NCBI GenBank assembly: GCA_022843465.1
Contig: JALHNO010000006.1
Coordinates: forward strand, 1-64,000
Source: Pseudomonadota bacterium
Lineage (GTDB): Bacteria; Pseudomonadota; Gammaproteobacteria; Xanthomonadales; Ahniellaceae
Length of the DNA stretch: 64,000 bases
Direction of reading: 5' to 3'
A program made the translations under genes and the position numbers. Of this stretch, positions 1 to 64,000 are shown in pieces (the first letter of the stretch is position 1; every line of letters begins with the position of its first letter). The notes beneath the pieces are model-generated. The model made no database searches, was not told the origin of the DNA, and was given only the letters and a program-made list of their open reading frames with translations.

Positions 1-22
1 CGCTGCGCGGGATCCGCCCTAC
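1..22 (-). repeat. REP-type palindrome, cut by window edge
   Basis: Read on the minus strand this begins with GTAG, then the stem GGCGGATCCC and the loop GCGCAGC, and runs off the start of the window before the second stem arm is complete. It shares the loop and stem end with the copies at 34-64 and 152-182. The GTAG head is the signature of REP elements handled by RAYT transposases. No RAYT gene is visible in this window. Confidence 0.55.
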
Positions 23-33
23 AGAAGAGTCGC

Positions 34-64
34 GTAGGTCGGGTCCCGCGCAGCGGTACCCGAC
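34..64 (+). repeat. REP-type palindrome
   Basis: A GTAG head at 34-37 is followed by the arm GTCGGGTCCC (38-47), the loop GCGCAGC (48-54) and the arm GGTACCCGAC (55-64), pairing with one mismatch. It lies in inverted orientation to the copies on either side, so the group looks like a small BIME between rapA and the gene before it. Confidence 0.6.
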
Positions 65-151
65 GTCGGGACCCCGGCTGCATCCATCAGAACGAATGTC
101 CGCTCCGGCGGCAACGAGCCTGCCGACGAACGGTCTGCCGAACGAGCATGC

Positions 152-182
152 GGCGGATACCGCTGCGCGGGATCCGCCCCAC
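152..182 (-). repeat. REP-type palindrome
   Basis: On the minus strand a GTGG head (182-179) precedes the arm GGCGGATCCC (178-169), the loop GCGCAGC (168-162) and the arm GGTATCCGCC (161-152). The forward sequence at 161-189 repeats 1-29 with one mismatch. It lies about 50 bases beyond the rapA stop codon, where REP hairpins often stabilise or end transcripts. Confidence 0.6.
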
Positions 183-231
183 AGAAGAGCGCGGTCGGCA
201 TCCCGGTGCGGTGTCGGGTAAGCTGCTTGGA

Positions 232-3066
<2,835 letters not shown>

Positions 3067-3208
3067 GAGGAGATCGACAGTCTTGGGCCGCCGATTATGA
3101 CCATTCGCGCCCGAGAGGGGTAGGCGCGATTGTGCGGTTGCCCCGGCGATCGCGCGGAATCAGGCAATTGCGACGATTATTGACACCCCTGTGGTGTCCG
3201 TAGCCTGC

Positions 3209-3230
3209 GACGATGCGCGAACGCATCGTC
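3209..3230 (-). terminator. Hairpin downstream of the DUF1501 gene
   Basis: GACGATGCG (3209-3217) and CGCATCGTC (3222-3230) form a perfect 9-bp stem with a four-base loop, 15 bases beyond the stop of the DUF1501 gene. No U-tract follows on the minus strand, so it may be a transcript-end stabiliser rather than an intrinsic terminator. Confidence 0.35.
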
Positions 3231-3244
3231 ACCGGCAATGCGGC

Positions 3245-4678
3245 TTACGCCAGAAAGCCGAGGTGGTGGTTGTTGACCGCACCGAAGCGGGATACGTTGG
3301 GGAAGATCAGGTCGCGGTCGGAACTCTGCAGGCCGTACCAGCGCGCCAGTGTCCAGGCGTACTGGTCGCAGGACGTGGTCGGAATCATCTGGCCCCAGCC
3401 GGCATCGTCGGGATTGTTGTTGGCGAGCAGGCTGGGGAAGTTGCCGTAGTAGCGACGGCCCTGGACGGCACCGCCGACGACGAACTGGTGTCCGCCCCAG
3501 CCATGGTCGGTGCCGACGCCGGCATTGCCCGATAGCGTGCGGCCAAATTCCGATGCGGTAAACGCCGTGACGTTCTGCTCCAGACCCATCGCAACGGTGG
3601 CCTGATAGAAGGCACTGAGTCCGCGCGAGACCGAGTTCATCAGGCTGGCATGATCAGCGAGCTGCGTCTGGTGGGTGTCGAATCCGCCGATGCCGACGAA
3701 GAAGATCTGGCGCACCATGCCGAGTTCGGCGCGTCGATTGATCAGTCTTGCCACCATCCGCAGTTGCGCGCCCAGCGAGTCGAGCGTGTTGCCATTGCTG
3801 CCAAAGGCATAGCTGAAGTTGGATTCCATCGTGGTGTTCAGCGGCAGCGACAGCGCCGAATCGATCTGCTCATAGGTCCCGACGGTGCGCCTGACCTGGG
3901 CGGCGTAGGCGCGCTCCAGCGGATGCGCCTGGTTGGCATTGAGAAGCGCATTGAAGACTGCGCGTCGCGCCTGCTGTCCCGGCGGCCAGGTGCTGCTGCT
4001 GTCCATCTGGATGCCTTCGACGCCATCGGGACTGATGAAGTACGGGATGACCTCCTGGCCGGCTTCGAAGACGTTTTCGCCATCAAGCGAGATATTCATC
4101 GACAGCGTGGGATTCTGTCCGGCGACATCGGTCAGGTCGGCGAGCCGGCCGCCCCAGCCCAGGCGGCTCAGGGTATCGGCGCTCGGCGTCTGCCAGAACA
4201 CGGTCTGATCCGAATGCGAGAACAGCTGCGGCGGCACCGGCACCGACTCGTTCTGGTACTGCGCCTTGGTGATCGGGTACAGCAGCGGGCCGGCGTTTGC
4301 CACGATGGCGACCGGGCTGGTGGTCTGGTTGAACAGATCCGCCAGGTGGCTCATCGACGGATGCAGGCCATAGACGCCACCATCGGATGCTGGATTGATC
4401 GGGTTGAGCGGGCGCAGCTGAGCTGATGGCAAGGCGATGGCGCCACGGGTAGCCGAGTAGGTCGTGTAATGCGATCCGCTGCGCGGCACCACCATATTGC
4501 AGGAGTCGTTGCCGCCGTACATGTACAGGCAGACCAGGGCTCGGTAGTCATTGCCGCCGCCGAGCACGATTCTCGGGGTGGCGGCATGAGCCAGCTGCAT
4601 CTGGGTGACCAGCGAGCTGAAGGCGGCACCGGATACGGCGGCGCAGACGGAATTGCGGACAAAGTCGCGACGTTTCAT
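3245..4678 (-). CDS. DUF1501 family exported protein
   Basis: A 477-residue protein of the DUF1501 family, relatives of sulfatases/alkaline-phosphatase-fold proteins that are usually encoded next to a DUF1800 gene. The N-terminus KRRDFVRN followed by a hydrophobic Ala-rich segment ending near AHA (about residue 33) looks like a Tat signal. Family features include YMYGGNDSCN near residue 53 and the late FGRTLSGNAGVGTDHGWGG region, rich in Asp and His. It starts 7 bases after the DUF1800 stop, so the two genes are one transcript. The substrate and activity of the pair are unknown; joint export and assembly is an inference from conserved pairing. Confidence 0.88.
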   Translation of the reverse strand: MKRRDFVRNSVCAAVSGAAFSSLVTQMQLAHAATPRIVLGGGNDYRALVCLYMYGGNDSCNMVVPRSGSHYTTYSATRGAIALPSAQLRPLNPINPASDGGVYGLHPSMSHLADLFNQTTSPVAIVANAGPLLYPITKAQYQNESVPVPPQLFSHSDQTVFWQTPSADTLSRLGWGGRLADLTDVAGQNPTLSMNISLDGENVFEAGQEVIPYFISPDGVEGIQMDSSSTWPPGQQARRAVFNALLNANQAHPLERAYAAQVRRTVGTYEQIDSALSLPLNTTMESNFSYAFGSNGNTLDSLGAQLRMVARLINRRAELGMVRQIFFVGIGGFDTHQTQLADHASLMNSVSRGLSAFYQATVAMGLEQNVTAFTASEFGRTLSGNAGVGTDHGWGGHQFVVGGAVQGRRYYGNFPSLLANNNPDDAGWGQMIPTTSCDQYAWTLARWYGLQSSDRDLIFPNVSRFGAVNNHHLGFLA

Positions 4679-4685
4679 GGCGGGC

Positions 4686-6419
4686 TCACTTCTCGATGAT
4701 GTATTCGGGCGAAGTCACGATCAGGCTCAGTGCATCGGTGACACGCCGATAGCCGTTGTAGTCGCCCACCGGAACGCTGACGATGTAATTGCGCAGCGTG
4801 GTCCGCATCGAGGCACTCATGGTGCCGCCCATCAGCAGGACATCGAGGTGCTCCAGCAACTGGTCGGGACTGTTGCGCATGCCTCGCTCAAGCTCGAAGC
4901 TGAGCCGGGTGCCATCGAAGTCGGGCGGGATCGCGCCGACATGCATATCGGTGGCGAACCACTCGATCAGGTTTTTGAAGCGGGTGACGTAGGTGTCGGT
5001 TTCGATCTGGAACTCCGGCGACAGCAGACCAGCCTGGGCGACGTCGGGTCCTGGCGCGGCGTAGTTGGGCAGATAGAAATTGAACACGGTCGGTGAATGC
5101 AGTGGCATCACCGGCGTGTGGTACGGCCAGTGCAGGTACCAGTCATCGAAGCGGCCATCGGGATCGCTGGCGCCAAAGGCACGCCAGATCTGGGTCCAGC
5201 GCAGCGCTTGTTCGCGCATCTTGCCGCCTGTGGAGCCGCCAGTGACTGGCCGCGCCCTGGCCTCCGGGTCCATCACGATGGCACGCACAACCGCGCGCAG
5301 ATCGCCGCGCACGCCAGAGCCGTTGTTGTTGAACACGGTGGCGACGCGCTGCACATAGGCAGGGCTCGGATTGCTCGAGACCAGGCGCTGGATCAGCAAC
5401 TTGCTGAAGAATGGACCGACATTCGGGTGGTTGAAGATATTGTTGAGCGCGGTCGTCATGTTGTCGCGCACGGTCTGCACCGTGGCAGTCGGACGATTGC
5501 CCGCTGGCATGATGCCGCCGGGCAAGCTCACGCCGCTGTAGTTCAGCAATTGCTTGCTGCCTTCGACCGCGTGGAACTCCACGTTCGGGCCCATCGGCTG
5601 CAGCCAGCCCTCGCCATTTTCACCGGGGCCGCACCACTGCCAGTTGTTGGCCGGACAGTTGAACCACTTCCAGCCGGTGAACACATGGGCGAAGCCGGCA
5701 ATGGTTTCCTGGTTGTACGTCGGTACCGGCTGACCGCCGACCAGCACCCGGGTGCCGTCGAGGTTCAGCTGCACCAGTCCAATCGAGAACAGCTGCATGA
5801 TTTCGCGCGCGTAATTCTCGTCGGGGCGCAGGTTGATCGCAGGATCGGGCTTGCGATTGCCGAACATCGACAGGTAGTGGCCCATGATCGGATGCAGGGT
5901 GACGTTCTCGAGCAGCGTGCGGTAGTTGCCGAAGGCACCTGTGCCGAGCATGTCGTAGTAATGCGTCAGCCCGAACGGCTGCCCTTCCAGTGCGCCGGAT
6001 TGATCGGAGGTCACCAGGATTTCGCTGAGCGCGAACATCAGCCGTTGCCGCAACTGGTCTGGTGCCGTCAGCGCGCGCTGCATCCAGGCTTCATGGCGGA
6101 TGTTGTGGTAAATGTCGACCTGCTGCGCCTGCAGGTTCTGCAGGTAGGGGCGGTGCGCAGTCAACGGCATCGCGAACTGCTCGTTGAGCCAGGCGTTGTA
6201 GCCGATCTGGCGCAGTCGCCTGATCTCCGGAACGGTTGCGCCGAAGGTGGTCTGGCTCAGAAAACGGGAGGCTTCGTAGTCGTTGTACGGACCCTCGGGC
6301 GACTCGTCGAAACTTGCGGTGAACAGCAGGTCACCGGCGATCACCATCGATGAGCAGCAAAGGCTCAGAAGCAGTGCGGCCATCGGCGCGCAGAAACAGC
6401 GGACAGCAAGACGTTTCAT
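4686..6419 (-). CDS. DUF1800 family exported protein
   Basis: A 577-residue DUF1800 protein, first gene of a two-gene unit with DUF1501. A signal peptide covers roughly residues 1-29. The family domain begins at ASRFLSQTTFGAT and continues with RHEAWMQRAL, the QRLMFALSEILV helix and NYAREIMQLFSIGL; it ends near the C-terminus (SLIVTSPEYIIEK). Between signal peptide and domain sits LLFTASFDESPEG, which resembles the tail of the secreted beta-helix protein at 39916-41190 (LLFGNGFE). Family function is not established. The start is the only ATG that gives a clean signal peptide. Confidence 0.88.
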   Translation of the reverse strand: MKRLAVRCFCAPMAALLLSLCCSSMVIAGDLLFTASFDESPEGPYNDYEASRFLSQTTFGATVPEIRRLRQIGYNAWLNEQFAMPLTAHRPYLQNLQAQQVDIYHNIRHEAWMQRALTAPDQLRQRLMFALSEILVTSDQSGALEGQPFGLTHYYDMLGTGAFGNYRTLLENVTLHPIMGHYLSMFGNRKPDPAINLRPDENYAREIMQLFSIGLVQLNLDGTRVLVGGQPVPTYNQETIAGFAHVFTGWKWFNCPANNWQWCGPGENGEGWLQPMGPNVEFHAVEGSKQLLNYSGVSLPGGIMPAGNRPTATVQTVRDNMTTALNNIFNHPNVGPFFSKLLIQRLVSSNPSPAYVQRVATVFNNNGSGVRGDLRAVVRAIVMDPEARARPVTGGSTGGKMREQALRWTQIWRAFGASDPDGRFDDWYLHWPYHTPVMPLHSPTVFNFYLPNYAAPGPDVAQAGLLSPEFQIETDTYVTRFKNLIEWFATDMHVGAIPPDFDGTRLSFELERGMRNSPDQLLEHLDVLLMGGTMSASMRTTLRNYIVSVPVGDYNGYRRVTDALSLIVTSPEYIIEK

Positions 6420-6538
6420 TCACGACCCCCAGAAGAATCGGCGCTGATTCTGCGCGATTAATCCGGCCGAAACCTTGATCCGCGGCACGAATCGCGGACC
6501 TGAGGGCAGCATGTCGTGACCCCACAAGATCTTTCAGA

Positions 6539-6628
6539 TCAGGGGTTTGCAGATGCCTGGGTGACCGCCGGTAGCAGCGCGGCGACCAGCGGCAGGAAGC
6601 CGATGACGCCGCTGCCGCGTTCCTGCAT
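6539..6628 (-). CDS. Possible 29-residue hydrophobic peptide
   Basis: A short frame starting with ATG encodes 29 residues, with a hydrophobic centre (VIGFLPLVAALLPAV) and codons almost all ending in G or C, like real genes here. It lies between the TonB receptor stop (6651) and the start of the DUF1800 gene. No Shine-Dalgarno sequence is visible and I recognise no family. It could be a small membrane peptide or the remnant of a larger gene. Confidence 0.2.
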   Translation of the reverse strand: MQERGSGVIGFLPLVAALLPAVTQASANP

Positions 6629-6650
6629 TGGCCGGGGACCGGCGGTGTGT

Positions 6651-8618
6651 CTAGAAATAGAGGCGCAGTCCGGTGCGCAGATTGCGTCCGGGTAGCGGTG
6701 CCACGTCCTTCAGGAACGATGTGTGCACATGGGCGCGGCGATCACCGAGGTTGCTGCCGTCGGCAAACCATTCCCATTCGCTGCCGCCGACGTTGAAGGC
6801 GTAGGAGACGTGGGCATGGATCAGGGTGTAGCCGGTGGTTGTGCTCTCGAAGGCCGCGACTCTGTCCTGCTCGGCGTAATGCACGGCGCCGATGCGGGCG
6901 CGCCATCCGGACAGGTCCCAGTTGAGATCGGCGCCGAGTCGCTGCGGCGCCATCCGCGGCAGATTTTCGCCCGAAGCGAGGGTTCCGCGCACAGTGTCGC
7001 CAAACAGGCGCAGTTCGAAGCGGCCGGCGGAAAAATCGCCGAGGACCGATTTCAGCTCGAACTCCGCGCCACGGAAGCGGGCGTCGGCCTGACTCCACTG
7101 ACGCAACGGAAGCTCATCCTCGAAAGTGCCGGTTTCTTCGAGGTAGATGAAGTCGTGGAAGCGGTTGCGGTACAGCGACAACTTGAAGTGCAGGCCGTCG
7201 CCGTCGTAATGCAGACCCAGCTCGGCCTGGCGTGCGGTTTCGATATCGAGCGCGGGATCGCCACGCTCGAAGCCGGCGGTCGCGATGTGCGGTCCATCGG
7301 CGTAGAGCTCTTCGGCCACCGGCGAGCGCTCGGCATGATCGAAGCCTGCCGCCAGACTCCAGCGCTCACCCAGTCGCCAGGCGGCACTCAGCGATGCGCT
7401 TTGGGCGTGATGACGTACGTCGCCGAGCGCGCCGGCAGCGACCTCTTGTTGATCGTGGCGCAGGCCGAGTTCAAGGTCGAAGGGTCCTGAGCTGAATCGT
7501 TCAATGGCGAACACGCCCCAGTCGCTGGTTTCGGTCGGCGGGATGAAGGCCTCTTCGCCAATGGCCAGCAGATCGCGTGCGCCAAACTGCGCGCCAAAGG
7601 CGCCGCGCCACGCCCCCAGTGCGGCGTGGGTGAACTCCAGGCGGGTCTCGTGGCTGTCCAGATCAAAACGGGTGCCGACTTCGTCGCCTTCGAGTTCCAC
7701 ATGCCGATAGTCGTTCTGGCTGAACTTGATCAGGGCCCGTTCGATGCCAGGAATCGGGTTGTCGAGGGCGGCCTTGGTATCGGCGCGGGTTTGCCGCATG
7801 TCGATGCGCACGGCCTCGGCGCCTTCGTCATCGCCCGCTGGGATTCCGTAGCGCGACTCGAATCGTGAAACAGCGGCGCCAGCAAACCCCCGCGCGCCGA
7901 ACAGGCTGCCGCCGAGGGCGCCACCGCGACTGTGCAGGGCGCTGTTGCTGATCTCGCCCGCAGGCGCGTCGAAATCGTCGGAATTGCGTTCGAACACATC
8001 GACGTGCAGGCTGGCTCGCTCGCTTCCGGCATCCAGTCGCGCCATTCCCGACCGGGTATTGGCTACGCTGTCGCCAGCCAGTTCGGCGCGACCGCGGAGG
8101 CCGGGTTCGGCCTGCTCAGGGATACGTCCGTCGACGACATTGACCACGCCGCCAATCGCACCCGAACCAAAGAACAGCGTAGACGGGCCCTTCAGGATCT
8201 CGATCTGATCCGCAAGGAACGGGTCCACCGTGGTCGCGTGATCGACGCTGACGGCTGAGGCATCAAGACCTGAAGCGCCGTTGGCCAGCACCTGGATGCG
8301 CGCGCCATCGAGACCGCGAATGATCGGGCGTCCGACGCCAGGCCCGAAGTAGGAGCTCTGCACGCCGGTCTGGCGGGCAACCGATTCGCCGATGGTCGTG
8401 CTCCGCTGATCCTCCAGGTCGGCTCCGGCGATGACCTCGGTGGGCTGCACCGGATCGTGTGCGGCCCGCTGCAGCGGATCGGCGGTGACCAGGATTTCGC
8501 TGAGTTCCTTTTCGTGACCGCGGGCAGAGGCGCGGTCGGCCTGCTCGGCCTGGGCGGCGGGCGTCATTGCGATGAACAGGGGCAGCAGGCCAAGCACGGG
8601 GTAGCGCACGGGGAGCAT
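6651..8618 (-). CDS. TonB-dependent receptor, probably for zinc (ZnuD-like)
   Basis: A 655-residue outer-membrane receptor. A signal peptide (to about residue 24) is followed by a TonB-box-like ELSEILVTADPL, a plug domain (about 45-165, with RPIIRGLDGARIQVL and IEILKGPSTLFFGSGAIGGVVNV) and a 22-strand-type barrel ending in the classic aromatic terminus (LRLYF). Length and plug match the ZnuD/zinc group, but substrate is inferred mainly from context: the promoter region shared with the MerC-like gene carries two Zur-box-like palindromes, one about 27 bases before this start. Copper or another metal is the alternative. Confidence 0.85.
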   Translation of the reverse strand: MLPVRYPVLGLLPLFIAMTPAAQAEQADRASARGHEKELSEILVTADPLQRAAHDPVQPTEVIAGADLEDQRSTTIGESVARQTGVQSSYFGPGVGRPIIRGLDGARIQVLANGASGLDASAVSVDHATTVDPFLADQIEILKGPSTLFFGSGAIGGVVNVVDGRIPEQAEPGLRGRAELAGDSVANTRSGMARLDAGSERASLHVDVFERNSDDFDAPAGEISNSALHSRGGALGGSLFGARGFAGAAVSRFESRYGIPAGDDEGAEAVRIDMRQTRADTKAALDNPIPGIERALIKFSQNDYRHVELEGDEVGTRFDLDSHETRLEFTHAALGAWRGAFGAQFGARDLLAIGEEAFIPPTETSDWGVFAIERFSSGPFDLELGLRHDQQEVAAGALGDVRHHAQSASLSAAWRLGERWSLAAGFDHAERSPVAEELYADGPHIATAGFERGDPALDIETARQAELGLHYDGDGLHFKLSLYRNRFHDFIYLEETGTFEDELPLRQWSQADARFRGAEFELKSVLGDFSAGRFELRLFGDTVRGTLASGENLPRMAPQRLGADLNWDLSGWRARIGAVHYAEQDRVAAFESTTTGYTLIHAHVSYAFNVGGSEWEWFADGSNLGDRRAHVHTSFLKDVAPLPGRNLRTGLRLYF

Positions 8619-8644
8619 CCGGAGATTCCAAACCAGGGAAGTTA

Positions 8645-8659
8645 TGTTATAGTATTACC
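8645..8659. promoter_or_regulatory. Zur-box-like palindrome 1
   Basis: TGTTATAGTATTACC agrees at 13 of 15 places (centre base free) with the proteobacterial Zur operator core TGTTATANTATAACA. It lies 27 bases upstream of the TonB receptor start, where repressor binding would cover the promoter. The local stretch is far more AT-rich than its surroundings. Confidence 0.6.
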
Positions 8660-8715
8660 CATCAAGGTCGTCAAGCATCTGTCGTCATTCAGCTGGACCT
8701 CACCCGCATTCACTC

Positions 8716-8730
8716 TGTTACGCTATAACT
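8716..8730. promoter_or_regulatory. Zur-box-like palindrome 2 overlapping a -10 element
   Basis: TGTTACGCTATAACT agrees with the Zur core at 12 of 15 places (centre base free). Its right half contains TATAAC (8724-8729), a good -10 hexamer that ends six bases before the ATG of the MerC-like gene. A repressor here would block polymerase directly, and the transcript would have almost no leader. Confidence 0.55.
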
Positions 8731-8735
8731 TACAT

Positions 8736-9215
8736 ATGACCACGACAAAGTGCCGTCACCACGCTCATCCGCATGCGCACGCCCGCTGGCTGCCGCGCAT
8801 GGATGCTTTTGGCTCACTCGCAGCGCTGATCTGTGCGGTGCACTGTGCCTTTCTGCCCCTGGCCGCGGTGGCCATGCCGCTGGCCGCTGTTGAAGTGGTG
8901 GGTGATCACCGGCTGGAGTTGTACTTTGTCGCTTTCGCCAGCCTGTTTGGTGCCCTGGTGCTGGCCAGTGGACTGTCCCGCTCGCGTCGCAGAGGCGTGT
9001 CGGCTCTGTTTCTGAGCGCCGTGCTGCTGCTCGCCCTGGGCGTTTCAGTGCATGCATCGGACCTGGTGCACGCCCTGCTGATGGTGATCGGTGGACTCTC
9101 GCTGGGTGCCGCGCACGCACTCAATCGTCACTCGGTGCTGAGCCATGACGACGCCGAGGTGCTCTGGCAGCGCCTGCGTCCTGCCCGCGCTCTTGAGTCC
9201 AAGGCCATTGATTGA
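8736..9215 (+). CDS. MerC-like inner-membrane protein with His-rich N-terminus
   Basis: A 159-residue membrane protein of the MerC family. Residues 1-17 are His-rich (HHAHPHAHA), then about four membrane segments; the first contains the Cys pair CAVHC that is the metal-binding motif of MerC mercury carriers. No mercury-resistance genes are nearby. It is divergent from the TonB receptor, with Zur-like boxes between, so a role in zinc handling across the inner membrane is the better reading. The start chosen is the ATG at 8736, directly before the His-rich segment; no Shine-Dalgarno sequence precedes it and a -10-like TATAAC is six bases upstream, suggesting a leaderless message. Confidence 0.75.
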   Translation: MTTTKCRHHAHPHAHARWLPRMDAFGSLAALICAVHCAFLPLAAVAMPLAAVEVVGDHRLELYFVAFASLFGALVLASGLSRSRRRGVSALFLSAVLLLALGVSVHASDLVHALLMVIGGLSLGAAHALNRHSVLSHDDAEVLWQRLRPARALESKAID

Positions 9216-9270
9216 GCGGCAATTGCTGCTAGCCTTCGCAACCCAAGAATCAATCCGGAGTAGCAGCAAG

Positions 9271-9444
9271 ATGGGCAAGGGTGACCGCAAGACCCGCAAG
9301 GGCAAGATTTCGATCCGCAGCTATGGCAATGCGCGCCCGCATACCGAGAAGAAGGATGCTGTGGCCAAGCCGGCTTCGGCTGCGCCCAAGGCTGCTGCCA
9401 AGCCAGCTGCTGCCAAGAAGGCGCCGGCAAAAAAGAAGGCCTGA
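9271..9444 (+). CDS. 30S ribosomal protein bTHX
   Basis: A 57-residue very basic protein. The N-terminal MGKGDRKTRKGKI and SYGNARPH segment is diagnostic of bTHX, a small peptide that sits in the head of the 30S subunit. The remainder is a low-complexity Ala/Lys/Pro tail (AKPAAAKKAPAKKKA). GGAG at 9257-9260 lies ten bases before the ATG. It is monocistronic and followed by a hairpin with a short T-run. Confidence 0.88.
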   Translation: MGKGDRKTRKGKISIRSYGNARPHTEKKDAVAKPASAAPKAAAKPAAAKKAPAKKKA

Positions 9445-9472
9445 TTCCCCAGCGGGAGTCCGCCAGCGAACG

Positions 9473-9500
9473 GGGCCCTGCGGGGCCCTGTCTGCTTTTT
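9473..9500 (+). terminator. Weak intrinsic terminator after the bTHX gene
   Basis: GGGCCC at 9473-9478 pairs with GGGCCC at 9483-9488 across the loop TGCG, and five T residues follow at 9496-9500. The T-run lies a few bases away from the stem, so efficiency is uncertain. Confidence 0.4.
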
Positions 9501-9509
9501 GGGGTCGGA

Positions 9510-10748
9510 TCATCGCCGTTCGCGACCAGCGATCCAGATCGAATGCGGGCCCGGTGCGCCGATCCAGTACGAAAGCTCCGCCGGGCTGTTCATGTTCCAG
9601 ATTGCAAGATCGGCGTCGAAACCACACTGCAGGCGGCCCTTTCTGTCCGCGAGCCCCAGGGCGCGGGCAGCATGGATGGTCACGCCTGCGAAGGTCTCCG
9701 CTGGAGTCAGCCGGAACAGGGTGCAGGCCTGGTTCATCGCCATCCGCAGTGAGCAGACCGGCGAGGTGCCGGGATTGAGATCCGTGGAAACCGCCATCGC
9801 GACGCCGGCATGGCGCAGTGCATTGATCGGCGGCAGTGTGGTTTCGCGCAGGCAGTAGAACGCGCCCGGTAGCAGCACCGCGACGGTGCCGTGCTCGGCC
9901 ATCGCGGCGACTGCAGCCGGGCCGCTGTACTCGATATGATCGGCAGAGCGTCCATCGAATTCCGCGCACAGCGCGGCACCGCCGAGGTCGGAAAGTTGAT
10001 CCGCGTGCAGCTTTACCGGCACACCCAGGGACCGTGCCTTTACAAACAGGCGGCGCACCTCGTCCGCGCTGAACGCAATGCCCTCGCAGAACGCATCGAC
10101 AGCATCGACCAGCCCCTCCGCATGGAGTGCCGGCAACCAATCCTCGATGACGGCGCTGACGTACGCATCGCGCCGCTCGCTGAACTCCGGTGGCAGGGCA
10201 TGCAGGCCAAGAAACGTCGCCTGCACTTCGATACCAAGCGCGGCCGCCAGCCGCCGCGCGGTCTGCAACATGCGCCGCTCGCTGTCCAGGTTCAGGCCAT
10301 AGCCCGACTTGATCTCGATGCAGGTGACGCCGTCATCGAGCAGGGCGCGTGCACGCACCAGGGACTGTGCCAACAGTTCATCGTCCGAGGCTGCACGGGT
10401 GGCACGCACCGTTGAGGCGATGCCACCACCGGCACGCGCAATCTGCTGATAATCGGCACCACCCAGACGCAGTTCAAATTCGTCGGCGCGATTGCCGGCG
10501 AACACCAGATGGGTATGGCAGTCGATCAGGCCCGGCGTCACCATTCGGCCAGCAAGATCATGCAGGTGCTCCGCGCATTGCGCTGCTGCAAACGGCAGCT
10601 CGGACATCGAACCGCAAAAGACGATCTGGTGGCCGGCGATGCCAATCGCGGCCGATTCGGTGATCGCATAGCCACGACCATCGGGGCGCGGATCGACCGC
10701 GCGGCAGTTGTACAGCAGATGGTCCCAGCGAACTTCTCCAGTCTTCAT
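9510..10748 (-). CDS. hutI: Imidazolonepropionase HutI
   Basis: About 412 residues; hydrolyses 4-imidazolone-5-propanoate to N-formimino-L-glutamate, the third step of histidine degradation. It is an amidohydrolase with the metal-binding HTHLVFAGNR motif near residue 75, GAGGGIAST-like and EIKSGYGL segments, KLHADQ (metal His) and STDLNPGT (metal Asp) in the expected order. The start at 10748 gives a normal family length and has AGG eight bases upstream; an ATG six bases earlier is the other choice. It is divergent from hutF, with about 95 bases between. Confidence 0.93.
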   Translation of the reverse strand: MKTGEVRWDHLLYNCRAVDPRPDGRGYAITESAAIGIAGHQIVFCGSMSELPFAAAQCAEHLHDLAGRMVTPGLIDCHTHLVFAGNRADEFELRLGGADYQQIARAGGGIASTVRATRAASDDELLAQSLVRARALLDDGVTCIEIKSGYGLNLDSERRMLQTARRLAAALGIEVQATFLGLHALPPEFSERRDAYVSAVIEDWLPALHAEGLVDAVDAFCEGIAFSADEVRRLFVKARSLGVPVKLHADQLSDLGGAALCAEFDGRSADHIEYSGPAAVAAMAEHGTVAVLLPGAFYCLRETTLPPINALRHAGVAMAVSTDLNPGTSPVCSLRMAMNQACTLFRLTPAETFAGVTIHAARALGLADRKGRLQCGFDADLAIWNMNSPAELSYWIGAPGPHSIWIAGRERR

Positions 10749-10843
10749 GCGCATGGCCTGGCAAAGCCGGGATTCTATCCTGCGCTGGTAGGAGCCGGGC
10801 CGACGCTGTGCGAACATTCGCGCCAGTGCAATCTGGCCCAATC

Positions 10844-12172
10844 ATGACCCTCTACACAGCAGACCATCTCTGGACACCGGAGGGATTCGTTTCCGGGCAG
10901 CGTGCCTCAACATCTACCGATGACGCCGCAGAGCGTGTACGCCTTGGCAGTGTCGCGCTGCCCGGAATCGTCAATGCGCACTCGCATGCATTCCAGCGTG
11001 CGATGGCCGGATTGGCCGAGTACCAGACCGATCCCAGCGACAACTTCTGGACCTGGCGCGAAACCATGTATCGCTTTGCCGGTCTGGTCGAGCCGGAGGA
11101 TCTCTACGCCATCGCCGCCCAGCTCTATGTCGAAATGCTGGAAGCAGGCTATACCCGGGTCTGCGAATTCCACTATCTGCATCATCAGACCGGTGGTCGC
11201 CCCTATGCCGATCCTGCCGCCATGTCGCAGGCCGTGCTGGCGGCCGCGCGCGACACCGGTATTGCGATCACCCTGCTGCCCGTGCTGTATATGGCGGGTG
11301 GCTTTGATGGCCGCGCGCTGAGCCAACGCCAGCAACGGTTTTCGCACAGTGTCGATTCGTTTCTGCAACTGCTGTCGCGGCTGCGCGCGCACGAGGATCC
11401 GCAGTGCACGATCGGCATCGCCCTGCATTCCTTGCGGGCGGTGCCGCCAGCCGCGCTTGCCGAGGTGCTCGCGGCGGAGGCTGGCCATGCCCGGCCAATC
11501 CATATCCACATCGCCGAACAGATGCCTGAGGTTTCCGAGTGCCTGACTCTGCGTGGTCAGCGACCGGTCGCCTGGCTGCTCGACCATGCTACGGTCGATG
11601 CGCGCTGGTCACTGGTTCATGCCACGCATATGGACGCCGCCGAGATCGTCGCCAGCGCAAGCTCGGGCGCCACGGTGGCCGTGTGCCCGACGACCGAGGC
11701 CAATCTCGGCGATGGGATATTTCCGCTGCAACCCTATCTCGCCGCCGGTGGCGCAATCTCGATCGGCTCGGACAGTCATGTCTCGATTTCTCCGGTCGAG
11801 GAACTGCGCTGGCTGGAGTATGCGCAACGGCTGCAGGCGATGCGCCGCAACGTCGCGGTGGGCACAGGGCAGGCGCATGTCGGCGCCAACCTGTTCGCCG
11901 CGATTCAGCATGGTGGGCAGAAATCCGCGCACGGAAACACGGCCATGCCAGCAGAAGCCGACTTCATCGCGCTTGACGACGCGCATCCTCTGCTGTGTGC
12001 GCGTCTACCCGAACAGATTCTCGATGCCTGGGTGTTTTCCGGCAACCGGCCCTTGGTGCGCGATGTCATGGCCGGTGGCCGCTGGATCGTCCGTGACGGC
12101 ATGCATCCCAGGCGTGAAAAGGTCGCAGAGGATTACCGCCGTGTCCTGGCAAAGCTGCTTGCGCAGATGTGA
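10844..12172 (+). CDS. hutF: Formimidoylglutamate deiminase HutF
   Basis: A 442-residue amidohydrolase that turns N-formimidoyl-L-glutamate into N-formyl-L-glutamate and ammonia, the branch used by pseudomonads and xanthomonads in place of direct HutG cleavage. Visible motifs are GIVNAHSHAFQRAMAG near residue 45 (metal His pair), HIHIAEQ (metal His), HATHMD and SIGSDSHVS (metal Asp). Its presence with hutI and hutU implies the five-step pathway. hutH and the formylglutamate hydrolase are not in this window. The start is the ATG before TLYTADHLWTPEG. Confidence 0.92.
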   Translation: MTLYTADHLWTPEGFVSGQRASTSTDDAAERVRLGSVALPGIVNAHSHAFQRAMAGLAEYQTDPSDNFWTWRETMYRFAGLVEPEDLYAIAAQLYVEMLEAGYTRVCEFHYLHHQTGGRPYADPAAMSQAVLAAARDTGIAITLLPVLYMAGGFDGRALSQRQQRFSHSVDSFLQLLSRLRAHEDPQCTIGIALHSLRAVPPAALAEVLAAEAGHARPIHIHIAEQMPEVSECLTLRGQRPVAWLLDHATVDARWSLVHATHMDAAEIVASASSGATVAVCPTTEANLGDGIFPLQPYLAAGGAISIGSDSHVSISPVEELRWLEYAQRLQAMRRNVAVGTGQAHVGANLFAAIQHGGQKSAHGNTAMPAEADFIALDDAHPLLCARLPEQILDAWVFSGNRPLVRDVMAGGRWIVRDGMHPRREKVAEDYRRVLAKLLAQM

Positions 12173-12209
12173 GCAGTGCGCGATTCCGTTGCTGCGCAGT
12201 CACCGCGAA

Positions 12210-12701
12210 TCAGGCCGCGATCCGCGACTCGTGCTCCAGCAGCCAGCGCTTGCGCTCGATACCACCGCCGAAGCCGGTCAGGCTGCCATTGGCACCGATC
12301 ACGCGATGACAGGGCACGATGATCGGTATCGGATTGCGGCCATTGGCGAGCCCGACTGCGCGCATTGCCTTGGGGTTCTCGATGCGTCGTGCCAGTTCGG
12401 CATAGCTGATCGTGCCGGCATAGGGAATGCGCCGCAGCTCTCCCCATACCCTGCGCTGGAATTCGGTGCCGGTGGCATCGAGGTCGAGCTCGAAGTGCTG
12501 ACGCGCGCCGGCAAAATAGGCGTCCAGCTGATCGCGGACCGGGCGCAGGCGCTGGCCATCCTGCCGCCAGATTCCCCTTCGCACATGCGGGTGGCGTTCC
12601 TCGGCGAAGCCGACATGCACCAGGGCGCCGGCGCGCTGGGCAATCAGCAGGCTGCCGATCGGTGTCGGCATGCTGTCGTACCAGGTGATTTCATCGGTCA
12701 T
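12210..12701 (-). CDS. ogt: Methylated-DNA--protein-cysteine methyltransferase
   Basis: A 163-residue suicide alkyltransferase that moves methyl groups from O6-methylguanine to its own cysteine. The active-site motif PCHRV puts the acceptor Cys at residue 131; the helix-turn-helix with the arginine finger (NPKAMRAVGLANGRNP) precedes it. It starts 11 bases inside the end of the upstream Ada-AlkA fusion gene, so translation is probably coupled. Together they supply direct reversal and base excision of alkylation damage. Confidence 0.94.
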   Translation of the reverse strand: MTDEITWYDSMPTPIGSLLIAQRAGALVHVGFAEERHPHVRRGIWRQDGQRLRPVRDQLDAYFAGARQHFELDLDATGTEFQRRVWGELRRIPYAGTISYAELARRIENPKAMRAVGLANGRNPIPIIVPCHRVIGANGSLTGFGGGIERKRWLLEHESRIAA

Positions 12702-14163
12702 TGTGCTTGCTCGCTTGTTGCCAGAGTTGGATGACGGCGTAGCCGCGCCAGGGTCGCCAGACCTCGGCGCGGGCGCGCAATGCTTTTTCGGTCAGCGCGC
12801 TATCGCCGATTGCTGCCTGCCTGCGCAGGATCAGATCGCCGGCCGGGAAGGCGTCTGGATGCGAGAGCGCGCGCAGTGCGATGTAATGCGCGGTCCAGTC
12901 GCCGATGCCGGGCAGTGCCGTGGCGCTGGCGACAAAGTGTTCGAGGGACTGGTCGGTAGCGAAGTGCAATCTGCCCTCGGCAACCGCGCGTGCCAGCGCG
13001 CGCAATGTCTGGGCGCGACTGCGGATGATGCCGATCGACTCGAGATCGGCATCGGCCAGTTGCTCCGGCGTCGGAAAACGCGCAATCATCGCGGCGTTGG
13101 CGAGACTGACCGATTCGCCAAAGCGCGCCACCAGCCGGCGCGCGAACGTCGTGGTTGCGGCTACCGAGATCTGCTGGCCAAGTACCGCGCGGATCGCCAC
13201 TTCAAATCCATCATAGCCGCCGGGAATGCGCAGGCCCGGATTGAAGGCGCGCTTGCCGGCGAACAGGGCATCGGCCCTCAGCACCCCGGTGACGCTGGCC
13301 GGGTCGGCATCGAGATCGAACATGCGACGGATTCGACGCACGCAGTCATGCAGGTCGACGGCGTCGACATTGTGCGCGGTCACGCGCAGGGCATGTTCGC
13401 CGGGATACTGCGCGACTTCGATCCAGGCTTCCCCACCTGATCGTGCCCAGCGTCGCCGGTAACAGCCGTGGGTCACGTCCTCGAGGTCAGGGATTGTGCG
13501 ACCCGCCAGAAATCCCAGGCTGGCGGCGAAATCAAACGGCGGCCGATACGCCAGCTTCAGTTGCAGGCGATCATTGCGCTGAACGGCATCACTTCCGGCG
13601 CGCAGCCGGCTCGGCGGCATCCGGTAGGCATCCTGGAACGCGGCGTTGAACCGGCGCAGGCTGCCAAAGCCCGAAGCCAACGCAATATCGATCATCGAAA
13701 GCGATGTCTCGGAGAGCAACTGCTTGGCAAACAGCAGGCGCTGGGTGGTCGCGACGGCAACCGGCGAGGCACCGAACTGCTGATCGAACAATCGCCGCAG
13801 TTGACGCGCGCCGATTCCGAGTCGCGCCGATACGGCCTCGACGCCGCCTTCCTGCAGTACGCCTTCGTTGATCGCGCGCAATGCCCGCGCCACATGGTCA
13901 TCGGCGCGACGCCAACTCGCGCTGCCCGGCGCCAGTTCCGGCCGGCAGCGCAGGCAGGGGCGAAACCCGGCGGCCTCGGCAGCAGCGGCATTGGCGAAGT
14001 AGCGGATATTGCCGGGCTTCGGTGCCGGTGCCGGACAGACCGGGCGGCAGTAGATGCGGGTACTGGTGACCGCCGTAAAGAACAGACCGTCGAAACGCGG
14101 ATCGCGCGAGCGCCGTGCCTGATCGCAGATGCGGCTGTCGGGTAGGGGTTGCGGCGTGTTCAT
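12691..14163 (-). CDS. Ada regulatory domain - AraC HTH - AlkA glycosylase fusion
   Basis: A 490-residue three-part protein. Residues 1-80 are the Ada zinc domain with Cys39, Cys43, Cys70 and Cys73 in the positions of Ada's four ligands, including the methyl acceptor. Residues about 90-185 form an AraC-type double helix-turn-helix. From about 195 to the end is an AlkA 3-methyladenine DNA glycosylase with the helix-hairpin-helix [15 protein letters not shown] and the catalytic Asp in FPAGDLIL. Methylation of the Ada part probably makes it an activator of its own operon with ogt. The pair sits between hutF and hutU. The start chosen (MNTPQPLPD) is close to the zinc domain; longer starts add unconserved residues. 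Confidence 0.9.
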
Positions 14164-14353
14164 GGCGCGAATCTTGGCATGCAGGCCTGGCCGATGCTCG
14201 CCGTTTTCGGACATCAATGCCCTGCATCGACGGCCGCAGAATGGCCGCCGCCGCGGCAGCGGGAACACACGGCAAGCCGTGTTCCGCGCGCGCATCGTGG
14301 CCGGGCCCCGACAATGCGATAATCATCGCCTTCCGTTGCCACCGGCCCACGAC

Positions 14354-16027
14354 ATGAATGCTTCGAATGCCCGTTCCGATGCCACCCGCGTGATTCGCGC
14401 ACCGCGCGGCAGCCAGCTCAGTTGCAAGAGCTGGCTCAGCGAAGCGGCCTATCGGATGATCCAGAACAACCTCGATCCCGAGGTCGCCGAGAATCCCGCC
14501 GAGCTGGTGGTCTATGGCGGTATTGGTCGCGCTGCGCGCGACTGGCAAAGTTATGACGCCATCCTGCGCTCGCTGCGCGAACTCGAGGACGACCAGACGC
14601 TGTTGATCCAGTCCGGAAAGCCGGTCGGCATTTTCCCCACGCATGCCGATGCACCGCGGGTGCTGCTGGCGAATTCCAATCTGGTGCCGGCGTGGTCGAC
14701 CTGGGAACACTTCCACGAACTCGATCGCAAGGGTTTGATGATGTATGGCCAGATGACCGCGGGCAGCTGGATCTACATCGGCTCGCAGGGCATCGTGCAG
14801 GGAACCTATGAGACCTTTGTCGAGATGGGTCGTCAGCACTACAACGGCAATCTCGTCGGACGCTGGATTCTGACCGCCGGGCTCGGTGGCATGGGCGGCG
14901 CGCAGCCGCTGGCGGCTTCATTGGCGGGTGCCTGCTCATTGAATATCGAATGTCAGCAGTCGCGCATCGATATGCGCCTGCGCACCCGCTATGTCGACGA
15001 ACAGGCGGCCGATCTGGATGACGCGCTGGCGCGTATCGCGCGCTACACCGCCGAAGGCAAGGCGATCTCGATCGCATTGCTCGGCAATGCGGCCGAAATT
15101 CTGCCGGAAATGGTTCGCCGTGGCGTGCGCCCGGATGCAGTGACCGACCAGACTTCCGCGCACGATCCGGTCAATGGCTACTTGCCTGCTGGCTGGTCGA
15201 TCGAGCAATGGCTGGAGCGCCGTCTGAGCAATCCCGAAGGCACCCGCGATGCCGCCAAGCAATCGATGCGCGTGCATGTAGAGGCGATGCTGGCGTTCCA
15301 GCGCATGGGAGTACCGACTTTCGACTATGGCAACAATATCCGTCAGATGGCCAAGGATGAAGGCTGCGCCGATGCTTTCGCGTTTCCTGGTTTCGTACCC
15401 GCCTATGTGCGGCCGTTGTTCTGCCGCGGCATCGGTCCGTTCCGCTGGGTGGCCTTGAGCGGCGATCCGGAAGACATCTACCGCACCGATGCCAAGGTCA
15501 AGGAACTGATTCCAGACAATCCGCATCTGCACCGCTGGCTCGACATGGCGCGCGAACGCATCAGTTTTCAGGGTCTGCCGGCACGCATCTGCTGGGTCGG
15601 TCTGGGCGACCGCCATCGTCTCGCGCTGGCGTTCAATGAGATGGTGCGCACCGGTGAAGTCTCAGCGCCGATCGTGATCGGTCGCGACCATCTGGACAGT
15701 GGTTCGGTGGCCTCGCCCAATCGCGAGACCGAGGCCATGCAGGACGGCAGTGACGCGGTTTCCGATTGGCCGCTGCTGAACGCGATGCTGAATGTTGCGG
15801 GTGGCGCCACCTGGGTCTCGCTGCATCATGGCGGCGGAGTCGGCATGGGTTACAGCCAGCACAGTGGCGTGGTGATTGTCTGCGATGGCACGGCAGCAGC
15901 TGATCGGCGTCTGGCGCGCGTACTGTGGAACGATCCGGGTACCGGGGTGATGCGCCACGCCGATGCCGGCTACGAGATTGCGCGGACCTGTGCCCGCGAG
16001 CAGGGGCTGAAGTTGCCGATGCTCTGA
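14354..16027 (+). CDS. hutU: Urocanate hydratase HutU
   Basis: A 557-residue urocanase, the same length as the Pseudomonas putida enzyme; it hydrates urocanate to imidazolonepropionate using tightly bound NAD+ as electrophile. The N-terminal [13 protein letters not shown], the NAD-binding [30 protein letters not shown] and the C-terminal [15 protein letters not shown] motifs are all present, as is the conserved Cys in [11 protein letters not shown]. It is read divergently from the Ada-AlkA gene. It supplies the substrate for hutI, 4 kb upstream. Confidence 0.96.
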
Positions 16028-16060
16028 GGTCGCGTTGCTGCGGCGGTCAACCGATTCAGC

Positions 16061-16975
16061 TCAACGGGCGCTGGTGGTCGGTGCGCGGCGCAGCGCCAGC
16101 AGCGGATGCACGAACACCGCCGCTAGAATGATGGTGACGCCAAGGTAGAACTGCACGCTCAACTCGCGCTGCTCACCGAGCAACAGAGCGGCAAGTGCAA
16201 TCGCATACACCGGCTCGAGATTGATGGCGAGCTGGGCGCTGAAAGCGCTCATATGGCGCAGCGCGATCAGCGACAGGGTGAATGGCAGCAGGGTGCAGGC
16301 GATCGCCAGCACCAGCAGATAGATCAGGTCATGGCTGCCGGGTAGCACATACAAGGTGCCGGCGAATGCCGGAAATATCTGCGGCATCAGCGGTGCCAGC
16401 AGGCTCAGCGCCAGCGTGCCGGCGCCGAGTTCGATCGCGGTGACCGCGAGCGGATCGGCGCGCTCGACCAGTCGCTTGTTGAGCGAGGAGAACACGGCAA
16501 CAAATGCTGCCGACAAGGCGCCGATCAGGATGCCGAGACGCATCTCCGGCACGACACCACCGACCACAAGGGCGACCCCGGGCAATACCAGGATGCCGAG
16601 CGCCAGATCACCCCGCGAGAAGCGGCTGCGCGCCAGCCAGGGCTCGACCACGGCAGTGAAGACCGTGGCCAGGGCCATGCAGGTCGCGGCAACGGACGCA
16701 TTGGCGAGCTTGATCGCACCGTAGAAGGTCAGCCAGTGCAGGGCGACCAGCACGCCGATGCCGGCATACGCCGCAATCAGTCGAATCGGCATCCGGCGCA
16801 GTCCTTGCCAGACCCGCGGTACCAGTGCCAGCGCGGCCACCACCAGCAGCATGCGCCACCAGACCAGGGGCAGGGCCGGTAGTGAGATCAGCTTGCCCAG
16901 GATGGCAGTGAAGCCCCACAGCAGCACGCAGAAATGAATCTGCCATTGTGCGCGTTGTGCGGCCGTCATCGGCAT
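16061..16975 (-). CDS. EamA/DMT-family transporter
   Basis: A 304-residue membrane protein with about ten hydrophobic segments in two EamA repeats, the pattern of drug/metabolite exporters such as RhaT/YdcZ relatives. The second repeat carries the typical LEPVYAIALAALLLGE motif. The start MPMTAAQ has GGAG seven bases upstream, better than an ATG 48 bases earlier. The substrate cannot be read from sequence. It is convergent with hutU and has no operon partner. Confidence 0.82.
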   Translation of the reverse strand: MPMTAAQRAQWQIHFCVLLWGFTAILGKLISLPALPLVWWRMLLVVAALALVPRVWQGLRRMPIRLIAAYAGIGVLVALHWLTFYGAIKLANASVAATCMALATVFTAVVEPWLARSRFSRGDLALGILVLPGVALVVGGVVPEMRLGILIGALSAAFVAVFSSLNKRLVERADPLAVTAIELGAGTLALSLLAPLMPQIFPAFAGTLYVLPGSHDLIYLLVLAIACTLLPFTLSLIALRHMSAFSAQLAINLEPVYAIALAALLLGEQRELSVQFYLGVTIILAAVFVHPLLALRRAPTTSAR

Positions 16976-17269
16976 CGAAGAACTCCGTGGAAGAACGCGC
17001 AGTATCTGCAAGCGCCGGTTCAAGGTCCATGGCGTGGCGCTGACATGCGCTTACCCGGTCCCGGGGCGTAGCGATCGACCCGGGTGTGGCCGCAGGACTT
17101 GGGCATGACAAATGTACGCTGCAAGCGGTCCTGGCCCAGCCTAGACTGAGCAAGTGGACGCCCTTGCGCGTATCCGGCGGGCAGCAAGGCGCGATGCGGG
17201 TCGCCAGCGCCAGCGGTCGGGATGTGCCATCCGACGCACCGATTCCCCCGTATCAATGAGGAGTGTTTC

Positions 17270-19147
17270 ATGTTCAAGTACATCATCGTCCTGGCTGGCC
17301 TGGTGCTGGCCGCGGCTGTTCAGGCACGCGAGGTGCCGGTCGGGGATTTCTTCAAGGATCCCGAATTCACCGACGTGACCCTGTCGCCCAATGGCAAGTA
17401 CCTCGCAGTCACCGTGCCGCTGGGGGATCGCACTACGCTGGCTGTGCTGACCGCCGCTGAAAAGAAGCTGGTCGGCAAGTGGGACTACGGTGTCAACAAG
17501 CACATCAGCAGGGTGCTCTGGGTCAACAACGAGCGTTTTTTCATGTATGTGACCGAGAAGACCGGTCGCTTTGACCAGCGCCAGGGTCTGGCTGATGTCT
17601 ACGCCAGCAATGTCGACGGCACCAGGCGCGCCGACATCCCCAATGGCGGATTCCTCGATGTCGTGGATGTGTTGAAGGACGACGACGAACATATCCTGGT
17701 GCAACGTTCGATCGAGTCGGCCTTCCTGTTCAAGCTCAATGTCTATGACGGCAAGACCCGCACCGTAGCCACGGCGCCGCTGGACCAGGGCGGCTTCGTG
17801 GTCGATCACGAACACAAGGTCCGCTATGCCATCGGCCAGATGAATGATCTGAAGATCAAGACCCTGCGCCGCAATGGCGACGAATGGGAGACCGTGCACG
17901 AGGATGAGATGGGTGGCGGCTTCCGCATGCCGCGCGGCTTTGATCCAAGCAACAAGCTGGTCTACATGGTGGTTTCCGACAAGGGTGAGCCTTCGCGCAC
18001 CCTGCTGGTTGATCCGGAATCGAACAAGTCGACCCTGCTCAGCAAGAACGACAACGTCGAGCCGAACGGCGAGCTGATGAGCAGTGATCGAACCGAACTG
18101 CTGGCCGTGCGCTACATGGACGGTGTGCCGTACTACGATTTCGTCAACAAGCAGCATCCAGAGTCCAAGGCCTATGCCGGACTGATCAATGCATTTCCGA
18201 AGCACGTGATCACCTTCCGTGGCATCAGCGACGATGGTCGCTACATCCTGTTCCGTGCCGCCAGCGCCACCGATCCCGGCTCGTTCTACATGTTCGATCG
18301 CGAGACCGGCCAGGCGCGCTTTCTGCTCTCCAACATGAGCTGGATCAAGCCGGAAGAAATGGCCGACATGCGCCCGATCAAGGTCACCGCGCGCGATGGC
18401 CTGACCCTGCACGGGTACCTGACCATGCCTGCGGACAGCGATGGTCGCGACCTGCCACTGATCCTGCATCCGCATGGCGGACCCCATGGTCCGCGCGACG
18501 AGTGGGGGTTCAACCCGGAAGTCCAGTTCCTGGCCAACCGCGGCTATGCTGTGCTGCAGATCAATTTCCGCGGCTCGGGCGGCTATGGCAATGCCTTTGA
18601 AAAACTTGGCTACCGCAACTGGGGTACCACGATGGTCAATGACATGACCGATGCCGTGGACTGGGCAATCGCCGAGGGTATCGCCGACAAGGATCGCATC
18701 TGCACCTATGGCGCGTCCTATGGCGGTTACGCTGCCCTGCAGACGGTCGTGCGCGAGCCGACCAAATACGCGTGCACGATCGGCTATGTCGGTGTGTACA
18801 GCCTGCCGCTGATGTTCACCGACGGCGACATCCCGGAACGCGAGTCCGGCCGCAAGTTCCTCAAGCGGGTGATGCCGGAGACCCGCGAGGAGCAGGAAGC
18901 GCAGTCCGCGGCCTACAACGTCGACAGGATCAATATCCCGGTGATGCTGGTGCAGGGCGCCAAGGACCGTCGCGTACCGATCTCGCAGTACAAGGCGCTG
19001 TTGAACGCACTGACCAGGGCCGGCAAGCCACCCGAGAAGACCATCGTCGCGCCCAAGGAAGGTCACGGCTTCTACGATTTCAAGAATCAGGTGGATCTGT
19101 ACACCGCCATGGAAGCCTTCCTCGACAAGCACACCGCAAAACGCTGA
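17270..19147 (+). CDS. Exported S9-family prolyl oligopeptidase-like peptidase
   Basis: A 625-residue protein with a signal peptide (cleavage near VQA, residue 19), a seven-bladed propeller-type N-terminal region (about 25-370) and a C-terminal alpha/beta hydrolase domain. The catalytic triad is visible: nucleophile Ser in YGASYGGYAA, Asp in QGAKDRRVP and His in KEGHGFYDF. This fits periplasmic acylaminoacyl/dipeptidyl peptidases common in xanthomonads. A strong GAGGAG lies eight bases upstream of the ATG. It stands alone and ends in a GC-rich hairpin. Confidence 0.9.
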   Translation: MFKYIIVLAGLVLAAAVQAREVPVGDFFKDPEFTDVTLSPNGKYLAVTVPLGDRTTLAVLTAAEKKLVGKWDYGVNKHISRVLWVNNERFFMYVTEKTGRFDQRQGLADVYASNVDGTRRADIPNGGFLDVVDVLKDDDEHILVQRSIESAFLFKLNVYDGKTRTVATAPLDQGGFVVDHEHKVRYAIGQMNDLKIKTLRRNGDEWETVHEDEMGGGFRMPRGFDPSNKLVYMVVSDKGEPSRTLLVDPESNKSTLLSKNDNVEPNGELMSSDRTELLAVRYMDGVPYYDFVNKQHPESKAYAGLINAFPKHVITFRGISDDGRYILFRAASATDPGSFYMFDRETGQARFLLSNMSWIKPEEMADMRPIKVTARDGLTLHGYLTMPADSDGRDLPLILHPHGGPHGPRDEWGFNPEVQFLANRGYAVLQINFRGSGGYGNAFEKLGYRNWGTTMVNDMTDAVDWAIAEGIADKDRICTYGASYGGYAALQTVVREPTKYACTIGYVGVYSLPLMFTDGDIPERESGRKFLKRVMPETREEQEAQSAAYNVDRINIPVMLVQGAKDRRVPISQYKALLNALTRAGKPPEKTIVAPKEGHGFYDFKNQVDLYTAMEAFLDKHTAKR

Positions 19148-19174
19148 GCGGGTCCTGATTCCGTCCGTCGCGAT

Positions 19175-19198
19175 GCGGGGGCGCCACGGCGCCCCCGC
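19175..19198 (+). terminator. GC-rich hairpin after the S9 peptidase gene
   Basis: GCGGGGGCGCC (19175-19185) pairs perfectly with GGCGCCCCCGC (19188-19198). No T-run follows. It lies 28 bases beyond the stop codon and could end or protect the transcript. Confidence 0.45.
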
Positions 19199-19281
19199 TC
19201 AATGTGCGGGTACCCCGGTACTTGCGTTACCTTCGGCGGACCGCGGCAACCGCGGTGCTGGCCATCCAGGGAGCAATGGGC

Positions 19282-19836
19282 ATGTACAAGATATTTCCTG
19301 TGCTGATCCTGGGCCTGTTGCTGGCGGCGCTTGCCGTGGTCGCAGGCCCGGCGGCCGCTGCGGATCAGACTGCGGTCCAGACCCGGTCCGCACAAACACA
19401 GTGGGTGATCCTCGTCCGCCACGCCGAGAAGTCGGCCGAGCCTGCTGGCGATCCGGAACTCACCGAAGCCGGCAAGCGGCGTGCGCAGTCGATCATCGAG
19501 GTCGTCAGGCACTGGGCGGTCGATGCCATCGTCACCACGCAATGGCATCGTACGCGTGCGACGGCGGCGCCGCTGGCAGAGTCACTCGGGATCACACCCA
19601 TGGTGGTCGCGACCGACGATGCCGGCACCGCTGCGCATGCCCGCAAGATTGCCACAGCGGTACGCGCCCTGGACGCGCAGACCGTGCTGGTGGTGGGTCA
19701 CAGCAATACCGTTCCTGCGATCATCGCGGCCCTGGGCGGACCGGTGATTCCGGAGATAGCCGATGATGAGTACGCCAACCTGTTTGTATTGCAGGCCGGC
19801 GACGAGCCCGCCCGCCTGATGCGCGCGCGCTACTAG
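19282..19836 (+). CDS. Exported histidine phosphatase (SixA/phosphoglycerate mutase-like)
   Basis: About 184 residues with an N-terminal hydrophobic segment (signal peptide or anchor, ending near AAA-DQ), followed by the histidine phosphatase RHAEK motif that contains the phospho-accepting His. The second His lies in VVGHSNTVP. Compact size and motifs resemble SixA. Periplasmic location suggests action on small phosphate esters rather than on a cytoplasmic phosphorelay. AGGGAG is eight bases before the chosen ATG and only two before an ATG two codons earlier. Confidence 0.8.
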   Translation: MYKIFPVLILGLLLAALAVVAGPAAAADQTAVQTRSAQTQWVILVRHAEKSAEPAGDPELTEAGKRRAQSIIEVVRHWAVDAIVTTQWHRTRATAAPLAESLGITPMVVATDDAGTAAHARKIATAVRALDAQTVLVVGHSNTVPAIIAALGGPVIPEIADDEYANLFVLQAGDEPARLMRARY

Positions 19837-19871
19837 GCGCGTGATTGCCGGTTGCTGAACGTACTGGCCAT

Positions 19872-20615
19872 TCAGGGCGGAAACGGCTCGCCGCTGCCAG
19901 ACTGGATGCGCGCATTGCATTGCCTGCAGATCAGCGCCGAAGTGCCGGGGTCCTCTTCGGATTCGCGTGTGGTCTGCCATTCGACAAACTCCGGCAGCGA
20001 GTAGTGGCGTCGTGCGCGCGGCGCGTGGATGCTGGCGAAGGTGACGATGCTGTTGGGCGACAGCGCGCTGCAGTAAACCCCCGCGGAACGGATGCCGGCT
20101 TCGACCGGCTGCAGGTGCATGCAGGTCAGCAGCAGGCTCGGGTTGGTCTCGTAGTCGATTTCCGCGTCGCTCGGAAAGTTTCCCTTCAGTGCCTCTGCTG
20201 CCCAGGTATGGCGCGTCGGATGAGCCAGCAATTCCTGGTAGCGCTGCTCCCAGCCTGCGAGCACGGCCGGATCGGAAACCCGCAGCCTTTCCGCCAGCTC
20301 CAGCCAGCGCGACTTCCACGGCTGCGCGCGCAGCCTGCCTACGCCGGAGTGAAGACGGTCGTAGGCGCGTTGCTGCTCGATCAGGGCGCGTTCGCGACCA
20401 TCAATGCGGGACTGCTGCGCCATCGCACGGTCCAGTCGCCACCAGACCAGCAACATCAGCAGGATCGCGAGCAGGGCGGCAACGGTCAGCATGCGGACCT
20501 GGCCAGCGGACTCCACCCCGTATACGACGATGCCGATGTAGGCCACCGCAGCGGCCACCAGCAGGACGCCGGGGCCGAGCAACAGGCGCAACAGTTGCCG
20601 ATGGCGAGGATTCAA
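19872..20615 (-). CDS. Uncharacterised membrane protein
   Basis: A 247-residue protein I do not recognise. Two membrane segments (about residues 12-33 and 42-60) are followed by a charged, probably helical region (about 65-130) and a C-terminal part with Cys residues, including CRQCNA near the end. The topology suggests a short periplasmic turn and a large cytoplasmic domain. It lies upstream of, and on the same strand as, nothing obvious; the YajD-type nuclease gene is 109 bases behind it. Codon use looks native. Confidence 0.6.
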   Translation of the reverse strand: MNPRHRQLLRLLLGPGVLLVAAAVAYIGIVVYGVESAGQVRMLTVAALLAILLMLLVWWRLDRAMAQQSRIDGRERALIEQQRAYDRLHSGVGRLRAQPWKSRWLELAERLRVSDPAVLAGWEQRYQELLAHPTRHTWAAEALKGNFPSDAEIDYETNPSLLLTCMHLQPVEAGIRSAGVYCSALSPNSIVTFASIHAPRARRHYSLPEFVEWQTTRESEEDPGTSALICRQCNARIQSGSGEPFPP

Positions 20616-20724
20616 GCGCTACGCTCCGGTATCGCGACCGGGCAATTGTAAGCCCATCACGGTGCGCAGTGGCAGCGGCTGCCTGCAGTCGCCAGGCTGC
20701 GGCTGCAGGATCGCCGGTACTGGG

Positions 20725-21090
20725 CTACTTGCGCAGTTTCAACAGCGCGGCCAGATCCGCAAAGGGTTTCGAGGTCGCCGCGTCGCTCGCCACGGTCGCG
20801 GTCGCCGAGCCGGCTGCATTGTCGATATAGCGCGAATGCTCATTGTCGTGGCAGTACACGCAGAGCAATTCCCAGTTGCTGCCATCGGCCGGATTGTCAT
20901 CGTGATTGTGATTGCGATGATGGACGGTCAGTTCCTGCAGATTGCTGCGGGTGAATTCGCGCGCGCAGCGTCCGCAGATCCAGGGGTACATCTTCAGCGC
21001 GCGCTCGCGATAGCCGCGATCGCGTTCCTCGCTGTCGCGGCGCGCCGCCGCAACAATGCGGTCGAGCTTGCTGGAATCGGGGGATTTCAT
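20725..21090 (-). CDS. yajD: YajD-like HNH nuclease
   Basis: A 121-residue protein like E. coli YajD, an HNH endonuclease family member of unknown role. The zinc-binding Cys pairs are CGRC and CVYC, with the catalytic His pair in LTVHHRNHNHDDNP and the late NEHSR. The stretch after residue 95 is an Ala/Thr-rich tail not seen in short homologues. It is an isolated gene between two unrelated membrane proteins. Confidence 0.85.
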   Translation of the reverse strand: MKSPDSSKLDRIVAAARRDSEERDRGYRERALKMYPWICGRCAREFTRSNLQELTVHHRNHNHDDNPADGSNWELLCVYCHDNEHSRYIDNAAGSATATVASDAATSKPFADLAALLKLRK

Positions 21091-21166
21091 CGGCGTACTG
21101 CCTGTGATGGCCGGGAGGCAAGCATTCCGCAGTTCCGGGCTGCCGGCAAGTAGGCGAGGGTACGAT

Positions 21167-22438
21167 TCAGTCCAGCAGCTGATCGCGGTTTGCTTCAGCC
21201 TGTCTGGCCAGAGAATTGCCGGTGGCGGCCCAGACCAGGGCCACGGCCGCGCCGAGTATGGCGACCACCGCCGGATGCTGACCCATCAGATCCACGCCTG
21301 CCTTGATCCAGGAGCTGACCGCATCCGAGCCACGATAGACCGTGGTATCGATGAAGTTCTTGGCCTTGTACTTGGCTTCCGGCGAGATTCGGGTAAACAG
21401 CATCTCGCGGCCGGGTCGTACCAGCGCATATTCACCGGCGCGACGGACGACCATGACCACGACAAAGACCGCAAACACCGGTGCCATTGCCAGCCAGATG
21501 AAACCGGCCGCGACCACCAGGGGCAGGACGACCAGCAGCACGCGCAGGCCAAGTCGCTCGACCAGGCGACCGGTCAGGAAGATCTGGGCGAGGATCGCCA
21601 GGGTTTGCACCACGATATCGATGCTGGCGAATACCTGGGTCTGGCGGATGCGATCGCTGAAGCTCAGATCGATCAGACGGGCCTGCTCGAGATAGAGAAA
21701 GGTCGTGACGCTGGCGAGCAACACGACAAAGGCCGCAATGCCGAGCAGGTAGGGTGAGCGCATGACGGCGGCGGCGCCTGCCCAGGGACTGCCTCCGAGG
21801 GCGCGAATGCGTTCATCGCTGACGGCGGTTGCTTGTGGCTGGCTGTCGCGCCAGGCCTGAACCCGCTCGCCCGACAGGATCGCCAGCAGCAGCAAGGCAG
21901 CCGAGATCAGGATCAGTCCCGAGTGACCGATGCTGGCGACCAGCAGGGCGCCGATCAGGGGGCCGACCAGTCCGCCCAGACTGGCTCCGCTCGCCATCAG
22001 GCCGAACATGCGTTTGGCATCGTTCATCACGAACAGATCGGCAAGCAGGCTCCAGGCAACCGAGATGCTGATGAAGTTGAACACCGACAGCCAGACATAG
22101 AAGGTGCGCGCCAGTCCGACGTGTTCGGCAGCGAACCGGAAACCGGCGGCGAACAACAGCAGATTGATGCTGAAGAAAATGTAGGTCCAGCGCTGGATCG
22201 AACGCCGTGGCACCTTGCTCGCCAGCCAGCCGAACAGGGGCAGGCAGGCGAGGGTGGCAACGAAGGTGGCGGTGAACAGCCACGGAATATTGTCGACGCC
22301 ACCGACCAGTCCCATCGTCTCGCGTACTGGCCGCAGCATGAAGTAGCTGGCAAACAGCAGAAAGAACATCTGGATCGCCGGAACAACGCCCGCGGCCTCG
22401 CTCTTGCTGATGCGCAGCACCTGCTGGGTCACGCTCAT
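21167..22438 (-). CDS. MFS-type transporter, TLC/nucleotide-exchanger-like
   Basis: A 423-residue membrane protein with about twelve hydrophobic segments. The first helix region (MFFLLFASYFMLRPVRE) and the following GLVGGVDNIPWLF segment are typical of bacterial relatives of ATP/ADP translocases, and the basic loop KVPRRSIQRW resembles the MFS loop 2-3. The substrate is unknown. The start MSVTQQ is chosen because the longer frame would overlap the upstream aldo/keto reductase gene. It is 28 bases behind that gene and probably co-transcribed. Confidence 0.72.
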   Translation of the reverse strand: MSVTQQVLRISKSEAAGVVPAIQMFFLLFASYFMLRPVRETMGLVGGVDNIPWLFTATFVATLACLPLFGWLASKVPRRSIQRWTYIFFSINLLLFAAGFRFAAEHVGLARTFYVWLSVFNFISISVAWSLLADLFVMNDAKRMFGLMASGASLGGLVGPLIGALLVASIGHSGLILISAALLLLAILSGERVQAWRDSQPQATAVSDERIRALGGSPWAGAAAVMRSPYLLGIAAFVVLLASVTTFLYLEQARLIDLSFSDRIRQTQVFASIDIVVQTLAILAQIFLTGRLVERLGLRVLLVVLPLVVAAGFIWLAMAPVFAVFVVVMVVRRAGEYALVRPGREMLFTRISPEAKYKAKNFIDTTVYRGSDAVSSWIKAGVDLMGQHPAVVAILGAAVALVWAATGNSLARQAEANRDQLLD

Positions 22439-22466
22439 GGAGTGGCCGCCGGCAAGCCCATCGCAG

Positions 22467-23372
22467 TCAGCCAAACATCGCAATCAATTCGGCGCACTGT
22501 GCCTTGTCCAGATCGGGGCCGTAGCCAGCGCGCAGATTGTCGCTCTGCCGGTCAGGCCTGGACGTCGCTGGAATCACCACCGTGACGGCGGGATGACTGA
22601 TCGCAAAGCGCAGGAACATCTGCGCCCAGGAGCCGACGCCGACACTTTCTGCCCAGGCCGGCAAGGCACGGCCCTGCACCCTGGTGAACAGATGGCCATC
22701 CTCGAAGGCGCGATTGACGATCACGGCGACGCCACGATCCGCGGCCAGCGGCAGCAGTCTCTTCGCCGCAGCGGGGGAGGCGACCGAGTAATTGATCTGC
22801 ATGAAGTCGAGTTTCTCGCTGGCGATCACCTCGGCCATGTCCGCGTGTGCGGAATCGACATAATGGGTAACGCCAATGTAGTCGATCCTGCCTTCGCTCT
22901 TCAGTTCGCGCGCGACTGCCAGTTGCGTGCGCCAGTCGCGCAGATTGTGGACTTGGAGCAGGTCCATCCGATCGGTACGCAGACGACGCAGCGATTCACT
23001 GAATTGCGCCAGACCGGCTTCGCGGCCGACACTCGAGAGCTTGCTGGCCAGGAAACAATGGGGGCGCTGTCCCGACTCCGCGAGCAGGCTGCCAAGTACC
23101 AGTTCGGCGCGGCCGTAAGAGGGGGCGGTATCGATCAGTCGGGCGCCACTGGCAAAAAAGCGCTTGAGCACCTCGCGCAGCGGGTCGGTCTCGGCTGCCG
23201 AATCGCCCACCTCGAAGTTGCCGGAGGTGCCGAGGCCGATGACCGGCAGGGTGGCTCCGGTCGCTGGAATCACACGCTGGCGTATGCCGGAACCTGCCCA
23301 GGCCACCGCCGGCAATAGTCCGCTGGCAGCAAGTAGCGAGGAGTGCTTGAGCAGTTGGCGACGGCTGAACAT
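22467..23372 (-). CDS. Exported aldo/keto reductase
   Basis: A 301-residue AKR-fold oxidoreductase. The N-terminus SRRQLLK plus a hydrophobic stretch ending in AWA (residue 26) is a Tat signal, as expected for a cofactor-loaded periplasmic enzyme. The catalytic tetrad is present: Asp in LIDTAPSYG, Tyr in the same motif, Lys in FLASKL and His in LLQVHNL. The C-terminal RPDRQSDNL binds the nicotinamide cofactor in relatives. The substrate is unknown. It is first in a probable operon with the MFS-type transporter. Confidence 0.85.
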   Translation of the reverse strand: MFSRRQLLKHSSLLAASGLLPAVAWAGSGIRQRVIPATGATLPVIGLGTSGNFEVGDSAAETDPLREVLKRFFASGARLIDTAPSYGRAELVLGSLLAESGQRPHCFLASKLSSVGREAGLAQFSESLRRLRTDRMDLLQVHNLRDWRTQLAVARELKSEGRIDYIGVTHYVDSAHADMAEVIASEKLDFMQINYSVASPAAAKRLLPLAADRGVAVIVNRAFEDGHLFTRVQGRALPAWAESVGVGSWAQMFLRFAISHPAVTVVIPATSRPDRQSDNLRAGYGPDLDKAQCAELIAMFG

Positions 23373-23536
23373 GCCGGACTCCTGATGAATTCACGTGGTC
23401 GACGTGGTTTGTCAGCAGTCTAACCGCGTTGACAGTCCCTGCAGCAGGCGCAAAAGTAACGTTGGTGGGCGCGGAAGTGACAACTCTCCGATGCTGCCGC
23501 TAGTCTCGGCTGCTCTACCTCTGCAAGCCTACTGTC

Positions 23537-24697
23537 ATGAATCTGCCGGGCTGGAAACGCGCTGTCATCAAGGTCGGCAGCAACCTGATTGCCCCCGAGG
23601 GTCGCGGCCTGTCGACAAGGTATCTGCTCGGCATCGCGCGCCTGATTGCCGAGTTCCGCAGTGAGGGGCGCGAACTGGTGCTGGTCTCATCCGGGGCAGT
23701 CGCTGCCGGCCGCGCCGTGCTCGGGCTCGAACCCACGGGTCGTCGCAGTGTCGGCGCGAAGCAGGCACTGGCGGCCGTCGGCCAGGTACGCATGATGGAG
23801 GCCTGGTCGCGCCTGTTCGATCGCCCCTGTGCCCAGGTCATGCTCACTGCCGATGACATCAGCAATCGCCGCCGGTTCGTCAATGCCAAGAACACGCTGC
23901 GCGAGTTGCTGGCGCTTGATACGCTGCCGATCGTCAACGAAAACGACTCGGTGGCGACCGAGGAGCTGAAGCTCGGCGACAACGACAATCTGGCGGCGCA
24001 TGTCGCGGTGCTGATCGAAGCCGATCTGCTGATCATCCTGTCCGATGTCGATGGTCTGTTCGATGCCGACCCGCGCAGTGCAGCTTCGGCGCAACTGATT
24101 GCTGAAGTCGTCCAGATCGATGCCGGCATCATGGCGCTGGCCGGCGGCAGCGGTTCCAGCGTCGGGACCGGCGGCATGCGCACCAAATTGCAGGCTGCCG
24201 ACAAGGCGGCGCGACGCGGCATCGCCACCCTGATCCTCAATGGTCGCAGTACCGATGCGCTGGATGCGCTGCGCCGGGGCCGCAATCCTGGCACGCTGTT
24301 CCGTGCCCACGGCAGCAAGCTGAGTGCGCGCGCGCACTGGATGAAGCACGGTCTGGAATCGCAGGGCGTAGTGGTGATCGACGCGGGTGCCGAGCGTGCG
24401 CTCCGTGATCGCGGCGCTTCCTTGCTGCCTCCAGGAGTGCTCGCAGTGCGTGGCAATTTCCGCGCCGGCGATGCCATCGATATCGTCTGCGGCGAAGCGG
24501 ACAGCGAGCGCCGCATCGCCAAGGGCGTGAGTCAGTATGACGCCGTCGAGCTTGGCCGCATCAAGGGCCATGGCAAGGCCGATCTCGAGCGCCTGCTCGG
24601 CTATGTCGGCAGCGAGGTGGTGGTTCATCGAGACGATATGGTGGTGTTTCGCGACGATGCGCGCGCGGCGCCGGCTTCGCAGGGTGTCGCGCCATGA
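23537..24697 (+). CDS. proB: Glutamate 5-kinase ProB
   Basis: A 386-residue enzyme that phosphorylates glutamate in the first step of proline synthesis. The amino-acid kinase domain spans about 1-260 (VIKVGSNLI, VSSGAVAAGR, NENDSVA, GTGGMRTKLQAA) and a PUA domain follows (about 275-375). Full length for the family. The stop overlaps the proA start by four bases (ATGA), so the two are translationally coupled. Confidence 0.96.
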   Translation: MNLPGWKRAVIKVGSNLIAPEGRGLSTRYLLGIARLIAEFRSEGRELVLVSSGAVAAGRAVLGLEPTGRRSVGAKQALAAVGQVRMMEAWSRLFDRPCAQVMLTADDISNRRRFVNAKNTLRELLALDTLPIVNENDSVATEELKLGDNDNLAAHVAVLIEADLLIILSDVDGLFDADPRSAASAQLIAEVVQIDAGIMALAGGSGSSVGTGGMRTKLQAADKAARRGIATLILNGRSTDALDALRRGRNPGTLFRAHGSKLSARAHWMKHGLESQGVVVIDAGAERALRDRGASLLPPGVLAVRGNFRAGDAIDIVCGEADSERRIAKGVSQYDAVELGRIKGHGKADLERLLGYVGSEVVVHRDDMVVFRDDARAAPASQGVAP

Positions 24698-25956
24698 ATC
24701 CGCAGGTGCTGGCCGTTGCCCGCGCCGCGCGCGCCGCGTCGCGACAGCTGGCGGCGATCGAACCGCTGCGGCGCGATCAGGCGCTGCAGGCGATGGCCGC
24801 GGCCATCGAGGGCGCTCATCAGCCCATCCTGGAAGCCAACGCGCTCGATATCGCTGCTGCGGTCAGCGCGGGTCGCAGTGCCGCTCTGGTCGACCGGCTG
24901 CGGCTGGACGCCAATCGTCTGCGCTCGCTCGCTGCCAGCGTGCGCGAGATCGCTGAACTTCCCGATCCGCTGGGTGCGGCAGAATGGCAGCCAGCGCGTG
25001 CCGATGGCCTGCAGATCGGCCGGATTCGGGCACCGCTGGGGGTGATCGCGATGATCTACGAGGCGCGCCCCAATGTGACCATCGATGCCGCCGCGCTCTG
25101 CCTCAAAAGCGGCAATGCGGCGATCCTGCGTGGGGGCAGCGAGGCAGTGCACAGCAACCGTGCCCTGATTGCGGTGGTCGGCCAGGCGCTGGCGGCAGTC
25201 GGCCTGCCCGCGGCAGCGGTCTCGGCACTGCCGAGCACCGATCGCAGCGAATTGCTGGACCTGCTCAAGCTCGACAGCGACGTCGATCTGGTGATCCCGC
25301 GCGGGGGCGAGGGGCTGATCCGCTTCGTCGCCGAGCACAGCCGCATTCCGGTGATCCGTCACTACAAGGGAGTCTGCCATCTCTACGTGGCGGCAAGCGC
25401 CGAGCACGACACTGCGGTCAGGCTGCTGATCGATGGCAAGACCAGCCGGCCGGGTGTCTGCAATGCCCTCGAAACCCTGCTGGTCGATGCCGCCGTGGCG
25501 GCCGATTTCCTGCCCCTGGCGGCAGCCGCGATGCGGGCGCGTGGTGTCGAACTGCGCGCCTGTGCGCAGAGCATCGGCTGGCTCCCGGGGGCGCTGCCGG
25601 CGACGCCGGAGGACTGGGATGCCGAGTACCTCGATCTCGTGCTGGCGGTGCGAATCGTCGACGGTCTTGATGCAGCGCTCGCGCATATTGCAGCACATGG
25701 CAGTCTGCATACCGAGGTGATTGCCACCCGGGAAGAGGCGCAGGCGACGCGCTTCATGCGTGAGGTCGATGCCTCCGCCGTGATGTGGAACGCGTCTTCG
25801 CGCTTCAACGATGGCGGCGCTCTCGGGCTCGGTGCCGAGATCGGCATCTCGACCACGAAGATCCACGCCTACGGTCCGATGGGACTGGAGTCACTGACCA
25901 CGCGCAAGTGGCTGGTGCGCGGGCAGGGCAATCTGCGCCATCCGATCCCGGGTTGA
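24694..25956 (+). CDS. proA: Gamma-glutamyl phosphate reductase ProA
   Basis: A 420-residue NADPH-dependent reductase, second step of proline synthesis. Family motifs are seen in order: IYEARPNVTID, LKSGNAAILRGG, IPRGG, HYKGVCHLYV and the catalytic Cys in SRPGVCNALETLLV. The C-terminal GLGAEIGISTTKIHAYGPMG is intact. It overlaps proB by four bases and is followed three bases later by the sensor diguanylate cyclase gene. Confidence 0.97.
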   Translation: MNPQVLAVARAARAASRQLAAIEPLRRDQALQAMAAAIEGAHQPILEANALDIAAAVSAGRSAALVDRLRLDANRLRSLAASVREIAELPDPLGAAEWQPARADGLQIGRIRAPLGVIAMIYEARPNVTIDAAALCLKSGNAAILRGGSEAVHSNRALIAVVGQALAAVGLPAAAVSALPSTDRSELLDLLKLDSDVDLVIPRGGEGLIRFVAEHSRIPVIRHYKGVCHLYVAASAEHDTAVRLLIDGKTSRPGVCNALETLLVDAAVAADFLPLAAAAMRARGVELRACAQSIGWLPGALPATPEDWDAEYLDLVLAVRIVDGLDAALAHIAAHGSLHTEVIATREEAQATRFMREVDASAVMWNASSRFNDGGALGLGAEIGISTTKIHAYGPMGLESLTTRKWLVRGQGNLRHPIPG

Positions 25957-25959
25957 GTA

Positions 25960-28881
25960 GTGTGGCGCGGTCGCCGGTGCGATTGCCAAAGGCGAAGATT
26001 CATTGGACCATCCGGCTCATCGGGTTGGCAGGGGTCGCGATTGCGCAAAGGCATCCAGCACTGGCTTGGCGTCCTGCTGTTGGCGGCGGGTTGCCCGCTG
26101 GCGGCCCTTGATCCCAGTCTTGCCGTCACCCAGTACCAGATCAGCCAATGGGGTACTGCCGATGGGCTGCCGCATGGCAGTGTCAGTGCACTGTTCGAAG
26201 ACCGCGATGGCTTTCTGTGGGTCGGCACCTATCGCGGGGCGGCGCGTTTTGATGGTCAGCGCTTCCTGCCGCTGTCGGCCCTTGTGGCGGAGACGCTCGA
26301 CCCGGACCTGATCGAGACCATCGGCCAGACTGCCGACGGCGTACTCTGGTTTGGCGGCACCCATCGGCCCTTGTTGCTGCTGGCGCCTGATGGTCGCGTG
26401 CGTCGCTATGGCCCCGAAGAAGGCGTGCCGATCGGCCAGATCACCTGCATCTATACCGATCCGAGCGGCGTACGCTGGCTGGGTACCCAGAGGGCCTTGA
26501 TGCGGGTCAGCGGCGAATGGGACCAGCTGAGCTTCGAACCAGCGCTGGAACAGACGGTCTGGAGCATGATGTTCTGGCGCAATCACCTGTATGCCGCGAG
26601 CGAGCGCGGGGTCTGGCGCCTTGAAGACGGTGTCTGGGTCGCGGCCTTCCCGGATACTGCCATTGCCAATGTGCACGTCTGGTCCCTCGAACCCGATGGC
26701 GAGCGATTGTGGATCGGATATCGCGGCGGCCTGGCGCGCTATGACGGGGCTTCGTTGCGGCTCTGGGGACGCGAGGAGGGTTTGCCGCATACGGTGGTGC
26801 GGGATCTCGCGGCGGATCGTGATGGCAACCTCTGGATTGGTACGTCAGGGGCGGGAATCGCACGTCTGCGTGCGGAGGACTTCGAGTCCCTGGACAGCCG
26901 TGCCGGGCTTGCCGGCAATGTCACCTGGGAAATGGTCTTGGGTCGCGAGGGCAGCCTCTGGGCGGCTTCGGCCAATGGGCTCAGCCGGCTGAAGAACGCC
27001 AGCGTGCGCAATTTTGGCCTCGCCGAGGGACTGCGCTCGAGCATGGTGTGGAGTGTTCTTGCCGACCAACAGGGTGGAATGTTCATCGGCTTCAATGGCG
27101 ATGGCGTTGGGCATCTCGACAACAAAGGACGGGTAAGCCACCTTGGGGTCCCGCAGGGGCCCGCTGGTGCGGGCATCGCCCTGTCGCTGGCCCTGGATGG
27201 CGGAGATCTTCTGGCATCGACATTTTCCGGAATCTACCGCTACCGTTCCGGCGCCTTCAGTCGCATCGAGGCGATACCTGCCGAGCGCATATTCGCCCTG
27301 CGAGTGAACGCGCCGGGTGAGCTGTTGTTCGGCATGCACGGCGGTCTCTGGCAGTGGCGCGGACAGAAGCTGGAACAGCTGGCTACACCGTTCAAGGATC
27401 CGGTACTGCGGATCGTGCCCGAGAAAGACGGTAGCCTGCTGCTGGCGGTTGGCCGTGCCGGCGTCTGGCGCCTGCGCGGCAGCAGTCTCGAGCAAATCGC
27501 CAGTACCGACAACATGACCGTGCGCGACGTCTTTCGCGCCAGCGACGGTCGCCTTTATGTGGCGGCGCTTGGCCTGTTCGTTCTGGAAAATGGCGCACTG
27601 CAGCCGATTGATCCGGTGAACCGGCGCATGATCGGGCAACTGCATGCGATTGCCGAAAGCCCGGATCGCCACCTCTGGGTCAATTCCAACCTGGGTGTGC
27701 TGCGCGTCGGACTCGATCCGCTGGCGGGCTGGCTGCAGAATTCAGCGCAACCATTGTCGTTTCAGGTGATCGACGAGGCGCAGGGCATGCGCAGCAGCGA
27801 GGGCAATGGCGGTGCCCAGAACTCGATCAGCATGGCCGACAACGGCATGCTCTGGCTGGCGACGACCGCCGGTGTGGTGGCGATCGACACCCGGGTTCCA
27901 CAGCGGGCGCCATTGCCCTCGCTGCAGGTTCGCTTTGAACGCGTGCTGGAGGATGGCCTGCCGCATTTTGTCGAGCCCGGCATGCGGGTTGCGGCCGACG
28001 TGCGACGACTGCAGTTCGAGTACACCGTTGCGGCACCCGGCTCGGCCGATGCCCTGGAATTCCAGTATCGGCTGTATCCGCTCGACCGCGAGTGGGTCAG
28101 CGCCGGCGCCTTGCGCAGCATTGCTCTTGATCGTCAGGCACCGGGTGACTACCGGCTCGAAGTCAGGGCCGGCCGTGGTGCCGAGATCGGTGAGCCAAGC
28201 CTCATTGCGTTCACCGTGGAAGCTTTCTGGTGGCAGCGTCGCTGGGTGCAACTCGCTGTCGCTGCGTTGATCGGCGCACTGGCTGCGCTGGGCTTCTGGG
28301 CACGCCTGCTGGCGCTGGCACGCCAGCGCGATCTGCTTGAATCCGAAGTCGCCGCGCGTACCGCCGAACTGGCGCAGGCCAATGCCCAACTGGCCGAAGC
28401 TGCCCGCCGCGACTTTCTGACCCGGCTGGGAAACCGACGACGTTTTACCGAACGCATCAACACGCTATGGGAACTCGAACCGCAGATTGCGATGGCACTG
28501 ATCGATCTCGATCACTTCAAGGCCTACAACGATCGTCTTGGTCACTTGCAGGGCGACGATTGCCTGCAGCGGATCGGCCAGCTGCTGCTGGGCTCGGAGG
28601 GTGCCGGCGTCGAGGCCTTCCGCGTCGGTGGCGAGGAGTTTGCGGTGATCGCCTGGGGTGAGCAGGCAGCCAGGCTGCCGATGATCCTGCGCGATCTGCG
28701 CGAACGGCTGGCGGATGCGGCGATTCCACACCCGGACAATCTTGCCTCGGTCTGGGTGACCCTCAGCATCGGTCACGCGATACGCGAAAGCGACGATGCC
28801 CGGCCCGAGCAACTCTATGCACGCGCCGATGCACGCATGTACCGGGCCAAGCGTGATGGTCGCAACCGCATCGAAGGCTGA
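25960..28881 (+). CDS. Beta-propeller / Y_Y_Y sensor diguanylate cyclase
   Basis: A large single-pass sensor of up to 973 residues. After a signal-like segment come many propeller repeats of the two-component-regulator type (for example DRDGFLWVGT and DRDGNLWIGT), about residues 50-630; then a Y_Y_Y domain (about 660-750), one membrane helix (about 765-790), a short coiled coil and a GGEEF domain (about 815-970) with an intact GGEEF active site. No RxxD inhibitory site precedes the motif. It should make cyclic di-GMP in response to a periplasmic ligand. The given start is a GTG; a TTG at 26041 with AGGGG upstream would place a signal peptide exactly at the N-terminus and may be the true start. 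Confidence 0.88.
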   Translation: MWRGRRCDCQRRRFIGPSGSSGWQGSRLRKGIQHWLGVLLLAAGCPLAALDPSLAVTQYQISQWGTADGLPHGSVSALFEDRDGFLWVGTYRGAARFDGQRFLPLSALVAETLDPDLIETIGQTADGVLWFGGTHRPLLLLAPDGRVRRYGPEEGVPIGQITCIYTDPSGVRWLGTQRALMRVSGEWDQLSFEPALEQTVWSMMFWRNHLYAASERGVWRLEDGVWVAAFPDTAIANVHVWSLEPDGERLWIGYRGGLARYDGASLRLWGREEGLPHTVVRDLAADRDGNLWIGTSGAGIARLRAEDFESLDSRAGLAGNVTWEMVLGREGSLWAASANGLSRLKNASVRNFGLAEGLRSSMVWSVLADQQGGMFIGFNGDGVGHLDNKGRVSHLGVPQGPAGAGIALSLALDGGDLLASTFSGIYRYRSGAFSRIEAIPAERIFALRVNAPGELLFGMHGGLWQWRGQKLEQLATPFKDPVLRIVPEKDGSLLLAVGRAGVWRLRGSSLEQIASTDNMTVRDVFRASDGRLYVAALGLFVLENGALQPIDPVNRRMIGQLHAIAESPDRHLWVNSNLGVLRVGLDPLAGWLQNSAQPLSFQVIDEAQGMRSSEGNGGAQNSISMADNGMLWLATTAGVVAIDTRVPQRAPLPSLQVRFERVLEDGLPHFVEPGMRVAADVRRLQFEYTVAAPGSADALEFQYRLYPLDREWVSAGALRSIALDRQAPGDYRLEVRAGRGAEIGEPSLIAFTVEAFWWQRRWVQLAVAALIGALAALGFWARLLALARQRDLLESEVAARTAELAQANAQLAEAARRDFLTRLGNRRRFTERINTLWELEPQIAMALIDLDHFKAYNDRLGHLQGDDCLQRIGQLLLGSEGAGVEAFRVGGEEFAVIAWGEQAARLPMILRDLRERLADAAIPHPDNLASVWVTLSIGHAIRESDDARPEQLYARADARMYRAKRDGRNRIEG

Positions 28882-28890
28882 ACTGCTGGC

Positions 28891-31095
28891 TCAGCGCTGC
28901 CCGCCGAGCAGGGAGCCGAATGTCAGGAACACCGAGCTCTCGCCGGTGTCGGCCAGGCCATAGCCGAGGAACATCGGCCCGAATGGCGTTTCCAGTCCAA
29001 GAAACAGACTGCCCGCCGTGATCAATGACTCGACACTGATGTCGCGGCGCTCGGTCCATACATTGCCGAGTTCCAGCGAACCACCGGCATAGGCTGGCAC
29101 TGAAAACAGGCGTGAGGCATCACCAAAGCGGCGGTAGTACACCGCGCGGCCGAGCAGGCCATGCTCAGCAATCAATTCGCTCTCGGTGTAGCCGGAAAGT
29201 CGACCGAAGCCGCCCAGCGTTTCGACGCTCTGCAACAGATCGGCCTGGCCCCAGCTGGTGAACCCGCGCAGGCCGAGCAGCAGATGATGGCGATTCCAGG
29301 CGAATGCCTGATCCGTGCGCAACCTCAGCGCCTCGCCATTGCCCTCATTGCCAAGCGCATTGCGATCACCGCGCAAGACGACGTCGGTGCGATTGCCGCT
29401 GGTCGGAAAGGCACTGTTGTCGAGGGTGTCATGACTGAAGCCGAGACTGATGGCGCCGAAGTCCGAGGACTGGTCGGCAATATCGGCCCCGACCTGGACA
29501 CTGGCCTTGCTTTCGCCTCCGATCAGTCCGGCTTCGATGCGCCAGTCGTTGGAAATGTTGTAACCCAGCATGACGCCGCCGATGAGTTTGCGGATCCGGT
29601 ATTCAGCCACGGCCTGGCCGTCGATGCTCAGCGGCTGGTTCTCGGCGCGGTAGTCCAGAAACGGCAACAGGAATGCGCGGCCGCTGTTGGATACCGGCAG
29701 GTAGTGCTCCGCGCGGAATCCGGCAAGTTGGCCAAGATCGATCCGTACCCGGCTCTCGCCATCGATCAAGTCGTAACCGGTGAAGCTGGCCTCGGCCGCC
29801 AGCTGATAGCTGCTGCGTCCTTCGAAGTCATCGCTAAGCTGCAGGCCGAAGGTCAGGAAGTTGGGTCCCCAGCCCTTGTCCACCGGGGTCACCTCGATAC
29901 CGACTTCACCGTCACGCTGATGCGGCTTCCACAGGATCCGCTCGTACTGACCCTGGCCGTAGGCGGTTGCAATGCCAGATTCGATCGCAGCCGGGTCGAG
30001 TGGCTTGCCGATCAGTTCGCTCAGTGCATCGGCCACCGCGCGTGGCGAGCGCGAGCGCGTATTGCTGACATCCACGAAGGCCAGGCGCTCAAGCACGTAG
30101 CGCGCGCGCTGCCGCTCGCCGCGCCAGCGCGCGTATTGCTCGGGGCTTACCGCGAACGCGCGCAGTTCACCGATCTGCGCCATCGCGGCCTGCTCGCCAA
30201 TGGCAATCGCCTCGGCGCTGCGATCGAAGCTGGCCGAGCCAAAGTCACCGAGATCGGGTGTGATCAGCACATCCTCGGGATTCATGTCGCGCAGGATGCT
30301 GTCGGTGCGATCCTTCATCAGCAGGGTGAGCATCTGGTTGGAGATCGACAGCGGTGAGGTCAGCGATTCTTCCGATGTCAGCGGCTCGCTGACGTTGACC
30401 GCGATCAGTCGACGCGCGCCCAGGCGTTGCACGACGTCGACCGGTACATTGTTGACGATGCCGCCGTCGACCATCATCCGGCCATTGACGCGGATCGGCG
30501 CAAACGCTGCCGGCACCGACATGCTGGCGCGAATCGCGAGCGCCAGATCGCCGTCCTCGAAGACCACCATCGCGCCATTGCCGATATCGGTGCCGATGCA
30601 TCGAAACGGAATCGGCAGCTGATCGAAATGCTCGATGTCCCATACCGGCAGGGTCAGTCGGCGCAGCAGCAGCAGCAATTTCTGTCCCTGCAGCACGCCG
30701 CGCGGAAAGATCAGCTTGCCTTTGCGGATGCCGAACTTGAAGTTCAGCAGGTAACGCAGGTCGGCGTCCTTGCGCCGCATCGGCAGCATGTCGCGCGGAG
30801 GATCGTCGCTCAGCATGTCGCGCCAGTTGACCGCGGTGATCACCGCTTCGATTTCATCGGCGCTGTAGCCGGAGGCATACAGTGCGCCGACGATCGAGCC
30901 CATGCTGGTGCCGGCAATGTGGCTCACCGGGATGTGTTCCCGCTCAAGCACCTTCAGTACGCCGATATGGGCAGCACCACGGGCGCCGCCGCCGCCAAGT
31001 ACCAGGCCGACCCCTTCAGGGTGCGTGGCGGTCTGTGCGTTGAGTCCACCTGCCAGCAGGCAGGACAGCAGCATGATCAGTGCAAATCTGGACAT
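28891..31095 (-). CDS. PlpD-like patatin phospholipase autotransporter (type Vd)
   Basis: A 734-residue outer-membrane protein. A signal peptide (to about Ala20) is followed by a patatin lipase domain with the oxyanion motif GGGGARG (34-40), nucleophile Ser64 in GTSMG and catalytic Asp210 in DGG. Then comes a POTRA-like domain (about 315-400) and a C-terminal Omp85/BamA-type barrel (about 420-734), starting at GWGPNFLTFG and ending in VFLTFGSLLGGQR. This is the architecture of Pseudomonas PlpD, which passes its own lipase to the surface. The start is the ATG that gives the signal peptide. The gene is convergent with the sensor cyclase and divergent from the NTF2-like gene. Confidence 0.92.
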   Translation of the reverse strand: MSRFALIMLLSCLLAGGLNAQTATHPEGVGLVLGGGGARGAAHIGVLKVLEREHIPVSHIAGTSMGSIVGALYASGYSADEIEAVITAVNWRDMLSDDPPRDMLPMRRKDADLRYLLNFKFGIRKGKLIFPRGVLQGQKLLLLLRRLTLPVWDIEHFDQLPIPFRCIGTDIGNGAMVVFEDGDLALAIRASMSVPAAFAPIRVNGRMMVDGGIVNNVPVDVVQRLGARRLIAVNVSEPLTSEESLTSPLSISNQMLTLLMKDRTDSILRDMNPEDVLITPDLGDFGSASFDRSAEAIAIGEQAAMAQIGELRAFAVSPEQYARWRGERQRARYVLERLAFVDVSNTRSRSPRAVADALSELIGKPLDPAAIESGIATAYGQGQYERILWKPHQRDGEVGIEVTPVDKGWGPNFLTFGLQLSDDFEGRSSYQLAAEASFTGYDLIDGESRVRIDLGQLAGFRAEHYLPVSNSGRAFLLPFLDYRAENQPLSIDGQAVAEYRIRKLIGGVMLGYNISNDWRIEAGLIGGESKASVQVGADIADQSSDFGAISLGFSHDTLDNSAFPTSGNRTDVVLRGDRNALGNEGNGEALRLRTDQAFAWNRHHLLLGLRGFTSWGQADLLQSVETLGGFGRLSGYTESELIAEHGLLGRAVYYRRFGDASRLFSVPAYAGGSLELGNVWTERRDISVESLITAGSLFLGLETPFGPMFLGYGLADTGESSVFLTFGSLLGGQR

Positions 31096-31224
31096 GGGGT
31101 ATCCGTGCAACGAGCGAATGAATTTGAAGCCGACGCGGTGCGGCGGTGGCGGCGCTGCGCAGTGTAATGGCGACAATGACTTCCCACATGCGCCAATGCA
31201 GGCGCTATGGCGCATGCTTGGCGC

Positions 31225-31806
31225 ATGAACCGGATCGGCTCCAGGTTTCGCGCACTGTTCGGATGCATCGGTGTTGCCGCGGCAGTTCTGTCGCTGATGG
31301 CCGCCGAGCGTGACCGCGGCGTCCAGGAGACCGCTGCCACCGCGGAATCCCTGCGCTGCGCCGTCTGGCAACGCGAGGCCAGCTTCGCCGATTCGGTCGC
31401 CCGCCATGACGAAGCGGCGTTTGCCGAGCATTTGGCCGAAGGTGCGGTTTTTGTCAACGCCAAGCCGCCGCACCTGCAGGGCCGGGCCGAGATCATCGAC
31501 GGCTGGCGTTCGATCATCGCCGGCGAACAGCTGATTCTGCGCTGGCATCCCGAGTTTGTTGCGGTCGGCGGCGATGGTCGCACGGCATTGTCGCGGGGGC
31601 CGTTTACGATGGAACGGCCCGATTCAAACCCTGAGGCGCGTTTTCGCATCGGAACCTTTCAGTCAGTATGGACGCTGGCTGCAGACGGGCATTGGCGGGT
31701 GCTGTTCGATGGCGGGGGTCCGCCACCAGAACCGGCGACCGAGACCGAAGTCCGCGCTGCGCAGGCCAGTTGGACCAGGGTCTGCCCATACCCGGCCGAG
31801 CCCTGA
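31225..31806 (+). CDS. Exported NTF2-like (SnoaL/DUF4440) protein
   Basis: About 193 residues. A hydrophobic N-terminus (about 8-28) looks like a signal peptide or anchor. The remainder is an NTF2-fold domain of the DUF4440 type: RHDEAAFAEHLAEGAVFVN, the GRAEIIDGW turn and the late strand YQSVWTLAADGHWRVLFDGG-like segment (here FQSVWTLAADG). Such domains bind or convert small molecules; nothing points to a substrate. A start six codons earlier is possible. It is divergent from the patatin gene. Confidence 0.7.
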   Translation: MNRIGSRFRALFGCIGVAAAVLSLMAAERDRGVQETAATAESLRCAVWQREASFADSVARHDEAAFAEHLAEGAVFVNAKPPHLQGRAEIIDGWRSIIAGEQLILRWHPEFVAVGGDGRTALSRGPFTMERPDSNPEARFRIGTFQSVWTLAADGHWRVLFDGGGPPPEPATETEVRAAQASWTRVCPYPAEP

Positions 31807-31851
31807 GCCGGTCAAATCGTTTTTCCTTGCGTCACTGTGGAGCTATGCCGA

Positions 31852-32055
31852 ATGAAGATCCTGCTGTGGTTCATCCTGCTGGTGCTGTGCTGGCCGATCG
31901 CACTGCTTGCGCTGGTGCTGTATCCGCTGATCTGGCTGCTCTGTCTGCCGTTCCGCCTGGTGGGCGTTGCGGTCGAAGGCGTCTTCGAACTTTTGCGCGC
32001 CATCATCATGCTGCCGGCGCGTCTGCTCGGCGGTGGACGTCGGGCCGCGGCCTGA
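31852..32055 (+). CDS. Small hydrophobic membrane protein
   Basis: 67 residues, mostly hydrophobic: an N-terminal helix (ILLWFILLVLCWPIALLALV), a second hydrophobic stretch and a basic end (LLGGGRRAAA). I do not know its function; similar short proteins occur in xanthomonads. The start at 31852 (MKILLW) is preferred to an ATG five codons earlier because the membrane helix begins there. It follows the NTF2-like gene by 45 bases and may be co-transcribed. Confidence 0.55.
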   Translation: MKILLWFILLVLCWPIALLALVLYPLIWLLCLPFRLVGVAVEGVFELLRAIIMLPARLLGGGRRAAA

Positions 32056-32110
32056 GTAGTTGATGCGGCGGCCGGGCACTCGGCCGGGCCGCTGCATCGG
32101 GATCGCCGAA

Positions 32111-33121
32111 TCAGAATCCGCGGTCGCCCGACAGGATGCCGCCCAGGCCACCGAGCACCGAGCCCTCTTCCTTGCTGCCGCCCTTCTGGTAGGCGGCTGC
32201 AAACATTCGGCCGGCCATCCGTGAGAACGGCAGCGACTGCAGCCAGACATGGCCGGGTCCGGTCAGCTGCGCCAGGAACACGCCCTCGCCGCCGAACAGC
32301 ATCGACTTGACGCCACCGACCGGTACGACATCGAACTGCACCGTTCCAGTGAGCGCGACCACGCAACCAGTATCGACTTCCAGGCGTTCGCCGACCGCCA
32401 GTTCACGCTCGACCGTAGTGCCGCCGGCGTGCACGAATACCACGCCATCGCCCTCCAGCTTCTGCATGATGAAGCCTTCGCCGCCGAACAGGGCCGTCAT
32501 GATCTTGCGCTGGAAGAACAGGCCGATCGACACCCCGCGCGCCGCAGCGAGAAACGAATCCTTCTGGCAGATGATGCGACCGCCGAAATTGCTCAGGGTC
32601 AGCGGGATGATGGTGCCCGGGTAGGGCGCAGCAAAGGCGACCTTGGCCTTGCCGCTGCCGCCGATATGGGTGAATACCGTGGTGAACAGGCTCTCACCGG
32701 TGATGATGCGCTTGCCGGCGCCGAGCAGCTTGTCCATGAAGCCACCGCTCTGGCTTTGCGCCGAGCCGTCACCGAAGATGGTCTCCATCTTGACCGTGGT
32801 TTCCTTGTACATCATCGATCCGGCTTCGGCGACCGCGCTCTCGCCGGGGTCAAGCTCGATTTCGACGAACTGCATGTCGCTGCCGAAAATCTTGTAGTCG
32901 ATGACATCGGCACCGGCACGAATGGCCGCCGCGGGTGGCGCCGGCACGCTGGGCAGGCCGGCGCTCGATGACAGTTCGGCGCACTTGCCGATCGGCATCC
33001 ACTCGGCCAGCCCCTGGCGCCAGCAATGGCCGTTGGGGTTGGCGGCGGCGCGCTGCACTGCCTGGGCGTGGTCGAGCGGCCCGACCTGTTGACCGTTGTA
33101 GCTCAGATACCACTGGTGCAT
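32111..33121 (-). CDS. GYF_2 - AIM24 (TIGR00266) family protein
   Basis: A 336-residue protein. Residues 1-55 are a GYF_2-type domain (WYLSYNGQQVGPLDHAQAV, with the Trp-rich LAEWMPI). From about 75 to 310 lies an AIM24/TIGR00266 beta-helical domain (DMQFVEIELDPGESAVAEAG at its start, FVHAGGTTVERELAVGE in the middle). AIM24 proteins bind membranes or partner proteins in stress settings; no activity is proven. It has no signal peptide. The DUF533 gene lies about 100 bases upstream on the same strand, so the two may be transcribed together. Confidence 0.85.
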   Translation of the reverse strand: MHQWYLSYNGQQVGPLDHAQAVQRAAANPNGHCWRQGLAEWMPIGKCAELSSSAGLPSVPAPPAAAIRAGADVIDYKIFGSDMQFVEIELDPGESAVAEAGSMMYKETTVKMETIFGDGSAQSQSGGFMDKLLGAGKRIITGESLFTTVFTHIGGSGKAKVAFAAPYPGTIIPLTLSNFGGRIICQKDSFLAAARGVSIGLFFQRKIMTALFGGEGFIMQKLEGDGVVFVHAGGTTVERELAVGERLEVDTGCVVALTGTVQFDVVPVGGVKSMLFGGEGVFLAQLTGPGHVWLQSLPFSRMAGRMFAAAYQKGGSKEEGSVLGGLGGILSGDRGF

Positions 33122-33217
33122 TGCGATCTCCTGATGAAGGTGAGAGGGGCAGTCCAGAACGCGATCCCTGATCGCGTGGACGGCATACGGGTTTGCACGA
33201 TCAATGCGGACGCCGGA

Positions 33218-33892
33218 TCAGGCCAGCAATTGTCGATGGATGTCGTGGCGCGCCTGTTCAGCAAGCCCGGTAGCGCCGGCCAGACGATCCAGGAAGCGGC
33301 GTTCCGGTTCGTTGTCCAGATCCAGCGCCAGCAGCGCGGCTGCATAGACTTCGTTGACCAGTGCTGGCGGCGTCATGGCGCCGATCTCGTCGGCACTGCG
33401 CGGCACCGCCAGTTCGGCTTCGAGAAAATTTCGGGTCTCGGCGTCGAGCCCGCCGTCACTGGTGCGCGCCACAATCCGCGCGCGCTCCTCGCTATCGATC
33501 ATGCCGTCGGCGCCGGCGGCGGCGATCATGGCGCGGATTACCAGCACCGCTTCGCTCTGCGCCGCGTCAAGTTTCGAAAGATCCGCGGCAGGCGGCGGGG
33601 GCGGGGGTGCCGATGGGCCCGGGCCAGCCACGACAACGGGAACGGGGGTGGCGTATGCCGGGGCGGGCGGATACGCGGGCAGTGGCGCCGCCGGGGCGGG
33701 CTGATTGCGGTTGCTGTAGTGCTCGTAGGCCGCCATCGCGATTCCGAGTGCGCCAATGCCGAGTGTTGCCTTGCTGGCCAGGTCCCCGCTGCGGAACATG
33801 GATTTCTTGGATTTCTTGCCGCGTCCGCCACCGAAGGCGCCGCCCATGGCCTGTCCCACAATGCTGCCGAGCAGTCGCTCCGGATCGAACAT
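33218..33892 (-). CDS. DUF533 (YebE-like) protein
   Basis: A 224-residue protein of the DUF533 family. An N-terminal Gly-rich segment (IVGQAMGGAFGGGRG) and a hydrophobic stretch (ATLGIGALGIAMAAYEHY) precede a Pro/Ala linker (about 70-105) and a C-terminal helical TerB-like domain with the acidic AAGADGMIDSEERARI loop that resembles metal-binding TerB sites. E. coli YebE responds to envelope stress; function here is inferred only as membrane-associated. It precedes the AIM24 gene on the same strand. Confidence 0.82.
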   Translation of the reverse strand: MFDPERLLGSIVGQAMGGAFGGGRGKKSKKSMFRSGDLASKATLGIGALGIAMAAYEHYSNRNQPAPAAPLPAYPPAPAYATPVPVVVAGPGPSAPPPPPPAADLSKLDAAQSEAVLVIRAMIAAAGADGMIDSEERARIVARTSDGGLDAETRNFLEAELAVPRSADEIGAMTPPALVNEVYAAALLALDLDNEPERRFLDRLAGATGLAEQARHDIHRQLLA

Positions 33893-34055
33893 CGCCTTGC
33901 TCCTTGATGATTGGCCGTAGCCGGCGATTGTTCGCCTGGCAGGCCGCAGATGGGAGTGATGGCGGATTATTCAAGTGATGCTGGCCCTGATCTGGCCGGC
34001 AGCGCCGTTTCCGGCTCGGACAATCGTGACGAATTGCCCCGCTGGACGGCAAAAC

Positions 34056-34084
34056 TTGTTGCCGGTGCCCGCAGTTGGCATGAT
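34056..34084 (+). promoter_or_regulatory. Candidate promoter for gcvPB-dgkA-terC
   Basis: TTGTTG (34056-34061) and CATGAT (34079-34084) are 17 bases apart, and transcription would begin near 34091, about 26 bases before the gcvPB start. The -35 match is weak. I see no glycine-riboswitch-like structure in the 220 bases upstream of gcvPB. Confidence 0.35.
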
Positions 34085-34116
34085 ACGCGCTGAACTCCTC
34101 CCCTCGCGTGGTTCCC

Positions 34117-35580
34117 ATGCTGATCTTCGAACAGTCCCGACCGGGGCGCGTTTCCGGCGCGCAACTGCCCGCTGACGCGGCCATACCGGCCGATCTTCCG
34201 CGCGACCTGTTGCGCACCACGCCGATCGGATTGCCCGAGGTATCCGAGCTGCAGGCGGTTCGTCACTACACCAATCTTTCGCGCAAGAATTTTTCGATCG
34301 ACACCCAGTTCTATCCGCTGGGCTCATGCACGATGAAATACAACCCGCGGGCCTGCAATGCGCTGGCAATGCTGGATGGATTTCTGATGCGGCACCCTTC
34401 GGCGCCGCCATCGCAGTCCCAGGGTTATCTGTCCTGCATGTACGACCTTCAGGAAATTCTGGCCGAGGTCACCGGCATGAAGGGGGTTTCGCTGGCGCCG
34501 ATGGCGGGGGCCCAGGGCGAGTTTGCCGGCGTCGCGATGATCATGGCCTACCACCGCGCGCGCGGCGATCACGAGCGCAACGAGATCATCGTGCCGGATG
34601 CCGCCCATGGCACCAATCCCGCCACCGCGGTGCAATGTGGCTGCGTGGTGCGCGAGATACCGACCGGCAAGAACGGCGATGTCGACGTCGCGGCTTTGAA
34701 GGCGGTGCTCGGCCCGAAGACCGCCGGCATCATGCTGACCAATCCATCGACCCTCGGTGTGTTCGATCGCGGTATCGTCGAGATTGCGCGTCTGGTGCAC
34801 GAGGCCGGTGGGCTGCTCTATTACGACGGCGCCAACCTCAACGCGATTCTCGGCAAGGTGCGGCCGGGTGACATGGGCTTCGACGCCATCCACATGAACC
34901 TGCACAAGACCTTCTCCACGCCGCACGGCGGTGGCGGTCCTGGCGCTGGCGCGGTGGGCGTATCGGCGCGCCTGCTGCCGTATCTGCCGTTGCCGGTTGT
35001 GCTCAAGGAACCCGCGGGCTATCGACTTGGCGAAGAGAAGGACTTGCCTGAGTCGATCGGTCGTCTGAGTGCATTTGGCGGCAATCCCGGGGTGCTGCTG
35101 CGCGCCTACGTCTATGCGCGCCTGCTCGGCCGCGTGGGCATGCACCGAGTCGGCGAATTTGCCACCCTCAATGCCAATTACCTGGCGGCGCGGCTGAAGG
35201 ACAAGGGCTTCGACCTGGCGCTGCCGGATCGCCGGGCCAGTCATGAATTCATCGTGACGGTGGCGCGGCAGAAGAAGGCGCATGGTGTCAGCGCGCTTGA
35301 TTTCGCCAAGACCCTGCTCGACTACGGCATTCATGCGCCGACCAACTATTTTCCGTTGATCGTGCCCGAGTGTCTGCTGATCGAACCGACCGAAACCGAG
35401 ACCAGGGAAGAGCTCGATCGCTTCATCGATGCCATGGGCGAAATCCTCGCGCTGGCCGCCAGCGACCCCGAGAAGATGAAGGGCGCCCCCTATACGCTGC
35501 CCGTGCGCCGCCTTGACGATGTCAAGGCCGTGCGCGAACTCGATATCGCCTATCGACCGAACCCGGCCGGATCGCCGTAA
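34117..35580 (+). CDS. gcvPB: Glycine dehydrogenase (decarboxylating) subunit 2
   Basis: A 487-residue C-terminal-type half of the P-protein of the glycine cleavage system, in the two-subunit form. PLP is held by the Lys of [18 protein letters not shown] (about residue 265); [10 protein letters not shown] near residue 70 and AHGTNPATA are also diagnostic. It decarboxylates glycine and passes aminomethyl to lipoylated H-protein. The partner subunit gcvPA, needed for activity and usually adjacent, is not in this window. The start [11 protein letters not shown] matches the family N-terminus. Its stop shares one base with the dgkA start. Confidence 0.94.
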
Positions 35581-35963
35581 TGGCCGATGTGGGCGGCGCA
35601 CTGCCACGCGGCCCAGGCAAGGTCTGGCGCGCCTTCATGTGGTCGTGCAAGGGACTGGCTACGGCGTTCCAGACGGAGAGTTCGTTCCGGCTGGAAACCT
35701 ATCTGCTGGCAATCTTCGGCCCGGCTGCGTTTTTTCTGGGTGCGACCGGGCTCGAACGTGCGCTGATGTTCGGCTCGCTGCTTCTGGTACTTGCCGTGGA
35801 GCTGCTGAACTCGGCGATTGAGCAGGTTGTCGACCGCATCAGCCCCGAATACGCCTTGTTCGCGGGTCGTGCCAAGGATATGGGCTCGGCGGCTGTTTTT
35901 CTGACGATGGTCAACGTCGTTGCCATCTGGACGGCCGTGTTGTGGCCCCGTTTCATGCACTGA
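35580..35963 (+). CDS. dgkA: Diacylglycerol kinase DgkA
   Basis: A 127-residue membrane kinase that turns diacylglycerol into phosphatidic acid at the inner membrane. An amphipathic N-terminal part with ESSFRLE and three membrane helices are seen; the catalytic motif VELLNSAIEQVVDRIS is intact. The length matches E. coli DgkA (122). It overlaps gcvPB by one base, so translation is coupled even though the pathways are unrelated. Confidence 0.93.
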   Translation: MADVGGALPRGPGKVWRAFMWSCKGLATAFQTESSFRLETYLLAIFGPAAFFLGATGLERALMFGSLLLVLAVELLNSAIEQVVDRISPEYALFAGRAKDMGSAAVFLTMVNVVAIWTAVLWPRFMH

Positions 35964-35981
35964 TCGCGGACAAATACTCGA

Positions 35982-36746
35982 ATGGAAGTCTTGTTTACTT
36001 CGGAGGGGCTGATTGCCCTGTTTACCCTCGCCACGCTGGAAATCGTGCTGGGTGTCGACAATCTCGTTTTCATCTCGATCGCGGTGGGCAAGCTGCCACC
36101 GGAGCGACGCTCTGCGGCCCGCCGCTTTGGCCTGATGCTGGCCTGCTTCTCGCGCCTGGGTCTGCTGCTTTCGCTGGCCTGGCTGGCCAGCATGACCCGC
36201 CCGATCTGGTCGCCATGGGGCAATGATCTTTCGGTACGCGATCTGGTATTGCTCGGTGGCGGCCTGTTTCTGCTGATCAAAGGCGCGATGGAGATCGGCG
36301 AGGCTATCCGTGGTGACGCTGAGGAAGACCAGGGTGAGCGTCAGGCCAGCTCGGTTTTCTGGATGGTGATTGTGCAGATCGCCATCATCGATATCGTATT
36401 CTCGCTCGACAGCGTGATCACGGCGGTTGGGCTCGTCAACGAAGTTCCTATCATGGCGACGGCCATCATCATCGCGGTCGCCGTGATGCTGCTGGCGTCC
36501 GATCTCGTTGGCAACTTCATCGACCGTCATCCCACCATCAAGATGCTGGCGCTGGCCTTCATCGTACTGGTCGGTATTGCCTTGATCGCCGATGGTCTGA
36601 ACTTCCACATTCCGCGCGGCTATCTGTATTCGGCCATGCTGTTTTCGGGCATTGTCGAAGTGCTGAACCTGATGGCGAAAAGCCGTCAGCGCAGACTGCA
36701 GATGCGAAGAGATGCGGTCGATCCGCGCGCAGGTTGCGAGCTGTAG
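35982..36746 (+). CDS. TerC-family membrane protein
   Basis: A 254-residue integral membrane protein with about seven helices and both TerC signature sites, LEIVLGVDNLVFIS near residue 19 and DIVFSLDSVITAVG near 133, whose acidic residues lie within the membrane. Members (Alx, MeeY/YoaE-type) export manganese or help load metal into exported proteins. It follows dgkA by 18 bases and ends the operon. The C-terminal tail is basic. Confidence 0.87.
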   Translation: MEVLFTSEGLIALFTLATLEIVLGVDNLVFISIAVGKLPPERRSAARRFGLMLACFSRLGLLLSLAWLASMTRPIWSPWGNDLSVRDLVLLGGGLFLLIKGAMEIGEAIRGDAEEDQGERQASSVFWMVIVQIAIIDIVFSLDSVITAVGLVNEVPIMATAIIIAVAVMLLASDLVGNFIDRHPTIKMLALAFIVLVGIALIADGLNFHIPRGYLYSAMLFSGIVEVLNLMAKSRQRRLQMRRDAVDPRAGCEL

Positions 36747-36803
36747 ACGAGCCAGCCGGGCCGGCGGCGCATGCAAAGTGCGCCAGCCGTCGCCTATGCA
36801 GAC

Positions 36804-38000
36804 TCAGGCGATGACGCCGAGCTGTTTGCCTACGCGGACAAAGGCCGCGACCGCGCGATCCAGGTGATCGCGGCTGTGGGCGGCGCTGATCTGGGTGCGG
36901 ATCCGGGCCTGGCCTCTGGGTACCACCGGAAAGAAGAATCCGATTGCGTAGATGCCCTCTTCGAGCAGGGCCGCGGCAAAGCGTTGCGCCAACGGCGCGT
37001 CATGCAGCATCACCGGTACGATCGGATGGATGCCGGGCTTCAGCTCGAATCCGGCTTCCTGCATGCGGCTGCGAAAATAGGCTGTGTTGTCCTGCAGCCG
37101 CGTGCGCAGATCATCGGCGCTCGCCAGCATCTCGAACACCTTGATGCCAGCGGCAACCACATGCGGCGGCAGTGAATTGGAGAACAGATAAGGGCGCGAA
37201 CGCTGGCGCAGCAATTCGATGATTTCACGGTGTCCGGTGGTGAAGCCACCGAGCGCGCCGCCGAGTGCCTTGCCGAGCGTGCCGGTGAAGATGTCGATGC
37301 GATCCATCACGCCGCTTACCTCGGCTGAGCCGCGCCCGGTCGCACCCAGAAACCCGGTGGCGTGACATTCGTCGATGTGCACCAGCGCCTGGTACTTCTT
37401 CGCCAGTTCGGTCAGCCGGTCCAGCGGTGCGATGAAGCCGTCCATGCTGAAGACGCCGTCGGAAGTGATCAGCTTGGTGCGACACCCGGCCGCGTCGGCC
37501 GCCTGCAACTGGGTCTCGAGATCGGCCATGTCGCTGTTGGCATAACGGTAGCGTTTGGCCTTGCACAGGCGCACGCCGTCAATGATTGAAGCGTGGTTGA
37601 GCGCGTCCGAGATGATCGCGTCCTGTTCGCCCAGCAGAGGCTCGAACAGGCCCCCGTTGGCGTCGAAGCAGGCGGCGTAGAGGATTGTGTCCTCGGTGCC
37701 GAAGAACGCGGCAATTTTCTCTTCCAGTTCCTTGTGCAGGTCCTGGGTGCCGCAAATGAAGCGGACACTGGCCATGCCAAATCCATGGGAGTCGAGGGCG
37801 TCCTTGGCGGCCTGGATCACCGCCGGATGATCGGCCAGCCCCAGGTAATTGTTGGCGCAGAAATTGAGCACCCGGCGGCCATCGGCCAGGGTGATCTCGG
37901 CCGACTGCGGCGAGGCGATGATGCGTTCGCGCTTGAGCAGGCCATCGGCCTCGATCTGCGCCAGTTCGTTGGCATAGTGTTGCTGGGCTGGGTAGCTCAT
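36804..38000 (-). CDS. kbl: 2-amino-3-ketobutyrate CoA ligase (glycine C-acetyltransferase)
   Basis: A 398-residue PLP enzyme, the exact length of E. coli Kbl; it splits 2-amino-3-ketobutyrate with CoA to give glycine and acetyl-CoA. Motifs include [14 protein letters not shown] near residue 50, [17 protein letters not shown] and the PLP-Lys in [11 protein letters not shown]. The start MSYPAQQHY has GAGGATGG just upstream. It works with threonine dehydrogenase (tdh), encoded on the same strand 4 kb upstream rather than adjacent. Glycine made here could feed the P-protein encoded just beyond. Confidence 0.95.
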
Positions 38001-38061
38001 CCATCCATCCTCATTGCATACTGGTTGAGTGCTTGCTGGCCGACGCGCATGCGGTTGCCGG

Positions 38062-39669
38062 TCATTCGAGTGGGGCGCGCTCGACAATGGCAAAGCCGCG
38101 ATTGGTCAGTTGCCGGCGCGCTTCGGGATCGGCAAAGCCGGTCAGCAGCAGGGTGCGCGCGCCTGCCTGACGAACGTCCTCGGCATCCAGAAACAGCGCA
38201 ATGTCCTCATCCCAGAGCAGGGCATCAAGCGGCAAGGGCACCAGCAGCTCACCCTGGCAGCGCGCGCCGAGCCCGCCACCGAGTGCCTCGATCTCGCATT
38301 CACCGGGGCCGTAGCCGATACGCCCAGGCAAGGGCGCAGCCAGCAGCAGGCGCAGTGAGTTGACCATGAAGCGCGCCTCGACCTCTCCGGAAGCGTCAAT
38401 CGCCATTTCCAGCACGTCGTCGCAGCCGCGCGGCAGCGCCAGTTTCTCAAGGGCATTGACCAGATCGGTTTCCAGGGTGGGCGAGAACGCGCCATTGCGC
38501 ACGACGCGTCGGGTCAGTCCGCCGCTGCAGCCGAGCGCGTTCAGACGTCCGCGATTGATCTGCGAGAGCTCTTCGGGCGCCTGCTCCCAGACCGTCTTGT
38601 CGATCTTCAGCAGTTGCGGCAGCACGCCCGCGGTCGCCGTGCTGAGCGCGCCCATCACCAGTTTGAAGGCGACATTGCTGCTGGTTGCCGCCCAGGCGAT
38701 GGCATTGAGTTTTTCCTTCAGCACCGGATTGCTGGTGTAGGGGTCGACGCCGACCTCCTGTGCGATGAAGCGCCGCGTGCTGGAGTAATCCAGTTCCTGT
38801 TTCAGCAGACTCTTGCCGGCCCGCTTGGCTTCGCGCTTGGCGCCCGAGTCATTGGGGTCGCGCTCGGGTTCTGGCGGCCGTGCGGCAGTGAATGGGCCGC
38901 CCGGGTCATCGGAACTCCCGTCCTCGGCCAGACGATCACGCGAGCGGTCGTAGGCATTGCTGACCTGGCGCCCGAGCTTGCGTGCTCGCGTCGAGATCAT
39001 GTTGGCGACGCCCTTGGGCAGGCCGACAACGGTTTCCTTGGGGCGCGTGAAGATGCGCTTGAGCCCGGTCCAGACGCGTTTGCTGCGCTGCTTGGCGCGC
39101 TTGCCGATGGCCTCGGTGATGGCGGTGTCATCAAGGCGCTCGAGTGCGGCAATCTCCTCGATCCGGATCGGCAACAGATCGCGGCTCTCGGCGTCGATAT
39201 GGCCAAAATCGGTTTGCAGAACGAAGTGCAGCATGTAGCCGCGTACTTCGACCTCGGGCGCCAGGCTGAAGCCGGGGCCACTGAGCATGCCGGCGCCAAC
39301 CAGGTCGGCAGCGAGGTAATGGCCGTCGGCGTTCGGTCGTGGCGGGGCCGCTTCGCGGATCAGTTCGACGCGGCGTGCAGGCGCCACTTCCGTCAACGGA
39401 CCGGCCTCAACCGGTGCCGCATGCTCGACGACCGGGAGTGCCGTCCTTGCTGCAGGCAGTTCGAGCAGCTCGCCATCAGACTGGTCCGCCGCGGCCGCCT
39501 CGGCGTCCTCGGGCTGGGGTTCGAAGCCATCCGTCGCAGTCTGATCAGGCGCTGGCAGTTCGCTGTGCGCGGGCACATCCTGCGCGGACACGGCAGCGAA
39601 CATCAGCAGCAGACCGAGTCCAACAATTGGACTCAGGCGGGTCAGGGGCGAACAGCGTGCTGCATTCAT
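38062..39669 (-). CDS. Uncharacterised exported protein, 535 residues
   Basis: I do not recognise this gene. A signal peptide (to about SAQ, residue 30) is followed by an acidic, Ala/Pro-rich stretch (30-95), a compact segment with [20 protein letters not shown] and RGYMLHFVL, a strongly basic middle ([19 protein letters not shown], about 175-235), a charged linker and a C-terminal domain with three isolated Cys ([36 protein letters not shown]). The ending is mixed alpha/beta. It lies 61 bases upstream of kbl on the same strand, so it may share its transcript. Codon use looks native. Confidence 0.65.
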
Positions 39670-39915
39670 CGAATTGGTCTTTGCGAAAGCGTCGGGTGGT
39701 AGAGGCCCCAGTATAGGACCGGCTGCCACGGCGCGCAGGCTTCTCGCCGGGGCGGCGCGGCAAGTGAACACGTTTGCCCGCTGCGGCGCAGATCCGAGCG
39801 AACTGCCACGATCCCGATCTTTCCGGTGCCATTCAGCCATCGCGGCAGTAATGAGCGGTCGGCGATCGCGCCGCTGGCGCTACAATGGCCGCATCCCCGC
39901 CATGCCGGTGCCGTG

Positions 39916-41190
39916 ATGGGTACGCGCAGTCCAGGGTTTGTCGCTGTGATCCGGACGCTTGCCGGGCTGCTGTGCGGGCTGGCGGCGCAGGCGCAGATTG
40001 TCCCGGTCTCCGATGCCACCAGCCTGCGCAACGCCATCAATGCCGCCGCGCCGGGCCAGGAGATCGTGCTCGCCGGGGGAATCTACCACGTTGTCGGCAA
40101 TCTGCTTTGCGACACCGCGGCGAGCGCAGCAATGCCCATCACGGTGCGCGCGGCTACGCCGCGCAGCGTGCTGATCCGCTTCGATGCGGTCGAGGGATTC
40201 AAGGTCAGCGAGCCGCACTGGCGCTTCGAGGGGCTCGATATCGAAGGAGTCTGCGCCGTCGACAGCGACTGCGAGCACGCCTTTCACATCTTCGGCGCCG
40301 CCGATTTCATCGTTGTCCGCGACAACGTAGTGCGCGATTTCAACGCCCAGATCAAGAGCAATGGCGATTTTGTCGGACCTGCATTCGTGTTCCCGGACGA
40401 TGCCCTGATCGAGCGAAACCGGTTCTACGATACCCGCGCACGCAACACCGGAAATCCGGTCACCAAGCTCGATGTGGTCGGCGGCCGGCGCTGGGTCGTG
40501 CGTGCAAATACCTTCTACGATTTTGAGAAGGGCGGCGGCAACTTCATCAGCTACGCCGCCTTCCTTAAAGGCAACTCGCGGGACGGCCTGTTCGAGCGCA
40601 ATCTGGTGATCTGTGAGCGCCAGTTTGGCGGCGGTGTGCGCCTGGGGCTGTCGTTTGGCGGTGGTGGCACCGGGCCCAACTCGATCTGCGAAACGGGCAT
40701 CTGCACACCCGAGCATCAGAACGGGATCATGCGCAACAACGTCATCGTGAATTGCCCGAGCGATGTCGGCATCTATCTGAACGCGGCCAGCAATTCCCGT
40801 CTGCAGCACAATACGCTGTACAACACCACCGGCATCGATGTGCGCTATGCCACATCCAGCGCCGACCTGCGCAACAATCTCCTCAGCGGTCAGATCCGCA
40901 ATCGCGATGGTGGCAGTCATGTCAGCGCGGGCGATCTTTCGCAGGTCGCTTTGGCCTCGTTCGCGGCCTGGTTCCAGAATCCGGCAATTGCCGATTTTCG
41001 ACTGCTGGATGGTGGCGCCATCGTGAACCTGGGCGTTGCGGCACCGCTGGTTGCCGATGATTTCTGCGGCAATCTCCGCAACGACGGCCAAGCAGATATC
41101 GGTGCTGTCGAATTCGACGGTGATGGCATCTGCGACACGACGGTTGCTGGCGGGCAGTCGGGCCTGTTGTTTGGCAATGGCTTCGAGTGA
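39916..41190 (+). CDS. Secreted right-handed beta-helix protein with LLFGNGFE tail
   Basis: A 424-residue exported protein. The signal peptide ends near AQA (residue 21). The body is a right-handed parallel beta-helix (NosD/PbH1 type), with ATSLRNAINAAAPGQEIVLAGGIY at its start and repeated rungs such as FIVVRDNVVRDF, ALIERNRFYDT and NGIMRNNVIVN. Such proteins bind or cleave polysaccharides; no pectate-lyase active site is obvious. The last eight residues, LLFGNGFE, follow a DGDGICDT-like Ca-type motif and look like a sorting or anchoring tag. TACAAT at 39881-39886 is a possible -10 element. A start 30 codons earlier is possible but would precede the signal peptide. Confidence 0.78.
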   Translation: MGTRSPGFVAVIRTLAGLLCGLAAQAQIVPVSDATSLRNAINAAAPGQEIVLAGGIYHVVGNLLCDTAASAAMPITVRAATPRSVLIRFDAVEGFKVSEPHWRFEGLDIEGVCAVDSDCEHAFHIFGAADFIVVRDNVVRDFNAQIKSNGDFVGPAFVFPDDALIERNRFYDTRARNTGNPVTKLDVVGGRRWVVRANTFYDFEKGGGNFISYAAFLKGNSRDGLFERNLVICERQFGGGVRLGLSFGGGGTGPNSICETGICTPEHQNGIMRNNVIVNCPSDVGIYLNAASNSRLQHNTLYNTTGIDVRYATSSADLRNNLLSGQIRNRDGGSHVSAGDLSQVALASFAAWFQNPAIADFRLLDGGAIVNLGVAAPLVADDFCGNLRNDGQADIGAVEFDGDGICDTTVAGGQSGLLFGNGFE

Positions 41191-41206
41191 GCTGGTTTCT
41201 GTTGCG

Positions 41207-41242
41207 TTGACATCTCCATGTGACGGACGTACTGTACGTACA
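41207..41242 (+). promoter_or_regulatory. Promoter with palindromic operator for the toxin-antitoxin pair
   Basis: TTGACA (41207-41212) and TACTGT (41230-41235) are 17 bases apart. The perfect palindrome TGTACGTACA (41233-41242) overlaps the -10 and start region, and GTAC/ATAC steps continue to 41250. That is where Phd/YefM antitoxins bind to repress their own operon. Confidence 0.5.
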
Positions 41243-41265
41243 TACATACAGCGGGCAGAGATTGT

Positions 41266-41586
41266 ATGGAAGTGTCTCTCACCGAACTGCGGCAGCGTCT
41301 GTTTGAACTTGCCGATCGCGTGCTTGAAACTGGCGAGTCCATCGTCATCACGCGACGCGGCAGGACCTTGCGCATCGTCCGCGACGAGGTGCAGCCAAAG
41401 ACGTTTTCCCGCCTGGCCAAGCTGCGCAGTCTGCCGCCGCAGGCCTATGAGATCGGCCCCCCGCTGGATCCTCATGAGTCTCCTGCGCAGTGGTCAGAGC
41501 TCGACAGCGTCGCCAACGAGCCGGCCGCACCCTTCCTCGCGAAGCCGAGTCGGCGGTCAGCGACGTCGCGTGCGCGAAAAAAGTGA
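41266..41586 (+). CDS. Phd/YefM-type antitoxin
   Basis: A 106-residue protein. The N-terminal half (EVSLTELRQRLFELADRV, then ESIVITRRGRTLRIV) is the Phd/YefM DNA-binding fold: helix, helix, beta hairpin. The C-terminal half is longer than usual and ends in a basic tail (KPSRRSATSRARKK), with the toxin-binding segment likely between. GCAGAGA upstream serves as a modest ribosome site. The PIN toxin gene begins 13 bases later. A palindrome in the promoter supports autorepression. Confidence 0.8.
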   Translation: MEVSLTELRQRLFELADRVLETGESIVITRRGRTLRIVRDEVQPKTFSRLAKLRSLPPQAYEIGPPLDPHESPAQWSELDSVANEPAAPFLAKPSRRSATSRARKK

Positions 41587-41599
41587 CGTCGAGTAGATC

Positions 41600-41980
41600 G
41601 TGAGCATCGTCATGATCGACACTCATGTAGCGGTCGCGCTCTACAAGCGCCGATTTGCAGGTCTATCCAGGGCGGCGCAAAGACTGCTCGATGGATCTGC
41701 GACTCGCTATTCCCCGATTGTGACGCTGGAGTTGGAGTTGCTGAGCGAGATTGGTCGGGCTCAGGTGGAAGCTGAAACGGTTTGCCAGTACTTGAACGGC
41801 GAACTGGATATCACCGAAAGCCCGGAGCGTCTGAGTGACATTGTGCGGCATGCAATGCCGCTGCGCTTCACCCGCGATCCATTCGATCGGCTGATTGTCG
41901 CCCACGCCGATCTGCTGCGGGCGCCGCTGATTACGCTGGATGAGCGTATGCACCAGTACTACCGGCGCGCGATCAGGTGA
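41600..41980 (+). CDS. PIN-domain toxin (VapC-like)
   Basis: A 126-residue PIN-domain ribonuclease. The acidic active-site residues are in order: Asp in MIDTHVAVAL, Glu in VTLELELLSEIG, Asp in RDPFDRLIVAHA and Asp in LITLDERM. VapC-type toxins cut tRNA or rRNA when the antitoxin is lost. The given start is a GTG; the ATG at 41612 is also possible. It is paired with a Phd/YefM-type rather than a VapB-type antitoxin, a known mixed pairing. The pair sits in the interval that separates kbl from tdh. Confidence 0.83.
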   Translation: MSIVMIDTHVAVALYKRRFAGLSRAAQRLLDGSATRYSPIVTLELELLSEIGRAQVEAETVCQYLNGELDITESPERLSDIVRHAMPLRFTRDPFDRLIVAHADLLRAPLITLDERMHQYYRRAIR

Positions 41981-42031
41981 TGTCGTCCCCGGGATGCGGT
42001 GATCAACACGGTTGCCGTGCCGGCAAAGCCC

Positions 42032-43066
42032 TCAATTCCAACTGCACACCACCTTGCCGCAGTTGCCGGCTTCCATCAGGTCGAAGCCCTTCTGGAAGTC
42101 GTCGATGTGGATCTGGTGGGTAAGTACCTTCTGCAGCGGAAAACCGGTCAGCAGCATCTGGGTCATCTTGTACCAGGTCTCGTACATGCGCCGCCCGTAC
42201 ATGCCGTGCAGCACCAAACCCTTGAAGATGACCTTGTCCCAATTGATGCCAGCGCCATTGGGGAGAATGCCGAGCAGGGCGATCTTGCCGCCGTGGTACA
42301 TGCAGTCGAGCATGTCGTTGAACGCGCCCTGATGCCCGCTCATCTCGAGCCCGACATCGAAGCCCTCCATGTGCAGGTCCTTCATCACATCCTTGACCGA
42401 CTGCTTGGACACATTGACCACGCGGGTGGCGCCCATGTCGGCGGCGAGCTTGAGTCGATAGTCATTGACGTCGGTCACCACGACGTTGCGGGCACCGACG
42501 TGCTTGCAGATACCGGCCGCGATGATGCCGATCGGACCGGCGCCGGTGATCAGCACATCCTCGCCGATCAGGTCGAATTCGAGCGCGCAATGCGCGGCAT
42601 TGCCGTAGGGGTCGAAAAAGGCCGCAAGTTCGGATGGAATCTGATCAGGGATCGGCCAGAGGTTGCTTGCCGGCATCGCGATGTACTCGGCGAACGCGCC
42701 ATTGCGATTGACGCCGATACCGACCGTATTGGGACACAGATGTTGACGACCGGCCCGGCAGTTGCGGCAGACACCGCAGACTATATGGCCCTCGGCCGAC
42801 ACCCGTTCGCCAACGCGATAGCCACGCACGCCATTGCCCATATCGACAATCCGGCCGACAAATTCATGACCGATCACCAGGCCTGGCTTGATGGTCCGCT
42901 GGCTCCATTCGTCCCACTTGTAGATGTGCAGGTCGGTGCCACAGATGGCAGTCTTCTCGAGCTTGATCAGCACGTCGTTGGGGCCGATCTCGGGCATTGG
43001 AACCTGTTCCATCCAGATCCCCTTGCTGGCTTCGCGCTTCACCAGCGCCTTGATCATCTGTGGCAT
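42032..43066 (-). CDS. tdh: L-threonine 3-dehydrogenase Tdh
   Basis: A 344-residue zinc medium-chain dehydrogenase that oxidises L-threonine to 2-amino-3-ketobutyrate with NAD+. Catalytic zinc ligands are Cys and His in [15 protein letters not shown] and GHEFVGRI; the structural zinc Cys set is [15 protein letters not shown]; the NAD loop is [11 protein letters not shown]. The start at 43066 has GGAG six bases upstream; an ATG eight codons earlier is less likely. It is separated from kbl, its partner in threonine-to-glycine conversion, by about 4 kb. Confidence 0.95.
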
Positions 43067-43144
43067 ATCGGTCTCCGGTTCAGGGCGCAATTATAGAGCC
43101 TGCATGATCAAGCCGCGGTGGCCGCGTGCGCCTACAATGGCTGG

Positions 43145-44089
43145 ATGTCCGATTGCCGCCCTCCTGCCATTTTTCTGATGGGTCCAACCGCCGCGGGCAA
43201 GACCGATCTGGCGGTGGAACTGGTGCAGAACCATCCGCTCGACATCATCAGTGTCGATTCGGCCCTGGTCTATCGTGGGCTGGAGATTGGCGCGGCCAAA
43301 CCGGGCCCGGAGGTATTGCGCCGCGCGCCGCATCGCCTGATCGACCTGTGTGCGCCGACCGAGGCCTACTCGGCAGCGGATTTTTGCCGTGATGCCGCCG
43401 CCGCGATGGAGCAGAGTCGTGCGGCGGGCCGGGTTCCGCTGCTGGTTGGTGGCACTGGCCTGTACTTTCGTTCCTTGCAGCGTGGGCTTTCCGCGTTGCC
43501 GGAGGCTGACCCCGATGTGCGCAGCCGGCTTGAGGCCGAAGCCGCCGAGCAAGGCTGGGGGGCGCTGCACGAGCGTCTGCAGCGGCTCGACCCGGCGGCA
43601 GGCGCACGCATCCACCGCAACGACCCGCAGCGCATCCAGCGTGCGCTCGAAGTCATCGAGATCAGCGGCCGCGGCCTCAGCGAGCAGCAGGGGCGGCGGC
43701 GCCCAAGTCTGCCATTCCGGGTGCTCAAGTTCGCGCTCTGCCCGGCCGATCGCAGCGTGCTGCATGAGCGGATCGCACGGCGTTTCGGTGCGATGGTCGA
43801 GGCCGGCCTGCTCGCCGAAGTGGCGGCACTGATGCGGATTCCTGGAGTCCACGCCGATCTGCCCGCCATGCGCGCCGTTGGCTACCGTCAGGCCTGGCAG
43901 CATCTCAGCGGCGAACTGGCGGCCGCCGAATGGAAGGAACGCGGCATCTTTGCGACCCGGCAGCTGGCCAAACGCCAGATCACCTGGACGCGCAGCGAGC
44001 ACGATGCCTTCTGGCGCGATCCGGGTGTGGCGAGCGCGCGCGCCGACATTGCCCGCCTGATTGCCGGTTTCTGTGGCTGGTCCGGTTGA
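43145..44089 (+). CDS. miaA: tRNA dimethylallyltransferase MiaA
   Basis: A 314-residue enzyme that adds dimethylallyl to A37 of tRNAs reading UNN codons. The P-loop GPTAAGKTDLA is at about residue 13-22, followed by ISVDSALVYRGLEIGAAKP and PLLVGGTGLYFRSLQ, and late RAVGYRQAWQHL. TACAAT at 43133-43138 ends six bases before the ATG, which suggests a leaderless message. It heads the block miaA-hfq-hflX-hflK-hflC-DUF2065-purA, the same order as in E. coli. Confidence 0.95.
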   Translation: MSDCRPPAIFLMGPTAAGKTDLAVELVQNHPLDIISVDSALVYRGLEIGAAKPGPEVLRRAPHRLIDLCAPTEAYSAADFCRDAAAAMEQSRAAGRVPLLVGGTGLYFRSLQRGLSALPEADPDVRSRLEAEAAEQGWGALHERLQRLDPAAGARIHRNDPQRIQRALEVIEISGRGLSEQQGRRRPSLPFRVLKFALCPADRSVLHERIARRFGAMVEAGLLAEVAALMRIPGVHADLPAMRAVGYRQAWQHLSGELAAAEWKERGIFATRQLAKRQITWTRSEHDAFWRDPGVASARADIARLIAGFCGWSG

Positions 44090-44349
44090 GCCGGCGCCCG
44101 CTCTGCCGGTGGGTTACCCCTGTCAGAAGTCATGATTGCCGGAAAACCGGGGCTGAACGGGGTATGAGCGGCGCTTGATTGCTGAGGTTTCGTCTCCATT
44201 CCTTGCTAAAGTGATTGTGCGTCACTGGACCCGGCTCCTGCACCGGTTCGGGTCCCGGTGACGCCCACAACCGCTTGCTGGCAGTTGCCGCATCAGGCGC
44301 ACTTGCGCCGGTTGACGATCATTACGTGTGGTGCCCTAGGAGAACAAGA

Positions 44350-44610
44350 ATGAGCAAAGGCCAGTCGTTGCAAGATCCCTTCCTGAATGCCCTGCGTCGC
44401 GAGCGTATTCCGGTGTCCATTTATCTGGTCAATGGCATCAAGCTGCAAGGAACCGTGGAGTCGTTCGACCAGTTCGTCGTATTGCTGCGCAATACCGTCA
44501 GCCAGATGGTCTACAAGCACGCCATTTCGACGGTAGTTCCGGCGCGCAATGTCCGGGTGGATGGCGGTACCCACAGCAATGATGGACCCGGCGACAGCCA
44601 GGACAGCTGA
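44350..44610 (+). CDS. hfq: RNA chaperone Hfq
   Basis: An 86-residue Sm-like hexameric protein that pairs small RNAs with mRNAs. Sm1 ([20 protein letters not shown]) and Sm2 ([11 protein letters not shown]) are fully conserved, with the rim Arg residues RRER. A short acidic-polar tail (about 70-86) replaces the long disordered tail of enterobacteria. AGGAG lies upstream of the ATG. A 260-base leader after miaA probably holds a separate promoter. Confidence 0.97.
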
Positions 44611-44616
44611 TACCTC

Positions 44617-45936
44617 TTGGACTTCTTCAATCGATCCAAAGCGGGTGAACGGGCTCTGCTCGTGCAACCGCACGCACCCGGTGCCGATGCTGCCGACGAA
44701 CTGGCCGAGTTCATCGAGCTCGCCCGCTCGGCTGGAGCTCAGGTTCTGCACACCGTCAATGCCAGGGTGGAGCGACCCAATCCGCGCTTCTATCTCGGGT
44801 CGGGCAAGGTCGATGAGCTCGCCGCGCTGCGCGCCCAGCACGACGCCGACCTGATTCTGGTCAATCGCGCGCTTGGCCCGGTACAGGAGCGCAACCTCGA
44901 GGCGGCGCTGAAGTGCCGCGTGGTCGACCGTACCGGGTTGATTCTCGACATCTTCGCCCAGCGCGCGCGTACCCATGAGGGCAAGCTGCAGGTGGAGCTT
45001 GCACAGTTGCGCCATCTGTCGACCCGCCTGGTTCGTGGCTGGACCCATCTGGAACGTCAGCGCGGTGGTTCGATCGGTCTGCGCGGTCCCGGTGAAACCC
45101 AGCTCGAGCTGGATCGGCGCATGCTGGCTGATCGCGTGAAGGCGCTGGAAGCCCGGCTGGAAAAAGTTGAACTGCAGCGTCACCAGTCGCGGCGTCGTCG
45201 CGAGCGCGGGCAACTGCCCGTCGTCACCCTGGTGGGCTACACCAATGCCGGCAAGTCCACCCTGTTCAATGCGGTGACCGGTGCCGGCGTCTACGCGGCC
45301 GACCAGTTGTTTGCGACACTGGACCCGACCCTGCGCAAGCTCGAGGGTCTGGCCTCAGGGCCGGCGATTCTGGCCGATACCGTCGGCTTCGTCCGCGATC
45401 TGCCCCATGATCTGGTCGCTGCATTTCGCTCCACGCTATCGGAAGTGCGCGACGCCGACGTGCTGTTGCATGTGATCGATGCCTCCGATCCCGACCGCGA
45501 TCTGCGCTTCGACCAGGTCAACGAAGTGCTCGCCGAAATCGGTGCCGCCGATGTTCCCCAGGTCATTGTCTACAACAAGATCGATCTGGTCGAGGGCGCG
45601 CTGCCCCGGCGCGAGCGCACCGATGCCGGCACGACCGAGCAGGTCTGGGTCAGCGCGATGAGCGGCGCCGGCATTCCCCTGCTGCGCGAGGCGCTGGCTT
45701 CGGTGCTGGGCGCCGAGCGCTGGCATGGCAGCCTGCATCTGCCGATGGACGCGGGCAGGTTGCGTGCCCGTCTGTTTGCCGCCGGGGTGGTGCAGGCCGA
45801 AACCATGGACGATGGCGGCTGGCATCTGGATATCGATGCGCCGCGCAGTCTGCTGTCGCCGCTGTTCGGGCTTTCCGATGGGGATGGCGAATGGCTGCGC
45901 GAGCGCTTGAAATTCCCGGAACTGGACACCAGATAG
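44617..45936 (+). CDS. hflX: Ribosome-associated GTPase HflX
   Basis: A 439-residue GTPase that splits stalled or heat-damaged ribosomes. The N-terminal HflX domain has NPRFYLGSGKVDEL, the middle coiled coil includes RGPGETQLELDRR, and the G domain has GYTNAGKST (G1), DTVGFVRDLP (G3) and NKID (G4). Translation appears to start at TTG 44617, six bases after the hfq stop, with the hfq end acting as ribosome site. The next usable in-frame ATG is far inside the domain. Confidence 0.94.
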   Translation: MDFFNRSKAGERALLVQPHAPGADAADELAEFIELARSAGAQVLHTVNARVERPNPRFYLGSGKVDELAALRAQHDADLILVNRALGPVQERNLEAALKCRVVDRTGLILDIFAQRARTHEGKLQVELAQLRHLSTRLVRGWTHLERQRGGSIGLRGPGETQLELDRRMLADRVKALEARLEKVELQRHQSRRRRERGQLPVVTLVGYTNAGKSTLFNAVTGAGVYAADQLFATLDPTLRKLEGLASGPAILADTVGFVRDLPHDLVAAFRSTLSEVRDADVLLHVIDASDPDRDLRFDQVNEVLAEIGAADVPQVIVYNKIDLVEGALPRRERTDAGTTEQVWVSAMSGAGIPLLREALASVLGAERWHGSLHLPMDAGRLRARLFAAGVVQAETMDDGGWHLDIDAPRSLLSPLFGLSDGDGEWLRERLKFPELDTR

Positions 45937-45991
45937 TCAGGGCTGCGGTGCGCTGACCGTCGCTTGCTATGCGTGCTGGGGAATGGACGGT

Positions 45992-46020
45992 TTGCCGGAC
46001 TCCAGTCGGCTACCTACAAT
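45992..46020 (+). promoter_or_regulatory. Candidate promoter for hflKC
   Basis: TTGCCG (45992-45997) and TACAAT (46015-46020) are 17 bases apart, giving transcription from about 46027 and a leader of about 44 bases before hflK. This would let hflKC-DUF2065 be made independently of hflX. Confidence 0.45.
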
Positions 46021-46070
46021 GCCCGGCGTTTTGCTTAATCCCGGTCGCCCGCGACCCAATGAGAACGGAC

Positions 46071-47210
46071 ATGGCCTGGAACGAGCCTGGAAACAACAAG
46101 AAGCGTGACCCCTGGCAGGATGGCGAACAGCCGGACCTGGAGGAGACACTGAAACAGCTCAAGGATCGCTTTGGGCGCTTCTTTGGTGGCGGATCGGGCT
46201 CGGGCCTGGGTCTCATCGTGGTCATCGTGCTGGCTCTGGTCGTCGTCATCGGCCTGTTCGACTCGTTCAAGCAGATCAACGAATCGACCCGTGGTGTGGT
46301 GCTGCGTTTCGGCAAGGTCCATCGCGTGATGGGCGCGGGTCTGCAGCTCAAGTGGCCGCGCCCGATTGAAGAAGTGCTGGTGGTCGAGACCGCCCAGGTC
46401 AAGAGTTTCTCTGCCCCTGGCGTGCGCATCCTGACCAGTGACGAAAATTTGCTCGACATCGATTTCAACGTGCAGTATCGCGCTGCCGATCCGGTGAAGT
46501 GGCTGTTCGGCGTGCGCGACCCCGAGGTGACGATGGGAGGTGCCGCCGAGAGCGCGGTGCGCCAGGTCGTAGGCGCCAACACCATGGACAAGATTCTTTC
46601 CGAAGAGCGCACGGCAATGGCCAGCGCCGCCAAGGCCGAATTGCAGAGCCTGCTCGATCGCTATGACACCGGCATTGTGGTGACTGGCCTGAATTTCCAG
46701 AATCTGCGACCGCCGCAGAAGGTGCAGGCTGCATTTGACGATGCCATTGCGGCGCGCGAGGACAACCAGCGCTTCAAGAACCAGGCCGAGGCCTACGCCA
46801 GCAAGGTGGTGCCCGAGGCGCGTGGTCTCGCGGCCCGTATCCGCACGGCTGCCGAAGGCAGCAAGCAGGCCGCGATCGCGCGCGCAACTGGTGATGCCAA
46901 TCGTTTCGAGTTGCTGGTTGCCGAGTATGCCAAGGCGCCCGCGGTCACCCGCAAGCGTCTGCTGCTGGAAACCATGCAGGAAGTATTGAGCAAGAACCCC
47001 AAGGTGATGGTCGATGTCCGCGATGGTGGCAACAGCATGATGTACCTGCCGCTCGACAAGCTGCTGCAGAACGCGGGCGTGGCGCCCGCCCCGACGGTGC
47101 CGGTCAACAGCACGCCGAGCATCCGCGCGACCCCGGCACCGGCGATCGAGCGGCCAGCGCGCGATCCCAATGAAGATCCGCTGCGTTCTTCCAGGGAGCC
47201 GCGCCAATGA
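46071..47210 (+). CDS. hflK: FtsH protease modulator HflK
   Basis: A 379-residue single-pass SPFH/prohibitin protein that forms the cage around FtsH together with HflC. The N-terminus AWNEPGNNKKRDPW is the hallmark of HflK and fixes the start (a second ATG lies four codons earlier). A membrane helix (about 45-68) is followed by the SPFH domain and a long helical part; the C-terminal tail is Pro-rich and disordered. Its stop overlaps hflC by four bases. Confidence 0.95.
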   Translation: MAWNEPGNNKKRDPWQDGEQPDLEETLKQLKDRFGRFFGGGSGSGLGLIVVIVLALVVVIGLFDSFKQINESTRGVVLRFGKVHRVMGAGLQLKWPRPIEEVLVVETAQVKSFSAPGVRILTSDENLLDIDFNVQYRAADPVKWLFGVRDPEVTMGGAAESAVRQVVGANTMDKILSEERTAMASAAKAELQSLLDRYDTGIVVTGLNFQNLRPPQKVQAAFDDAIAAREDNQRFKNQAEAYASKVVPEARGLAARIRTAAEGSKQAAIARATGDANRFELLVAEYAKAPAVTRKRLLLETMQEVLSKNPKVMVDVRDGGNSMMYLPLDKLLQNAGVAPAPTVPVNSTPSIRATPAPAIERPARDPNEDPLRSSREPRQ

Positions 47211-48067
47211 GAAACCTGATCCTGATCGGTATGCTGGGTCTGTTCCTGCTGGCGGTGAACAGCGTGTTTGTCGTCCGTGCCGGCGAGCGCGCCGTGCTGC
47301 TGCAATTCGGTGCCGTCAAGCGTGCCGATTTCGAGCCTGGTCTGCACTTCAAATGGCCAGGTATCCAGAGCGTTCGCAAGTTCGAGCGGCGTATCCTGAC
47401 GCTCAACCGCGATCCGCAGCGTTATCTGACTTCGGAAAAGAAGGACGTGCTCGTCGACTTCTACGTGAAGTGGAAGATCAACGATGTCTCCAAGTTCTGG
47501 ACCGCATCCAGCGGTGAAGAGACTCTGGCTGAGAGTCGCCTTGAAAACACTGCGCGCGATGTGCTGGGTCGCGAGATCATCGCGATGGAGCTGAAGGAAG
47601 TCGTCGCCGATCAGCGCTCTTCGCTGATGGATGCCATGCGCGTCACCCTCAACAAGACCGTGGGCGAACTCGGCATCGAAGTGGTTGATGTCCGGGTCAT
47701 GAGCATTGCCTTGCCGGATGAAGTCAGCCAGAAGGTGTTTGACCGCATGTCGACCGAACGCGAGCGCGTTGCCAACGATCTGCGCTCCAAAGGCATCGAG
47801 GCGTCCGAGCAGATCCGCGCGACCGCCGATCAGCAGGTGCAGGTCGAAGTCGCAGTCGCCGAGCGTGATGCCCAGCAGATTCGTGGTCAGGGTGATGCCG
47901 AGGCCGCAGCGATCTACGCCGCTGCCTATCAGCGTGATCCCGAGTTCTATGGTTTCTATCGTAGTCTGGAGGCCTACCGCAGCGCCTTCGCCAACAACGA
48001 CTCGGTGCTTGTGCTCGATCCCAAGTCCGAGTTCTTCCAGTATTTCGGCGAGGCCGGCAAGCGCTGA
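47207..48067 (+). CDS. hflC: FtsH protease modulator HflC
   Basis: A 286-residue SPFH protein, partner of HflK. The N-terminal membrane helix (ILIGMLGLFLLAVNSVFVV) and SPFH domain (VRAGERAVLLQFGAV) precede the coiled coil and the conserved Tyr-rich end (YQRDPEFYGFYRSLEAYRSAF). ATGA overlap with hflK shows coupled translation, as expected for a 1:1 complex. Confidence 0.95.
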   Translation: MRNLILIGMLGLFLLAVNSVFVVRAGERAVLLQFGAVKRADFEPGLHFKWPGIQSVRKFERRILTLNRDPQRYLTSEKKDVLVDFYVKWKINDVSKFWTASSGEETLAESRLENTARDVLGREIIAMELKEVVADQRSSLMDAMRVTLNKTVGELGIEVVDVRVMSIALPDEVSQKVFDRMSTERERVANDLRSKGIEASEQIRATADQQVQVEVAVAERDAQQIRGQGDAEAAAIYAAAYQRDPEFYGFYRSLEAYRSAFANNDSVLVLDPKSEFFQYFGEAGKR

Positions 48068-48085
48068 TCGCGCTGGAGCGCAGGC

Positions 48086-49733
<1,648 letters not shown>

Positions 49734-49763
49734 GGCAAGCGGGATATTGCCGTCGGGTCGCGC

Positions 49764-50621
49764 TCAGTCGGCTTCGGCTGCTGCCTCGCGACCCTGCTGG
49801 CGAATCAGTGCTTCCTGACGGGCGTCCTCGATCGACATCATGATGTCGCCGACATCGGCGCGGCGCTCATCGAATACGAAACGCCCGCTGAGCTCTGAAT
49901 CGGGCCGCAGTTCTCCGTTGGCGTACAACGCCCACATTTCCTCGCCGTAGTGGGTGTCGTTCAGATCGCTGGCCGCGCGCCCCAGGCAGTCGCGCAGATT
50001 GTGCACGTCACGCAGCAGCATGGCGCGCGCGGCGTTATTGCCCTCGGCGCTGACGACCTGCGGAAAATCGATGATCACCGGGAATTGTTCTCCGACCAGA
50101 ACGTTGTACTCCGAGAGATCGCCGTGGATCAGTCCTAGGCAGAGCATGCGGACGACATCACGGATCAGCCGGGTGTGGAATTCGCGCGCCTGCTCCGCGC
50201 TGAACTCGACCTCACCGAGGCGCGCGGCACTGAAGCCCTCGGCATCGGTGACCAGATCCATCAGCAGGACGCCATGGAAGTAGCCGTGCGGCCTCGGCAC
50301 CGATACGCCAGCCGCCGCGAGCCGGTAAAGCACATCGACTTCGGTGTTCTTCCATGCGGTTTCCTGTTCGCGGCGACCGAACTTGCTGGCCTTCACGATC
50401 GCGCGGGTCTGGCGACTGCCGCGGATCCGGCGTCCTTCCTGGTACTGCACACGCGCCTGAAAGCTGCGCTGCGCCATGTCCTTGTAGACCTTGGCGCAGA
50501 GCACCTCCTCGCCCGCGCGCACTACATACACCGATGCTTCCTTGCCGCTTTTCAACGGCCGCAGTACCTCGCTGATCACACCATCATCGATCAGCGGCTG
50601 CAGGCCCTTCGGGGTTTTCAT
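49764..50621 (-). CDS. RIO1-type serine protein kinase
   Basis: A 285-residue RIO kinase. ATP-binding SGKEASVYVVRAG precedes the lysine in LCAKVYKD; a RIO-type insert (QYQEGRRIRGSRQ) follows; the catalytic loop is LIHGDLSEYNVL and the metal loop IIDFPQVV. Bacterial members such as Pseudomonas PA4780 are linked to stress or virulence; ribosome roles are known only for archaeal and eukaryotic RIO kinases. The gene is convergent with purA. Confidence 0.9.
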   Translation of the reverse strand: MKTPKGLQPLIDDGVISEVLRPLKSGKEASVYVVRAGEEVLCAKVYKDMAQRSFQARVQYQEGRRIRGSRQTRAIVKASKFGRREQETAWKNTEVDVLYRLAAAGVSVPRPHGYFHGVLLMDLVTDAEGFSAARLGEVEFSAEQAREFHTRLIRDVVRMLCLGLIHGDLSEYNVLVGEQFPVIIDFPQVVSAEGNNAARAMLLRDVHNLRDCLGRAASDLNDTHYGEEMWALYANGELRPDSELSGRFVFDERRADVGDIMMSIEDARQEALIRQQGREAAAEAD

Positions 50622-50722
50622 TGCTTGCTCTTTGCATTGCCGGTCATGCAGCCATTATGGGTGATCCGGGCTGAAGCGCGAGCGACCGCGTGCCTGCCGG
50701 GCTTCCGATCGGTCCGGCGTGA

Positions 50723-51259
50723 TCAGTCGGCAGGTCTCGGACACCCTGAACTGCTGCACTCGGCGGACGCGACGCCGGGATCGCTGCCGACGGATTCGGG
50801 TCGGTACTCGGCAATGGCGGCCATGATGGCCGCGCCCAGCGCGATGTCATCGAGTACCCCGAAATGCTGCAGGCAGAGCCGTCCATCGCGGTCGATCAGC
50901 AGGGTGGTGGGTGTCCCCTGCATCGAATAGGCAGCCATCGTTCTGGGAATACCGGTGCTGCCATCGGCTGCGTCCAGCCCGATCGGGAAGTCGAGCCGGT
51001 ATTCGTGTGCGAACGCGCGCAGCGCGGCCATCGTGCCCTGCACTTCGTGGTGCTCGAATACCGAATGCAGGCCAATCACCGCAAGCTGGCGCCTCGAAAA
51101 CATCTGCCGGGCGCGCTGGGCCTGGGGCAGGGCATGACTGACACAGGCCGGACAGAGCAGTTGGAAGACTTCAACCAGGACCACGCGTCCGCGCAGCGCG
51201 GCCAGCGAAAAATCTGCTGGTGCGTTGAGCCAGGCATCGGTGTGGAATTCTGCAGCCAT
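50723..51259 (-). CDS. Thioredoxin-fold redoxin (TlpA-like), cytoplasmic
   Basis: A 178-residue thioredoxin-fold protein with the active site LLCPACV (CPAC, near residue 35) and the cis-Pro region SMQGTPTTLLIDRDG. No signal peptide is visible, unlike most TlpA proteins. A C-terminal extension of about 30 residues ends in a Cys-containing tail (AECSSSGCPRPAD). A thiol-disulfide or peroxidase function is likely; the partner is unknown. The start MAAEFH is preferred to an ATG three codons earlier. It is divergent from the deacetylase-like gene. Confidence 0.72.
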   Translation of the reverse strand: MAAEFHTDAWLNAPADFSLAALRGRVVLVEVFQLLCPACVSHALPQAQRARQMFSRRQLAVIGLHSVFEHHEVQGTMAALRAFAHEYRLDFPIGLDAADGSTGIPRTMAAYSMQGTPTTLLIDRDGRLCLQHFGVLDDIALGAAIMAAIAEYRPESVGSDPGVASAECSSSGCPRPAD

Positions 51260-51535
51260 CGGATACACGGTTGGCGCCCTCCAGCGGATGCCACGAGTAT
51301 CCTCTGAATCGGCAGCGCGCTGCGAGAGCCGGCTGAGCGGGGAACAGGATGCCGGCGTTCACGGGTCTGGCAGCCGCCGGTCCGAGTGGTCGACAGCAGG
51401 CGCTGCTGTGTGCAGAGCCTGCTCCCGTCCAGGCGGTCGCCGGCTGGCTGTCGCGGAATCTGATTCGGATCCGTGCGTAAATTCTGTTCAGCCCGCCCAG
51501 GCGAGGTCCCGTTCCAGTCCGCCAGGAGTCTTTCG

Positions 51536-52402
51536 ATGCCCGCGCCGCGTCTACCCGCCTTGCCCGTTTATTTCACACCCGCCATGGTGGCGGACTCGCA
51601 TTCGTTCTCGCCCAGTTCGGCCAAGCCTGCGCGCGTACTCGAGAGCTGGAAACGCATGGGAATTCCGCTGGATGTGCGGCCACCGCGTGCCGCCACCCGG
51701 GCCCAGCTGGAGCGCGCCCATGATCCCCGCTATATCGACGACGTACTGACGCTGCGGCAGGAGAACGGCTTCGGCAATCGCAATGCCGAGGTCGCGGCCA
51801 GTCTGCCGTATACCTCCGGTGCGATGCGCGAAGCGGCGGTCACTGCGATCTCCAACGGCCGCGTCGCCGTCGCCCCGGTGTCCGGCTTTCATCACGCCTG
51901 CTATTCGGAAGGCGGCGGCTACTGCACGTTCAACGGACTCGTGGTTGCCGCACGCGCGCTGATCGACGAGGGACTGGCGCGTCGCGTCGGCATCCTCGAC
52001 TGCGATCACCATTATGGCAACGGCACCCACGACATCATCAACCGGCTGCAACTGGGCGACTGTGTGCAGCACGATACCGTCGGCGCCCTTGAGTTCCACA
52101 GCGAGCAGGCCGAGCCCTTTCTGCAAAACCTCGGCCGCCGGGTCGGTGCGTTTTCCGGCTGCGACGTTCTGCTCTATCAGGCAGGTGCCGATCCGCATAT
52201 CGATGATCCGCTCGGCGGCTGGCTGACCACCGCTCAAATGGTGCGCCGAGATCGCATCGTGTTCGAGGCGGCGGCGATCATCGGACTGCCCCTGGCCTGG
52301 AACCTTGCCGGCGGCTATCAGGAGCCGCTGCGGCGGGTGCTCGATATCCACGACAACACGCTCCGTGAGTGTTGGCGTGTGCACGGCCTGGCGGGCGGCT
52401 GA
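51536..52402 (+). CDS. Histone deacetylase-family hydrolase
   Basis: A 288-residue class II-type HDAC-fold zinc hydrolase. The active site looks complete: FHHACYSEGGGYCTFN, the zinc ligands Asp and His in LDCDHHYGNGT, Asp in GADPHIDDPLGG and the catalytic Gly-Tyr segment LAGGYQ. Bacterial members act on acetylpolyamines, acetyl-lysine or related amides; substrate is not evident. AGGAG is seven bases upstream of the ATG. Confidence 0.88.
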   Translation: MPAPRLPALPVYFTPAMVADSHSFSPSSAKPARVLESWKRMGIPLDVRPPRAATRAQLERAHDPRYIDDVLTLRQENGFGNRNAEVAASLPYTSGAMREAAVTAISNGRVAVAPVSGFHHACYSEGGGYCTFNGLVVAARALIDEGLARRVGILDCDHHYGNGTHDIINRLQLGDCVQHDTVGALEFHSEQAEPFLQNLGRRVGAFSGCDVLLYQAGADPHIDDPLGGWLTTAQMVRRDRIVFEAAAIIGLPLAWNLAGGYQEPLRRVLDIHDNTLRECWRVHGLAGG

Positions 52403-52488
52403 TCCGTTGTGACGCCGTGCCGCGGAGGCAAGCCAGCCAGCCGCGGTGAATGATTCGAGTTCACTGGACGTGATATGGAGATGATTCC

Positions 52489-52920
52489 GTGCAATCCGAT
52501 GCCGCTCCCGCTGCCGAAAACTTCGACATTGCCGATGAACTTGCGGCGCTCAACCGGTTCCGGTTGATCGAGGAACTCGCGCCCGAGTTCCATGAAAAGC
52601 ACTGGCAGCGCATCGCCTTCATCACAGTGACGGTATCGAGCCTGGCCCAGCAGTCGCCAGACTTGCAGCTGATCATGGGCGTTACGGCCGGGCATGGCCA
52701 CGATGACGCCGCGAATGCCATCCGCGGCGTGCTGCGGCAACTCTTCGAGGAGGCGCCCGAACGCGCGCTCTGGATCCACCAGCAGTTGGAGCAGCCGCTG
52801 CGCTCAGCCATCCTGTTGGGGCGTGAGGCAGCCGCGATGCCCGAGTGGCTGGAGTTTGCGATGCAGGTGATTCGGGCCGGAATGATCGAAGCATCAGGGC
52901 CAGGCGCGCGACCGGAGTGA
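52489..52920 (+). CDS. Uncharacterised protein, 143 residues
   Basis: I do not recognise this protein. It begins at GTG (52489), is acidic and appears all-helical (IADELAALNRFRLIEELAPEF, LQLIMGVTAGHGHDDAANAI, RALWIHQQLEQPL), with no signal peptide or membrane helix. It lies 86 bases after the deacetylase-like gene on the same strand. Codon use is typical of neighbours, so it is probably a real gene. Confidence 0.55.
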   Translation: MQSDAAPAAENFDIADELAALNRFRLIEELAPEFHEKHWQRIAFITVTVSSLAQQSPDLQLIMGVTAGHGHDDAANAIRGVLRQLFEEAPERALWIHQQLEQPLRSAILLGREAAAMPEWLEFAMQVIRAGMIEASGPGARPE

Positions 52921-53226
52921 GGGCCCTGCAGGCTCAGGCAATGTCTCGCCCAGTCTGCTGCCGACCGATCTCCCACGTGGGAGGCCCGGGGCGGGCCGAC
53001 GCTCGTGTCGGTTGTTCGAGACCGAGTTGGCGCCCTTGGGAGCAACTGCCGGGTGCCGGTATCCTGTGCGCAGGTCCGCCGCCGCACAAATAGTGCGGAC
53101 CCGGTGGCGGGATTTTCGCAGTGTCATCGCGATGGAACGCAGGGGCTGGGCGGTGAGGCCGCTTCGTCGACGCGCCCGGCGGTCCCAGGACCATCGGCTG
53201 GACCACGCATATCGGGAGCATCCGCA
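52921..53226. other. 306-base gap without a clear gene
   Basis: No gene is convincing here. The region has a perfect 14-base palindrome, CTCCCACGTGGGAG (52970-52983), containing CACGTG, and a looser inverted repeat (GTCCGC at 53074-53079 with GCGGAC at 53095-53100). Either may be a regulator site or a transcript end between the unknown gene and the HD hydrolase gene. Confidence 0.4.
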
Positions 53227-53850
53227 ATGACTGAAGTCACCACGCGCTACGTCGAAGCCATCGAACTGGCGCGCAGCGCCCATTCCGGCCAGTACCGCAA
53301 AGGGACGCGAATTCCCTATCTTTACCACCTGCTCGCGGTGTCCAGTCTGGTGCTCGAGTTTGGCGGCGACGAGGATCAGGCGATTGCTGGTCTGCTGCAC
53401 GATCTGATCGAGGATTGCGGTACCGCCCATCTTGCCGACCTGCAGCAGCGCTTTGGTCCGCGTGTCAGCCGGATCGTGCTGGATTGCACCGATGGCGATG
53501 CCGAGCAAAAGCGCGCGGCGATCACGCTGGAGGAGCGCCGTGCCGACTGGAGGAGCCGCAAGCTGCGGTACATCGCCCACCTGCGTGATGCCGATCCGGC
53601 GAGCCTGCTGGTGTCGGCCTGCGACAAACTGCACAACGCGCGCGCCATCGTCGCTGATCTCGAGCATCCCGGCGTAGGCAGCGCGGTGTTCGAGCGCTTC
53701 ACCGCCGGCCAGGCGGGCACGCTCGCTTACTATCACTCGCTGGCGCTGGTGATGACCGAGCGCGATGCCGCGCCCGCCCGCCAGTTGGAGTTGACCGTAG
53801 CCCGCATGCATGGACTCGCCGGTACGAGCTTGCGCGAGGCCTTGAGCTGA
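53227..53850 (+). CDS. HD-domain phosphohydrolase (SpoT-HD-like)
   Basis: A 207-residue protein with the metal-dependent HD motif: RIPYLYHLLAV (His), GLLHDLIED (His-Asp) and SACDKLHNARAI (Asp). It resembles the hydrolase half of SpoT/RelA, but synthetase, TGS and ACT domains are absent, so it could be a small alarmone hydrolase (Mesh1/SAH-like) or a nucleotidase. The start (MTEVTTRYVEA) begins just before the domain; longer starts add unconserved sequence. Confidence 0.82.
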   Translation: MTEVTTRYVEAIELARSAHSGQYRKGTRIPYLYHLLAVSSLVLEFGGDEDQAIAGLLHDLIEDCGTAHLADLQQRFGPRVSRIVLDCTDGDAEQKRAAITLEERRADWRSRKLRYIAHLRDADPASLLVSACDKLHNARAIVADLEHPGVGSAVFERFTAGQAGTLAYYHSLALVMTERDAAPARQLELTVARMHGLAGTSLREALS

Positions 53851-53887
53851 GCCGCGCCGGCGCTGTGGCCGGCTAGAATCGGCGACC

Positions 53888-54529
53888 ATGAAGCCAGCCG
53901 ATCGTCTTGCCTTTTTCTCGCGTCTGCGCGAACTCAATCCGCATCCGAAGACCGAACTGGAATACCGGAGTCCGTTCGAACTGCTGATCGCCGTGATGCT
54001 CTCCGCCCAGGCCACCGATGTTTCGGTCAACAAGGCGACCCGCAAATTGTTCGCCCGCGCCAATACCGCGCAGCAGATGCTCGAACTCGGGGAGGAGGGC
54101 ATCAAGCCCTACATCAGCAGTATCGGCCTGTTCAACGCCAAGGCCCGTCACCTGGCCGCCACCTGCGCGATTCTGGTGCGTGCGCATGGTGGCGAGGTTC
54201 CACGTGACCGCGCGGCGCTCGAGTCACTGCCCGGCGTGGGCCGCAAGACGGCCAATGTGGTGCTGAATACGGCGTTTGGCGAGCCCACGATGGCGGTCGA
54301 TACACACATCTTTCGCGTCTCCAATCGCACCGGACTGGCGCCGGGCGCCACCCCGCTGGCGGTCGAGAAGGCCTTGCTCAGGCGCATACCGCGGGAGTTC
54401 CTGCGGGACGCCCATCACTGGCTGATCCTGCACGGGCGCTATGTCTGCAAGGCGCGCACTCCCTTGTGCGGAATCTGCCCGGTACGGCCGTTCTGCGGAT
54501 ACCGCGATAAGTCGAAATCGGCTGACTGA
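53888..54529 (+). CDS. nth: Endonuclease III
   Basis: A 213-residue DNA glycosylase/AP lyase that removes oxidised pyrimidines. The helix-hairpin-helix LPGVGRKTANVV includes the catalytic Lys; the catalytic Asp is in MAVDTHIFRV; the C-terminal iron-sulfur loop has Cys spaced 6-2-5 (CKARTPLCGICPVRPFC). TAGAAT at 53874-53879 lies eight bases before the ATG, so the message may have almost no leader. Confidence 0.96.
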   Translation: MKPADRLAFFSRLRELNPHPKTELEYRSPFELLIAVMLSAQATDVSVNKATRKLFARANTAQQMLELGEEGIKPYISSIGLFNAKARHLAATCAILVRAHGGEVPRDRAALESLPGVGRKTANVVLNTAFGEPTMAVDTHIFRVSNRTGLAPGATPLAVEKALLRRIPREFLRDAHHWLILHGRYVCKARTPLCGICPVRPFCGYRDKSKSAD

Positions 54530-54775
54530 CCAGGGTCCGGACATCGGCATTGGCACTTGCGCAAGGCGTGCAACCGGCGCTGAAAGCTGATTGCAGTTGC
54601 GCCGGTCTCTTGGGGATGCACGCAACCTTTGGCGCTTGCAATTTTCCACAATCGGCCTAAGTTGCTCGCGAACAGCGAGGCGCATTTATTGCGGTGCAGC
54701 ACGATCGAGAATCGTCGCGCAAGCGGCAGCGATGGCGGGCGTTTCCCGTCGACACGATGCATCTGGAGACAACTC

Positions 54776-55186
54776 ATGTCCAAGAAAGTGATCAATCCCC
54801 TGACCCTGACCATTGGCGCTGCGCTCCTTGGTGCCGTCGGCATGGCCAACGCCGGCTCGTTCGCGCTTACCGACCTGGGTACCGGCTACATGCAGACCGG
54901 CGAGAAGGCCACCGAGGGCAAGTGTGGCGAAGGCAAGTGCGGCGAGAAGAAGGCCGACGGCAGCTGTGGCGAGAAGGCCAAGGCTGAGGGCAAGTGCGGT
55001 GAAGGCAAGTGCGGCGAGAAGAAGGCCGACGGCAGCTGCGGCGAGAAGGCCAAGGCCGAAGGCAAGTGCGGTGAAGGCAAGTGCGGCGAGAAGAAAGCCG
55101 ACGGCAGCTGCGGTGAGAAGAAGGCCGACGGCAGCTGCGGTGAGAAGAAAGCCGACGGCAGCTGTGGCGAGAAGAAAGACCACTGA
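54776..55186 (+). CDS. Bufferin/HvfA-type Cys-repeat RiPP precursor
   Basis: A 136-residue precursor of a modified peptide. A signal peptide (about 1-26, ending in MANA) and the family segment [11 protein letters not shown] are followed by a repeat region with 11 Cys. Six are in the motif EGKCG, always in pairs, and five are in DGSCG. In the family, the EGKCG Cys are turned into thiooxazole/oxazolone-type groups by a DUF692 enzyme and bind copper. Here the enzyme, its partner and a DoxX protein follow in one operon. The start at 54776 has GGAG eight bases upstream. Identity as HvfA/BufA2-like is strong; the role of the DGSCG units is unknown. Confidence 0.9.
54914..55171 (+). repeat. In-frame tandem repeats in the bufferin precursor
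   Basis: The region is built of 72-base (24-codon) units [24 protein letters not shown], present twice, followed by one partial unit in which the 27-base EKKADGSCG block is tripled. Copies are nearly identical at DNA level, differing mostly at third positions, so unit number may change by slippage or recombination. Confidence 0.85.
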
Positions 55187-55202
55187 TCGGCCACGATCTG
55201 CG

Positions 55203-56084
55203 ATGAACAGTGGACCACGCCAATTTGTCGTTGAAGGCGCGGGCCTAGGCCTGCGACGGGCCCTGATGGGCCCGTTGCGGGACGCCGGCGCGGGCAGCTT
55301 CGATTTTCTCGAGCTGGTTCCCGAGAACTGGATCAATGTCGGTGGCAGGCTCGGTCGCCAGCTGCGCGCCTATACCGAGCGCTTTCCGTTCGTCTCGCAT
55401 GGCTTGTCGCTGTCGATCGGGGCGCCGTCTCCGCTTGATGAGACCTTCCTGATCAAGCTGAAGCGTTTTCTCGACGAGCACCAGATCCGTGCCTACAGCG
55501 AACATCTCTCCTACTGTTCGGATGATGGCCATCTCTACGACCTGATGCCGATCCCCTTTACCGAAGCGGCCGTGCGCCATGTCGCCGCGCGAATCCGTCG
55601 CGTGCAGGATGTGCTCGGCCGCCGCATTGCCATGGAAAACGTCTCGTTCTACACCATGGTCGGTGCCGAGATGAGCGAGCTCGAATTCATTCGTGCGGTG
55701 TTGCTGCAGGCCGACTGCGATCTCCTGCTCGATCTCAACAACATCTACGTCAACAGCGTCAACCATCGCTACGATCCGGTCGCGTTCCTGCGTGGATTGC
55801 CGCTCGAGCGTGTCGCCTACTGTCATATTGCCGGGCACTACAATGAGGCCAGTGATCTCATCGTGGACACTCATGCGGCCGACGTGATTCCACCCGTCTG
55901 GTCGCTGCTGGAAACCGCCTACAGCGAATTTGGCGTGATGCCGACCCTGCTTGAGCGCGATTTCAATATCCCACCGGTGCCTGAATTGCTGGCCGAGGTC
56001 GACCAGATCCGCCAGCGTCAGCAGCGCACACTGCAGACAAGGCCGCTCGCTCAGGCCGGAGAATCCGCACGTGTCCGCGCTTGA
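55203..56084 (+). CDS. MNIO maturase (DUF692; HvfB/BufB)
   Basis: A 293-residue DUF692 multinuclear non-heme iron oxidase, TIM-barrel type. Conserved metal and core segments are visible: GAGLGLR at the start, [45 protein letters not shown] and DTHAADV. It should modify the Cys residues of the upstream precursor by four-electron oxidation. It starts 16 bases after the precursor stop, and its 3' end overlaps the next gene by 14 bases. Confidence 0.93.
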
Positions 56085-56841
56085 GTCTGCGTTGGATTTC
56101 AAGGAGCTCCAGTACCGCTTCGCGGCGCATCTGCGCGATCCCGAAGCCCATCCCGGCCTGCCCGGGATTGAAGATCGGCGTCTGAAAATCTACCGTGACC
56201 TCTTCTTCAACAACATCGAGAATATTCTCGCCACCGGATTCCCGGTGATCAGGCGATTGCTCGGTCGATCTGACTGGTTGCATCTGGTGCGCCGGTTCTA
56301 TGCCGAACACGAATCGCACACGCCGTTGTTCTCCGAGATCGGTCGCGAGTTCCAGCGTTATCTGCAGGCCCGTGCCGAGCGCGGCTGCGAAGACCCAGTC
56401 TTCCTGGTCGAACTGGCGCACTATGAGTGGGTCGAGTTGGCGTTGTCGCTCGATGAACACGAGATCGACGCCATGGATCTCGATCCGGCGGGCGATCTGT
56501 TGGCAGGGGCTCCGGTCGTGTCTCCGCTGGCTTGGCTGCTCGAATATCGCTTTCCGGTGCAGCGAATCAGCGTCGACTATCAGCCGACGCTTGCGCCGGA
56601 GTTGCCCACCTGCCTGGTGGTCTCCCGCAATCGCCGTGACGAAATCGTGTTCACCGAACTCAATCCGCTGTCGTTCAAATTGCTCGAGGTATTGAAAGCC
56701 AATCCTGGAGTGACCGGTCTTGATGTCATCGAGGCGCTGATCGGGGCGCTGGGACCAAGCGATGCCGCGGCCATGAAAAACGGCGCTGCAGAGATGCTGG
56801 AGCGCTTCCGCGAGCGCGACATCATTCTTGGCACCCAGTGA
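56071..56841 (+). CDS. DUF2063 partner protein (HvfC/BufC)
   Basis: A 256-residue DUF2063 protein, the usual partner of the DUF692 enzyme. The N-terminal domain (about 8-100) has [28 protein letters not shown] and [10 protein letters not shown]; the C-terminal domain resembles a winged or precursor-recognition fold ([18 protein letters not shown]). In related systems it binds precursor and delivers it to the enzyme. The start is GTG 56071, with GGAG nine bases upstream, overlapping the DUF692 gene by 14 bases. Confidence 0.88.
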
Positions 56842-56893
56842 ATCGACCCGCGGTGCCGTCGTCCCAACTGCAACCAGGCTACGGAGTCAGTCG

Positions 56894-57562
56894 ATGAGCA
56901 AGCTTTCCCTGGCGGGTGCTGTCAATGCATGGCAGCAGATCGTGTCGCGTCTCGAAGGCGCCGGGCAATACATCCCTCTGCTGGTCATGCGGGTGGTGAT
57001 GGGCTGGGAGTTTTTCGAGGCGGGTCGCGAAAAACTGCATGGCAGCAACTGGTTCGGCGGCATCCAGGAGCAGTTCCCGTTTCCCTTCGACGTCGTGCCC
57101 GCTGCGTTGAGTTGGCAGCTGGCGACCTGGTTCGAGCTGGTCGGTGCGGTCTGCCTGTGGCTGGGCCTGGCAACACGATTCTGGGCGTTCAACCTGCTGT
57201 TTCTGACCTTTGTCGCGACCGCGGCCGTGCATTGGCCAGACATGTGGTCGATGTGGTCGGATCTGCTGAAGGGTTACGCGATTTCCGATGATGGCCATGG
57301 CAACTTCAAGCTTCCGTTGCTGTTCGTTGTCATGTTGCTGCCCCTGGTATTCATGGGCCCGGGAAAACTGAGTCTGGACCGGCTGATCGCGCACTGGTTC
57401 ATGGAGGATGGCGAGCAACGTCCGCATGCCGATCTCTACGCCTGGGCACTCGCGGCCGCGCTGCTGGGACTGCCGTTCGTGATGCTGATGCCCGTCTTCG
57501 GTGCCGGTCTGCTGGTGTTGGCAGCGGTGCTGGCAGGCTTTGGTCGATTTGCCCGCGCCTGA
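56894..57562 (+). CDS. DoxX-family membrane protein (HvfX-like)
   Basis: A 222-residue protein with about five membrane helices. DoxX features include the first helix RVVMGWEFFEAGREKLHG and the WFELVGAVCLWLGLATRF helix. DoxX members close HvfABC-type operons and are thought to bind copper or act in redox reactions at the membrane. His, Asp and Met residues lie in VHWPDMWSMWSDLL. GGAG is seven bases before the ATG. The last helices are predicted on the C-terminal side. Confidence 0.85.
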   Translation: MSKLSLAGAVNAWQQIVSRLEGAGQYIPLLVMRVVMGWEFFEAGREKLHGSNWFGGIQEQFPFPFDVVPAALSWQLATWFELVGAVCLWLGLATRFWAFNLLFLTFVATAAVHWPDMWSMWSDLLKGYAISDDGHGNFKLPLLFVVMLLPLVFMGPGKLSLDRLIAHWFMEDGEQRPHADLYAWALAAALLGLPFVMLMPVFGAGLLVLAAVLAGFGRFARA

Positions 57563-57574
57563 CTGCAGTTGCCG

Positions 57575-57964
57575 TCAGGAGGACTTCTGCAGGCGTGCCC
57601 TGGCGCGCGCCAGAGCCGCCTGGATCGGATCGATGCTCGCTTCCGCGTCACTCGATGCGGCGGGACGTTTGCTGGCCAGTAGTTGATCACGGACCTCGGC
57701 CTCGCGCTGCAGTCTCAGTGCACGGGCGTGATAGCGCAGGCGCGCGGCCTCGGCGCGCTCGACCTCGCTGGCGCGCCAGCGCGACTCTGCAGCAAGAAAC
57801 TCGGCGACCTCGGGAAGGGCAGCGCAGCTCGCGCATACGGCTGTCGCACGCGTCGGCGTTGCCGCTGTGGCAGGTTGGCCTTGGCAGCGTGCACAGAGCG
57901 TCTTCATCGGCTGGGGCGCATCGGATGCAGACGGCAGCGCTGCGCTGAAGTCGATGCCCGGCAT
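57575..57964 (-). CDS. Small zinc-ribbon-like protein
   Basis: A 129-residue protein (or about 110 if translation starts at the inner ATG, 57907) with two Cys pairs, CARC and CASC, about 16 residues apart, as in zinc ribbons. The rest is a long basic, probably coiled helix (EVERAEAARLRYHARALRL) and ends with DPIQAALARARARLQ, a tail seen in some RnfB/RnfC proteins of this group. I do not know its function. It is convergent with the DoxX gene. Confidence 0.5.
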   Translation of the reverse strand: MPGIDFSAALPSASDAPQPMKTLCARCQGQPATAATPTRATAVCASCAALPEVAEFLAAESRWRASEVERAEAARLRYHARALRLQREAEVRDQLLASKRPAASSDAEASIDPIQAALARARARLQKSS

Positions 57965-57994
57965 TCGCTGACACGGTCCGTTGACCGCCTTGCG

Positions 57995-58264
57995 CTATGG
58001 CTGCGGCTCAGCAAGTGACTCATCGCCATCGGTCTCGCCCAGCGCAAATTCGCCGTCGCGCCAGCGCGTCAACATGCCGCGGGCATCCAGTGCGCGGCCG
58101 TTGGGCACCATCACCTTGAAGTGGCCGAGTGCCTGTCCCCAAAGCCCCTGCGTCGAAAGGGTATGGGTGTTTTCAACGCGTGCCGGTATGTCGTGACGTC
58201 GCAGCAGACCGGCAAAAATCTCGGCATGCATCAGGTCCTCGAAGCTCTCTACACGGATCTCCAT
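57995..58264 (-). CDS. DUF2007 family protein
   Basis: 89 residues matching the DUF2007 (putative signal-transducing) fold: RVESFEDLMHAEIFAGLLR, the segment IPARVENTHT and the late strand VMVPNGRALDARGML. Small cytoplasmic proteins of unknown function, possibly regulatory through a ferredoxin-like fold. It is followed on the same strand by the zinc-ribbon-like gene, 30 bases away. Confidence 0.75.
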   Translation of the reverse strand: MEIRVESFEDLMHAEIFAGLLRRHDIPARVENTHTLSTQGLWGQALGHFKVMVPNGRALDARGMLTRWRDGEFALGETDGDESLAEPQP

Positions 58265-58367
58265 GGCGCGATCTTAGCCGCAGCGGGCGCTGGCGCGCAT
58301 GCCCGGCCCAGACTGCGCCGCCAGTTGGGTGCTGGCGGGCGGCCTCAGCGCAAGCCAGGAGGGATGC

Positions 58368-59561
58368 TCAGGCCTCGTAGGCGATCGCGTCGTCCCGCGG
58401 CGGCGGTGGCGCTGCTGGCGCTGCCGGTGCTGCCGGTGCTGCTGGCGGTGCTGGCGGTGCTGGAGCCGCTGCCGACGGCGGTCGTGGCGCCTTCGGTGCC
58501 GCTGGCGGCGAAGGCGGCGCAGGCGGCGTCATGAACATGAAGTGATCGCGCTCCGGTACGATCACGGTCAGCACCTGAGCCTTGCGGTCGCGCCATACTT
58601 CGACGGCCATCGCCGCGCCGGGTTGCTTGCTGCCAAAGGCACGCATCACGCTTGAAACCGAATCGGCCGGCTTGCCGTCGACGATCTGGATCACATCGCC
58701 GGGCTTGAGCTCCTTCAGCGTCTTTTCGCTGCTGTCGATGACCAGCACGCCGCGGTCGGTGCCGAAATAGCGCCCGAGCTCGGGGTTCAATTTGCTCAGG
58801 TTCAGCGACGCCCACGGCGCGCCACCGCTGCGCACGCGGTGCACGATGTGATCGGCGCTGCCGCTGCTGTGTTCGCCGTCCTCACTGTGAAACTCGAACA
58901 CGTGCGCGCCAGGCGCCATCGGCGCGCCCATCTCACGGCGCTTGCCGTTGACGATGACCTCGATCTCCTCGCCATCAGGCCCCGATCGGCGCTTGACTAT
59001 GGGTGCGTGGCCGCCGCTGAATTCGGGCATGCTGTCGAGCATCCCGGCCCAGTCCCAGCTCTCGCGACGCTCGGCCTTCAACTCGAACGCCTGCGTCTTG
59101 CCATCACGCAATACATTGAGCTTCACGGGCTCGCCCTCTTCGAGATTGCGCAGCAGTTCGCGCGCAACGTCGACGCCGGCCTGACCGCCCTTGGCCTGGA
59201 CCAGCGACTTGCCATTGACCGAGGTCAACAGATCGCCAGCGCGGACGCCGGCCTTCGCGGCGGGACCGCCGGGTGTGACCGCGCCGATCCGCACGCCGTT
59301 GTCGTCGGGCACCATGACGATGCCCACCATGGCGCGCCTGGGTTCATGCAGATAGCGGAAGGCGAATGCCTGCGGACCACCTTCACCAAGTTTGGCCGAC
59401 AGTTCGGCAATACGGCGGCTGGCATCGCGCAGCTGATCGCGCGCTACCTCCAGGTCGGCGCGCGCCTTCGCCATGTCGTCGGTCGTCGCCGGGTCTGCGG
59501 CGTAACTGATCGGCAGCGCCAGCATCAGGGCGACTGCAAGAAGTGAGATTCGAAGTTTCAT
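58368..59561 (-). CDS. Exported double-PDZ protein
   Basis: A 397-residue periplasmic protein. A signal peptide ends near YAA (residue 21). A short coiled coil (30-55) leads to PDZ 1 (about 65-165, with GIVMVPDDNGVRIGAVTPGG and VRAGDLLTSVNGK) and PDZ 2 (about 265-345, with LKPGDVIQIVDGKP). A Pro/Ala-rich tail (350-397) follows. There is no protease domain. It is third in an operon with the ECF sigma factor and its likely anti-sigma factor, and may sense or scaffold envelope proteins. GAGG lies five bases upstream of the ATG. Confidence 0.82.
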   Translation of the reverse strand: MKLRISLLAVALMLALPISYAADPATTDDMAKARADLEVARDQLRDASRRIAELSAKLGEGGPQAFAFRYLHEPRRAMVGIVMVPDDNGVRIGAVTPGGPAAKAGVRAGDLLTSVNGKSLVQAKGGQAGVDVARELLRNLEEGEPVKLNVLRDGKTQAFELKAERRESWDWAGMLDSMPEFSGGHAPIVKRRSGPDGEEIEVIVNGKRREMGAPMAPGAHVFEFHSEDGEHSSGSADHIVHRVRSGGAPWASLNLSKLNPELGRYFGTDRGVLVIDSSEKTLKELKPGDVIQIVDGKPADSVSSVMRAFGSKQPGAAMAVEVWRDRKAQVLTVIVPERDHFMFMTPPAPPSPPAAPKAPRPPSAAAPAPPAPPAAPAAPAAPAAPPPPRDDAIAYEA

Positions 59562-59591
59562 GAGGTCCTCGTCGGTTTGCGCTCGATGCGC

Positions 59592-60173
59592 TCAGTTGAT
59601 CGGGTAGGTGGCGCTCAGCAGTGTCGGGCTCTGGTCGGGGAACGCCTTGTCCCAGGCCGGTTGTGTGCGTACCTCGGCCAGTCTGCTCATCAGTCGGATG
59701 CGGCGTTCCCACAGCGATTGCGCCTGCTCGTCGTTTTCGGTAGCGCCGAGCTGCAGATCGGTCAGGCTGATCAGGTCTTCCAGTTCGGCACTGGCCATGG
59801 CGGTTCCGGCGTCCATCGGCATGCTCTGCTGTTCCAGTCGACGCAGCGCGGTCTCCCATTCGAGAGAGCGCTGCATCAAGGCCTGCAAGTCAGCAGAGGC
59901 GCCGACGTCCGCTGCGGTCGTGCGCTCCGCATCGATTGCCTGGCCGTTGAACAGGAACAGTCCCAGGCCGATCACCACCAGCCCGGCGGCCCAGGCCATC
60001 CAGCCAGGCAAGTGTCGATGAGTTCGCGCGGTCCGCTTGCCACTCAGTGCCAACACGGCTGGCAGTGCGCTCCTGGCTGGCGACAACAGGGGCAGGGCGC
60101 GCAGCGCCTCGGCCAGCCTGCGGTCGTCGGGTTCGCCTGTCAGTACACTGATTCGATCGATTTCATCCGGCAT
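59592..60173 (-). CDS. Single-pass membrane protein, likely anti-sigma factor
   Basis: A 193-residue protein with one membrane helix (about 58-78, WAAGLVVIGLGLFLF) between a short cytoplasmic N-terminus and a periplasmic helical domain. It is encoded directly after the ECF sigma gene, which it overlaps by 11 bases, so it is probably that factor's membrane inhibitor, although the N-terminal zinc motif of ZAS-type anti-sigma factors is absent. AGGAGG eight bases before ATG 60173 fixes the start; an ATG seven codons earlier lacks a ribosome site. Confidence 0.65.
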   Translation of the reverse strand: MPDEIDRISVLTGEPDDRRLAEALRALPLLSPARSALPAVLALSGKRTARTHRHLPGWMAWAAGLVVIGLGLFLFNGQAIDAERTTAADVGASADLQALMQRSLEWETALRRLEQQSMPMDAGTAMASAELEDLISLTDLQLGATENDEQAQSLWERRIRLMSRLAEVRTQPAWDKAFPDQSPTLLSATYPIN

Positions 60174-60723
60174 ATGCCAGTCCTCCTTCTGCAACAGTCA
60201 GCAGTCCGCGCAGGCGTTGCGTGCCGCGCGACAGCTGGGATTTGGAGAAGCTCACGCTCTTGTCGAACAGCGCGGCAATCTCGTCGTGCGAATAGCCTTC
60301 GACGTGGTACAGCCACACCACGCTGCGGGTGACGGTCGGCAATCTGCGTAGCGCAGCTTCCAGATCACGACTGTCGAATCCCGACTGCTCATCGGCCGCC
60401 GGTGCCGGTTCGGGGACCTCATCGGTGAACTCGATCAGCTTGCGCTTGCGCAGCCGCATCAGGGCTTCATTGACGGCGATCTGGCGCAACCAGCCCCAGA
60501 ATGGAGCGTCACCGCGAAACTGGTCGAGTTTGCCGAACAGGGTGAGCATCGCGTCATGCAGGATTTCCTGCGCCTCATCGGCATCATTGAGCATGCGCCA
60601 GGCCAGGCTGTATACCGGTCGCTCGAACAGGCGGTAGATCTGCTCGAAGGCGCGCGCTTCACCGCGTCTGGCTCGATCCAGAAGCGAAGCCGGTACCTCG
60701 ATGGCGAAGGAAGATGTGCTCAC
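60163..60723 (-). CDS. ECF-type RNA polymerase sigma factor
   Basis: A 186-residue ECF sigma factor. Region 2 (about 22-90) has RRGEARAFEQIYRLF, the DEAQEILHDAML core-binding helix and FWGWLRQIAVNEAL; region 4 (about 125-180) has LPTVTRSVVWLYHVEGYSHDEIAA and the DNA-binding SKSQLSRGTQRLR. The start is GTG 60723, giving a standard N-terminus; the longer frame runs through the terminator of the porin gene. It heads the operon with the anti-sigma-like and PDZ proteins. Confidence 0.9.
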   Translation of the reverse strand: MSTSSFAIEVPASLLDRARRGEARAFEQIYRLFERPVYSLAWRMLNDADEAQEILHDAMLTLFGKLDQFRGDAPFWGWLRQIAVNEALMRLRKRKLIEFTDEVPEPAPAADEQSGFDSRDLEAALRRLPTVTRSVVWLYHVEGYSHDEIAALFDKSVSFSKSQLSRGTQRLRGLLTVAEGGLAYAG

Positions 60724-60780
60724 GGTGTACAGGATGCGCGGCGTTGGCCAAAGGTCGCAGCGATCGCGGCGGTGGGCAAC

Positions 60781-60814
60781 AAAAAAAGGCCGCGGACGAA
60801 TCCGCGGCCCTTTT
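60781..60814 (-). terminator. Strong intrinsic terminator of the TorF-type porin gene
   Basis: GGCCGCGGA (60788-60796) and TCCGCGGCC (60801-60809) form a perfect 9-bp stem with the loop CGAA. Seven A residues (60781-60787) become the U-tract for the minus-strand transcript, and TTTT on the other side could serve plus-strand reads. It lies 21 bases after the porin stop codon. Confidence 0.9.
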
Positions 60815-60834
60815 GGGCAAGCGCAGAACCGCAA

Positions 60835-61593
60835 TTACAGACCGGTCGACATCTCGATCGTGAAGTACACGCGCGAGTCGGCGATGGTGCCGTAGTAGTT
60901 CTCGCCGTCATTGTCGGTATCCGCCCAGTTCAGCGAGGTGGTGACCGGTCCCCAGCTGCGCGAGAGGCCCAGGCCCCAATGCGAGTAGGTGAAATCCGAG
61001 CCGTCATCATTGCCGTTGGCGATGTCGTAGGTGCCGACTTCTCCGGTCAGGCTCAGGCCGCCCCAGGGGAGTTCATAGCTGCCGCTCAGACCGACGTAGA
61101 CACCGTTTTCCTCGGTGTTGAAGACATCGTTGGAATAGCCGATGGTGGCGGTGACATATTCCTTGTAGCTGACCGCGCCGATCAGTTCGTTGTAGTCGTA
61201 GTCGTAGCCGGCATTGGAACCCGGGTAGAAGTAGCGGACGAGCTGGACGTCGCCGCTCCAGTCTTCAGCGAAGTCGAAGCCGTAGCCAACGAAGGCATCG
61301 ATTTCGACATTGGCGCCATCTTCGTCGATCGCCAGGGTGTCATCCGGCGTGAAGTCGACGCTGGAACCCCAGAGGCCCATGTAGAAGCCGGTCTCGTGGT
61401 CGAAATTCAGGCCTGCCTGCAGGGCAGGATCTTCCTGCGACTGCGACACGCCGCGGAACACGTAGTCGCTGGTCAGTGCGAGGTCGGCGGAGACTTCCCA
61501 CGAACCGGTGGCTTCGGACTCTTCGTCCTGGGCGAGTACATTGCCGACCAGGCAGAGCGTGAGGGCAGATGCAAGCAAGGCTTTATTCAGCAT
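60835..61593 (-). CDS. TorF family putative porin
   Basis: A 252-residue outer-membrane protein of the TIGR02001 type. A signal peptide ends near LAQ (residue 22). The first strands (SWEVSADLALTSDYVFRGVSQS) are diagnostic; the acidic body has alternating beta strands with turns such as GYDYDYNEL, and ends in VYFTIEMSTGL. AGAGGA precedes the ATG by seven bases. It has its own terminator, so it is monocistronic. It probably passes small solutes; specificity is unknown. Confidence 0.85.
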   Translation of the reverse strand: MLNKALLASALTLCLVGNVLAQDEESEATGSWEVSADLALTSDYVFRGVSQSQEDPALQAGLNFDHETGFYMGLWGSSVDFTPDDTLAIDEDGANVEIDAFVGYGFDFAEDWSGDVQLVRYFYPGSNAGYDYDYNELIGAVSYKEYVTATIGYSNDVFNTEENGVYVGLSGSYELPWGGLSLTGEVGTYDIANGNDDGSDFTYSHWGLGLSRSWGPVTTSLNWADTDNDGENYYGTIADSRVYFTIEMSTGL

Positions 61594-61989
61594 GAGGGAT
61601 TCCTCTGGAATGGGATCGGGGCTGCGCACGCAACGCAGTTTTTTGGGTCTTGGCGTGCAGGGAGTGTAATAAATCCCGACAGGTTCAGCCACGGCAGCTG
61701 GACATGACCAGCGCTTCGGCGGTTCCCGCGGTGACAATCACTTAAACCCGGTGCCCAGGCTTGCGCACTCGACAGATTCATGCTGCGCTGCAAAAGGCGC
61801 CAGAATCCGGGCTTCGTGGCCACGCGCTGATGCCGGTCGGGTGCGTGCAACCGGTGGCCGCGGGCCAGTGCGACAAGCCCCTCCGCGAGGCCGGCATCTT
61901 GCGTGAACAAAGAAGCCGGGGAACCGCTGCAAGGTGACAGCGCAGCAATTTCCCGATGCTATGATCGAGCCAGATACCAATATTGCACA
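61594..61989. other. 396-base divergent intergenic region
   Basis: Between the porin (minus) and the kinase (plus). Apart from one kinase-side promoter (61957-61965), I see an AT-rich patch (about 61665-61680) that may belong to the porin promoter. No convincing gene, tRNA or repeat is seen. Confidence 0.4.
61957..61965 (+). promoter_or_regulatory. Extended -10 promoter of the kinase gene
   Basis: TGCTATGAT at 61957-61965 fits an extended -10 (TGnTATAAT with one mismatch). Transcription would begin near 61972, leaving a leader of about 18 bases before ATG 61990. No good -35 element is placed at 17 bases. Confidence 0.45.
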
Positions 61990-64000
61990 ATGAGCCAAGC
62001 CTCTACCATCCAAATCCCCGGCTATGAGTTGATCCGCGAGCTGGGTGTCGGCGGGATGGCGACTGTGCATCTGGCGCTGCAGACCTCGCTCGATCGCAAG
62101 GTGGCGCTGAAGGTGATGCGTCGCAATATCGACGACGCCGAGAAGTTCGAGAAGCGCTTCCTGGTCGAGGGGCGCACCCTCGCCAAGTTGCCCCACCGCA
62201 ACATTGTTGCCGTCTACGACATCGTCAAGAGTGAGAGCGCCACCTATATCTCGATGGAGTACCTCGAGGGCGGCACCCTGCATGACCAGATGGCGTCGGG
62301 ATTGTCGCTGGGCGAAGCGGTCGCCATCGTGGTGCAGATCGCCGGCGCGCTGCAGTTCGCCCATGACCACAACGTGGTCCATCGCGATCTGAAGCCGGCG
62401 AACATCATGTTCCGCGATCCCACGACGCCGGTGCTCACCGACTTCGGCATCGCGCGCCAGCAGGATGCGCAGTCGACGCGACTGACCCAGACCGGCATGC
62501 TGGTCGGTACTCCGACCTATATGAGTCCCGAGCAGATCAACGCGCTCGAGGTCGATGGCCGCTCCGATCTGTACAGCCTGGGCGTCATGTTCTTCGAACT
62601 GCTGACCGGCAAGCCACCGTTCCAGGGCGACTCGCCCATCGCGGTCCTGATGGCGCACCTGACCACGCCGCCGCCGCCGCTGCCTTTGCCCTACCAGGAT
62701 TTCCAGCCGGTACTTGATCGCATGCTGGCGAAGAACCGGGAGGAGCGTTTCGATGACCTCAAGGAGTTCACCAAGGCGCTCAAGGCGGTCGTGGTCAACA
62801 ACGAAACCCTGTGGTCGCGGCTGCAGGCTGATCCCAATCAGAGCTCTTCGGAACAGCTGCGCGCGCTCGGCTTTTCCGTCTCGCAGACCGTTGGCGACGC
62901 GCTGCAGTCGCCGGGGTCGCTGCGCCGCAGTCAGCAATCGATACCGGGTTTTCGCGAGCTTCCCACCCAGGGTGGCAAGTTGCCTGGTGTTTCCGCCGAA
63001 CTGCCGGCGCCGCCTGCAACCTCCACCATCAGCGGGCCGCCGAGTCAGCAGACTGCCCTTTCGCGTGGCCCGCTACTGCCGCCAGCGCCTGCACCGACCG
63101 CCCCGCGCAGTCGCCCGGCCTGGCTGCTGCCGGGGGCAATCGGATTTGTCGCGGTGCTGCTGTTGGCGATCGGCTGGGTAGCCCTGCGGCCGGGCGCGGA
63201 GATTGATCCCCGGATCAAGGCAGATGTCGATCTGCGCCTGCGTGCGGTGGATCAGCTGATCATCGATGGCAAGCTGATCGTGACCGACGACACCAGCAGC
63301 AATGCGCTCGATATTTTCCGCGGCGAGCAGGCGCGTGCGCCCAAATATTCCGGCATCGTGCAACGTGGCGAGGTGCTGCTGGCGGCGCTCAAGCAACGCA
63401 TCGATTCCCAGATCAAGCAGGGTCAGTTCGATGACGCCCTGATCACCCAGGGCGTGGTCGCCGGCATCTGGCCGGACGACGCCGAGATTGCGGTTCTGCC
63501 CGAATCGATCGAGGCGGCGCGCAAGCTGGCACAGCAGGCACGGGAACTGGAGCAGTTGCTGAAGGATGCACGCGCGGCCCAAAGCGAGGGGCGCGACACC
63601 GGCGCGACCGGCACCTACGCCCTGCTTGCCAGGGCCGCCAATGTCGCACCCGGCGACAAGCGCGTGCAGGAAATGCGTGAGGCGCTGATGCAGCGATTGC
63701 TCAAACCGGTTGAGGCCGCACTGCAGGCGGGCAATCTGGACGAGGCGGATCGCCGGCTCGAGGCGCTGGGTTCGCAGTTGCGCGCGGATCCGGCATGGGT
63801 CGCGATGCGCGGGCGCGTGCAGGAAGCCGGCAAGCGGCGTGATCTGGAGCAGCGACTCGCGGCCCTGTACGCGCGTTTCGATGGCGAGATCAACAAGGGC
63901 CAGCTGACCGATCCGGCTTCCGACAACGCATTGCAGACGCTGGAGCAGATCCGCGAGTTGGACCCGCGCCATCCGCAATTGCCGGGGCGGACGGCACGGC
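61990..64000 (+). CDS. Membrane Ser/Thr protein kinase, cut by window edge
   Basis: At least 670 residues, still open at the right edge. A Hanks-type kinase domain spans about 11-265: GVGGMATVHLA (Gly loop), VALKVM (Lys), VVHRDLKPANIMF (catalytic Asp near 133), LTDFGIAR and GTPTYMSPEQ. A Pro-rich juxtamembrane stretch, a membrane helix (about 378-400) and a periplasmic all-helical region follow. That region repeats a unit seen twice, DTSSNALDIFRGEQARAP and DPASDNALQTLEQIRELDP. Kinases of this build in related bacteria often end in a formylglycine-generating-type domain, which may lie beyond the edge. Confidence 0.9.
   Translation, partial: MSQASTIQIPGYELIRELGVGGMATVHLALQTSLDRKVALKVMRRNIDDAEKFEKRFLVEGRTLAKLPHRNIVAVYDIVKSESATYISMEYLEGGTLHDQMASGLSLGEAVAIVVQIAGALQFAHDHNVVHRDLKPANIMFRDPTTPVLTDFGIARQQDAQSTRLTQTGMLVGTPTYMSPEQINALEVDGRSDLYSLGVMFFELLTGKPPFQGDSPIAVLMAHLTTPPPPLPLPYQDFQPVLDRMLAKNREERFDDLKEFTKALKAVVVNNETLWSRLQADPNQSSSEQLRALGFSVSQTVGDALQSPGSLRRSQQSIPGFRELPTQGGKLPGVSAELPAPPATSTISGPPSQQTALSRGPLLPPAPAPTAPRSRPAWLLPGAIGFVAVLLLAIGWVALRPGAEIDPRIKADVDLRLRAVDQLIIDGKLIVTDDTSSNALDIFRGEQARAPKYSGIVQRGEVLLAALKQRIDSQIKQGQFDDALITQGVVAGIWPDDAEIAVLPESIEAARKLAQQARELEQLLKDARAAQSEGRDTGATGTYALLARAANVAPGDKRVQEMREALMQRLLKPVEAALQAGNLDEADRRLEALGSQLRADPAWVAMRGRVQEAGKRRDLEQRLAALYARFDGEINKGQLTDPASDNALQTLEQIRELDPRHPQLPGRTAR

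What the first reader, a model, noticed from the sequence alone, without database searches (positions are those of the whole stretch)
54776..57562. Compact bufferin-type RiPP operon with a mixed EGKCG/DGSCG precursor
Seen: a signal-peptide precursor with 11 Cys, a DUF692 (MNIO) enzyme, a DUF2063 partner and a DoxX protein, in order and with overlaps or short gaps. Known: related HvfABC/Buf systems turn EGKCG Cys into thiooxazole-type copper ligands. Unusual: five of the Cys lie in DGSCG, spaced regularly between pairs of EGKCG. Inference: the enzyme may treat the two contexts differently, giving modified ligands alternating with free thiols, or both may be modified, giving a denser ligand array. 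No ECF sigma factor sits inside the operon.
Basis: partly seen in the sequence, partly recalled or inferred. Interest (0 to 1): 0.85.

Follow-up and report, generated by a model that had tools for sequence, protein, structure and literature searches.

The report
Copper-binding thiooxazole peptide operon

Summary
The operon is real: precursor 54776-55186, MNIO (DUF692) 55203-56084, DUF2063 partner 56071-56841, DoxX 56894-57562. NCBIfam places it with HvfA/B/C/X (oxazolin, "captophorin" Lys-Cys group), not bufferins 1 or 2. The 11 Cys (6 EGKCG, 5 DGSCG) are confirmed. The layout is KK-S-KK-S-KK-S-S-S, so only two DGSCG units lie between pairs.

The mixture is not unusual. Among 241 distinct precursors beside HvfB-type MNIOs, 120 have a non-Lys unit, 68 have GSCG, and 25 show no Lys unit. 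DGSCG itself is rare (4 of 241). Three lines favour modification of the DGSCG Cys. First, all-Ser/Ala precursors exist beside enzymes with the same specificity residues. Second, Ser units keep the E/D-G-x-C-G frame. Third, published assays show the related FonBC accepts Asp at position 1 and Ala/Thr at position 3 (Ser is not reported in the text read). I favour a dense array of up to 11 thiooxazole copper ligands (0.75).

One regularity came out: in mixed precursors Lys units stand in tandem runs and non-Lys units stand alone (65 precursors against 6; 33 against 3 clusters at 70% identity). It is unexplained, and leaves room for a two-tier array.

The parts
54776..55186 (+). hvfA-like precursor, 136 aa, signal peptide-like N-terminus, leader motif DLGTGYM, then 6 EGKCG and 5 DGSCG units
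   Evidence: NCBIfam NF050137 KCGExKCG_twice 50.4 bits against cut-off 19.5
54914..55168 (+). Cys-unit array, layout K-K S K-K S K-K S S S (Lys units in tandem pairs, Ser units alone)
   Evidence: tandem repeat of 72 nt and 27 nt periods
55203..56084 (+). hvfB-like MNIO (DUF692) maturase, 293 aa, with the selectivity residues R18, R19, D253, F254
   Evidence: PF05114 340 bits; NF003818 HvfB 429.4 against cut-off 360; residues
56071..56841 (+). hvfC-like DUF2063 partner protein (PME1 type), 256 aa, overlaps hvfB by 14 nt
   Evidence: PF09836 and PF22106; NF050145 294.9 against cut-off 142; PDB 3DEE relative
56894..57562 (+). hvfX-like DoxX protein, 222 aa
   Evidence: PF07681; NF050144 131.9 against cut-off 80

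Best explanation
This is an hvfABCX operon of the oxazolin/captophorin (Lys-Cys) type. The precursor is bound through its leader by the DUF2063 partner and handed to the iron-dependent MNIO. The MNIO converts the Cys of each E/D-G-x-C-G unit into a 5-thiooxazole (loss of 4 H per Cys). The modified peptide is exported by its signal peptide and binds Cu(I) through the thiooxazole sulfurs in the cell envelope, buffering excess copper; DoxX helps in an unknown way. I expect the DGSCG units to be modified like the EGKCG units, giving up to 11 ligands. DGSCG is EGSCG with Asp for Glu, multiplied by tandem duplication. Shown here: gene content, family membership, repeat layout, conservation. Inferred: thiooxazole chemistry, copper binding, export, and modification of DGSCG.
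For: MNIO, partner and DoxX proteins pass their curated NCBIfam cut-offs; the precursor passes the domain model NF050137 but not the equivalog NF050188. The genes hvfABC and hvfX are found together in the window's family. hvfC lies downstream of hvfB in 75 of 75 named loci with enough sequence, and a DoxX relative in 55 of 75. Of 241 distinct precursors 25 show only non-Lys units (202 units: 101 Ser, 82 Ala, 19 other), so Ser and Ala units are the likely substrates there, beside enzymes with the same R, R, D, F residues (25 of 25 at each site). The frame E/D-G-x-C-G is intact in 249 of 262 Ser units and 1309 of 1346 Lys units. Units of the form [ED]G-x-x-G that have lost the Cys are rare with Ser (2 against 249) and Lys (7 against 1309) before it. 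Published: FonBC fully modified DGKCG, tolerated A, R and T at position 3 in both repeats, and was blocked by the changes of the Gly after Cys other than Ala; of other natural motifs NVCGG and LVHCY were modified once (PMC13097082, section 6 parts 1-3 of 4 read). Oxazolin, fontiphorin and gonophorin all carry 5-thiooxazole (same source). The single same-genus relative has AEGSCG in its precursor fragment.
Against: No measurement on this operon. FonBC did not modify a one-repeat peptide, and the DGSCG units stand alone, so lone units might be poor substrates. In mixed precursors non-Lys units are strongly confined to lone positions, which suggests that Lys and non-Lys units are not fully equivalent. 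The text read does not report Ser at position 3 or Asp and Ser together. No precursor made only of lone Ser units was seen. LVHCY, with Tyr after Cys, was still modified once by FonBC, so the kept Gly is not a strict proof of processing.
Confidence: 0.75

Rival explanations
1. Two-tier array: the tandem EGKCG pairs become thiooxazoles, while the lone DGSCG Cys stay free thiols (or are modified late and incompletely), giving mixed ligands on one chain.
For: In 94 mixed precursors, non-Lys residues make up 166 of 225 lone units but 92 of 478 units in tandem runs; 65 precursors show it, 6 the reverse, 2 neither, 21 cannot be judged; 33 clusters against 3 at 70% MNIO identity. FonBC left a one-repeat peptide unmodified.
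Against: Ser units in mixed precursors keep the full frame, with the Gly after Cys that FonBC mostly needs, in 148 of 161 cases. Precursors without any Lys unit exist, some with lone Ser units among runs. Lone Lys units are common: 154 in all-Lys precursors.
Confidence: 0.17
2. The Ser units are decaying copies without a function of their own.
For: They are near-identical tandem copies, and DGSCG exactly is rare (4 of 241 precursors).
Against: Cys and frame are about as conserved in Ser units as in Lys units, across 71 precursors with Ser units, and GSCG presence changes at least 33 times on the MNIO tree.
Confidence: 0.05
3. A bufferin 1 or 2 type cluster (DUF2282 or 6/12-Cys precursor).
For: Same kinds of neighbouring genes (MNIO, DUF2063, DoxX; PMC12452194 passages).
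Against: No DUF2282 match; MNIO under the BufB cut-off and over the HvfB one.
Confidence: 0.02

Closest known systems
HvfABC(X) / oxazolin of Haemophilus influenzae
   Same: MNIO, partner and DoxX proteins pass the NCBIfam Hvf models and the precursor the HvfA-family repeat model; tandem EGKCG units
   Different: Five of 11 units are DGSCG; precursor scores below the HvfA equivalog cut-off (24.8 against 95 bits)
Fontiphorin (FonABC, Fontimonas thermophila), captophorin Lys-Cys group (PMC13097082)
   Same: MNIO plus PME1 partner, EGKCG units, residues that correspond by motif to FonB R15, R16, D249, F250 all present
   Different: DoxX gene present here; Ser-containing lone units; FonA's full sequence was not seen
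Buf_EGKCG/oxazolin family of PMC12452194
   Same: EGKCG repeats, signal peptide, MNIO, DUF2063, DoxX (passages)
   Different: [quoted passage not shown] here the module is 24 residues with two EGKCG and one DGSCG, then 9-residue DGSCG copies
MmrABC of Microbulbifer (PMC12538549)
   Same: Cassettes of paired Cys in EGKCG units; Cys40 and Cys45 of cassette 1 modified (passages seen)
   Different: No DGSCG units mentioned in the passages seen
Lysobacterales and other gammaproteobacterial precursors with K pairs and lone S units (e.g. L138, L050, L097)
   Same: Same layout rule, e.g. L138 K-K S S K-K S K-K
   Different: Position 1 is mostly Glu (EGSCG); DGSCG elsewhere only once each in L050, L051 and L215

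Membership tests
HvfABCX / captophorin Lys-Cys group | MNIO over the HvfB family cut-off | tested here: met
   429.4 against 360 bits
HvfABCX / captophorin Lys-Cys group | PME1/DUF2063 partner HvfC next to the MNIO | tested here: met
   294.9 against 142 bits, 14 nt overlap
HvfABCX / captophorin Lys-Cys group | Precursor with signal peptide and repeated EGKCG | tested here: met
   NF050137 50.4 against 19.5 bits; signal peptide judged by eye only
HvfA equivalog (NF050188) | Precursor over the equivalog cut-off | tested here: not met
   24.8 against 95 bits; so it is not filed as HvfA itself, but as a member of the wider KCGExKCG family
HvfABCX / captophorin Lys-Cys group | Arg-Arg and Asp-Phe selectivity/catalytic residues (FonB R15, R16, D249, F250) | tested here: met
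   R18, R19, D253, F254; equivalence by motif and spacing, FonB itself not aligned
HvfABCX / captophorin Lys-Cys group | 5-thiooxazole on Cys, copper binding | not testable with these tools
   needs mass spectrometry, NMR and copper titration
Bufferin 1 | DUF2282 precursor | tested here: not met
   no match
Bufferin 1 or 2 | MNIO over the BufB cut-off (NF050167) | tested here: not met
   261 against 310 bits
Methanobactin | MbnB-type MNIO | tested here: not met
   40.8 against 325 bits
[quoted passage not shown]
   24-residue modules with two EGKCG plus DGSCG, then 9-residue copies

The most novel reading that the evidence does not exclude
The residue before Cys and the tandem pairing together write a modification code. 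Lys-containing tandem pairs are anchors that the MNIO converts fully, and lone Ser units are converted slowly or left as thiols, so one peptide carries two kinds of copper ligand in a genetically fixed order. The layout is widespread among HvfA-type precursors.
Probability: 0.17. Interest if true: 0.6.

Novelty: new member of a known kind. Interest (0 to 1): 0.3.

Why it matters
The operon itself adds one more captophorin cluster. The useful by-product is a comparative one. Natural precursors made only of Ser, Ala or other non-Lys units suggest that Lys before the modified Cys is dispensable in this family, and the pairing rule (Lys units in tandem runs, non-Lys units alone) gives a simple test of how the enzyme reads its substrate. 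I did not find either point in print. In one search the letters EGSCG occur in no MNIO paper among the 20 of 21 listed, and EGACG, among MNIO papers, only in the fontiphorin preprint, as part of a made substrate. I saw passages, abstracts and sections. Supplementary tables and figures, which may chart such motifs, were not available, and subscription papers are not held.

Tried and rejected
Bufferin 1/2 and methanobactin membership: rejected by profile scores. A difference in MNIO specificity residues between all-Lys, mixed and no-Lys groups: none at the four sites beyond single rows, and no column separates no-Lys from all-Lys enzymes under the thresholds used. Local charge as the cause of the pairing rule: little difference around lone Lys and lone non-Lys units (mean 0.61 against 0.56). 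A folded structure of the precursor: AlphaFold on the single sequence gave mean pLDDT 52 and pTM 0.24, so nothing can be read from it. Promoter scan: no sigma-70-like site, 0.6 expected in shuffles, not informative. ECF sigma factor as part of the cluster: the window's downstream ECF gene has only 32-34% identical matches in two of the six family loci looked at, so a link is not shown.

First extraction of precursors failed to find the MNIO start motif in 62 of 294 loci and left 44 without a precursor; it was replaced (13 without). Searches were translations in a wrong frame and one search was repeated; searches are the ones used.

Rows dropped before counting: 3 of 297 loci gave no MNIO ORF (L008, L013, L119). 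Of the other 294, 13 had no precursor with two or more units: 7 start at or close to a contig end, L063 has masked bases, L106 shows two Cys units of which one met the script's rule, L118 is a more distant MNIO, and L066, L100 and L172 had none found. 40 of 281 were duplicates by MNIO sequence, leaving 241. Some of the 241 precursors are cut by contig ends (e.g. L060, L071, L115, L149). Of the 241, 28 came by the HvfA repeat model itself, which favours Lys pairs, 73 from the named loci, 139 from the HvfB searches, and 1 is the window. The match lists were capped. The pairing count used units with G or A at position 2 and G, A or S at position 5, which makes 119 rather than 120 precursors with a non-Lys unit (94 mixed and 25 without Lys).

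Full report
WHAT IS THERE. Four genes run in one direction: a 136-aa precursor (54776-55186), an MNIO/DUF692 enzyme (55203-56084), a DUF2063 protein starting at GTG 56071 (to 56841), and a DoxX protein (56894-57562). The precursor begins with a signal peptide-like stretch (judged by eye), continues with a leader that holds DLGTGYM, and then carries 11 Cys, all in five-residue units: six EGKCG and five DGSCG. A leader motif of this kind ([DEQN][LM], one or two residues, [GA][YF]) is found in 168 of 226 related precursors long enough to judge. The order of units is K-K S K-K S K-K S S S. So two DGSCG units lie between EGKCG pairs, one after the last pair, and two more follow in tandem. The DNA shows tandem duplication: 72-nt and 27-nt periods at 90-92% matches. 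The window's genome has one place that matches the MNIO family and one that matches the HvfA repeat model.

FAMILY. NCBIfam assigns the MNIO to HvfB (429 bits, cut-off 360), the partner to HvfC (295, cut-off 142), the DoxX protein to the HvfX family (132, cut-off 80), and the precursor to the KCGExKCG repeat family called HvfA family (50.4, cut-off 19.5); it does not reach the HvfA equivalog cut-off (24.8 against 95). BufB is not reached (261, cut-off 310), and no DUF2282 match is present. Relatives with solved structures are 3BWW for the MNIO and 3DEE for the partner. PMC13097082 (abstract, and section 6 parts 1-3 of 4, read) treats exactly this group, showing 5-thiooxazole on fontiphorin, oxazolin and gonophorin, and copper binding by fontiphorin and gonophorin; it proposes the name captophorins. 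PMC13419390 (abstract and outline) gives six thiooxazoles on oxazolin. The absence of a sigma factor in the operon is no surprise: PMC12452194 reports sigma factor genes in Buf1 but not Buf2 clusters and the core genes in various combinations for most EGKCG clusters (passages).

IS THE MIXTURE UNUSUAL? I collected loci mainly by the MNIO, not by the precursor motif: 80 named loci nearest to the window's enzyme, and HvfB-family loci from the window's family, order and phylum (with regions). Thirty loci came by the repeat model, which favours Lys pairs. Of 297 loci, 294 gave an MNIO ORF; 281 had a precursor with at least two units; 241 remained after removing duplicates. They hold 1809 Cys units: 1293 EGKCG, 241 EGSCG, 102 EGACG, 16 DGKCG, 8 DGSCG and others. 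At least one non-Lys unit is present in 120 of 241, a GSCG unit in 68, and DGSCG in 4 (the window, L050, L051, L215). Five of the eight DGSCG units are the window's. In the 73 named precursors alone the figures are lower: 21 with a non-Lys unit and 12 with GSCG. Twenty-five precursors show no Lys unit; their 202 units are 101 Ser, 82 Ala and 19 other, L096 has EGECG and EGSCG, and L149 is cut at its start. Twenty-four of the 25 come from the HvfB searches (with 30-35) and one from the named loci. The single same-genus relative has AEGSCG in the fragment at its contig end. So DGSCG is best read as a local Glu-to-Asp version of a common Ser unit. The sample is mostly gammaproteobacterial and rich in the window's order, so these are not frequencies for the whole family. 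The window's order is Lysobacterales/Xanthomonadales, judged from contigs of equal length between named records and unnamed 'same order' genomes, e.g. 76,492 and 70,719 bases.

ARE THE SER UNITS SUBSTRATES? Four observations favour it. (1) No-Lys precursors sit beside HvfB enzymes; without modification of Ser or Ala units these clusters would have no substrate. (2) The residues that PMC13097082 ties to selectivity and catalysis are the same in all groups: among 240 relatives counted, D253 in 240, F254 in 239, R19 in 239 and R18 in 235, and the 25 no-Lys enzymes have all four. (3) Ser units keep the frame E/D-G-x-C-G in 249 of 262 cases, against 1309 of 1346 for Lys units; 12 of the 13 Ser exceptions are EGSCS, in three precursors. 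Of the double variants tested at the position after Cys, FonBC accepted only Ala besides the native Gly, although the natural motif LVHCY was modified once; so the kept Gly speaks for processing without proving it. (4) FonBC fully modified DGKCG and tolerated A, R and T at position 3 but hardly F or E, and NVCGG was modified once. Ser is between Ala and Thr in size; it is not named in the text I read.

A REGULARITY. In the 94 precursors that mix Lys and non-Lys units, units in tandem runs (Cys five residues apart) are Lys in 386 of 478 cases, and lone units are Lys in 59 of 225. With labels shuffled inside each precursor, 0 of 5000 shuffles reached the observed count. Counting each precursor once, 65 go one way, 6 the other, and 2 are even; the remaining 21 of 94 cannot be judged. 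Counting one vote per MNIO cluster, it is 33 against 3 at 70% identity and 19 against 2 at 65%, so close relatedness does not explain it. In no-Lys precursors Ser and Ala do occur in runs (62 runs of two or more against 16 lone units), so Ser is not forbidden in pairs. All but 2 of 241 precursors have at least one tandem run. FonBC modified a two-repeat but not a one-repeat peptide, and reduction by TCEP of the two-Cys MmrA product was taken to show a disulfide (passages of PMC12538549). A plausible reading is that tandem pairs are the main docking and copper-binding elements and that lone units are more freely variable.

HISTORY. On a FastTree of the 241 MNIOs the presence of GSCG needs at least 33 changes and the no-Lys state at least 6, of which starred branches force 4. 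Ser units are therefore gained and lost often. The support in this tree is moderate (80 of 238 inner branches starred).

SURROUNDINGS. Endonuclease III (nth) lies just upstream (53888-54529). An nth relative lies upstream, though not always next to the precursor gene, in 42 of 68 named loci with at least 1500 nt upstream of the MNIO and in 3 of 6 family loci; of the other three, two begin at a contig end and L300 has about 3 kb upstream without it. Downstream on the other strand are a PDZ protein, a small unassigned protein and an ECF sigma factor (58368-60834). ECF-like genes (25-61 bits, one place counted twice) were found in 10 loci, in three of them between nth and hvfA (L082, L083, L105).

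VERDICT. A real and complete operon of a known kind. The mixed precursor is a common variation. The most likely product is a copper-binding peptide with up to 11 thiooxazoles. The chemistry is inferred from relatives and not shown here.

Noticed in passing
53888-54529: Endonuclease III gene just upstream of hvfA; an nth relative lies upstream in 42 of 68 named loci with at least 1500 nt upstream of the MNIO. Either old synteny or a functional link.
   Followed up: partly
58368-60834: On the - strand: PDZ-domain protein, small unassigned protein, ECF sigma factor, starting about 0.8 kb after hvfX, the sigma gene 2.6 kb after it. Matches to that sigma factor (32-34% identical) lie downstream of hvfX in L299 and L303.
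   Followed up: partly
L082 1092-1749, L083 1182-1806, L105 1010-1811: ECF-like sigma factor frame between nth and hvfA in three loci, unlike the window.
   Followed up: no
L137, L139, L186, L189, L190, L192, L194, L198 and others: HvfA-type precursors with only EGSCG, EGACG and similar units and very acidic linkers; 25 of 241 show no Lys unit.
   Followed up: partly
L096: Precursor with EGECG units, although Glu at position 3 was poorly processed by FonBC; its MNIO has the usual R, R, D, F.
   Followed up: no
L041, L215 and L230: EGSCS units (Ser after Cys; 7, 2 and 3 units), a position where FonBC accepted only Gly or Ala among the double variants.
   Followed up: no
L093, L193, L220, L222, L277: EF-hand-like stretches (DTDKDG and the like) between EGKCG units or after them within the precursor; judged by eye. 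PMC12452194 describes C-terminal EF-hand fusions.
   Followed up: no
L066, L100, L172: MNIO with upstream sequence held but no precursor found by the script; they may have unusual or distant precursors.
   Followed up: no
54686-55336 (-): A 216-aa open frame antisense to the repeat array; most likely an artefact of the repeats.
   Followed up: no
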